Of a stretch of DNA of 40,488 nt, positions 1 to 40,488 are shown in pieces. The position numbers and the translations under genes were made by a program. Position 1 is the stretch's first letter; each line of letters begins with the position of its first letter. The stretch is from a virus: positions 1 to 40,488 of IMG/VR virus record IMGVR_UViG_3300032288_002583. The stretch is one strand, 5' to 3'. The notes below the pieces were generated by a model, which ran no database searches, had not been told where the DNA came from, and worked only from the letters and a program-made list of their open reading frames with translations.

Positions 1-823
1 CAATATATATTAATTCTACAGATTCATATTGTCCAAAATTAAATGCTGTTGGACTAACAATTTGACCCCCACCATCAGTATCACCAACACCATAAACAAT
101 TCTTTGTGGTGGTGTATTAGCTTCAACTTTAGCCTTACCATCTGCAACCATAATTTTAATAATATCACCAACTGATGCAGTTGATGGTAATATAAATGTA
201 TTTGGATTAGCTGGGTGGTTATTATCGCTAATATAACCAATATTACTAGTTGTATTATATGTTGCACCACCAGTGTTGGTATTAACTTTGATTTCCCAAT
301 TAAATAACCCATAACCACTAATTTCTTTTTCAACAACATTACCACTGGTATTTCTAGCTAATACTGATGTTAATGTATTATCTGTTGATGGTGGTGTTGC
401 TATGTTTAAATTAGGGACATAAACAGTATCAGATTGTGTTGCTGTAATACTTTGCCCACCTAAAATAGCACTTCTATTTGCACCAACATTAATTGTTGAA
501 TTTGTTGAGTGTACAAATGATGTAACACCTAATGCTTTTGAATTATATCCACTAGCTTTTGATGCATAACCACCAGCAGTTGTATTTAATCCCTCAGCCA
601 CTGAATTTTGACCAGATGCTAATGAACCACTATTTGATAATACTATAGCGTTTGGTCCAGTTGATGCTGACCAATATAATCCCCCAAGTAATGGTGCAAT
701 TAAAGATATTGGTGCTTTATATGATGAACCATCTGGACTTTGAGTTGTGTCACCACTATTAACAATATGTATTAAACTATTTAGATTTACATATGGTGCT
801 AAATCGATACTTGTTAATTTCAT
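1..823 (-). CDS. Phage fibre/appendage protein, 3' end cut by window edge
   Basis: The reading frame is open from an ATG at 823 to the left edge of the window (274 codons), so the C-terminus is missing. Its N-terminus (DLAPYVNLNSLIHIV) is nearly the same as that of the adjacent SHAEG-repeat protein, as are the YWSASTGPNAIV segment and the SFVHSTNST...DTVYVP segment. The long SHAEG array of the neighbour is replaced by a few degenerate units (NSVAEGLNTTAGG and following). The two are therefore paralogues with a common virion-anchoring N-terminus. What follows (about residues 165-274) is beta-rich and unlike the neighbour, so it may be a different receptor-binding or trimerisation tip. A 49-nt AT-rich gap separates it from the upstream gene and no promoter is visible. 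The fibre role is inferred from repeats and context. Exact receptor function is unknown. Confidence 0.8.
   Translation of the reverse strand, partial: MKLTSIDLAPYVNLNSLIHIVNSGDTTQSPDGSSYKAPISLIAPLLGGLYWSASTGPNAIVLSNSGSLASGQNSVAEGLNTTAGGYASKASGYNSKALGVTSFVHSTNSTINVGANRSAILGGQSITATQSDTVYVPNLNIATPPSTDNTLTSVLARNTSGNVVEKEISGYGLFNWEIKVNTNTGGATYNTTSNIGYISDNNHPANPNTFILPSTASVGDIIKIMVADGKAKVEANTPPQRIVYGVGDTDGGGQIVSPTAFNFGQYESVELIYI
642..677. repeat. 36-bp perfect direct repeat, copy 1 (in the truncated fibre gene)
   Basis: The 36 bases are identical to those at 2866-2901 in the neighbouring paralogue. They code for the YWSASTGPNAIV segment of both fibre proteins. Exact identity at synonymous positions suggests recent duplication or recombination between the two genes. 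Confidence 0.85.
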
Positions 824-872
824 AACTTTTTTATTTTATATTAGTATAATTTTTTAATTTTCAAAGTAAATA

Positions 873-3260
873 TTATGGTTTTCTATAAACCGCTCTACTA
901 CCAGTTATTGTATATAAACCACCTGAAGCTAATGTTGTATCAGCATCTGCCGCAGCATCATTAGCATAATCTCTTATTGTTACTAAAGCTAGTGTTGGTA
1001 CATATACTGTATCATCTAAAGTACCATTTATCCCTTGTCCACCTAATACAGCACTTCTATTTCCAATTACAGTTGAATTAGTTGAATGAACAAATGATTC
1101 AGTACCTTGTGCAGTTGTAAAAGAACCACCAGCATGTGACCTATTACCACTAGCTGTTGTTTGATAACCTTCAGCATGTGAATAATTACTAGCTGTTGTT
1201 AAATAACCTTCAGCATGTGACATATCACCAATTGCTTTTGTACCATAACCTTCAGCATGTGAACCAACACCATTAGCTGTTGTTTGACTACCCTCAGCAT
1301 GTGAACCAAAATTACCAATAGCAGTTGTACCATAACCTTCAGCATGTGAATATGAACCACTAGCAGTTGTTTCTCGACCTTCAGAATGTGAATAATTACC
1401 AATTGCTTTAGATACACCACCTTCAGCATGTGAATAATCACCTTGTGCTGTAGTAAACGAACCTTCAACATGTGATGACTCACCAATTGCTGTTGTATTA
1501 TTACCTTCAGCATGTGAATAATTACCTTGTGCTGTAGTAAACCAACCTTCAGCATGTGCTGATGTATTTGATGCTGATGTATAAGAACCTTCAGCATGTG
1601 ATGCATTACCAATTGCTGATGTACTATCACCTTCAGCATGTGCTGATGTATTTGATGCTAATGTAAATCTACCTTCAGCATGTGAAGATGGACCAATTGC
1701 GGTTGTTTTTCTACCCTCAGCATGTGAACCATAATCACCAATTGCTGTTGTTTGATAACCTTCGGAATGTGACCAATCACCTTCTGCCAATGTACCACCA
1801 CCTTCAGCGTGTGATGAATTACCTTGTGCTGTAGTAAACGAACCTTCAGCATGTGATGAATTACTTTGTGCTGTTGTTTGAGTACCTTCAGCATGTGATG
1901 CTGTACCAAAGGCTAAATTATAACCTTCACCACCATAACCTTCAGCATGTGAATAATTACCTTGTGCTGTTGTACCCCTACCTTCAGAGTGAGATGCTAT
2001 ACCAATCGCTCTTGTTTGTTGCCCTTCAGAATGTGAATAATTACCATTAGTTGTTGTAATATAACCTTCAGCATGTGAACCATTACCAAATGTTGTAGTT
2101 AACCCACCTTCAGAATGTGAATATCTACCAAACGCAGTTGTTTGAAGACCTTCACTATGTGAAACTGGACCACTTGCTGTTGTTTGAAGACCTTCAGCGT
2201 GTGTGAATTGGTCAATTGCCGTAGTATATGCACCTTCAGCATGTGATGCTGTGCTTGTTGCAGTTGTCCCACTACCTTCAGAATGTGATGCATTACCACT
2301 TGCAGTTGTTTGATAACCTTCAGAATGTGATGCATTACCAATTGCTGTTGTCAACCAACCTTCAGCATGTGACATATTACCTTGTGCAGTTGTTTGAACA
2401 CCTTCACTGTGTGATGATTGACCTTGTGCCAAAGTACCAATATAATAATTAACACCATCAAAATAATAACCACCTTCAGCATGTGACCTTTCACCAATAG
2501 CTGTTGTTTGACTACCTTCAGCATGTGAAGCTACACCAATCGCATTAGTTAATTGACCTTCAGCATGTGAATAATTACCTTGCGCTATTGTACTACGTCC
2601 TTCAGCATGTGAACCAAAATTACCACTAGCAATAGAATTCCAACCTTCAGCATGTGAACCATTAATACCACTAGCAGTTGTACCAACACCCTCAGCATGT
2701 GATGCTGTATTTGATGCACTTGTATAAGAACCTTCAGCATGTGAATAAAAACCACTAGCAGTTGTACCAATACCTTCAGCATGTGACGCTATACCAATTG
2801 CTGTTGTATCCTTACCTTCAGCTAAAGATAAAGGTCCAGATGCCAAAGAATTACTATATTTAACAACTATAGCGTTTGGTCCAGTTGATGCTGACCAATA
2901 TGAAGCCCCACCAGTTGTAAAACCACCAACCACAAAGGTACCACCACTATTATTTGTGAATATAATTTCACCAGCAACTGAATTATAAGTACCACCAGTT
3001 ACTTTTATATCTGACGCTAAAATACCTAAATTTTGAGTGAATACATTACCATCACCTAATTCAACACTTAAATTATAAGTAACATTATTAAATGTTAAAC
3101 CAGTAACAGTAACACCACTAAATAATAAACCAACATCTGATAATGGTGCTTTATATGATGAACCTTGTAGGCTTTGAGATGTGTCACCAGTATTGACAAT
3201 GTGTATTAAACTATTTAAATTTACATAAGGTGCAAGCCCCCTATCAGTTAATCTTCCCAT
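873..3260 (-). CDS. SHAEG-repeat (YadA-head-like) fibre protein
   Basis: This 795-residue protein has a short N-terminal module (about 1-60, LAPYVNLNSLIHIV) shared with the downstream paralogue. A small beta-rich segment follows (about 60-125). Then come about 39 tandem units of roughly 14 residues with consensus SHAEGxxTTAxGxx (about 145-720). The C-terminal segment of about 75 residues contains SFVHSTNST and DTVYVPTLA. SHAEG-type repeats belong to the left-handed beta-roll/YadA-head-like class found in trimeric adhesins and phage fibres, so a long trimeric fibre or spike reaching the host surface is the likely role. Variant units (SHSEG, AHAEG, THAEG, SHVEG, SHAGG) and one unit with an insertion (GGYYFDGVNYYIGT) break the regularity. 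The gene lies 21 nt after the cysteine-rich protein and is probably co-transcribed with the baseplate genes. The class is clear; the receptor is unknown. Confidence 0.85.
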   Translation of the reverse strand: MGRLTDRGLAPYVNLNSLIHIVNTGDTSQSLQGSSYKAPLSDVGLLFSGVTVTGLTFNNVTYNLSVELGDGNVFTQNLGILASDIKVTGGTYNSVAGEIIFTNNSGGTFVVGGFTTGGASYWSASTGPNAIVVKYSNSLASGPLSLAEGKDTTAIGIASHAEGIGTTASGFYSHAEGSYTSASNTASHAEGVGTTASGINGSHAEGWNSIASGNFGSHAEGRSTIAQGNYSHAEGQLTNAIGVASHAEGSQTTAIGERSHAEGGYYFDGVNYYIGTLAQGQSSHSEGVQTTAQGNMSHAEGWLTTAIGNASHSEGYQTTASGNASHSEGSGTTATSTASHAEGAYTTAIDQFTHAEGLQTTASGPVSHSEGLQTTAFGRYSHSEGGLTTTFGNGSHAEGYITTTNGNYSHSEGQQTRAIGIASHSEGRGTTAQGNYSHAEGYGGEGYNLAFGTASHAEGTQTTAQSNSSHAEGSFTTAQGNSSHAEGGGTLAEGDWSHSEGYQTTAIGDYGSHAEGRKTTAIGPSSHAEGRFTLASNTSAHAEGDSTSAIGNASHAEGSYTSASNTSAHAEGWFTTAQGNYSHAEGNNTTAIGESSHVEGSFTTAQGDYSHAEGGVSKAIGNYSHSEGRETTASGSYSHAEGYGTTAIGNFGSHAEGSQTTANGVGSHAEGYGTKAIGDMSHAEGYLTTASNYSHAEGYQTTASGNRSHAGGSFTTAQGTESFVHSTNSTVIGNRSAVLGGQGINGTLDDTVYVPTLALVTIRDYANDAAADADTTLASGGLYTITGSRAVYRKP
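1120..2825 (-). repeat. In-frame tandem repeat array coding for SHAEG units (about 42-bp period)
   Basis: The plus strand shows a recurring CCTTCAGCATGTGA core spaced mostly by 42 bp. It reads on the minus strand as TCACATGCTGAAGG, coding for SHAEG. About 39 units can be counted from the translation. The repeat length is a multiple of three throughout, so unit gain or loss keeps the reading frame. The other frames of the array are also open over long stretches only because of this periodicity. Confidence 0.9.
2866..2901. repeat. 36-bp perfect direct repeat, copy 2 (in the SHAEG fibre gene)
   Basis: This is the second copy of the exact repeat at 642-677, in the same reading frame. It lies just before the SHAEG array starts and could serve as a homology block for swapping fibre distal parts. 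Confidence 0.85.
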
Positions 3261-3281
3261 TTTTTATTTTTTTTATTTTAT

Positions 3282-5606
3282 TTATTGGTCTTCAAATTCA
3301 TAAATATCGTCATCCATAAAGGTAAAACAATCATTATCTTCAAATTTTTTCTTTTCACATGTTTCAACTGTTAAATCTAAATTAATTTTAAAAGACTTAC
3401 CAGATAAACCCTTATCATCACACCCATACACATCAACAAATGAAGATGTGTTTCCGTTATTAATAAATATAAGTCCTAAAGCATTTGCGATATTATTTAA
3501 TTCATTTAAATATAAATTTTGACTAGGTATTGATGTTGCTGTATTTCCAGTGAAAAAATTATTATTTTCATATACTAATTCACCATCTAGTTCAACCTTA
3601 AATGCCCATATGATTGTAACATCACAACCACTGATTGTTAATACTGGTGCATCTTGGAATTGGAATTCAAATGGTTCATCATTCATCAAATCAAAACATT
3701 CATAATTTTCAAATTGTTTTTGGTAATAACATGTTATACAATCACCACATTGAATTAATGCATCATCTAATACAGTTTGTAAATCAACATTTGAATTAAA
3801 TTCAACTATTGTTGTACCACTACTACAACCTAATACACATGGGTTGTTAAACGCATATTTAAATACATCACCCTCAATCGCTTTAGCTGGGTCTATATTT
3901 AAATCAATTTCCTTTGTGTTTATTGCTAACTTATGGTGATTTATGTTATATTCAGTATTTCTCCAATCAAGATAAAAAGTCCTTCTTTCAGTTGATTCAT
4001 TTGATACCCAAGATTTTTTATTATCAACATATCTATCTAATTCAAAACCAAAAGGCCTTGTTACCTTTATAAAAGTATTTTCAATATTTTCACAATTTTG
4101 TGTTACTTTTATTTTATCTAATAGTAATCCAAAATCTAAACAACAAGTACTAACTTTAATACTTATTCTTATTTTTTTATTTTTAATTTTTTCAATAACA
4201 TCTGGGTCATTTATGGTAGTTGCATATGATAACCATGATGAATTATACCAACCACCCATTAATTGTAATAGTTCTTTATTTTGTAATGTTGTTGTTGGTG
4301 CTTCATTATTTGTTAGATATTGGGTTAAATATAATTGTCTAATAAACGCATCTCTATTTTCTTTACAAATATCATCATATTCACAAGTTGATTCAATACC
4401 AAATGGTGGTAACACACCACTATCACCACTAATTATAATACCAGTAAGTGTTAAATTTTCTTGAATATATGACATTAAATTACCTTCACCAATACCAAAT
4501 ATTTGTTCTTCATAAACTGTTTCATATAATTTCGGTGTTTCCGTTTCAACATCTAATGAAAACCAAGCTTTAAAATTTTCTAAATTAGTTATTGGGTCAT
4601 TACATAATACACCTTCATCTTCCAATTCTGACAATTGAATTTGTAAATCAGCTATCTGTGATTCCAATTCAGCAATTTCAGCTAAACAATCTTCATATGC
4701 TTTACATTTTTCTACTTTTTCTAAGTATGCTTGTTGTTTATCACATATCTTAGCATCAGTTTCTAAAAAATAAGGATTAAATGTGTTATTTTCTGTTGCA
4801 AAATCATTACCTTCATTATATAATTGTTGTGATTGTGTTGATGTATATATTGTTGTATCACACCCATTTGAGGCTAACCAAGCTTCATATTTTATATCAC
4901 CTAATATTGAATTCCATCTTTCTAAACCTAAATCAGTTAAACAACAAACAGTGTAAAATTGTGGTATAACTGGTAAATTAACATTTGTTGATGTAGTTGG
5001 TTGTTTTCCTGGTCCTTGTTGAATAGCTGGGTTATTAAGTTCATCATAATCTGATAAATGTTTACTAACTAATATAGTATAACACATTGCAGTGTATATG
5101 TTTGTGTATTGTACACACTGACCACTTAATGATGCACATTCAAGTTCTTTATCAGCTAATTCATCTTGTAGCATTTCTAATTCAGATTCGATAAGTGATG
5201 CTGCTTCATTAACAGTTTTACCACTCTCCAGAATTGAACAATCAAATTTAAAAATATAATCTAAGTTAACATCTAAACTACAATTTGAATTTTCATTAAC
5301 TAAATAATAATCACCATCATTACCATTTGGATTTATTACGATTTTCATTTCACATGTATCACATGAAACTGGGTCAGACCATAAACATTTTTGGTTTTCA
5401 ACATCAAAAATATAACCCAAATATTCACAACATGGTTTTGTATTAATATTTGTATAAGGTACTAACCCATTATCTTTTTTAACCCAAACACTAACAGAAC
5501 CATCAATTTGATTTAATATTTTACCACCACCAGATATTATCTGGTCTGTTGTTAAACAAGGATTGCTTAAAGATGGTTGACATTTTATTTGGTTTGCTTC
5601 GCCCAT
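3282..5606 (-). CDS. Cysteine-rich tail/baseplate structural protein of unknown family
   Basis: The 774-residue product has more than 30 cysteines, several paired (PCC, TVCC, STCC, CGDCITC). That is exceptional for a cytoplasmically assembled virion protein and suggests metal binding or disulfides formed after release. Near the N-terminus GLVPYTNINTK resembles the GLAPYVNLNSL of the downstream fibre protein, so it may share an attachment module. Two stretches are predicted coiled coil: around residues 130-155 (ESELEMLQDELADKELE) and 310-335 (AEIAELESQIADLQIQLSEL). The C-terminus contains two copies of an acidic motif (YECFDLMNDEPFEF and NDCFTFMDDDIYEF, the latter at the very end). It lies between the tail-protein-I-like gene (26-nt gap) and the SHAEG fibre gene, so a connector between baseplate and fibre is plausible. 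I do not recognise a named family. Confidence 0.75.
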   Translation of the reverse strand: MGEANQIKCQPSLSNPCLTTDQIISGGGKILNQIDGSVSVWVKKDNGLVPYTNINTKPCCEYLGYIFDVENQKCLWSDPVSCDTCEMKIVINPNGNDGDYYLVNENSNCSLDVNLDYIFKFDCSILESGKTVNEAASLIESELEMLQDELADKELECASLSGQCVQYTNIYTAMCYTILVSKHLSDYDELNNPAIQQGPGKQPTTSTNVNLPVIPQFYTVCCLTDLGLERWNSILGDIKYEAWLASNGCDTTIYTSTQSQQLYNEGNDFATENNTFNPYFLETDAKICDKQQAYLEKVEKCKAYEDCLAEIAELESQIADLQIQLSELEDEGVLCNDPITNLENFKAWFSLDVETETPKLYETVYEEQIFGIGEGNLMSYIQENLTLTGIIISGDSGVLPPFGIESTCEYDDICKENRDAFIRQLYLTQYLTNNEAPTTTLQNKELLQLMGGWYNSSWLSYATTINDPDVIEKIKNKKIRISIKVSTCCLDFGLLLDKIKVTQNCENIENTFIKVTRPFGFELDRYVDNKKSWVSNESTERRTFYLDWRNTEYNINHHKLAINTKEIDLNIDPAKAIEGDVFKYAFNNPCVLGCSSGTTIVEFNSNVDLQTVLDDALIQCGDCITCYYQKQFENYECFDLMNDEPFEFQFQDAPVLTISGCDVTIIWAFKVELDGELVYENNNFFTGNTATSIPSQNLYLNELNNIANALGLIFINNGNTSSFVDVYGCDDKGLSGKSFKINLDLTVETCEKKKFEDNDCFTFMDDDIYEFEDQ

Positions 5607-5632
5607 TTAATATTTATTATATAATTATTTAT

Positions 5633-8600
5633 TTAAGGTGTTTTATCAGTCCTAATATAACTCCCAGTTGTTGTAGTTTTACAACCACTTGAATCTGTTA
5701 TTGTTAATTTCACTTTTAACTCACCATTACCAGAATATGTTTGACCATTTATAGGTCCTATTTGTATTACTTGTGATGTTTGTGAATTAAGTAAGATATG
5801 ATTTGAGTAAATACCAGTTTGTGTTGTTATTTCCCAGAAATATGTAACATTACCATTAGCACCGTATACATTAGGTGGTAATATATATAATACACCATTA
5901 TTATTTTTAAAACTAGTTATTAATTCAGCTTTAATTTTACATTTATTTTCAAAACTAGTTGAGGTACACGCAATTTCACCTATTGACCTTTTATAAAAAA
6001 TTTGATATAGAGGTCCATTAATAGTTCCATATGTATTATCTAATTGTGATAATGTTAATAATTTTTTACCCTCATTATTAAGTTTACAAGCATAACCTTT
6101 TTTATTAGTATATGGGTCATTTATTAATTCTGGCGTTGTTATTTTAGGTGGACAAAAACAAGCATCAGATTCCGTTGTTACTCTATATTCTGGAGTTCCA
6201 GATTGCCCCCAATCATTTTTTGGTGTTACGAATTTTAAATAACTATCATTATTAAAACCATACATTTGACCTAATAATGGTCCAACTAATCTCCATTTAC
6301 AAGCTATATAACAACCACAAACTGAACTAGAACGTTCAACATCATATCCTAACGACATGTTTCTAGGTCTAACAACAGGACTTGCTGTTGATGTTTGGTT
6401 ACTATATCCAAATGTTTCAAATTTATCAACAGGTTTATCACTTATAACTGTTGCCTGTTTTTTACAACAAACATATCCAGAATTAACTAATGTTGGTTTA
6501 CCAGTATCTGGGTTTATAGTATATTCATCATGTAGATATGATTCACCTTTAACCATAACTTTACAACAAACTGGTGATATGTATGGTGAGACATAATATT
6601 TGTTTGTTGGTGTACCGTCAACATTATATGTTATATAATTCCAATTATATATAAATGGTTTATTATAAAATTCTTTCTGTTTTGTATCTATAAACGTGTA
6701 ACCACTTATTCTGGTTTTACAATCAGCAAATTTTTCAGATTCAGTGTATTCATCACGTTTAACATCAATAAATAAAGATAAGTCATCAGTTGGTAAATCA
6801 CACCCACAATCTGTAACTTCAGATGTTGGGTGCGGGTCATGTATTATATCACCTTTATATAAGAAACAATCATCTAATGAAACACCAGACCAAGTTTCAA
6901 TACCAACATAAGTATTACCAGTGTATTTATTTATTAAACCATTATTATAATTTTTAAATAATTCAGTAGTACTATATGTATATGTTGATGATGTTAACAC
7001 TGTTGGTTTAAAATCTGGTAATAAATTTCTAAATTGATTTATATATTCAGCACCACCATCATATGGACCTATATGTGGGTTATTACCATCTGTTTTGTAT
7101 ACTGAAGCGTTTTGACCACCAGTTTCTCTATACCATAAACCACCTTTTTGGAAATACATACCCACACTATTTGGTAATGGATTTGGATAACCATCATAAT
7201 CAACATTATAATTTGATAAATTTGGGTTGTAATTATAATTTAATAATGTATCAGTAAATAACCCAGTATCTATTTTTTCTTTTGCAGCATATATGTACTC
7301 ATTCAAATTTATTAAACCTTCAGGTACATTGATGAATTTAAATAAAAATTCGATTGCTTTTCTAGTACCTTTTGATTTAAATAACCAAGCTGAATTTAAT
7401 ATTAATCTTCTCCATAATTCTAATTCAGCTTCAGCTGGTGTTAAACCTCTAGTATATCCAGAATATGTTGGTGCTGGGGCAGTTAAATATGATTTAATTA
7501 AATCATTTTCTAGAATTGAACTGGTTAATTCCCAACCCATAACTCTAGCAATATATTTAATCATTTGGTCTGGAGCATTATTAAACTTATCATATGTGAC
7601 AGTATTCGCATATGATAATCCGTCAATATATTGCTTTATTTCATCAAATTCACGACCATATACTCTTAATGTTTTAGTCATTTTTTGACCAGCAGTTTCT
7701 TCTTCAGTACCATCACATCTAGGTACAGTATCAAAATTTGATATTGATTCAGCAACTAAAAATCTAACCATTAAATCAGATTTAGTATCATCTAATGAAT
7801 CAGCTATTAATAATAATTCATTAGCATAATCAATATATTCGGTTGTATTAAAATCTAAATTATAACCATCAGTAGTTGGCCAAACAATACTTTTTGAAGT
7901 ATCATATATTATACCTTCATCAGTTATATATTTGTAACTAAATGTTGATTTATATTTTGGTAACGTTAGTCTATTAAGTAATGTATTTTCAAATGGTGCT
8001 AAACCCATAAAGAATTTTTCAACCATTAAATTATTCGGTTTTATATGATAATTAATATAAAGTGGACCATTTAATGCGTCTGGAAATGGGTTACCATTAA
8101 CCCTTAAATATACATAATCACCATATAATAATGTTGACCCAGTAAATTCTATTAATGGGTATTCAACATCATTAACTAATACAACATAATCAACATAATT
8201 TGATACTAAACTTTGTAATTCATTATCATAACTAATTAATGATGTACCACCTATATTGTATATTACATCAAAATTATTAACAAAGGTATTATTTTTTATT
8301 TTAAATTTTGATGTTTTATAATATGAATCATAACTATAATTTTCAACTGTGGCTACTGCATCATATAATTTATTATCTAAAGGTTTAACAAATATTGATG
8401 CTGGCCATTTAGTGATGATATTTTCAAGTGAGACTCTTATAAATTCAGTAGTTGAACCGAAATATGCGAAATTACTAATATCAGTTGTATCAATATTTAA
8501 TTTAATTTTTATATCAGAATTAAAAATTAAATTAACAGTTTCATTAGTATTTGATGAACCACCACTATTACTACTAGTGCTATTACTACCATTAGTGGGA

Positions 8601-8842
8601 GCTGTAATATCATTTAAATTAAAAAATTTACCAAAAGGTTTAGATGGATAATTAATAATTGTCCTACCTTCAGCATTTAACGTAACGGCAAAATTACCAT
8701 AAGTAAATAATGGTCTATTTTTATCATCAGCAAATTGATTACCAACTAAATCTGGTGTAAAGTTTCGGTATTCAATACCATCATTATAAAATACTTTTTG
8801 TGCGTATCCAGATACACTAATTATATTATCTTGGTTTGCCAT
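5633..8842 (-). CDS. Tail protein I-like baseplate protein with C-terminal PKD/Ig-like domain
   Basis: The product has 1069 residues. The central part (about 385-510) includes YGREFDEIKQYIDGL, MIKYIARVMGWEL and WRRLILNSAWLFKSKGTRKAI. The last motif matches the conserved WRR...A...KGT..AI pattern of phage P2 gpI-type tail/baseplate wedge proteins. The N-terminal third is beta-rich and contains a Ser/Asn/Gly-rich linker (about residues 84-100). The C-terminal roughly 110 residues look like a PKD/Ig-like fold (TYFWEITTQ ... ELKVKLTITDSSGCKTTTTG). Several cysteines cluster in the 700-900 region (TDCGCD, SPVCCK, VCGCYIACKW). It sits in the baseplate/fibre operon with a 9-nt gap to the upstream gene. 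Baseplate location is well supported. The exact counterpart of a T4 gene product cannot be named. Confidence 0.75.
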   Translation of the reverse strand: MANQDNIISVSGYAQKVFYNDGIEYRNFTPDLVGNQFADDKNRPLFTYGNFAVTLNAEGRTIINYPSKPFGKFFNLNDITAPTNGSNSTSSNSGGSSNTNETVNLIFNSDIKIKLNIDTTDISNFAYFGSTTEFIRVSLENIITKWPASIFVKPLDNKLYDAVATVENYSYDSYYKTSKFKIKNNTFVNNFDVIYNIGGTSLISYDNELQSLVSNYVDYVVLVNDVEYPLIEFTGSTLLYGDYVYLRVNGNPFPDALNGPLYINYHIKPNNLMVEKFFMGLAPFENTLLNRLTLPKYKSTFSYKYITDEGIIYDTSKSIVWPTTDGYNLDFNTTEYIDYANELLLIADSLDDTKSDLMVRFLVAESISNFDTVPRCDGTEEETAGQKMTKTLRVYGREFDEIKQYIDGLSYANTVTYDKFNNAPDQMIKYIARVMGWELTSSILENDLIKSYLTAPAPTYSGYTRGLTPAEAELELWRRLILNSAWLFKSKGTRKAIEFLFKFINVPEGLINLNEYIYAAKEKIDTGLFTDTLLNYNYNPNLSNYNVDYDGYPNPLPNSVGMYFQKGGLWYRETGGQNASVYKTDGNNPHIGPYDGGAEYINQFRNLLPDFKPTVLTSSTYTYSTTELFKNYNNGLINKYTGNTYVGIETWSGVSLDDCFLYKGDIIHDPHPTSEVTDCGCDLPTDDLSLFIDVKRDEYTESEKFADCKTRISGYTFIDTKQKEFYNKPFIYNWNYITYNVDGTPTNKYYVSPYISPVCCKVMVKGESYLHDEYTINPDTGKPTLVNSGYVCCKKQATVISDKPVDKFETFGYSNQTSTASPVVRPRNMSLGYDVERSSSVCGCYIACKWRLVGPLLGQMYGFNNDSYLKFVTPKNDWGQSGTPEYRVTTESDACFCPPKITTPELINDPYTNKKGYACKLNNEGKKLLTLSQLDNTYGTINGPLYQIFYKRSIGEIACTSTSFENKCKIKAELITSFKNNNGVLYILPPNVYGANGNVTYFWEITTQTGIYSNHILLNSQTSQVIQIGPINGQTYSGNGELKVKLTITDSSGCKTTTTGSYIRTDKTP

Positions 8843-8851
8843 TAATTTAAA

Positions 8852-9763
8852 TTACAAATTAGCTACGTTATTATATCCTTTAGTAAAATCAACAGATTCT
8901 CTTTCTTGTTTAACTTCATATAAAGGTTTACCAGTAAATCTATCTTTAATCTCATATAAACTATACTGTTTATAAATATCATTATTAAAATTATATAAAG
9001 TATAAATACCATCTTCAAGTGATTTACTTTGATTACCAAATAAACCTATAGCTAATGTTTCAATATCATGGTCAACAACTTCAACTTCTAACATTATAGG
9101 ATTAAAATACGTATTAGTTATAATTATTTCTTGGTTTGGTTGACCTATAAATGGGAAAATATTAGGTGTTACATTTGATTCTGAGCTTGGTGATACCGTG
9201 CAAAATACTAATGTGGAGTTATCATTAAACCTATATCTAATTGATTTTTGATTCGTATTTGTTAAATTTTGATTAACAGGTTCAGCCCTATTATTTGATG
9301 TTATAATTCTAAAAAAGTTTCTAAGTTTTAAATCAGTTGCACTAGTATTTGGTGATAAATATTCTATTCTATAACCAACTAAATTATTGTTTTCAAATTT
9401 ATTTACAAATTGAGCAACATTTGGGTCTGAACCATCTAACACAATACCTTTTATATTTGGTGATGATGATAATACACCACAATCAACTATTGTTGTTCTT
9501 ATTTCAACTGGTTTTATAACAATTGTGTAAATACCTTTTGCTGAAAAATCAGTAAGTGGTAATTTTAATGTATATAATCCACCAAATATTTCAAAACCAC
9601 CACTTGTTTTATTTGGATTATCATTTTCTATTAAATTAGATGACGCTAAATTAAAAGTTCTAGTTGTTACACTATTCCTATTTGGTGAGTAAAAAACTGT
9701 AATTTGTATATCACTAGTATTAACATCCGCTGGTCTAACTATACCATATGTTCCTGTTGCCAT
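8852..9763 (-). CDS. Structural protein of unknown family (303 aa)
   Basis: I do not recognise this protein. It has 303 residues, is predicted to be mostly beta strand, and has no signal peptide or membrane segment. The start MATGTYGIVRPAD lies 13 nt after the stop of the 293-residue gene upstream, and the stop is 9 nt before the start of the tail-protein-I-like gene. That fixes it within a tight run of virion genes. The C-terminal part (GIYTLYNFNNDIYKQYSLYE) shows no catalytic motif. Because all neighbours are tail or baseplate proteins, a baseplate wedge or fibre-connector role is the simplest reading. This is inferred from context only. Confidence 0.65.
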   Translation of the reverse strand: MATGTYGIVRPADVNTSDIQITVFYSPNRNSVTTRTFNLASSNLIENDNPNKTSGGFEIFGGLYTLKLPLTDFSAKGIYTIVIKPVEIRTTIVDCGVLSSSPNIKGIVLDGSDPNVAQFVNKFENNNLVGYRIEYLSPNTSATDLKLRNFFRIITSNNRAEPVNQNLTNTNQKSIRYRFNDNSTLVFCTVSPSSESNVTPNIFPFIGQPNQEIIITNTYFNPIMLEVEVVDHDIETLAIGLFGNQSKSLEDGIYTLYNFNNDIYKQYSLYEIKDRFTGKPLYEVKQERESVDFTKGYNNVANL

Positions 9764-9776
9764 ATTTTTTATTTTT

Positions 9777-10658
9777 TTATCTTATAATGTTATAAAAACC
9801 ATTATTATAATTAATCAAATCACCAAGTGATGTTATTTCTCCCATTTGTAAATGACTTTGTAATACATCAGTAGCTCCTCTATCTATAAATAGTTCACTT
9901 TCTATTTTTGGTTCTTCAGTTATATGTAATAAATATTCTTCAATAGTCAATGCTGATAATGTTGAATTTCTTTGGTTTATACCTTGGCCGTGATAATACA
10001 TCTGAGTTAATGCTATATTTTGGTTTGCATTTGCTAAATTACTAACCGTCCTAGTTATTCCAGTATACGTTTTAAACAATATACCATCACCTTGTAATTT
10101 AGTACCTAAATTGGGGTCATTTAAATCAGCATCTTCAGTATAAATTATTGGATTAAAATCATTTAAACTAATAATCCTAGTTATACCATCAACTGGACCA
10201 TTTAAATAATTTAGATAAAAACCTTTATCAACATCAAACCCAGGTATGTATTTACTAGTTCCAGTATACCCATAACTTGAGAAATTTTCTAACCTATCTT
10301 CAGTTAATCCACTTACAATTATATTGTTTGTATAGTAGTCAATTTTATTTTTATATTTATATCTAACATCATTGTAATTATACCCAGTTGGGAAAAAATT
10401 AGAACCTGGTTGATTTATAAAATTAAAATCACCACCACCATAATCCATTAATTTTTGCGGTATCGGTTGATAATTTAAAGGTGATGAATTAATATTATAA
10501 GGTATAAATGGAAAATCTAAATATCTACCAACGTCTTTAATATTTTGAGTTAACATAACATGAATATTAAAAGTTGTGGCAGTTATTTTACCATAACCAC
10601 TGTTTGGATTTCTACTAATATAATCTTCCAATAATATTTTATATTTAAATGTCTCCAT
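9777..10658 (-). CDS. Structural protein of unknown family (293 aa)
   Basis: I do not recognise this protein. Its ATG shares one base with the stop of the upstream gene (TAATG junction at 10656-10660), which points to translational coupling and equal dosage with that protein. The sequence is rich in Asn, Tyr, Gly and Ile with beta-type patterning (FPFIPYNINSSPLNY, KYKNKIDYYTNNIIVSG). It has no cysteines or obvious catalytic motif and no membrane segment. Its near-identical length to the upstream gene product is not matched by visible sequence similarity. Baseplate or tail structural role is inferred from its position. Confidence 0.65.
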   Translation of the reverse strand: METFKYKILLEDYISRNPNSGYGKITATTFNIHVMLTQNIKDVGRYLDFPFIPYNINSSPLNYQPIPQKLMDYGGGDFNFINQPGSNFFPTGYNYNDVRYKYKNKIDYYTNNIIVSGLTEDRLENFSSYGYTGTSKYIPGFDVDKGFYLNYLNGPVDGITRIISLNDFNPIIYTEDADLNDPNLGTKLQGDGILFKTYTGITRTVSNLANANQNIALTQMYYHGQGINQRNSTLSALTIEEYLLHITEEPKIESELFIDRGATDVLQSHLQMGEITSLGDLINYNNGFYNIIR

Positions 10659-11539
10659 TACAGTGCAAATATTTGGTATAAATCAATAACGTAATCATTT
10701 GATATAACTTGAACGTTTGATGAATAAGTTGTATCAATTTCATAAAAATATTGGTCATTAATGTTATTTAATATATATTTTGTAAACAAGTTATTTGTTG
10801 ATGAACTTCCTTGTGTTGTAACAACTAAATTATCAATCGTATTTGTTGTTGAACTTGTTGACATTAATCCAGTTGTTTTACCATTTTTAGCATTATTAAA
10901 TTCAGCTCTCATGTACAATTCTTTTGGTAAATCTGGTGTTACTTCATCTTTAAAATGATATAAGAAAAACCCTTCACCAGTTAAAGCTCTATTCACTAAA
11001 TTATTACCAAGATTAAATTGTATTTTTAAATTATTAACTGGGGTTATTGTACCCCATGGGCTTGACCCACCAGTTGAATAATCAGTTGGGTTTATTTTTG
11101 GGAATAAAGTTATAAATGATATTAACCTTTGATTTGTTGGTACGTCTGTATCATAAAAACTTAACCTTAAAAAAGATTTTGTAAAAGCTTTTTTTCTAAA
11201 TTTAATATCAAAATTATCAAAACCTATATCACCAAAATAACTATATGGGTTAAATTGATTACTAGAATTTAAAAAATGAACATTATATGTTATATTATCA
11301 ATTATTGTGATTGATTGATTATTTATTAATGCTGGTTTAAATTTAATTCTATCATAATCTAAAATTACATTAATAGCTTTATTTATTTCAGCATCTACAA
11401 ATTTAGTTTGGACAATTTCATCTTGGTCGACTAATTGGAAATTAGTCCCTAATGGTAAATTTATTGTAGCACCAGTAAATTGTTCACCATTAAATGGTTT
11501 AGCTTCACTAAAATTAACTATGTATTTATTAACAGACAT
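10658..11539 (-). CDS. Structural protein of unknown family (293 aa), start overlaps upstream gene
   Basis: The frame stays open upstream to 11689, but those 50 codons lie inside the preceding gene and translate to a low-complexity Leu/Ile/Val string. The start was therefore placed at the ATG at 11539 (MSVNKYIVNFSEAKPF). This gives an 11-nt overlap with the end of the 592-residue gene. A second ATG directly before it (11542) is equally possible. The product is beta-rich and contains FTKSFLRLSFYDTDVPTNQR and LYMRAEFNNAKNGKTTG. No family is recognised. The overlaps at both ends (11 nt and the TAATG junction) mark it as part of a tightly coupled virion-gene run. Confidence 0.65.
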   Translation of the reverse strand: MSVNKYIVNFSEAKPFNGEQFTGATINLPLGTNFQLVDQDEIVQTKFVDAEINKAINVILDYDRIKFKPALINNQSITIIDNITYNVHFLNSSNQFNPYSYFGDIGFDNFDIKFRKKAFTKSFLRLSFYDTDVPTNQRLISFITLFPKINPTDYSTGGSSPWGTITPVNNLKIQFNLGNNLVNRALTGEGFFLYHFKDEVTPDLPKELYMRAEFNNAKNGKTTGLMSTSSTTNTIDNLVVTTQGSSSTNNLFTKYILNNINDQYFYEIDTTYSSNVQVISNDYVIDLYQIFAL

Positions 11540-13307
11540 CATCAGATTTTTTAGTAACAAAATTATTAGACATACCATCACCTCTAGAATCTTTTGTTGT
11601 ACCTTCAGTATACAATAACCCAAAATAACCAAATGGGTCTTGTCTTCTAGTATATATACATAAATTTTGGTATAAATAATGAGAACCATTTAAAAATGGG
11701 TAATCTAGAGTTTCATCTTGACCATCATTTATCCCAATTGGTAATAAATCTCGCCACAAATACCTACCATCACCTAAATCTTCAGCATAGTCTGGAACAC
11801 CAGTAACACTAGTATCACCTTGCTCAACATAATTTGAAAATTGTCTTATTTTAATTTCATGGTGAGGATAATAAATATAACCTTCATTTCTAGGTCCACC
11901 TATTATTCCACCTAATATTGGTTTGGTTGTTGTTACTTCTCTATCAACAGTATTAAACCTATGCATAACACTTAATAATTTAGTTTCTTTAGCTTCATAT
12001 TTACTATATTCACAAATATCACCATAAAAATCTAAATTATTTATTTGCACATCATTTTCCAATGGTGTATGACTTTGGAATGGTGCTAAAGGTGGTGAAG
12101 AAGTATGCATTTTTCTTATGTTAGATACATTTCTTTGCTCTGGGGTTTGTGTTCCAATATTACCAGTATAATTATCTAAATCTAAACCAGATATTACCTT
12201 TGTAAAAATATTAACTGATTTTGTCTTAATCATTGTTAAATATAATTCACTTAATGGTCTACCTAAATTATCTTTTAAATCACTAACATCTATATCATCA
12301 CTAAATGAAATTTGGTAATTTTGGTCATCGTAAATATTTCTACTAAATGCAACTGGATAAACATCATAAGAATTGTTAGATAATGGTAATTGTGTTTGAT
12401 AACTTTTAATTTTTTTAAACTTTCTAAAATAATATCTAACTTCATTACCATAATATAATCGTTTCATTCTTCCATTTGTAAAATTATTACCAACTATCGC
12501 AGTATTTGGGTCTATATTTACAACAAAAAATGTATGTTTACTATCACCATTTGATAAACCTAAAGAAACAACATTAAAATCACCATTCATTATTGTTGTT
12601 GGCATACCACTTAATCTAACTGAATCACCAACATTTAAATTATGTGGTACAGCTGAACCAAATACAATCATTTCAATTCCACCCATATCTATAGCTTCAG
12701 CATTAGTTATTAATAAACCATCTTTAACTAAAAAATGTTGGTCATCTGAACTATGTGGATAAGTCACGGTAAATTCCCAATTTTTATTTGGTAATGAGCT
12801 ATTTAAATTAAATCGCTCTCTTGTTGGTTCCAAATCATAAAAATCACAAAAACCAGCTTTTTTAACATCTGGATTATAAAACCCAAACCACCCATTAACT
12901 TCTTTTAAATGTTTTTGTAATGATTCAGTATATGTTAAATCATTTGAACCAACAAAATCATTATCAAATGGGTCAGCTTTAAACATATAACCATCAAATG
13001 TTTGATATCCATAAGATTTATTACTATTTATACCATTAGGATTACCAAAACTATTTGGACCCTTATCTCCACTTAAATTAAATAAAACATTACTAAATAC
13101 TGGTAATAATGTATTAATTATTCTATATTTTGTTGTTGATTGCCTTTCATTATCAAAGATTTCACCAACATTGATTAATCTATTTATTTCACCAGGTGGT
13201 AATAATTTAATTTCAGATTCTAAATTAACATTAAAATATGAATCAACATTAGCGGCACCTTGGTACCTTGTTTTATTTAATCTATATTGTATTCTACCTA
13301 TTGACAT
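11529..13307 (-). CDS. Structural protein of unknown family (592 aa)
   Basis: I do not recognise this 592-residue protein. It starts only one nucleotide after the stop of the 1448-residue gene and overlaps the next gene by 11 nt. The N-terminus (ANVDSYFNVNLESEIKLL) weakly echoes that of the 1448-residue protein (NDSFLNVNLSQKFDFIEIL), hinting at a shared docking segment. The middle (about 190-280) contains a beta-strand-rich piece (VPHNLNVGDSVRLSGMP) of the sort found in small barrel domains of tail fibres. There is no signal peptide, membrane segment or catalytic motif. A baseplate wedge or proximal fibre role is inferred from its position. Confidence 0.65.
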   Translation of the reverse strand: MSIGRIQYRLNKTRYQGAANVDSYFNVNLESEIKLLPPGEINRLINVGEIFDNERQSTTKYRIINTLLPVFSNVLFNLSGDKGPNSFGNPNGINSNKSYGYQTFDGYMFKADPFDNDFVGSNDLTYTESLQKHLKEVNGWFGFYNPDVKKAGFCDFYDLEPTRERFNLNSSLPNKNWEFTVTYPHSSDDQHFLVKDGLLITNAEAIDMGGIEMIVFGSAVPHNLNVGDSVRLSGMPTTIMNGDFNVVSLGLSNGDSKHTFFVVNIDPNTAIVGNNFTNGRMKRLYYGNEVRYYFRKFKKIKSYQTQLPLSNNSYDVYPVAFSRNIYDDQNYQISFSDDIDVSDLKDNLGRPLSELYLTMIKTKSVNIFTKVISGLDLDNYTGNIGTQTPEQRNVSNIRKMHTSSPPLAPFQSHTPLENDVQINNLDFYGDICEYSKYEAKETKLLSVMHRFNTVDREVTTTKPILGGIIGGPRNEGYIYYPHHEIKIRQFSNYVEQGDTSVTGVPDYAEDLGDGRYLWRDLLPIGINDGQDETLDYPFLNGSHYLYQNLCIYTRRQDPFGYFGLLYTEGTTKDSRGDGMSNNFVTKKSDDVC

Positions 13308-13308
13308 A

Positions 13309-16300
13309 TTATATTGGTTGAGTTATTAATGTTCCTTGCGGTGATGTTCCAAATACTGACGTACCAGCGCTATTTCTATATGAGTAACAACCATATGGTG
13401 AAATAGTACCATAATTTGAATCTTGTATACCACCATTTGTACCAGTATTTGTTAAAACAATCCTACCTTTAAACATACCATAATTACCTTGTTGACCACC
13501 ATCTGTTAAATAATATTCAAAATCAAATGGATATACATTAGGTGCTCCAGGTGTATCATTAACCCAAAACTGGAATTCAAATGTAGGTTGGTTATCTACT
13601 GATGTTGTTGATTGATATAATGTGTATGGTGATAATGATGATGTAAATGTATTATTATAATTAAAAACTGGTAAATTTTGAGAATAAGGGTCACCTAAAT
13701 TAATCCAGCTACCATTAGGTAATCTAAAATGATATGGTCCACCATGACCACCCTTAAATCTAATAATAATTCTACTATAATCAATACCACCTAAACTATA
13801 TGTTTTACTAAATGCTATAACGTATAATTCACCATATTGTGGTTTAGGTACTGTAACATTTAAAGTATTTTCACAACTATTTGAATCAGTAACTGTTATA
13901 GTATATGCTGAATTATTTAACCCTTCTATTGTTAATAAACCATTAGGTTGATTATCTATTAATTGACTTACATCACCATCAACATTAATAGTGTATGGTG
14001 GGTAATTACCATTAATATTTAGTTTTATTACACCAGAATTTGTAAATACACAACCAGGTGCTTCAATTGATTGTGTTATTAAAGATATTTGTGGTGGTTC
14101 ATTTATAATTATAGATGAAGTTTCAGTATTACCAGCTAAATCCGTAACATTTATTGTATATGTACCTGATGGTAATTCATTACTTTGGATATTTGTTGAT
14201 ATAACAGTACCAACAAATGGTTGGTTATTTGGGTTACTAGTTGATGTTAATGTCCAACTAATATCATAAGGTGGTACACCACCAATTACTGAAATTTCAC
14301 CAGCACCAAATTGGTTATAACATGGTGCATCTGCAACATTTGGTAATATATCTATGTTTGATGGTTGGGCTATTAAAACTGTATCTAGACATTGTGTTGT
14401 AATTGTTGTTTGTTGACCATTTATTGTTGCTTGTACACCACTATCGACCACTGTAATTGAATATTCACCAGCTGGTAATGAATTAGTACCATTAGGGATA
14501 TTTGAAGGTCCTGTACAATCACCATAACAATATGTTTGTAATGTAGTTGTAAATGTTTGATTAAATGAATTATCTGTTATACCTTCTATTGTTATCGTAT
14601 ATGGGCTAACACCACCATTAATATTAATTGTTATTATACCATTACCAGATGCATTTATAGGTGTTGGTGTAACATTACATTGTACTGGAATTATACCTGT
14701 TAAATTTACTGTTGATGTAGTTTGTTCACCATTTGAATCGGTAACTATTAACGTATACTGACCACCTAATAAATTTTCAAGTTCAAAATTAGAACCATCA
14801 GAATTACCACAATCAGATTGTGATGTTGTACCATTTGGGTCAGGGCATTGAAATTGTATTCCATTATATGATGGACCAAACCACTGGTAAGTATAAGGTC
14901 CAACACCACCTTCAATATGAAATGCTATTTTACCAGTACCAATACCATTTATATTATCATCAACAACATTATCAATAATAATTTCCAAATCATTATTTTT
15001 AGATATAACACATTCTGGGAAATATTTTGAATACATTTTTTGTAATGCACTTTTTCCTGGTAATAAACCAAAATAAAAATAATAAGAATGTTTGTGAAAC
15101 CAAATTGATGGCTTATTAGATATTAAATAATCATAACCCCTAAATACTTTATAATACGCATCTTGATAATTTATAGAACCCCCAGAGTCAATATAAACTA
15201 ATGGTATATTATTTAATGGTGTTGAATAGTTTGCATATGTGAATACACCTCTAATCCATGGATTTTCAATATCAGAATTTGTAATTTTATTATCAACTGG
15301 TGTACCACCACCATTAACTGGGTCTCTTCTATCTTCATCAAGCCCCATACCTAATTCACATAATCTTTTTATATTATTACAATTATCCGAATCAGTATAA
15401 ACACCAAAACAATTTATTTTTGCTATTAAAGAACCAGAATTTATCCCAGGTGTATCCCAACCTGATGTTTCAATTTCATTAGCATATTCTTCATTTGGTT
15501 CATAATAATTTGGTGCTAAAGGTGGTACGTTATAAGTTGTATCAACTAAATATCTATAAAATTTTGGGACACCTTGCCAATCACAATCAAATACAGAACC
15601 TAAACTAATAATATCGGTTGAGTATAACCTAACATTATTTTTTGAAATTGATGCATAATATAATTCACCGCTAGTAACATCTTTCTTAATTAACCCTTCT
15701 TTAGTTGTTAAGTCTTGTAAACTATTAGTCATATCACCTAAAGCCAAATTAACACTTGCATTTTGTATTGCGGCTTTTGTACATGTATCTACAACTGATA
15801 AAGTTCTACATTTATTATCTTCCTTACCATCTTGGTTATTATCTGGACCATTTGCATTATCTTCACAGTCATAATCACAAAACTTTTCTTTACCTTTACC
15901 TTTTTTCTTTACTTTATATTTTAAAAGATAAGCGTATAATGTACCGTTAATCCAATCATTATAAAAATCAAACTTTAAAAAACCAAAAGAATCTGCTAAT
16001 ACTGTGGTTATACAATTTAACCATTTTGAATTATCTTTGTCTAATATTTTTGGGTCTTCAGTTTTGTTCCAACCTCCATTACTTGAACTACAACCAACAC
16101 AATATTTTTCATCGTCACATGATAACAACACATAACCTATATAACCAATATTAACACCTGGTATATCATTTATAACTCCAATAATAAAATTAATAAAACT
16201 AACAATTCTATTAATAAACCAAACAATCCCAGATATAATTGTTAATATTAAACATATTATAGCAAATAGTGGATATAGTGCACTACCTTTAGTTGTTAAT

Positions 16301-17655
16301 TTATTAAATGGAAATGGTGTATTTTGTCCATCATCAATATTTTTAAGCCCAAGAAAATTTCTATTTGATGAACATGCTGATGTACCACTACAATTTTTTT
16401 GAACCCTAGTTATATGGTTGGATACTGTATAAATTTTATTCCAATATAAATCAGTAAAACTAATATCTTTAGTTCTTTCATCAAAAGTATAATCAGAATT
16501 TATTGATGATGTTGGGTTATTTGGTATTAAGTAACTAGCTCTGGTTCTTAATCTACCTTCACCACCAGTTATATTCATTTTAATTCTAAATCTAACCCTA
16601 GCTCTAGTTGGTAAACCTTTTGATTCATCATCAGTTGGTACTAAATTACCAAATTCATCAGTTATAACATAATCTAAATTCATTGGTACTTGATATACCC
16701 ATGTACCATCATTATCTATAACCTCACCACCAAGTACGTCAAATCTTTCAGTTTCACCATCTTTATTTTTTCTAATCATTTCAACCCTACCAGGACCTGT
16801 AACCATATTTTCTAAATTACCAACATCCTTTCTAGGTCTACATTTTTTATTTATTGAATTTTTTTCACTGTCACTAATAATACTACCAATAAAAATCGCA
16901 TGTGGTTTTATATTAGTTGCTAAATCAATATCTAATCTAGTAATACCCACTTGGCAGTTGTCAACATCACCCCAAAACGGTTGAACATTAACGCTAACTG
17001 GTGTTCTACTTTTTAATTGAGTTAAAGTATTTAAATTTGTATCACTTTTAAACTTTGATGTTGTTTCAAATAATTTTTCGTTGGACCCTTCTCTTATAAA
17101 ATCATATGGTACTTGAGATATTAATCCTATGTTAGACATATCAGCATCAACATGAACTTGATATGAACCATTTGGCACACCAAAAAACATGTAATCACCA
17201 GATTGATTAGTCGTAGTTGTAAACTTATAATATTTACAATACACATATAGTAAATCATCATTATCTTGAACTTCTCTTTTTGTTGGAAAAGACCCTATCG
17301 GTACAAAACAATCATTTTTTGTTTCATTATTCTTAGGTAATAAATTATATCTTAAACCATCTGAATTTGTATCAGTAACTTGTTCATAAGGGTATAACCC
17401 AAATATTTGTGAATCTTCCTTATCGATATCATCTATAGGTATGAATATAGATACTTTTGCATTTGGTACACCAAATCCATTATTTACAGTCACTCGACCA
17501 ATAACAACTCCATAATCAGAACAAAAATTCCTATAAACATCTTCTTGCCTTAATGTTAAAGACAATATTTCTATAAAATCAAATTTTTGACTTAAGTTTA
17601 CATTTAAAAAACTATCGTTACCACCTGGTGTTGTTCTTATCCTTATACTAGACAT
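13309..17655 (-). CDS. Giant baseplate/fibre protein with carboxypeptidase-regulatory-like and SprB-like Ig repeats
   Basis: The product has 1448 residues. The N-terminal region (about 45-185) reads like a carboxypeptidase-regulatory-like Ig fold (VVIGRVTVNNGFGVPNAKVSIFI ... DYMFFGVPNGSYQVHVDAD). Around residues 455-510 is a strongly hydrophobic stretch (LFAIICLILTIISGIVWFI and FINFIIGVI) that could form one or two membrane segments. From about residue 905 to 1330 there are four or five repeats with G..PYT near the start and YTITVTDSNSC-like endings. This is the pattern of SprB repeats of gliding Bacteroidota adhesins and related PKD-like Ig domains. The gene sits 5 nt after the small membrane protein and 1 nt before the next gene. 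Ig-like repeats on virions usually bind surface glycans; here that is inference. A membrane-penetrating or membrane-docking role for the hydrophobic stretch is speculative. Confidence 0.75.
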   Translation of the reverse strand: MSSIRIRTTPGGNDSFLNVNLSQKFDFIEILSLTLRQEDVYRNFCSDYGVVIGRVTVNNGFGVPNAKVSIFIPIDDIDKEDSQIFGLYPYEQVTDTNSDGLRYNLLPKNNETKNDCFVPIGSFPTKREVQDNDDLLYVYCKYYKFTTTTNQSGDYMFFGVPNGSYQVHVDADMSNIGLISQVPYDFIREGSNEKLFETTSKFKSDTNLNTLTQLKSRTPVSVNVQPFWGDVDNCQVGITRLDIDLATNIKPHAIFIGSIISDSEKNSINKKCRPRKDVGNLENMVTGPGRVEMIRKNKDGETERFDVLGGEVIDNDGTWVYQVPMNLDYVITDEFGNLVPTDDESKGLPTRARVRFRIKMNITGGEGRLRTRASYLIPNNPTSSINSDYTFDERTKDISFTDLYWNKIYTVSNHITRVQKNCSGTSACSSNRNFLGLKNIDDGQNTPFPFNKLTTKGSALYPLFAIICLILTIISGIVWFINRIVSFINFIIGVINDIPGVNIGYIGYVLLSCDDEKYCVGCSSSNGGWNKTEDPKILDKDNSKWLNCITTVLADSFGFLKFDFYNDWINGTLYAYLLKYKVKKKGKGKEKFCDYDCEDNANGPDNNQDGKEDNKCRTLSVVDTCTKAAIQNASVNLALGDMTNSLQDLTTKEGLIKKDVTSGELYYASISKNNVRLYSTDIISLGSVFDCDWQGVPKFYRYLVDTTYNVPPLAPNYYEPNEEYANEIETSGWDTPGINSGSLIAKINCFGVYTDSDNCNNIKRLCELGMGLDEDRRDPVNGGGTPVDNKITNSDIENPWIRGVFTYANYSTPLNNIPLVYIDSGGSINYQDAYYKVFRGYDYLISNKPSIWFHKHSYYFYFGLLPGKSALQKMYSKYFPECVISKNNDLEIIIDNVVDDNINGIGTGKIAFHIEGGVGPYTYQWFGPSYNGIQFQCPDPNGTTSQSDCGNSDGSNFELENLLGGQYTLIVTDSNGEQTTSTVNLTGIIPVQCNVTPTPINASGNGIITININGGVSPYTITIEGITDNSFNQTFTTTLQTYCYGDCTGPSNIPNGTNSLPAGEYSITVVDSGVQATINGQQTTITTQCLDTVLIAQPSNIDILPNVADAPCYNQFGAGEISVIGGVPPYDISWTLTSTSNPNNQPFVGTVISTNIQSNELPSGTYTINVTDLAGNTETSSIIINEPPQISLITQSIEAPGCVFTNSGVIKLNINGNYPPYTINVDGDVSQLIDNQPNGLLTIEGLNNSAYTITVTDSNSCENTLNVTVPKPQYGELYVIAFSKTYSLGGIDYSRIIIRFKGGHGGPYHFRLPNGSWINLGDPYSQNLPVFNYNNTFTSSLSPYTLYQSTTSVDNQPTFEFQFWVNDTPGAPNVYPFDFEYYLTDGGQQGNYGMFKGRIVLTNTGTNGGIQDSNYGTISPYGCYSYRNSAGTSVFGTSPQGTLITQPI

Positions 17656-17659
17656 TTAT

Positions 17660-18004
17660 TTATTTTGTTTCTTCTTTATTAACTTCATCATATTCAGTTA
17701 ATTCATAATCATCATTTTCGTAAAGCTCATAATCATCATCATCGTCTTCATCATCTTTATCTTCATTATCCATAAATTTTTTACCAAATTTTAATAATAA
17801 AGATGTCATATTAATTTCACCATTATTCAACACAATAGTTTTAAATAATATATAACCTATAAAGGGTATAGAAATAGGTATAACCAATATGAAAATAAAT
17901 AAAAAAATAATAAAATTTAGTATAGTATTTATTATTTTATTTTTACTTTTAGTTTCTAAATTTAAAGTTGATTCAATTTTTTCGTTTTTACAATTACACC
18001 CCAT
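17660..18004 (-). CDS. Small membrane protein with acidic C-terminal tail
   Basis: This 114-residue protein starts MGCNCKNEK. Residues about 22-60 form a long hydrophobic region (IINTILNFIIFLFIFILVIP, then IPFIGYILFKTIV), likely one or two membrane spans. The last 35 residues are extremely acidic (DNEDKDDEDDDDDYELYEND). No cleavable signal peptide is evident. It lies between the gp6-like gene and the 1448-residue protein in the baseplate operon, with only 5 nt to the next gene. The following gene product also has a hydrophobic segment, so the two may meet in a membrane. No family is recognised. A role in lysis, membrane attachment of assembly, or host takeover are all possible. Confidence 0.65.
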   Translation of the reverse strand: MGCNCKNEKIESTLNLETKSKNKIINTILNFIIFLFIFILVIPISIPFIGYILFKTIVLNNGEINMTSLLLKFGKKFMDNEDKDDEDDDDDYELYENDDYELTEYDEVNKEETK

Positions 18005-18048
18005 ATATATTTTTATTTAAAAATAACTATTTTTTAAGTAAAAGTAAA

Positions 18049-19869
18049 TTACTTAACCCTTACTCTAATATCAACATCTGGATTTTTAATTTCAAACATT
18101 CCATTTGATTCACCGTATATTTTATATTCACCTAATAAATCAATTTGTCTTGTTTGTTCATCTATAAATGGTTGCGATATTATATTTGTTGAATAATTAT
18201 TACCACCGACTTTATTAAATACTCTAACATCTATAACATTTAAAACACCCGCAATACTATTAATATTTTCAATTAATTGTGACATATATATAGTATCACC
18301 CATATTCCATTTACTAATGTCAAAGTATTCTTTAGTTTGACTAATAACTTGAGTTATTATTTGTCCTTGTGGGTATTGTTTATCAACAGCCAAATCAATC
18401 TCAAACGCTAAATTTATGATTTTAGCATTATTAACTTCAATATAATCATTTATCATCCTATAATCAGACAAATAAGTTGCAATATTATTTTGAAGTGTTG
18501 TTGATGATGTATTTGTTAATTTACCATCACTACCTAAACTTAATGTATTGATTTTTATTTTATTTTGTTCTTCATATACACTACACCTATAAGGTGCTCC
18601 AAATTCACCTGGCATTAATGCAATCCTATTTTGGTAATCTGTTATAGTTACAGCTCTGTTTTGAGATGAGAAATTATATCTAACTAAATTTCTAATCTCT
18701 TCAACTGATGGTTCATCTTTACCACCTAAAGCTGGTATTGGATTAGTTGTTCTTATTGAATTTCTAACACTAGTATTCATTGCTGCTGATGGCCCACTAA
18801 TTATAATATCAGCAATACCTAATGTTGTTAATACTCCAGTACCCACATTAGAATTAGCACCACCACCAGTTCTATATTTTATAAACATAGTCCTATTTGC
18901 TGTTGGTGTTATACCTAATGATGAATTATTAATGAAATCACCGATTCTTGATACTAATGCTTTGTCAACTCCAAACTCAGATAAAGCACTTATATCCTGT
19001 GTTCCACCACCAAATATAACTTTCATAAACCCATTATTAGTATACTCAGTTATGAATTTTTTTACAATTCTTTTATATTTACCTGGTTTTATTCCTGGAT
19101 TATCACTAATTGCTGAATTATCTGGTATAAAAATTAAATCATCAGCTAAAGCATCAACTTCATACCATCTATTGTTTTCATCTAAGAATTGGTTTAAACT
19201 TGGTACGCCGTTAAAATTTGTACCATCTAACATTATTATGGATGATACTGATAAAACATCTTGTTCTGGTAATACTACCTCAAAAAAAGGTCTAACATCT
19301 GATGGGTTTAATACACGTTTAAAATATCTAGTTATACCATTGATAACCATTTCTCGTTTAGTTAATTTATAACTTAATATATTACCATTTGCATCAATAT
19401 TTGGTTCAACCAATCTATTCGGTATACCACCAGTTGTAAATGGTGATGAGAAATCAATATCATCCATTGCTTCAAATACTTTACCAGCTCCAGTTACCTG
19501 TGAACCTTGTCTAATCAAAGGTGAATATCTTATATCAAATGAATCACCTAAAGTTGGGACTACACATGAAAAATCAACGATACACACTGATGGTCTTTTA
19601 CCTGGTATTTTTAAACCATAAGTTCTGGCCATAGATAATATAGATGCTCTTTCTTGTGCAAAATCTATTTGAGTTTCCTGAAACATTCTATCAGTGTGAA
19701 ATGATAACATATCACCAACTGCTGCATTCAATTCTAATAACATCATACCTACTGATGCGTCATTGAAATCATTAAAAATATCTGGATAATATTGTCTTAC
19801 AAAATTTATTAATTCAGTCCTAACGTCTGAAAAATTTCTAGCGTTATACGAAATACCTTGACTTGCCAT
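18049..19869 (-). CDS. gp6: Baseplate wedge protein gp6-like (baseplate J family)
   Basis: The protein has 606 residues, against about 660 for T4 gp6. The N-terminus (RNFSDVRTELINFVRQYYPDI, then FNDASVGMMLLELNAAVGD and FHTDRMFQETQIDFAQE) has the hallmark features of gp6 and baseplate-J proteins. These include the sequence in which the protein enters with disc-forming helices before a beta-rich core. A central region (about residues 395-440) contains PSVEEIRNLVRYNFSSQNRAVT and DYQNRIALMPGEFG, the second conserved block of the family. In contractile tails gp6 dimers form the inner ring of the baseplate and contact gp25. The gp25-like gene lies directly upstream with a 73-nt gap, the same pairing as in T4. 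Start chosen at the ATG after an A/T-rich leader. Confidence 0.9.
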   Translation of the reverse strand: MASQGISYNARNFSDVRTELINFVRQYYPDIFNDFNDASVGMMLLELNAAVGDMLSFHTDRMFQETQIDFAQERASILSMARTYGLKIPGKRPSVCIVDFSCVVPTLGDSFDIRYSPLIRQGSQVTGAGKVFEAMDDIDFSSPFTTGGIPNRLVEPNIDANGNILSYKLTKREMVINGITRYFKRVLNPSDVRPFFEVVLPEQDVLSVSSIIMLDGTNFNGVPSLNQFLDENNRWYEVDALADDLIFIPDNSAISDNPGIKPGKYKRIVKKFITEYTNNGFMKVIFGGGTQDISALSEFGVDKALVSRIGDFINNSSLGITPTANRTMFIKYRTGGGANSNVGTGVLTTLGIADIIISGPSAAMNTSVRNSIRTTNPIPALGGKDEPSVEEIRNLVRYNFSSQNRAVTITDYQNRIALMPGEFGAPYRCSVYEEQNKIKINTLSLGSDGKLTNTSSTTLQNNIATYLSDYRMINDYIEVNNAKIINLAFEIDLAVDKQYPQGQIITQVISQTKEYFDISKWNMGDTIYMSQLIENINSIAGVLNVIDVRVFNKVGGNNYSTNIISQPFIDEQTRQIDLLGEYKIYGESNGMFEIKNPDVDIRVRVK

Positions 19870-19911
19870 ATTTTTATTTTATTAATAAATATAAATAAAT
19901 AAAAATTTTAG

Positions 19912-19931
19912 AAAATACTTAAAGGTATTTT
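19912..19931 (-). terminator. Weak hairpin between gp25-like and gp6-like genes
   Basis: A 7-bp AT-rich stem (19912-19918 with 19925-19931) encloses a 6-nt loop. It lies 11 nt after the gp25-like stop. The T-run on the minus strand is interrupted (CTAAAATTTTT), so it would be at most a partial terminator or an RNA processing or stability element within the operon. Confidence 0.3.
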
Positions 19932-19942
19932 GATTAAAAAAA

Positions 19943-20332
19943 CTATAATGTTATAACAACATAATCAGTTTCTTTGAAAACATCTTCAGTTATTGTATAT
20001 TCAATTCTAACTAATGCTTTATATTCATTACTACCATCTATTTCAACAATAACATCATTAACTTCTAGATTTGGTATATATTTTTTAACAACACTTTGTA
20101 TATCTAATTTTATAGCTGAATATGTTAATGAATCATTAGGTTCAAATATAAATCTTAACAAATCAGTACCAAATTCTGGGTTATATAATCTTTCACCCTT
20201 CCTAGTTAAAATAAGATGCATTAAATCAGACCTTATAGCCTTTGTATCAACTTGATTTAATTCAAGGAAGAACCCTTTTTTACTTTCTTGAAATGGGAAT
20301 TCAATATTAATATACTTATTATTCTGTGCCAT
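19943..20332 (-). CDS. gp25: Baseplate wedge protein gp25-like (GPW/gp25 family)
   Basis: The 129-residue length fits T4 gp25 (132 residues). The core contains the family signature: a helix with IRSDLMHLILTRKGERLYNPEFGTDL, then FIFEPND, then a beta-alpha part ending in RIEYTI. In the family, gp25 sits inside the baseplate wedge and contacts the sheath, serving as the link that starts sheath polymerisation. It is the first gene after the strong terminator that ends the nucleotide-metabolism block and directly precedes gp6, as in many contractile tails and type VI secretion systems. No Bacteroidota -7 element was found in the 77 nt before it, so late transcription may use a different promoter type. 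Confidence 0.9.
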   Translation of the reverse strand: MAQNNKYINIEFPFQESKKGFFLELNQVDTKAIRSDLMHLILTRKGERLYNPEFGTDLLRFIFEPNDSLTYSAIKLDIQSVVKKYIPNLEVNDVIVEIDGSNEYKALVRIEYTITEDVFKETDYVVITL

Positions 20333-20382
20333 ATTTTTTTTTATATAAATATCATAACAAAATAAAATTAATAAATAGTAAA

Positions 20383-20407
20383 ATAAAAAAGGGGTCTAAG
20401 CCCCTTT
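20383..20407 (-). terminator. Rho-independent terminator after nrdA
   Basis: On the minus strand, right after the nrdA stop, a 7-bp stem (AAAGGGG at 20388-20394 pairing with CCCCTTT at 20401-20407) closes a 6-nt loop. A T-rich run follows. Four G:C pairs in a very AT-rich genome make it stand out. It separates the DNA metabolism unit from the gp25/gp6 block. Confidence 0.85.
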
Positions 20408-20409
20408 AA

Positions 20410-22932
20410 TTAACTACCACATGCAATGCAATCGTCAGGATTATCTAATGAACAAGTTAAACCATTCATTGCCTCAATTTCAGCATTACTTAATGTTATA
20501 TTAATTGGTTTAGGTGTTTGAACTTCAACTTTAGGTATTTCATTCACCACAGTATCATCAACACCCAAAGATTGTCTAGCTTGTGTTTTAGAATTACTTC
20601 TTAAATAATACATACCAGTTTTTAAACCTTTTTTCCAACCATAAAATAAAGCTTTATTTAGTTTAGCAACATTAGCATCTCTCATAAATAAATTCATGGA
20701 TTGTGATTGACAAATAAATTTACCACGGTCAGCAGCCATATCAATTATATTTGATAATTTCATTTCCCAAACTGTCTTATAAATTTCTTTAATATGTGTT
20801 GGTATTTGTGGTATATTTTGTATTGAACCATTTTCTTTAATCATCATTAATCTAATTTCATCATTCCATAAACCTAAATCAATTAAATCTAAAACTAAAT
20901 GTTTATTAACAATTACAAATTCACCAGATAAAACATTTCTTTTATATATGTTAGATGTAAAAGGTTCGAAACATTCGTTATTACCCAAAATTTGAGCTGT
21001 TGATGCTGTTGGCATTGGTGCTAATAATAATGAATTTGTTACACCATAAGTTTTAACTTCTTTTCTTAAAGCATCCCAATCCCATCTACCAGATAATTCT
21101 TCAGAATTAACACCCCACATATCAAATTGGAAAATACCTTCAGATAATGGTGAACCAATAAATGTTGAATATGCTCCAAATGTTTTATCAACAACTAATT
21201 CTGAATCATCTTCTTTTAATCTTTTAACTTCATCTCTGTATACTTTTTTAGCCATATCTTTAGATGCAGTCATAGCCGCAAAATAAATTGTTTCAAAAAT
21301 ATCTTCATTTAATTTTTTAGCTAAATCATCTTCAAATGCTAAACCTAACATAGCAAACAAATCAGCCAATCCTTGAACACCAATACCAATTGGTCTATGT
21401 CTTAAATTTGAACGTTCTGTTTCTACTGTTGGGTACCAGTTAACATCAATAACTTTATTTAAATTAACTGCAACTTGGTATGATACTTCATATAATTTAT
21501 TAAAATCAAATGTTCTCAAACCTTTATCTCTAGATTTTGTTTTACCATTTGGTACATTAATAAATTTAGGTAAAGCAATTGATGCTAAATTACATACAGC
21601 TGTTTCATCTTTAGAGGTGTATTCAATAATTTCAGTACAAAGATTTGATGATTTTATTGTACCCAAATTCTTTTGATTTGATTTATTGTTAGCAGCATCT
21701 TTAAATAAAACATAAGGCACACCAGTTTCAATTTGATTTTCTAATATTTGTAACCAAAGTTCTCTAGCACTTACTTTAGTACCTTTACCTAATGATTCAT
21801 ATGATTCATATAATTTAGTGAATGCTTTATCATTTTCTGAATCAACAGCATCTATTAAACCAGGTACTTCTGCTGGGTCAAACAATGTCCAATCAACATT
21901 AGCTTCAACTCTTTCCATAAATAAATCTGGAATCCATAACGCTAAGAATAAATCTCTAGCTCTCATTTCTTCTTTACCGTGATTCTTTTTAAGATTTATA
22001 AAATCTTGAATGTCAGAATGCCATGGTTCCAAATAAACAGCTATTGAACCCTTTCTTTTACCACCACCTTGGTCAACATATCTAGCAGTTTCATTAAATA
22101 CTCTTAACATAGGTACAATACCATTTGATTCACCATTTGTACCTTTAATGTATGAACCTTTTGACCTAATCTTATGTATATTTAAACCAATACCACCAGC
22201 TGATTGTGAAATTGCAGCACAATCTGATAATGTTTTATAAATACCATGTATTGAATCTGAATCAACATCTAATAAGAAACAAGAAGATAACTGTGGTTTT
22301 TTAGTTCCAGCATTAAATAATGTTGGGGTTGCGTGTGTGAAATGACCCGTTGATAATAATTCATAAGTTTTTTGAACTTCTTTTAAATTATCACCCCAAA
22401 TACCAATTGCAACTCGCATATACATGTGTTGTGGTGTTTCGGCAATTTGACCGTCAATCTTTAATAGATATGCTTTCTCTAATGTTTTAAATCCAAAAAA
22501 ATCAAAATCTAAATCTCTATCATGAATAATCATTGATTCAATTTTATCTGAATATTTTTTAACAACTTCATAAACTTCATCAGAAATTAATCCAGCATTT
22601 TCATTTGTTTTTTTATTAACATAATGATATAATTTATCAATAGTTTCTTTAAAACTTTTACTTGTGTCTTTTTTTAGTGATGTAATAGCAATTCTAGCCG
22701 CTAATATTGAATAATCTGGGTGTACTCTAGTTAATGATGCTGCTGTTTCAGATGCTAACTTATCTAACTCTTTTGATGTAACACCATCATATAACCCAGA
22801 AATTACTTTTTGAGCAACTTCCATTGCATCAATATAATCTCTATCTAAATCGTATGTTTGTTTTTTAATTCTTGCCGAAATTTTATCAAATTTCACAGGT
22901 TCATCACTACCATTTCTTTTAACTACTCTCAT
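20410..22932 (-). CDS. nrdA: Ribonucleoside-diphosphate reductase large subunit (class Ia)
   Basis: This 840-residue protein reduces ribonucleoside diphosphates to deoxy forms for phage DNA synthesis, together with the NrdB encoded just upstream. An ATP-cone occupies residues about 1-95. The catalytic set is present: C218 (LSSCFLL), N430, C432 and E434 (NLCTEI), C447 (AVCNLAS), and the paired tyrosines Y775/Y776 (GMYYLRS) of the radical route. The C-terminal shuttle cysteines are in CIACGS (C835, C838). Many segments match the eukaryotic RRM1 type almost word for word (for example PHILARIA-like HPDYSILAARIA, SAGGIG, RPIGIGVQGLAD, APMPTASTAQILGNNE) rather than E. coli or T4 NrdA. That form is also common in Bacteroidota. 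A linker (about 790-820) before the tail is Pro/Val-rich. No intein or split is seen. 19 nt separate it from nrdB. Confidence 0.97.
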   Translation of the reverse strand: MRVVKRNGSDEPVKFDKISARIKKQTYDLDRDYIDAMEVAQKVISGLYDGVTSKELDKLASETAASLTRVHPDYSILAARIAITSLKKDTSKSFKETIDKLYHYVNKKTNENAGLISDEVYEVVKKYSDKIESMIIHDRDLDFDFFGFKTLEKAYLLKIDGQIAETPQHMYMRVAIGIWGDNLKEVQKTYELLSTGHFTHATPTLFNAGTKKPQLSSCFLLDVDSDSIHGIYKTLSDCAAISQSAGGIGLNIHKIRSKGSYIKGTNGESNGIVPMLRVFNETARYVDQGGGKRKGSIAVYLEPWHSDIQDFINLKKNHGKEEMRARDLFLALWIPDLFMERVEANVDWTLFDPAEVPGLIDAVDSENDKAFTKLYESYESLGKGTKVSARELWLQILENQIETGVPYVLFKDAANNKSNQKNLGTIKSSNLCTEIIEYTSKDETAVCNLASIALPKFINVPNGKTKSRDKGLRTFDFNKLYEVSYQVAVNLNKVIDVNWYPTVETERSNLRHRPIGIGVQGLADLFAMLGLAFEDDLAKKLNEDIFETIYFAAMTASKDMAKKVYRDEVKRLKEDDSELVVDKTFGAYSTFIGSPLSEGIFQFDMWGVNSEELSGRWDWDALRKEVKTYGVTNSLLLAPMPTASTAQILGNNECFEPFTSNIYKRNVLSGEFVIVNKHLVLDLIDLGLWNDEIRLMMIKENGSIQNIPQIPTHIKEIYKTVWEMKLSNIIDMAADRGKFICQSQSMNLFMRDANVAKLNKALFYGWKKGLKTGMYYLRSNSKTQARQSLGVDDTVVNEIPKVEVQTPKPINITLSNAEIEAMNGLTCSLDNPDDCIACGS

Positions 22933-22951
22933 TTTTTATTTAAATTTTTAA

Positions 22952-23923
22952 TTAAAAATCACTATCATCTCCTTCAAAGGATAGTTTATTATCTGAACTA
23001 GAATTACCAACTCCCGATTTTGAGTAATCCCCAACTCTTTTCTCAAAGAAATTTGTTTTATTTTCTAAAGCAATATTAACCATAAAATCAAATGGGTTTT
23101 TACTACCAAACATAGGTTCACATTTTAAATCAATTAATAATCTATCAGCAACATACTCTAAATATTGACTCATCAATTTAGAATTCATACCAATTAAATC
23201 AACTGGTAATGATTCTAATATGAATTCTTTTTCAATCTCTAATGCTGAATATATTATTTCTTTAATTCTATCTTTTGGTACTGGATTTAATAAATGTTCA
23301 TTATGTAAATGAACTGCAAAATCACAATGTAATCCTTCATCTCTAGAAATTAATTCATTTGAAAATGATAAACCTGGCATTAACCCTCTATTCTTTAACC
23401 AGAATATGGAACAGAATGAACCAGAAAAGAAAATACCTTCAACTGCTGCAAATGCAATTAGTCTTTCTGCAAAACTATCAGATTTAATCCATTTTAAAGC
23501 CCATTCAGCCTTTTTCTGTACAGCTGGTATGGTATCAATAGCATTAAACAATTTAATTTGTTCTTCCTTATCTTTAACGTATGTATCAATAAGTAATGAA
23601 TAAGTTTCTGAATGTATATTTTCCATCATTATCTGAAAACCATAAAAAAACTTAGCTTCAGTGTATTGTACTTCATTAACAAAGTTTTCAGCTAAATTTT
23701 CATTTACAATACCATCTGATGCTGCAAAAAAAGCTAAAACATTTTTAATGAAATATCTCTCATTATCATTTAATTTATTCCAATCTGATAAATCAGATTC
23801 TAAATCAATTTCTTCAGCAGTCCAGAAATTGGCTTCTGATTTTTTATAATATTCCCAAATATCATGATATTTTATTGGAAATAATACAAATCTACCTGGG
23901 TTATTTTTTAAAATAGGTTCCAT
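22952..23923 (-). CDS. nrdB: Ribonucleoside-diphosphate reductase small subunit (class Ia)
   Basis: The 323-residue protein houses the di-iron/tyrosyl radical centre that feeds NrdA. All expected ligands are readable: D70 (AASDGIVNE), E101 and H104 (ENIHSETY), E162 ([10 protein letters not shown]), E196 and H199 (RDEGLH). The radical tyrosine corresponds to Y108. Motifs such as [20 protein letters not shown] follow the eukaryotic R2 pattern. The C-terminal tail ([11 protein letters not shown]) ends with an acidic-aromatic peptide like that which docks R2 to the large subunit in eukaryotes. The order nrdB-nrdA in one operon fits an equimolar enzyme. It is preceded by the helicase gene at 19 nt. 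The start is fixed by an A-rich leader and the MEPILKNNP beginning. Confidence 0.97.
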
Positions 23924-23942
23924 AGTTTTTTTTTAATTTTTT

Positions 23943-25340
23943 TTAATTTTCTAAATCTCTTTTTCTTTGTTGGGCGATATCTATGAGTTGATTAACTCTA
24001 TCTTGTCCTCTTTGTTCTTTAATCTCGCCATGGTCTAAGAACGATTTACCTTGACTTGTTTGACTCATATCGATTTGTATTGTTGAATTGTTGAATATGA
24101 TATCTTCGAATATAACACCAGATTTACCAAATCTAGATTTAAGAATAGCCATATTAGCTTTTCCACTTTCTTTTTGTTCTAGTGTTTTTGCAATAGATAC
24201 TAAAAAGTGACCTATTTGTGCTTTCTTAATAGAACCACCCATTTGGTCACCCTCAACAATTTCTGCCTTAATTGAAGAACGATTACCTTGTGTTGCAGTC
24301 CATCCAGCGATATCTAACTCGTCAAGCATTGTTTCTAATTCTCTCATAACAGCTCCTTGACCTTCATTTACATCACTAAAATTTCTAGATGGTAAAACAC
24401 AGTCAATATAATCGATTAATATTAAATCTGGTTTGAATCCTTGTGCAATGTTCTTTCTAATTACTTGTTTAATTTTAGGTATTGTAGTACTATCACTTTT
24501 TAACTTAACTAATTTAAGTTTACCTGAACTTTTATCAAAACTTTCAAAACCTTGCTTAGCTTCAATTCTTCTAGCTTGCAACTCATTCAAAGGTATTTTA
24601 GTCCAACATGAAACATGTTTTCTCTGTATTACCTTAGTTGTGTCTTCAAAGAATATTTGCATAACATTGTACCCTAAATGTTTGGCGTGGTTAGCCAATT
24701 TAGTAATCATAGTTGTTTTACCAACACCCCATGCAGCTAATATGATTGCTAATTCACCTTTGGCTAACCCACCATCCATCATTTCATCTAAACCTTCAAT
24801 TCCAGTAGGTATTGGATTTCGGTAATCATCTGATAGTACATCATCAATGTTATCACAAACATCTACAATACCATCAGAATTATCACCATGCTCAAGAGCT
24901 TTTTTAAGTATTTCTTCACATTTATCAAAATCATTAATATCACCTTTTGTAATGATTTCATTCATGCTTTTAATAGCTTTAACAAGTTCTTGTCTTTTAC
25001 AAAATTTAATAGCAGTTTCTTGAATGTAATAAGTGTCGTTTAATTCAGCTTCTTCAATTCTCCTTAATTGACTAAAAACTGAATTTCTATCAATCTCATC
25101 TTGTACATTATCAAGTAATCTACTTCTTAAACTACCTACATCTGGAACAGCCTCATGCTTTTCATAAGCATCTTTTATGGTTGCAACAATAATCCTCATA
25201 TAAGAGTCTTCAAAGTAATTTGGACTAATGATATCTAGGATTGATTGAGCAAACTTTCTATCTGTTAATATTTGTAAAATCAATCGATACTGAAAGTCTA
25301 AACCCAAATATCCTAGATTATCTTTATTTATTTTAGCCAT
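23943..25340 (-). CDS. DnaB/T4 gp41-like replicative helicase
   Basis: The 465-residue protein has the two-part DnaB layout. The N-terminal helical domain (about 10-150) includes YRLILQILTDRKFAQSILDII. The RecA-type motor domain (about 175-440) follows. Walker A is AAWGVGKTT (residues 202-210), the catalytic glutamate lies in FFED (about 231-233), and Walker B is LILIDYID (306-313). A sensor-type glutamine sits in ATQGNRSS (Q351) and IAKTLEQK precedes an arginine-finger-type segment (ILKSRFGKSG). It unwinds the phage fork and should load a primase, although no primase lies in this window. Its place between the RNase H-like exonuclease and nrdB agrees with a replication operon. DnaB-like versus gp41-like subfamily is not decided here. 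Confidence 0.93.
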   Translation of the reverse strand: MAKINKDNLGYLGLDFQYRLILQILTDRKFAQSILDIISPNYFEDSYMRIIVATIKDAYEKHEAVPDVGSLRSRLLDNVQDEIDRNSVFSQLRRIEEAELNDTYYIQETAIKFCKRQELVKAIKSMNEIITKGDINDFDKCEEILKKALEHGDNSDGIVDVCDNIDDVLSDDYRNPIPTGIEGLDEMMDGGLAKGELAIILAAWGVGKTTMITKLANHAKHLGYNVMQIFFEDTTKVIQRKHVSCWTKIPLNELQARRIEAKQGFESFDKSSGKLKLVKLKSDSTTIPKIKQVIRKNIAQGFKPDLILIDYIDCVLPSRNFSDVNEGQGAVMRELETMLDELDIAGWTATQGNRSSIKAEIVEGDQMGGSIKKAQIGHFLVSIAKTLEQKESGKANMAILKSRFGKSGVIFEDIIFNNSTIQIDMSQTSQGKSFLDHGEIKEQRGQDRVNQLIDIAQQRKRDLEN

Positions 25341-25368
25341 ATTAAAAACTCTGTTTATATAAATATTA

Positions 25369-25911
25369 TTATGCTACCGCTTCGTATTCTTTTCTTGTAA
25401 AAAATTCTGTAATTTCTTCAATAATTTTAGGTACTATTGGTTTTATGTTAACCTGATATCTAACTATTGTTGGGAACCAATTACCTGAAAATGTGGAACT
25501 TGCTACAACCTTTTTATCAACTTTGATTTCAAAAGTGAAAATATCTTCATTTTTAAAGATATCTTTTTCAGCCGCATCTTCTTCTCTTCTTGTTTCACTA
25601 TATGGGTTATATACGTTCCATAAAAAATCAACTGATTTATCTTTTAAAAAGCTTGGTATTATTCCACATTGACCAAATGAACCATTATTCATTCCACATA
25701 GTGAATCAACCATTTCTTTTAATTCAATTGAATTAGTTGCTTGTTTTAATTCTTTAAATTGTTTTTGACTTAATACTTCAGTATCATAACCTTCAACACT
25801 AAAATATCTTTGACAAATAATGTTGTTATTAATTTTTAATAAAAATTCAAATCTCTGGTTTGAAAATGTTCTGTTTTTCTTTGTGGTATTCATATTACTA
25901 TTATTAATCAT
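25369..25911 (-). CDS. Conserved-looking protein of unknown function in the replication operon
   Basis: I do not recognise this 180-residue protein. Its ATG overlaps the stop of the exonuclease gene in an ATGA arrangement (25908-25911), so the two are probably translationally coupled. Visible features: a basic N-terminus (MNTTKKNRTFSNQRFEF; a second Met at residue 7 is an alternative start), a mixed alpha/beta middle with two cysteines (DSLCGMNNGSFGQCG), and a beta-type segment TFEIKVDKKVVASSTFSGNW. It has no membrane segment, zinc finger or nucleotide-binding motif. Its position between exonuclease and helicase suggests a replication or recombination accessory such as a loader, by context only. 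Confidence 0.7.
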   Translation of the reverse strand: MINNSNMNTTKKNRTFSNQRFEFLLKINNNIICQRYFSVEGYDTEVLSQKQFKELKQATNSIELKEMVDSLCGMNNGSFGQCGIIPSFLKDKSVDFLWNVYNPYSETRREEDAAEKDIFKNEDIFTFEIKVDKKVVASSTFSGNWFPTIVRYQVNIKPIVPKIIEEITEFFTRKEYEAVA

Positions 25912-26957
25912 TCGTTATTTTTTTCTCTTTCTATTAATCTTTTAAATGGTAAAAGGTATTCTGTTATGTGGTTATGTATTTCTCTGTCTAAACCATCCTC
26001 TTTCATCAATTGGTAAGCATTTTTAACATCCCTACCCTCTGGGTCAATCGGTAAATCAATTACCATATTTAATTCTTCGGATACTTCTTCAGTTATCATC
26101 GGTTTTTTTAAATTTACTAATTTTTCATTTATCTCATATAATTTGTTACCTTGAATCCCATCCGTAATACCCATTATTATATTGTCAAATATTTGTAAGG
26201 GCTTTTGTTTATTATTTATTCTTTCAGCTTGTAATTCAGCAGCCCTTTCTATTATTTCACCTAAAGTAACTGGACCTTCTCTTATTTCTGGAAAATGTTT
26301 CAATAAAGTATCTTCACCTAATCTTTTAACACCTTTTATACAATCACTATTATCACCACACAATATTTTAATTAAAGCTGCGTTTGATGGGTGATGTTTA
26401 AAATTTTGATTGTAATTTTCAAATGTGATATATTTTTTTAAATCACACATATATATTCTAACATCTTTATTGATTAGTTGGCAAAGGTCTCTATCACTTG
26501 TGCATATTGTAATATTTTCATTTTCTTTTTTATTATTACAAATATACGCAATTAAATCATCACTTTCAACTATTTCATCTTCATATTGTCGAATAAATAA
26601 TTCTTCAAGGTATCTTTTTATCTGAATTTTTTGAATTAACTCAGATTCATCTATAGGATGTGTACCATTTATATAATCTTTGTTTCTATTAGATTTATAG
26701 TCATTATATATTTTATATCTTAACTGACCACTTAATTTACCATCCCAGAAAACAAAAACTTTATGATATAAATCATCATCTATCAATTTTCTTAAAACAG
26801 TTATAAATTGATAAACCCCACCTATATGTTCTTGATTTTGATTATAAACATCTTTGGCCCCAAGAATGCTCCTCTTAAAAAGAGCATTCCCATCAACCAA
26901 TAACATGTTTATTTTTTTTGTTCTTTTTTCACCATTTTTTGGTGGTCTTCGATTCAT
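25908..26957 (-). CDS. rnh: T4 RNase H-like 5'-3' exonuclease (FEN family)
   Basis: The 349-residue protein carries the acidic metal-binding set of flap/5'-3' exonucleases at spacing close to that of T4 RNase H. D22 is in LLVDGNAL, D72 in FWDG, and E131, D133 and D134 in VESDD. D155 and D157 are in TSDRD, and D202 and D205 in GDNSD. A helical-arch basic strip (RYKIYNDYKSNRNKDY) follows the second motif. It should remove RNA primers and flaps during lagging-strand synthesis. The first 17 residues are basic and precede the core; the ATG at 26957 was kept because it overlaps the stop of the tiny upstream ORF as ATGA. The far end overlaps the next gene the same way. An alternative start is M18. 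Confidence 0.9.
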   Translation of the reverse strand: MNRRPPKNGEKRTKKINMLLVDGNALFKRSILGAKDVYNQNQEHIGGVYQFITVLRKLIDDDLYHKVFVFWDGKLSGQLRYKIYNDYKSNRNKDYINGTHPIDESELIQKIQIKRYLEELFIRQYEDEIVESDDLIAYICNNKKENENITICTSDRDLCQLINKDVRIYMCDLKKYITFENYNQNFKHHPSNAALIKILCGDNSDCIKGVKRLGEDTLLKHFPEIREGPVTLGEIIERAAELQAERINNKQKPLQIFDNIIMGITDGIQGNKLYEINEKLVNLKKPMITEEVSEELNMVIDLPIDPEGRDVKNAYQLMKEDGLDREIHNHITEYLLPFKRLIEREKNNE

Positions 26958-27037
26958 TTCTTACCTTTTGATAGGTTAATACTCTTAATCCACGAAAGTA
27001 ATACTTCCAATTTTTGTTTTGAACTATTTTTACTCAT
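26954..27037 (-). CDS. 27-residue ORF coupled to the exonuclease gene
   Basis: An ATG at 27037 opens a 27-codon frame (MSKNSSKQKLEVLLSW, then IKSINLSKGKK). Its TGA overlaps the exonuclease start codon as ATGA. It begins 16 nt after the stop of the recombinase gene, so it fills an otherwise empty gap of about 96 nt. The peptide is basic with one short amphipathic helix. It could be a leader that brings ribosomes to the exonuclease start, or a small real protein. Nothing in the sequence proves expression. Confidence 0.45.
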   Translation of the reverse strand: MSKNSSKQKLEVLLSWIKSINLSKGKK

Positions 27038-27053
27038 ATCTTATTTATTTAAA

Positions 27054-28163
27054 TTATTCATGCATATCATCATCAGATACACCATTAACTACTTCTTTTT
27101 CAATTATAAATTCACTAAGTGGTGTATTTAATTTTTTCAACAAATAATCTTTGTGTTGTTTTTTGTAATCCTCAATTTTATCTGGATTCCAATAACCATG
27201 TGGTGTTGATGCTAATACCCCATGTTCTTCAACACCATTAACCTGGTTTTTTTCACATCTAACTTTAGTTTCAATACCAAATTGATAAGTTTCACCACCA
27301 GCTGTTGCTTTTAATTTAACGGTGCTGTGTGATAATATACCACCATAATGTATAATGATTCTCGGTGAATAAAAGAATGCTTCACCACCTTTATGTTTAA
27401 TAACTTTATTTTCATTATCTAACCATATTTTTTGAACCACAGCAAATGTATTTGTATACTTTTTACCTTCCCTTCTAGATGCTGGAATTCTGTGATTAGT
27501 TAATGATTTAAACGCAGCCTCCATAGAGCCAGCATTCCATTGGTTATTTGATGATTTTGATGTTGCTGATTTGAATCCATTTATTGAACCAACTGAATCC
27601 CATAAGAAACATAAATCTCTAGGTAATTGACCATCTTGTTGTGAATCTAATAAATCAGTCATCAATCTTGCAATATCTTCAATGACTGGTTCATCTCTTA
27701 ATGGTTTAGTTCCCATTTTACCATTAGAATAATCTAAGTTAGCATAACGCTCAACTAAATCATCTGATTGGAAAAATAAAAAGTCTCCAACATAATCAAT
27801 TATCTCACCAGTTTCTTCATCTACAACTTCTTCAAATTGTACACCTATATTTCTTGCGTGTTCCCAATCCCAGTTTGTTTCAGTATCAATAATAACTGGT
27901 AAGTCACCTATTTTTTGTGCACCAGCTACAGCTTCATATATTGCTGTTGATTTACCAGTATTTGAGAATCCTCTAAAACTTGTAAAATATCCTCTAGGTA
28001 GTCCTGGTATTTTTAATGCCTCAAAAAATGAATCTGATAATGGAATCCATGTTAATTCTTTCATTTTAACTGTTGTATCCATACCATTTTTTTTCTTAAA
28101 GTCATTAAGACTAAATGATTGTTTTTCTATCGTTTTTTTAGGTAATTTTTTGCTTTCACTCAT
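27054..28163 (-). CDS. uvsX: UvsX/RecA-like recombinase
   Basis: The start was placed at the ATG at 28163 (MSESKKLPKK), giving 369 residues. A longer frame begins at a GTG at 28202, but that would place the terminator hairpin inside the gene. Walker A is GFSNTGKST (residues 65-73), a catalytic glutamate follows strand 2 in IIDTETNWDW (E95), and Walker B is LCFLWDS (184-190). A loop region rich in Ser/Asn (KSATSKSSNNQWNAG) follows, as expected for the DNA-binding L1/L2 part. The protein should form filaments on single-stranded DNA for recombination-dependent replication and repair. It lies between the gp32-like gene and the exonuclease, a sensible functional grouping. RecA versus UvsX assignment rests on length and phage context. 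Confidence 0.88.
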   Translation of the reverse strand: MSESKKLPKKTIEKQSFSLNDFKKKNGMDTTVKMKELTWIPLSDSFFEALKIPGLPRGYFTSFRGFSNTGKSTAIYEAVAGAQKIGDLPVIIDTETNWDWEHARNIGVQFEEVVDEETGEIIDYVGDFLFFQSDDLVERYANLDYSNGKMGTKPLRDEPVIEDIARLMTDLLDSQQDGQLPRDLCFLWDSVGSINGFKSATSKSSNNQWNAGSMEAAFKSLTNHRIPASRREGKKYTNTFAVVQKIWLDNENKVIKHKGGEAFFYSPRIIIHYGGILSHSTVKLKATAGGETYQFGIETKVRCEKNQVNGVEEHGVLASTPHGYWNPDKIEDYKKQHKDYLLKKLNTPLSEFIIEKEVVNGVSDDDMHE

Positions 28164-28178
28164 GTTTAAATGTTTTTT

Positions 28179-28207
28179 AAAAAAATGGGTGACTTTAATC
28201 ACCCATT
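28179..28207 (-). terminator. Hairpin terminator after the single-strand binding protein gene
   Basis: A 9-bp stem (AATGGGTGA at 28184-28192 pairing with TCACCCATT at 28199-28207) with a 6-nt loop is followed on the minus strand by seven T. It starts 23 nt after the stop of the gp32-like gene and ends 15 nt before the recombinase ATG. It would let the binding protein be made in larger amounts than the downstream enzymes, with partial read-through to uvsX. Confidence 0.85.
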
Positions 28208-28230
28208 AATTGTTATTTAATTTTTATAGA

Positions 28231-29133
28231 TTAAAATGGTAAATCATCATCTTCATCATCTTCATCCGATGATACAGATACTGGTTCAGTTTTTACAGCT
28301 GGTTTTTCAACTTTTTGAATACCCATATCTAATTCATCTTCTAAATCATCATCGTCATTATTAGTAACTGTTTTACCTTTTGCTTCCAATTCTAATTTAC
28401 CAACATAACATTTTTCATCTTTATCCCAAACTGGTGTGTCACCTTTAACGATAATAGCTAAATATTCATAACCCCTAACACTATAAACATCTTCCCAAGT
28501 TCTAGTGTCAGATGTCCACTCAGAAACTTTAGTTTCATTTCCACTTAGTGCTGATTTGTCTAGAGCAACTGAAACCGCTTGTACTATCGATGTTAAACCA
28601 TCTCTAATAATTTCAATATTTAAATCTCTACCTTCTTCGATGTCTGTAATATTATGTCCAGCTAATTTAATTGCTGCCATAATTTTATCAAATACACCTT
28701 GCTTTTTGTAATTGTGTTTAATTCTCCAGAATTTAACCCCATCAGCTTCATTATCTCTATCGATAATTTTAATTACATAAAATTGTCTAGCTGAATATTG
28801 TTTTGCTAATTCTTTGTCTTCTTCTTTCCCAGTTGCTAACAAAGCTTCTCTTGCTTGACAGAATGGACAATCTTCATCCATTTCATGTTTTAAACATGGG
28901 AATGTTTTCCACTCACCATTTACCTTTTTAACGTGACCCCACATTGTATCAAACGGTGTCTTGCTTCCTTCACTAGGTGGTAAAATCCTAATTCTTTTTG
29001 TTTGACTATCCACACCCTTAGGTAATACGGTGTTAAAATAGTTTTTTAAGTCATACGTTTTTTGAGAACCGCTATCTCTTTTTCCATTGTGCGATGATTC
29101 ATACTGCTTCATCATTTCTTCAAAAATACTCAT
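28231..29133 (-). CDS. gp32: gp32-like single-stranded DNA-binding protein with bacterial-SSB-like tip
   Basis: The 300-residue protein matches T4 gp32 in length (301) and layout. A zinc site is readable: H67 (WGHVK), C80 (FPCLKH), C89 and C92 (CPFC). Spacing H-12-C-8-C-2-C is almost that of T4 (H-12-C-9-C-2-C). The core OB-type strands include KRIRILPP and ARQFYVIKIIDRD. The C-terminal 40 residues are acidic and end SSDEDDEDDDLPF. The last four residues resemble the DDIPF tip with which bacterial SSB proteins recruit partner enzymes. It covers single-stranded DNA at forks and recombination intermediates. It has its own promoter and long leader upstream and a terminator downstream, consistent with high and possibly autoregulated expression. 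Confidence 0.92.
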   Translation of the reverse strand: MSIFEEMMKQYESSHNGKRDSGSQKTYDLKNYFNTVLPKGVDSQTKRIRILPPSEGSKTPFDTMWGHVKKVNGEWKTFPCLKHEMDEDCPFCQAREALLATGKEEDKELAKQYSARQFYVIKIIDRDNEADGVKFWRIKHNYKKQGVFDKIMAAIKLAGHNITDIEEGRDLNIEIIRDGLTSIVQAVSVALDKSALSGNETKVSEWTSDTRTWEDVYSVRGYEYLAIIVKGDTPVWDKDEKCYVGKLELEAKGKTVTNNDDDDLEDELDMGIQKVEKPAVKTEPVSVSSDEDDEDDDLPF

Positions 29134-29264
29134 AATTTTAATTTATATTTGATTGATTATTATACTAATTTAATTAATTAAATATACTGCTGAAAGCCAA
29201 TAAAGTAAAGGGGTTTACGATTTTTTTTATACTAATCACGTATATTTTTTTAATGTCTACAATG
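29134..29264 (-). promoter_or_regulatory. Untranslated leader of the gp32-like gene, candidate translational operator
   Basis: From the promoter at 29265-29296 to the ATG at 29133 there are about 125 nt without an ORF. It includes a G/C-containing patch (ACCCCTTTACTTTATTGGC on the minus strand) in an AT-rich setting. A 16-bp perfect AT palindrome follows (29168-29183) about 35-50 nt before the start, with ATTAGTATA nearby in two copies. T4 gp32 is known to repress its own mRNA by binding an AU-rich unstructured leader next to a folded element. A similar operator here is inferred, not shown. Confidence 0.4.
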
Positions 29265-29296
29265 CAAATATAGTAACATTTTTTTATTAATTCCAC
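29265..29296 (-). promoter_or_regulatory. Bacteroidota-type promoter for the gp32-like gene
   Basis: On the minus strand the -7 element TATATTTG (29272-29265) is a perfect TAnnTTTG match. At exactly 20 nt upstream lies GTGG (29296-29293), a poor match to the -33 TTTG. The 10-mer TATATTTGCA recurs in the promoter at 31395-31426. It follows directly after the terminator at 29333-29363, a logical promoter place. Confidence 0.6.
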
Positions 29297-29332
29297 TTTT
29301 TTTTAAAATTTATAATATTTTTTTTTCAATAT

Positions 29333-29363
29333 AAAAAAAAATGAGGCTTAATTGCCTCATTTT
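29333..29363 (-). terminator. Rho-independent terminator ending the small unknown operon
   Basis: A 10-bp stem (29338-29347 with 29354-29363, core ATGAGGC/GCCTCAT) with a 6-nt AT loop is followed by a run of T on the minus strand. It lies 24 nt after the stop of the 266-residue acidic protein. Together with the promoter at 31395-31426 it brackets a four-gene unit. Confidence 0.88.
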
Positions 29364-29386
29364 CATTATTTTATTAATTTTTTTTA

Positions 29387-30187
29387 TTATACATTATCTT
29401 CTTCATATTCTTCAGCATCAAAACTATCTTCAATATCTGATTCAATATAATTATCATCAACATCTTTTTGTGTTAAAACATATTCAGTTGGTTTTTTTTC
29501 TTCTGAACCAACATCATATCTATCACCTTTGTCAGCCCAAAAATCACTTAATTTAACAGTGTATGGATAAGAATCTAAAGAACGCATTTCCAATTTTTCT
29601 TTAGGTGTTGGATTTCTTCTTTCTATCTCCTTTTCTAAGTCTTCAATTTTATTAGATATTGATGTCATTGCTGACAATTGACCCTCAAGGTTATTAACCA
29701 TGTTCATTAATTGTTCAATTTTTGAATTAGCAGCGTCCGCTGATTCTTTTGCGGCTTCTGAACCTTTTACTAATTCAGTAACATCTAATTCAACTTCATC
29801 TGATGGTGCTGGTTCCTCAACTGGCATTTCAGCATTTGCATCAGGTGCCATTGCATCACCAACAGGAACATCATCAGCTGGTTGTTCTTCACCTGTTGCT
29901 GGCTGTTCTGGTGTTTCTTGATTTGATTCAATGTCAGCACTTATATCATCAGCCATTGCATCTAAATCTTCACCACCTTGTGCTTCGTCACCCTCAGCTT
30001 CAGCCATACCTAAAATAATATCTTTACCAGAATACATTGGGTCTTCTGGTCTATCATCTTCAACATTAACTATTGGAAAATTTTCAGATACAGTTTTTCT
30101 ATCATCATAATAATTATAATCCGTCAGTGATTTGAATCTTCTAATTTCCTCAGCTAATAAAGCTTTATTTATTTTTTTACTTCTCAT
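29387..30187 (-). CDS. Acidic coiled-coil protein of unknown function
   Basis: The 266-residue protein has a basic N-terminal helix (MRSKKINKALLAEEIRRFKS). A very acidic, Ala/Pro/Glu-rich, probably unstructured middle follows (about 60-135, for example ADDISADIESNQETPEQPA). A coiled coil comes next (about 140-190, KIEQLMNMVNNLEGQLSAM and NKIEDLEKEIERR). The C-terminal part contains YTVKLSDFWADKGD and ends in an acidic tail. Alanine-rich codons make this stretch visibly less AT-rich than its neighbours. Such a layout is seen in scaffolding or prohead-core proteins and in adaptor proteins, but no family is recognised. It is the last gene of the unit that starts at 31390 and is followed by a strong terminator. 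Confidence 0.7.
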   Translation of the reverse strand: MRSKKINKALLAEEIRRFKSLTDYNYYDDRKTVSENFPIVNVEDDRPEDPMYSGKDIILGMAEAEGDEAQGGEDLDAMADDISADIESNQETPEQPATGEEQPADDVPVGDAMAPDANAEMPVEEPAPSDEVELDVTELVKGSEAAKESADAANSKIEQLMNMVNNLEGQLSAMTSISNKIEDLEKEIERRNPTPKEKLEMRSLDSYPYTVKLSDFWADKGDRYDVGSEEKKPTEYVLTQKDVDDNYIESDIEDSFDAEEYEEDNV

Positions 30188-30189
30188 AA

Positions 30190-30372
30190 TTAAAATAACA
30201 ATTGTCTACCGTCTTCGGTTATTATCTTTTTGTTGATTCTTTCAACTAAACTTTTATCACTTCTAATAATACAACCTTCATCATTACAATCCATTTGTTG
30301 ATTTTGGGTTTCATTGGTTAAGAATTTGTCTAAGTTATTTTCTAACTTTTCTTTTTTGTTATTAGTTTCCAT
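30190..30372 (-). CDS. Small unknown protein (60 aa)
   Basis: The ATG at 30372 (METNNKKEKLENNL) gives 60 residues. The frame extends to a GTG at 30399, but the added residues are hydrophobic filler and the ATG is preferred. It contains two cysteines (MDCNDEGCIIRSDKSL) and a basic C-terminus (ERINKKIITEDGRQLL). Its stop lies two bases before the next ATG and it starts 33 nt after the 132-residue gene. No known domain is recognised. The tight spacing argues it is real. Confidence 0.6.
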   Translation of the reverse strand: METNNKKEKLENNLDKFLTNETQNQQMDCNDEGCIIRSDKSLVERINKKIITEDGRQLLF

Positions 30373-30405
30373 ATTAAATAGTTTGTATATAAATATCACT
30401 AAATA

Positions 30406-30804
30406 TTATAAAATTCTACTTATTGATGCAATTGATAGTTCATTATTTCTAATTAACAATAATTTACCTTGATATTTTGACCAGTCTATTTGTACTGATT
30501 TATAATTTATATTTCCTAAATTCTCTGGGTTATTAATTTCTATTAATTTATTTAAAGCATTTATACTATAAATGGCATCACCTTTTTTATGTATAAGTGT
30601 TGCATTTGGGAATATTTTTTTAAAATTAACTTTTTCTTCTTGATTTAATTTGAACTTGAAAGTGACCATTATTTTTTCATCACCTTCAACTTCATATAAG
30701 AATACCGTTTTTTTAGGTATGTTAAATTTATTTTCAAGATAGTTTAAAAACCAATCTAATCTATCTTTAAAAATAAAAGATGCTAATAATACAATTTTAT
30801 CCAT
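30406..30804 (-). CDS. Unknown protein (132 aa)
   Basis: The 132-residue protein begins MDKIVLLASFIFKDRLDWFL. Its start overlaps the end of the upstream gene by 8 nt (ATGGATAA), implying translational coupling. It is predicted mixed alpha/beta, slightly basic, with no membrane segment and no cysteine. Readable parts include a strand-turn-strand EKIMVTFKFKLNQEEKVNF. I do not recognise a family. Co-expression with the 197-residue protein suggests the two act together. Confidence 0.65.
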   Translation of the reverse strand: MDKIVLLASFIFKDRLDWFLNYLENKFNIPKKTVFLYEVEGDEKIMVTFKFKLNQEEKVNFKKIFPNATLIHKKGDAIYSINALNKLIEINNPENLGNINYKSVQIDWSKYQGKLLLIRNNELSIASISRIL

Positions 30805-31390
30805 GTTCTATAGAATACAAATAAGGAATATACTTAACTTCATTATTAAGCATATCTATTATGTCCTTGTATTCTATAATTATATCACTATCAGTCAAAA
30901 AAACAGTGGAATACCTTTTTATTTTATTAATTGTTTTTTCAGCATCAAAATCCAAATATTTAACCAATTTTAAATCAACACCATATATAGTATTTTCATT
31001 ATGAATATATAACATATTGTTATAAAAATAAGTTATTGATTTTTTATTTTTTATCTGATTAAATACTTCTTTTATTTCATCTTTATCTAATTGTATTAAA
31101 TCTACATATTCGTATTTTATATCTTTAACCAATAGATTATATGTGTGATGTATAAAATTATATAAATCTTCTTCAAATATATCTCGTCTTTCAGTTTTTT
31201 TAAAAGTCCAAAATATATCTTTTGATAATTTCTTATCTATAAAATCAGCATCAGGTTTAATTTTTTTAACTATATCCCAACCTATTATTAATGTTGGTAA
31301 TCCAACAATTATATTATCAATTGAATCAACAACATTAAAATATTTATCAATATTTAAATTAGATTTACTTACTATATTTCCAACAAACAT
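30797..31390 (-). CDS. Unknown protein (197 aa), first gene of a small operon
   Basis: The 197-residue protein starts MFVGNIVSKSNLNIDKYF. The start codon lies only 4 nt after the -7 element of a well-formed Bacteroidota-type promoter, so its mRNA may be leaderless or nearly so. The sequence is rich in Lys, Ile, Asp and Tyr, with a helical middle (DLYNFIHHTYNLLVKDIKYEY) and two beta-type segments near the end (TYFYNNMLYIHNENTIYG and YSTVFLTDSDIIIEY). No catalytic motif was found. It overlaps the next gene by 8 nt. Function unknown; its promoter suggests timing different from the giant hub gene before it. Confidence 0.65.
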   Translation of the reverse strand: MFVGNIVSKSNLNIDKYFNVVDSIDNIIVGLPTLIIGWDIVKKIKPDADFIDKKLSKDIFWTFKKTERRDIFEEDLYNFIHHTYNLLVKDIKYEYVDLIQLDKDEIKEVFNQIKNKKSITYFYNNMLYIHNENTIYGVDLKLVKYLDFDAEKTINKIKRYSTVFLTDSDIIIEYKDIIDMLNNEVKYIPYLYSIEHG

Positions 31391-31394
31391 ATTG

Positions 31395-31426
31395 CAAATA
31401 TATTAAATGATATTTAAAATAACAAA
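31395..31426 (-). promoter_or_regulatory. Bacteroidota-type promoter with leaderless geometry
   Basis: On the minus strand, TTTG (31426-31423), a 20-nt spacer and TATATTTG (31402-31395) reproduce the Bacteroidota vegetative consensus TTTG-N(about 19-21)-TAnnTTTG. The ATG of the 197-residue gene begins 4 nt further. The transcription start would thus fall at or next to the ATG. It lies in the 41-nt gap after the giant hub gene. Confidence 0.7.
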
Positions 31427-31431
31427 TATAA

Positions 31432-34400
31432 TTATAAGTTCTTAATATCAAAATCGTCAATAAGTTTTAAATCTGAATCTTTACCACCTTCAAATTTAAG
31501 TATAGCTTTACATAATATTTTGAACATTTTAATATTACTTTGATTAGTTTCGTTTTTACCTTTAAAAGCTGGTAAAGTTGAAGTGTAAGTAACATTTGAA
31601 TTCCAACCTTTCATTTTTTCAACAACAAAGTTTTTATAATCTTGAGTCGCACCTAAACAATAAGTTTCTAGTATTTCTTTTATATTTTTTCTATTATATC
31701 TTGTAAAATAACCTGATAAATTTTTCAAACCAGCTCTAATACCATTATTAATTGTATCAAATACAACAAAATAATCATTTCCTGGGTCAGCTTTTTTACC
31801 AATAGTTCCATTAAATTGTTCACCACCTAATGGTCTTAAATTAAATGGGTTATTATCTTTTGATGTATCGTAATTACCACTTAGAATTGGAACTTGACTT
31901 CCTGAAGTATACTTACTTTTACTTGATGAACTACTACTACCACTATCACTAGGATTAGCTTGTGTTGCTGGTCTAGAATTAGTACCCTCTTCACTTTCTT
32001 CAACAACTCTTAATGGTGTATAAAATCTAATATGTAAGTGATTACTGTGATTTGTCAGTGTTTGCATTATTGAACCATATTTTTCTTTTAATTCTTTTTG
32101 TAAAGTTGTATCATTAAACCATATGATTTGTACATTTTTTTGGTCTTTAACTGTTGTACCAGCTTTAGCTGTTACTGTTTTACCTTGCGTGTTAACATAT
32201 TGTCTATCTTTTTTAACTGTATAAGGTCTATAAGGTGTACTAAATAACAATTCAAGCCATTGTTTTGTCGTTGCTCTACTATAATCACCACCTTTACCTT
32301 CACCATCATCAGTAACATCAGAACCCATACCAAAACCCTTATCATATCTACATTGTAGAGTATCAATATCAATACCTTTTTGGTGACTTTTATGTCCAGC
32401 TAAAGGACCACCCCATAATTTTGAACAGTCTCCAAAAAATATAGTATCAGCTTTACTAGTATTTTTATTAGCTTTATAGAATTTTAATGTTGCTGCTTGT
32501 ATTACTTCAGCAATTTCTCTAACAAGATATGGGTCATTTGAATTACCATTATATGGTTTTAATCCAGTAAATTGTGTATTAGTATTTTTTATACCTAACG
32601 TATCTTTACCAGTTGGTATATTACCTTCACCATCTAACCAATAGTATTTAAGATTTGTATCAATAAATTTAGATTCTGGTTTAGCATTAGGGTCACCAGA
32701 ATAATTTGAACTTCTGATTGATGCTGTAGAATCGCTAGAACCACCTATTAAATTCATATACATAGTATATTTATCAACCAAAGGTGTTTTAGCTTTCTTA
32801 ACTCGATTACCTTTAATTGTGGTTGTCATACTATGTGGTTTTATACTATGAGTTACTTTATAAATTAAATAAGCACCTCTAAACATTGGTATATTATTTA
32901 ATTGAAAATACATCATAGGTTGAATCATTGCAGAACCCATCATTTCTATTTCAGCACTATAAGACCTTGTTTGATAAACATTAAATAAATTGTTACCGAT
33001 ATAAGTTGGTTTACTTTTATCACCACCTTGAGATAAATCTTCAATGGTTTGTAAAGATTCCATAGTTTCTGTAAATTCTCTTTGGTCTAATTTTACACTT
33101 CTAAAATAATTTTGATTTTGTTGACCATAATTAACTGAAAAAACTGGAACATTAAATTCACCTGGTTCTAATGGTTTTGCAAAATCTTCTAAATATTCAT
33201 CAGCTAAATTAGCATTACCAGTACTACTATCCATATTTAAAGATAAACCATCATCTGGATATACAGCATCAACCCCTAAATCTAAATTAACTGATGTTTG
33301 TCCAACATAACAACAAACAAATGATGGTCCTGTTCCATCAAATCCAACTTCATCATTATAAGAGTATGGTGTGAATACTGTTTTAAGTTCACTAATATCA
33401 TTAAAATTAACAAATGTTGGTAGCGGTATAAAATGAAAATTATTATCAGTTAAAATTTTATTAACAACATCAAAGAAACTTTGGTTATAATTTTTTCTAA
33501 TAAGTTCTGAAACTGAATTAATGTTTATGTAAAACTTATCACCAATATCCCAAAATGCCCTATCAACAAATCTAAACGTATCAATTAATTCAGCTTTTGT
33601 TGCACCACTTCTATATTTGTTTGCTAACTCAACATCTTTTTTATTTATGTTTGAACCAGGACATTGTGCAAATAACTCATTATTTTCTGTCCCATTTATC
33701 CATTTATCATTAATTGATGATAACGTTCGATATATGATTAATTTAATAGTTTTATCATCGGTTGTACCAAAAATCTCTTGTTGTAATTGGTCTTCTTCAC
33801 TTTTTTCTTCATTTGGTTTTGTTTCATTTATTTTAGTAAAAAACCTAGTTAAAAAATAATTAAAAAATAAATTTCTACTTGCGGTTATTGGATTGTACTG
33901 ACTTATTTTATTATCATTACTACCATTACTATTGTTAGAACTAAGAGGTTGGATAGTCCCAGAAAAAGGTTGTATAGTCCCAGTAACAGGTTGTATTATT
34001 ACTGTATTGGTTAACTGTGGGTTAGATGCACCAGGTGGTAATGGTATAAAACTTGAAGGTACACAATTTTGTATATAAACACCACTTGTTAATAACCCAA
34101 CAATATTATTCATGATTTCAGTATCTGGTCTTAATTCAAGATTAAACTGATATATGTTTGGTGAGTCAAGAGGAACATCATTTGTTGTTGTAACCATATT
34201 ATAATTTTTCAAAATATTTGGATTATCATTTAAATACTGAGTTATCTTTGAAGTATTCATATCCCCAGGTTTTTCAACTGCTAAATTGATTAAATCCCAT
34301 TTATTTTGATATTTTAAAATAGATTTTTCATCACTTGATTTGTTACTATCTTTACCATACCATATTTCTAATTCTTTTTGAAAATATTTGAATCCATTAA

Positions 34401-37400
34401 CTTCATCATTAACCCAATTTTCAAAATAAGATATTAATTCATTTTTAACTATTCTAGGTAAACCAAGTATTGTATTATCTATCGGTGTATATGCATTGTA
34501 TTGCTTACCAGTTTTACCTGGATTATTATTAAAATACATACCCCATGGATAATTTGTCAAATCACCCTGTTCAACAAAATGTAAATATTCCTTTATTGAT
34601 GGTGGTCTACCTTTATAATCAGGTATTAAAGTTTTACCATTCCTATCTTCCCAATCTATTGGGTCACCATTATTATCTGTTAATGCATATCTCCTTCTCC
34701 ATAATATCCCACCTATCATTAATACCCAAGCTTTTGGTACTTGGACAAATGCACCATTTAATTTAAACATTGATTTTATACTGACTATTCTAGTTGGCGT
34801 GTCCTCACTTTCTATTAAATTATCAACATTTTCAGATTCTGATATAGTATCAAACATGGAATATTGTGAACAATATTCAGGTGTTAACACTCCTTGCCAT
34901 GGGAAAGTGTGTAAAAATAATAGAGCTTTACTTTCTGTTTTTGTTTGATAATTATAAAATCTACTACCGAACAAACTAAAAGTATTGGATTTATTATAAC
35001 CAAATTCAATAAATGGCACATATGGTTTAGATTCACCAATTAAAAATTTTTCAATTAATTCTTTTTGTTTACCAAATGATTTAAAATGACCTCGTTTTTC
35101 ATTTTTAAGAGATTGGTCTTTACCTATCTTTTTATCATATGGTTGAATTGTGTAGGTTTTATTTTTTTCTGTTGGCATTCGATTTTTATAATAATCTACT
35201 GTATCATTCCTGTATGTTAAATAAGAACCACAACGAATATCAAAAGTTATCGTATTTTGACTATAAAATGAACTTATACTACTAACTATTGTGTTTTTTG
35301 GTTGTCCTTCACCTACTAGACCATCATGATTAGTATCTATAGCTAAACCATTAGTATCTAAAGTATTAATTTCTAAAGTAGCATATTTACCACCCAATGT
35401 GTTTAATCTATCTAAATGTTTATTGTATTTATCTAAATTTTTTATATATGCTGATTCAAAACTTGATATTTCTATTGTTTTTTCAGCATAATCTTTTTTA
35501 TATTTTTCAATTGTATCAGAACCATAACTTGGTGCCATTAATTTACTATTATAATCATTAGCGTCAATTATTTTAAATAAGTGTGACCCGTCATCTAATG
35601 ATTTAAATGATTCTAATGAACCTGATAAATTCCTATGGTTACTTACATATATTGTACCAGATGCTGAATTTTTTAACTTACTTTCACTTTTTAATGATTT
35701 TCCATCATAAAATATTACCCCATCAAAATTATTATTAATTGGAATATAAGACCTACCTTTACCATCACTGATATATGTATATTCAATTTTTTCATCGTTA
35801 AGTATTTTAAATATGGGTTTTTCTTTATCATCATCAACACCAGGGTTTTTAATTGTGGTCGTACCTTTTAATCCATTAGTGTTTTTTATATAATTAACTT
35901 GTTCTTTTGGTTCTGTTTTTCCACCTATATTTTGTAATTGTTTAATAATATTTAAACCATTATCAGTTTTTTTGGCAGCTTCATATAAATTATAAGCTTC
36001 CAATTCACCATAATAAGCAACTAAATTAGCATCAATCTTAGAATTATAATTTGAAACACCTAATAATAAAAAACCCCTCATTAATAGTAATCTTATTGCT
36101 TCATCAACATTAGCTGTCGATTCACTTGTAAATAATGAATTATATGGATTTTCATTAACACCTGATGGTGGTGTATCAATAACCGATATTGGAAACCATG
36201 GGTCTTTAATTTGCTCTGGTGTTGAATCAATATCACCCCCTTGTTCTTCTTGTGCTTGTTGTTCTTCTAATTCATTGTCAAATCTGGCAACATCCGTTAA
36301 ACATTTTAACATTTCTTCAACAAAAACAACTTCTTCAATATTGTTTGGTATAATTCCAGGTGCAGAACCTAACCAAGTTTCAAGATAACCTTCATTTCCT
36401 TTTTTCTGTCTATATTCTGGCCATGGGTAAATATGTTTATTTGCAATCTCTTTACCATTAACATTAATTTTACCAGATATTTTATTAAATTCTTCACCTC
36501 TTTTTTTATCAGAATCTGTTTCAGCTTCAACAGATACATCTCTTAAAACTTCCAAAAATATTTCACAACTAATACATAATACTCTAAATATATTTCTAAT
36601 TGTTGGTTCAAATCCAATCGTTGCTTCTGCTTCTTTTGCTAATTTTTCACCAATTTGTTCTTTGGTGGTATTTGAATTACTTTTTAAAGCTGCCATTTTT
36701 TCATCTATGTGATATAATGGTCTAAGTAAAGTATATATATTTATTTTAGTATCATTAGGTAGTGGTGTTTTAATTGAATCTCTAGCTTGTTTTATTACTA
36801 ATCTAACCCTATCTTTATCATTATCATTATTTTCATAAGCACCACCAGATTTTTTAATAGCTATCGGTACTGCAACTTCAGCTTCTTCATTAACTAAATC
36901 TAAATAATTAATTTCAGTAATCTTTATTACCGCATTTTTACCATTTAATATTTCTTCATTTAATTTTAATGAAGTATCTGTAATATTTGAATTAACATTA
37001 GTTATTAATGGTGTTACAGTTTCTTTATAAACTTTAATAGCATCTTCAACTTTTTTAGTTGTTGCATCATCAATTGGTAAACCTAAAACTCCACCATTTT
37101 CAGACCTAAAATAATTATTTGGTGGATTTTGACCATCATACATTGATGTTGACAATGTATCTAAAGCCCCCTTTATATTATTTAAGTCACCTTCAATTTT
37201 TTCATATGCATTAATCTGTTTTACAGAATCATCTTCTTCACTTATTTTTTTAAAACTAAAACTTAAATCATTTAGTTTACCTAACATATCATCAATGCTA
37301 ATTACTAAATTTGCATTATCCCCGTACTGTTTTTTCTTGTCTGCTAGTTTGTCTTGCCCTTTTTTTGTTCTAACTGATGCTCTAATTAAACCCATTAACA

Positions 37401-38019
37401 TATCAGTTAATAAAGCATAAGTGTAACCAATAAATTCAGCTTGTATTTCAAAATTACCAGTTTCAGAATTAAAAGCAGCATTCCATCTTTGCATGTGTAA
37501 ACAATAGTTAACTGTTTTACCATAAAAACCTTTAACTTTAAGACTAAATAACGGATAAGGTAAATCAAAAAACATTCTATATTTTGACATATTACCTTGT
37601 GATAAAATTGCATTACCTCTTACATCTATGAATTTTATTTTAATCATAGGTGCAAATGATGTATTAAATTCTATATCAATACTTTCAATACCTAAACTTT
37701 CAAAATCATCAACTTTATCTTCTGTTATATTCATCACTTCTAATGCGATAGCATCAGTATATCTAGTTGTTAATGAAGGTTGTTTTGATTCTTGATTAAC
37801 ATAACTACCTTCAATAAATGTAACACCACCTGAATTACCAGCATTTGATATAGTTTCTTTACCAGAATAAATAATACTTCTATTTTTTCTAGTTGCGGTA
37901 AATTGTACTTTAATTGATAAATCTTCTGGATTTACCATTACATTATTTGCCATGTTTGGGTCTAACCAAATAATTCTATTTACTTGATTTGCCCCAACAT
38001 TATTAGATGAATTATTCAT
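31432..38019 (-). CDS. Giant baseplate hub protein with two C-terminal murein hydrolase domains
   Basis: The product has 2195 residues. The N-terminal part (about 110-215) shows a hub-like pattern (FSLKVKGFYGKTVNYCLHM, FNSETGNFEIQAEFIGYTYA). Around 1680-1740 is a second hub-like block (YSAEIEMMGSAMIQPMMYFQL, AYLIYKVTHSI) like the gp27/gpD class. Residues about 1845-2000 are MepA/LAS-type metallopeptidase-like: GGPLAGHKSHQKGIDID with H1879 and D1886 as metal ligands, and HLH (H1994, H1996) in SNHLHIRF. After a Ser-rich linker (about 2015-2040) the last 150 residues contain NNPFNLRP and FVVFDTINNGIRAGLKNL (G2093). This is the NPxN...GIRA pattern of phage lysozyme/lytic transglycosylase-like domains. 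It should form the central hub and cut peptidoglycan during injection. Start overlaps the gp53-like gene by 8 nt. The hydrolase assignments are by motif. Confidence 0.82.
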   Translation of the reverse strand: MNNSSNNVGANQVNRIIWLDPNMANNVMVNPEDLSIKVQFTATRKNRSIIYSGKETISNAGNSGGVTFIEGSYVNQESKQPSLTTRYTDAIALEVMNITEDKVDDFESLGIESIDIEFNTSFAPMIKIKFIDVRGNAILSQGNMSKYRMFFDLPYPLFSLKVKGFYGKTVNYCLHMQRWNAAFNSETGNFEIQAEFIGYTYALLTDMLMGLIRASVRTKKGQDKLADKKKQYGDNANLVISIDDMLGKLNDLSFSFKKISEEDDSVKQINAYEKIEGDLNNIKGALDTLSTSMYDGQNPPNNYFRSENGGVLGLPIDDATTKKVEDAIKVYKETVTPLITNVNSNITDTSLKLNEEILNGKNAVIKITEINYLDLVNEEAEVAVPIAIKKSGGAYENNDNDKDRVRLVIKQARDSIKTPLPNDTKINIYTLLRPLYHIDEKMAALKSNSNTTKEQIGEKLAKEAEATIGFEPTIRNIFRVLCISCEIFLEVLRDVSVEAETDSDKKRGEEFNKISGKINVNGKEIANKHIYPWPEYRQKKGNEGYLETWLGSAPGIIPNNIEEVVFVEEMLKCLTDVARFDNELEEQQAQEEQGGDIDSTPEQIKDPWFPISVIDTPPSGVNENPYNSLFTSESTANVDEAIRLLLMRGFLLLGVSNYNSKIDANLVAYYGELEAYNLYEAAKKTDNGLNIIKQLQNIGGKTEPKEQVNYIKNTNGLKGTTTIKNPGVDDDKEKPIFKILNDEKIEYTYISDGKGRSYIPINNNFDGVIFYDGKSLKSESKLKNSASGTIYVSNHRNLSGSLESFKSLDDGSHLFKIIDANDYNSKLMAPSYGSDTIEKYKKDYAEKTIEISSFESAYIKNLDKYNKHLDRLNTLGGKYATLEINTLDTNGLAIDTNHDGLVGEGQPKNTIVSSISSFYSQNTITFDIRCGSYLTYRNDTVDYYKNRMPTEKNKTYTIQPYDKKIGKDQSLKNEKRGHFKSFGKQKELIEKFLIGESKPYVPFIEFGYNKSNTFSLFGSRFYNYQTKTESKALLFLHTFPWQGVLTPEYCSQYSMFDTISESENVDNLIESEDTPTRIVSIKSMFKLNGAFVQVPKAWVLMIGGILWRRRYALTDNNGDPIDWEDRNGKTLIPDYKGRPPSIKEYLHFVEQGDLTNYPWGMYFNNNPGKTGKQYNAYTPIDNTILGLPRIVKNELISYFENWVNDEVNGFKYFQKELEIWYGKDSNKSSDEKSILKYQNKWDLINLAVEKPGDMNTSKITQYLNDNPNILKNYNMVTTTNDVPLDSPNIYQFNLELRPDTEIMNNIVGLLTSGVYIQNCVPSSFIPLPPGASNPQLTNTVIIQPVTGTIQPFSGTIQPLSSNNSNGSNDNKISQYNPITASRNLFFNYFLTRFFTKINETKPNEEKSEEDQLQQEIFGTTDDKTIKLIIYRTLSSINDKWINGTENNELFAQCPGSNINKKDVELANKYRSGATKAELIDTFRFVDRAFWDIGDKFYININSVSELIRKNYNQSFFDVVNKILTDNNFHFIPLPTFVNFNDISELKTVFTPYSYNDEVGFDGTGPSFVCCYVGQTSVNLDLGVDAVYPDDGLSLNMDSSTGNANLADEYLEDFAKPLEPGEFNVPVFSVNYGQQNQNYFRSVKLDQREFTETMESLQTIEDLSQGGDKSKPTYIGNNLFNVYQTRSYSAEIEMMGSAMIQPMMYFQLNNIPMFRGAYLIYKVTHSIKPHSMTTTIKGNRVKKAKTPLVDKYTMYMNLIGGSSDSTASIRSSNYSGDPNAKPESKFIDTNLKYYWLDGEGNIPTGKDTLGIKNTNTQFTGLKPYNGNSNDPYLVREIAEVIQAATLKFYKANKNTSKADTIFFGDCSKLWGGPLAGHKSHQKGIDIDTLQCRYDKGFGMGSDVTDDGEGKGGDYSRATTKQWLELLFSTPYRPYTVKKDRQYVNTQGKTVTAKAGTTVKDQKNVQIIWFNDTTLQKELKEKYGSIMQTLTNHSNHLHIRFYTPLRVVEESEEGTNSRPATQANPSDSGSSSSSSKSKYTSGSQVPILSGNYDTSKDNNPFNLRPLGGEQFNGTIGKKADPGNDYFVVFDTINNGIRAGLKNLSGYFTRYNRKNIKEILETYCLGATQDYKNFVVEKMKGWNSNVTYTSTLPAFKGKNETNQSNIKMFKILCKAILKFEGGKDSDLKLIDDFDIKNL

Positions 38020-38329
38020 AAAGTTTTTTATAATTATTAACTTGTTCTATATATCTTTCCAATGCAGATTCAAAAGGATAAGGTATTCTTATTATCTCAC
38101 CATCTTTTATATCAAATTCCAAACCTCCAAATTGTGGATTTGCTAACATAATTAAAAAACCATGATATGGATTATTATAATAAGTTTGGCTCAATTTGTC
38201 AAGTCTAGTTCTTGTTAATTTATAAACAACACTTTTATCTGTTTGAGCAACTGGTATGTTAATGTATGGCATTGCTAATACACCACCATTAAATCTAAAT
38301 TTTTCATATCTGTCAAAATACTGTGCCAT
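38012..38329 (-). CDS. Small gp53/LysM-like baseplate protein
   Basis: The 105-residue protein contains TRTRLDKLSQTYYNNPYHGFLIMLANP and, near the end, FDIKDGEIIRIPYPFESAL. The order 'bind Y/NNP ... L ... AN ... dG ... iRIP' is typical of gp53-like and LysM/gpX-type small baseplate adaptors that sit at the wedge-hub interface. Its end overlaps the start of the giant hub gene by 8 nt (ATGAATAA), a coupling that fits physical partners. T4 gp53 is longer (196 residues), so this would be a minimal form. Assignment is by motif shape only. Confidence 0.6.
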   Translation of the reverse strand: MAQYFDRYEKFRFNGGVLAMPYINIPVAQTDKSVVYKLTRTRLDKLSQTYYNNPYHGFLIMLANPQFGGLEFDIKDGEIIRIPYPFESALERYIEQVNNYKKLYE

Positions 38330-38342
38330 AATTTTTTATTTT

Positions 38343-40488
38343 TTAAGATGTGCAACCACTAGTTGGACATTTTATACCATTAATTGTGATATTTTTAGTA
38401 CCCGTACCATTTGGCCAACATGAGCAACATGGGTCTTCTAAAATATATTTCCAATCATTTGTACCAACAATATCACCTAATAATATATCTTCTTCTGGAC
38501 ATTCAAATTGAGCTATAGCTCTATCATCATAAAACTTATATTTAAAATCTAAAATTTCAACTTGAAACACCACTATTGATTTTTTTACATTTGAAGGTGA
38601 TGGTGATAAATCCTTTTGTGATTCAGTCATTAATATATCTCTCCAACCGTCTTTTACACTTAAATAATTACCATAATTTGATGTACCTATTTTAAATGTA
38701 GCGATATCTATAGTACCAGATGTCGTTATTAAACTTACTCTAGCATCATATTCTTTAGTCAATTTGGTTGCTGCTGCTATTTTAAAATCACCAATTAGTT
38801 TAGTACCACTATACCCAACTTTAAACATAAAGTTTTTAAATACTAATGCATCTTGGAATACTGCATCATCCCCAGCATACTCACCTGTACTACCACTAGT
38901 TGAACCACTTGTACCATCATTTAATGGTTGAGACCCAGCATTTGCGTTATTATTTTGATTAATTTGATTAAGGTTTGGTTCAACTTGTGATGTTAAACCA
39001 GCAATTTTTTGAGCTTCTGGTGATAAATTATAATCAGCAGCTATTGTTTTAATACCATCAACTGTTACACCACTTGAACTACCTTTAGTAATTTTAATTG
39101 TATCAGCTCTAGGGTCATATATTTCAGTATTAGCATAATAATTAAATGATACAGCATTTTGTAATCTATTAATTGGTCCTCTAAGACTTGAACCACCAAT
39201 AAATGAAAATGACATATCAACATTACAAATCATAGGTTGAACACCAACACCTTCTGGATTTAAATCCCAAACAAGTGGTTCAAATGTAAAATTTAAATTT
39301 TCAATAATAATCTTTGTATGATAAAAATCACCAATCCTTAATATACAAACTGGTGGTCTACCAAATGCTAAGTTATTTGGATTGTTAGTTACACCAGCAC
39401 CTAAAGTTGGTCCCTGTCTCATACATTGTTGTAAAAATGTTAATCTAGAATTAAACCCTTCTGGTGTTGTTGAGTGAAATGCTGGTTGGAAATATTTTAT
39501 CTTTTGTTTTATACTATTATAAGTTATTGGGTCAGTTAAAGATAATTTTTCGAAATAATCACATTCACTATAAAATCTAGATATAGGTAAACTTGGAGTC
39601 TTTGGTGGCTCTGGTACTTTTTCTGGTTCTTTTGGTGGTTCTTCTTTTTTCTCTAAAGCTGGGTCTGGAATAAATTTAACAGTTACGTATCTATCTTCTT
39701 TACAACCAATATTATCATTAACTGAATATTCATAACTCTTATTTCTTAAGTCATCATATTTTGTTCTTGTACCATATGTTGCTAAAACTACTGCATTACA
39801 ACCAGGTCTTGAACTTTTACCACCTGAGTTTATATTAACTCTATCTTTAAATGGTGAATCAGTTAATATATTTGTCTTTAACCAATTAACCATATTTTCA
39901 GCCCTAAGTGTTGATAACGTACTATTTCTATCTTTAGCGTTAGTACCAACATCACTAGCATACCCAAGAACTTCTATTTTACATGATTGACATTTGGTTG
40001 CTAAATAATTTTTTAAATCTTTAGCGTATTCTGGGTCTCTCCATCCTAATGCGTATCTTTTATCACCAATTCTAGCACCTTTAAAATCTTTAGTAGTACC
40101 ACTAGCATTTAAACCAAAATTAGTTCTATCTGGTTCTTCCCTACCATTACCACCTTTTGGACCTTTAGTAGTACTACATTGTGTTGATGACCACGTATCT
40201 ACACCATTAACTTTATATTGATAACATAATTCAAAATAAGTACCTAATCCATTATCTTTACCAACACTACCATCTTTTGTAGCTCTATTAATAACACATT
40301 CAGTTTTACTATAATCCCATATTTTAGCAGTATTATCAAATGATGCTGTCACTACTTTAGTACTATCTGGGCTAAATGTACCAGTATATACAGCACCAGT
40401 ATGCCCAATTAAATTTTTTATTAAAGAACCATTAGTTGCATCCCATATTCTAGAATTACCGTCTGAAGATGCTGTAACTACTTTAGTC
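38343..40488 (-). CDS. WD40 / OmpA-like / baseplate-domain fusion, 5' end outside window
   Basis: The frame is open through the right edge (first full codon at 40487), so the N-terminus is missing and the internal ATG at 40352 is not the real start. At the edge two WD40 repeats are readable (KVVTASSDGNSRIWD; then IGHTGAVYTGTFSPDSTKVV and FDNTAKIWD). About 39880-39995 codes an OmpA-like segment (IEVLGYASDVGTNAKDRN, LSTLRAENMVNWL), as in peptidoglycan-binding OmpA domains. A Pro/Glu/Lys linker follows (about 39590-39660). The rest is phage-like: CILRIGDFYHTKIIIENLNF, VGVQPMICNVDMSFSFIGG, then a Ser/Gly/Thr-rich patch and a cysteine-rich end (CCSCWPNG). It heads the hub gene cluster, so a hub or tail-tube-end protein with host-contacting additions is likely. 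Confidence 0.78.
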   Translation of the reverse strand, partial: TKVVTASSDGNSRIWDATNGSLIKNLIGHTGAVYTGTFSPDSTKVVTASFDNTAKIWDYSKTECVINRATKDGSVGKDNGLGTYFELCYQYKVNGVDTWSSTQCSTTKGPKGGNGREEPDRTNFGLNASGTTKDFKGARIGDKRYALGWRDPEYAKDLKNYLATKCQSCKIEVLGYASDVGTNAKDRNSTLSTLRAENMVNWLKTNILTDSPFKDRVNINSGGKSSRPGCNAVVLATYGTRTKYDDLRNKSYEYSVNDNIGCKEDRYVTVKFIPDPALEKKEEPPKEPEKVPEPPKTPSLPISRFYSECDYFEKLSLTDPITYNSIKQKIKYFQPAFHSTTPEGFNSRLTFLQQCMRQGPTLGAGVTNNPNNLAFGRPPVCILRIGDFYHTKIIIENLNFTFEPLVWDLNPEGVGVQPMICNVDMSFSFIGGSSLRGPINRLQNAVSFNYYANTEIYDPRADTIKITKGSSSGVTVDGIKTIAADYNLSPEAQKIAGLTSQVEPNLNQINQNNNANAGSQPLNDGTSGSTSGSTGEYAGDDAVFQDALVFKNFMFKVGYSGTKLIGDFKIAAATKLTKEYDARVSLITTSGTIDIATFKIGTSNYGNYLSVKDGWRDILMTESQKDLSPSPSNVKKSIVVFQVEILDFKYKFYDDRAIAQFECPEEDILLGDIVGTNDWKYILEDPCCSCWPNGTGTKNITINGIKCPTSGCTS

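Follow-up and report, generated by a model that had tools for sequence, protein, structure and literature searches.

Complementary murein hydrolases predicted in an exchangeable two-slot cassette at the end of a presumed baseplate hub from uncultivated, probably Bacteroidota-infecting phages

In phage T4, gene 53 is followed and overlapped by gene 5, whose product carries a single lysozyme on the baseplate hub, inside the protein and before the beta-helix spike. Virion-associated lysins with 2 lytic domains have also been described, with 5 listed, all from phages of Gram-positive hosts, where the doubling was attributed to thick walls, and only 1 lysin of a Gram-negative phage was shown to be an endopeptidase (PMC5380687). 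CwlP, HydH5, phi11 gp49, and phiMR11 gp61 each unite 2 complementary wall-cutting domains on 1 virion protein, as we predict here, and phi11 gp44 joins an endopeptidase to an SGNH hydrolase, a module also carried by some relatives of the protein described below. Evolved VgrG proteins of type VI secretion and polymorphic toxins likewise place an exchangeable C-terminal enzyme, including peptidoglycan hydrolases, on a constant delivery core; the likeness is one of analogy only, as those proteins kill competitors and come with immunity genes, whereas the hub modules would function in entry, for which an immunity gene is not expected.

For the individual domains, the closest described enzymes are MepA (M74) of E. 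coli, which is a secreted periplasmic enzyme and not a module of a presumed virion protein, and the endolysin of phage Enc34 (PDB 7q47). The latter has the lysozyme fold with its helices in permuted order and is related to GH73 and GH23; its catalytic Glu131 is in the helix following the others, and a beta-N-acetylglucosaminidase activity was proposed from the crystal structure (PMC8943055). Enc34-type domains elsewhere occur as endolysins or in ejected internal proteins, including a Kayfunavirus internal virion protein (9vvp) in which the domain is N-terminal, whereas in the protein analyzed here it lies at the C-terminus of a large, presumed baseplate protein.

The window, by which we mean the whole stretch of DNA analyzed, is a virus record of 40,488 bases with a GC content of 28.5%. 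It encodes, as a sequence-only reading had reported, a polypeptide of 2195 residues, and the span singled out in that reading (31432-32460) corresponds to residues 1854-2195. Coordinates of the features are collected in the table. The product is probably a baseplate hub, because its gene adjoins a gp53-like gene, as gene 5 of T4 does, and because of weak matches to PHROG "tail protein" families, which we found at the end of the core in 21 of 39 relatives. A gp6-like wedge gene was identified in the window too. No similarity to T4 gp27/gp5, P2 gpD, or Mu gp44/45 was detected in the core with hhalign (P 0.1-0.8), and a hub fold was detected in the core neither by sequence nor in a low-quality model (residues 1380-2040, mean pLDDT 54), so the name hub, already used in the earlier reading, is kept on gene position and PHROG matches and not on fold. 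The likeness to T4 lies in a lysozyme-type enzyme on the presumed hub and in the gene following a gene-53-type wedge gene; the window hub differs in bearing 2 predicted enzymes of different chemistry at its very C-terminus and a glycosidase of predicted Enc34 type.

Gene order was kept across the loci reaching that far, with the upstream virion protein, the gp53-like protein, the hub, the 197-aa protein, and a 132-aa protein in succession. A gp25-like identity considered for the 105-aa neighbor was rejected, as this protein resembles gp53 and not gp25. Homologues of the upstream protein are about 1300 residues or longer in relatives, so truncation of the window copy at the edge of the window is probable. 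Directly after the hub stop codon, the motif TAnnTTTG was identified in 50 of 61 loci, compared with 5.8 expected in shuffles. TAnnTTTG is the -7 element of Bacteroidota promoters, including those of Flavobacterium, and Bacteroidota are diderm. The host therefore probably belongs to Bacteroidota. Elsewhere in the window, genes for the large and small subunits of ribonucleotide reductase (20410-23923) lie between the baseplate and replication genes, and a repetitive 795-aa protein (873-3260) has 11 stretches matching a single PHROG of no known function (E 1e-122).

Table. Features of the presumed hub, its C-terminal cassette, and neighboring genes. Positions refer to the window unless a relative is named.
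Feature	Position	Strand	Basis
Upstream large virion protein, weak OmpA-like (peptidoglycan-binding type) match, start unreliable	38343..40352	-	Pfam OmpA E 0.0046; kept in 56 loci
gp53-like baseplate protein, 105 aa, overlaps hub start	38012..38329	-	PHROG baseplate wedge E 1.5e-5; hhalign to T4 gp53 E 3.7e-4; kept in 57 loci
Presumed baseplate hub protein, 2195 aa	31432..38019	-	ORF; 234 IMG/VR relatives; placed after gp53-like gene as in T4
Conserved hub core, residues 1-1757	32749..38019	-	Relatives align across residues ~1-1760
Slot 1, predicted MepA/M74-type LAS metallopeptidase domain, residues ~1795-2020	31960..32637	-	Pfam M74; profile match to PDB 1tzp/1u10 only; alignment
Motif GHKSHQKGIDID, residues 1875-1886, predicted zinc ligands H1879 and D1886	32362..32397	-	Alignment, profile, sequence
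Motif HSNHLH, residues 1991-1996, pattern HxxHxH as in MepA	32032..32049	-	Alignment, profile, sequence
Ser-rich linker, residues ~2012-2046	31882..31986	-	Sequence
Exchanged slot-2 module, DNA similarity to L001/L002 stops then resumes	31434..31920	-	blastn breakpoints
Slot 2, predicted Enc34/PHA02564-type permuted lysozyme-fold domain, residues ~2050-2190	31450..31872	-	PHROG, family profile, alignments, model, Foldseek
NNPFNLR signature, residues 2056-2062	31834..31854	-	N-P-x-N invariant in alignment
E2177, predicted catalytic acid, equivalent of Enc34 Glu131	31489..31491	-	Glu invariant in three alignments; PMC8943055
Bacteroidota-type promoter TTG-N-TAnnTTTG for next gene, downstream border of cassette	31395..31425	-	Motif count
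Conserved gene after cassette, 197 aa	30797..31390	-	Homologue after hub in 77 loci
Separate wall-enzyme ORFs in relatives: Amidase_2, endolysin/chitinase-like, lambda-lysozyme-like	L010:11019-11762, L026:4235-5266, L029:9194-9703, L013:15513-16004

We identified 2 different predicted lytic domains at sequence level on the hub polypeptide, joined by the Ser-rich linker noticed earlier, in which the Ser run begins at residue 2028. The first domain, slot 1, is predicted to be a MepA/M74-type LAS peptidase, in agreement with the earlier reading. Pfam M74 (MepA) matched residues 1850-1887, with 24.6 bits for the whole protein against a cut-off of 25 bits and with 31.8 and 29.8 bits for trimmed queries. 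A profile built from 5 hub LAS domains gave 1 match in the whole PDB, MepA itself (1tzp/1u10, E 0.005), and placed both motifs in register, MepA GHASHQTGLDVD and HRAHMH being aligned with hub GHKSHQKGIDID and HSNHLH. The H-x6-D zinc motif (SHQxGxDxD) is present as H1879...D1886, numbered correctly in the earlier reading, with H and D invariant in the 5 aligned hubs, and the HxxHxH motif with the third zinc ligand is present as H1991, H1994, and H1996. All 6 MepA-type His/Asp positions are kept, MepA H110, H113, D120, H206, H209, and H211 being equivalent to hub H1876, H1879, D1886, H1991, H1994, and H1996, and beyond the motifs there is little likeness. Direct PDB searches with the hub or the LAS domain alone returned nothing useful, the LAS domain had no match in isolate phages, and MepA was not among the matches listed by Foldseek for the low-confidence model of residues 1380-2040. 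Of the zinc site and LAS fold foreseen for residues 1845-2000, the ligand motifs were thus recovered, whereas the poor model did not yield the fold.

Slot 2, with NGIRA at residue 2092, had no match in Pfam but matched a PHROG "endolysin" family (E 6e-9). Searches of isolate phages with tblastn gave weak matches (E 0.03-0.1) to the N-terminal end of internal virion proteins of Kayfunavirus, which carry a transglycosylase annotation, and these led to Enc34, as the matched proteins themselves hit the Enc34 endolysin structure 7q47 with an E of 3.6e-13. A profile of the Enc34 family, built from 12 isolate members, recognized the hub alone among the window ORFs (33.8 bits, E 1.6e-9), and 12 columns of the family alignment are invariant, among them those of N-P-x-N, the 2 Phe, the Gly of GIRA, and a Glu toward the end. 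The window domain keeps NPxN, both Phe, GxRA, and the equivalent of Enc34 Glu131, namely, E2177, located where model helix 113-132 ends, consistent with a catalytic Glu in the last core helix. In an AlphaFold model of the domain (mean pLDDT 70, pTM 0.67), 7q47 was the only convincing Foldseek match (probability 1.00, TM 0.56, E 3.5e-3); the alignment behind this model was made from Enc34 relatives, and the model is not independent of the Enc34 assignment. Slots 1 and 2 were modeled separately, and a joint MAFFT alignment of both was mis-aligned. We regard slot 2 as a putative Enc34/PHA02564-type permuted lysozyme-fold domain, with moderate confidence in the modeled fold. The earlier proposal of a GIRA-type lysozyme or transglycosylase that would model as a lysozyme fold is supported as to the fold but needs refining, as a domain of Enc34 type is neither a T4-type lysozyme nor a plain transglycosylase. 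A T4-like lysozyme was considered and rejected, as PF00959 had no match in the hub and the Enc34 profile matches instead. The RWAPP motif is lost, with ETYCLGA in its place and Tyr2120 at the position of Enc34 Trp79, and the equivalent of Enc34 Tyr95 varies by alignment, being Tyr2128 in one and a later Tyr in another.

Relatives of the hub were encoded by 234 IMG/VR stretches, from which 79 loci were taken, all of them metagenomic contigs. The whole protein had no relative among 50,697 isolate phage records, and no hub relatives were found in bacterial genome contigs, hence no host was obtained via a prophage. Searches of viral contigs with short patterns from each C-terminal domain alone gave no relatives, and the LAS-domain alignment as query found 4 loci. 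Residues 1380-1760 of the core share 42-80% identity across 48 relatives, whereas the region after the core varies in length between 28 and 704 residues, often with no relationship from one relative to another. In 62 hub tails, Pfam identified peptidases of the VanY, M15_4, M23, M74, and DUF2272 types, along with PF18013, GH24 lysozyme, SleB-type Hydrolase_2, SLT, and GDSL/SGNH domains. GH24 (PF00959), the lysozyme family of T4 gp5, was found in L002 (in slot 2), L024, L050, and L061. Relatives thus fill slot 2 with PF18013, GH24, and SleB domains, which suggests that its role is catalysis.

With architectures assigned by local profiles, 35 of the 62 tails paired a peptidase with 1 glycan-cutter type: peptidase then glycan cutter in 29, the same followed by a third hydrolase in 4, and the reverse order in 2. 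The other tails held a peptidase only (11 hubs, 1 cut off by a contig end), a glycan-cutter type only (7), a glycan cutter with SGNH (4), a peptidase with an alpha/beta-hydrolase (1), or no enzyme (4). Two peptidases or 2 glycan cutters on 1 hub were found in none of the 62 tails. For 21 of the 35 paired hubs, Pfam or the Enc34 profile supplied a name for each member of the pair, and in the remaining 14, the class of the unnamed second domain was taken from motifs and position. A second set of 15 new tails comprised 12 pairs, 1 single, 2 without enzyme, and 0 like pairs; in both sets, the hubs share ancestry and the pair counts are not independent events. The window hub had been read as carrying 2 complementary cutters in an unusual injection design. 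Both domains were recognized and their chemistry, peptide cross-links versus glycan strands, is predicted to be complementary, but the design is not unusual, since dual cutters are known in phages (CwlP, HydH5; PMC5380687) and are common in this lineage. SGNH/GDSL hydrolase modules were also observed at the hub C-terminus of L068, L041, L053, L063, L070, and L072, and alpha/beta-hydrolase-like modules, recognized by motif, at that of L021, L031, and L062; both kinds are possible peptidoglycan or surface-polysaccharide esterases.

Comparison of closely related loci at the DNA level indicated how this variety arises. L034 and L050 share 96.9% identity over 10.5 kb up to the border of slots 1 and 2 and 93.4% identity over 8.2 kb from the end of the hub gene, and between these matching flanks, slot 2 is a different domain. 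L068 and L069 share 96-99% identity across aligned flanks of more than 20 kb, yet their cassettes differ entirely (SLT-like and SGNH versus DUF2272 and PF18013), with the breaks in the linker and at the stop codon. The pairs L054/L061 and L001/L002 have the same kind of cassette difference at lower identity. L001 and L002 are the 2 nearest kin of the window and share its slot 1, with PF18013 and GH24, respectively, in slot 2; similarity between the window and either of them ends near 31920 and returns at the stop codon. Slot 1 required at least 25 changes on the tree of 60 cores, slot 2 at least 29, and the whole architecture at least 42. The hub C-terminus is an exchangeable cassette between the conserved core and the conserved promoter and gene downstream, swapped whole or slot by slot, probably by recombination.

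In several relatives, wall enzymes lie beside the hub as separate ORFs. The peptidase-only hubs of L013, L023, L029, and L035 are directly followed by a small ORF of one type, predicted to be of phage-lysozyme type. Three of these 4 ORFs were checked in PHROGs and matched an endolysin family (E 3e-17 to 5e-23), that of L023 was assigned by motif, and that of L029 matches lambda lysozyme in the PDB (E 5.9e-5). The hub ORF of L029 is itself split in 2 by a stop codon at 5329-5333, either a sequencing error or a real truncation. An Amidase_2 ORF comes after the enzyme-less hubs of L010 and L025 (E 1e-18 for L010, the one tested), and after the hubs of L011 and L026 comes an ORF whose matches, examined for L026, are weak and of endolysin/chitinase type.

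We consider it probable that the locus encodes a 2-slot murein-hydrolase cassette on a presumed hub, opening Bacteroidota peptidoglycan for DNA injection. Enzymatic activity, virion location, a role in entry, and selection by host wall chemistry are all inferred in the following scheme. Tail contraction would bring the tail tip past the outer membrane into the periplasm, where the zinc peptidase of slot 1 would cut peptide cross-links and the glycosidase of slot 2, with E2177 as its acid, would cut glycan strands, and the resulting local hole in the thin peptidoglycan would let the tube pass and the DNA be injected. Cutting both bond types locally would open the hole sooner than either activity alone, and this would account for the cassette mostly keeping one of each. 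Variety within each enzyme class would probably follow host wall chemistry, such as O-acetylation, and the SGNH modules could act as de-acetylating esterases. With somewhat less assurance, we favor a wider reading for uncultivated large Bacteroidota phages, in which the hub end is a polymorphic 2-slot site where complementary cutters, joined in some hubs by an SGNH or alpha/beta-hydrolase as third module, are swapped between constant borders and track host wall chemistry.

Other readings of the same data differ in what they change. The lysins may be carried by a large tail protein other than a hub, such as a tip, adhesin-like, or tape-measure-like protein, as might be suspected from a core that gave no hub fold by sequence or in a poor model; with an ORF that follows and overlaps the gp53-like gene, as gene 5 does in T4, sits within the baseplate gene block, and ends its core in a region weakly matching PHROG "tail protein" families, we allow this a minor share of the probability. 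It is less likely that only 1 cutter is active and that the Enc34-like domain has decayed to a peptidoglycan-binding module. The loss of RWAPP, the uncertain Tyr95 equivalent, and a model of moderate confidence would fit such decay, but the Glu131 equivalent, NPxN, both Phe, and GxRA are kept, and slot 2 of relatives holds bona fide lysozyme families (PF18013, GH24, SleB).

That the enzymes serve lysis or act against competing phages, for example, after release from the hub, rather than entry, seems improbable to us: some relatives do encode the enzyme as an ORF of its own, as this would allow, but most relatives fuse the enzymes to the conserved structural core in the baseplate block, and a low-copy structural protein would be a poor carrier for a lysis enzyme. 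We attach very little weight to the view that misassembly of mixed metagenomic populations created the apparent exchange of cassettes. Every sequence is a metagenomic contig, and any single pair could involve a chimera; assembly error could not cover all pairs, because the same 2 breakpoints, the linker or slot border and the stop codon, recur in several independent pairs and samples, where the ORFs remain open and the domains complete.

Compared with the dual lysins of Gram-positive phages, the entry cassette proposed here differs in that the promoter points to a diderm Bacteroidota host and in that the pair is exchanged on a constant core. What is new is the complementary pair, with a presumed diderm host, swapped on a constant baseplate core; dual virion lysins themselves are known. 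Our literature search found no account of such an exchangeable complementary pair on a baseplate core with a presumed diderm host, and one may exist elsewhere. A large lineage with a presumed diderm host that pairs a peptidase with a glycosidase would break the Gram-positive-only rule of PMC5380687, and suggests either that cutting both bonds is necessary in thin walls as well or that the pairing is imposed by wall modification. Natural swaps on a near-identical background amount to a clean experiment, with the same hub and different enzymes, and the cassette modules represent a ready source of matched enzyme pairs.

Among the relatives, the slot-2 domains of L034/L046, L036/L058, L030/L054/L059/L078, and L005/L006/L079 form 4 families without PHROG or Pfam names for the members tested and are candidates for undescribed lysozyme-like enzymes. 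Further, slot 2 of L057 (tail residues ~265-428) matched the Enc34 profile with 28 bits and has the NNPG and YAPPxEND signatures, and its Glu candidate (AYQEGF) precedes NNPG in an apparently non-permuted order; both circular permutants of the Enc34-type enzyme may occur within a single hub family.
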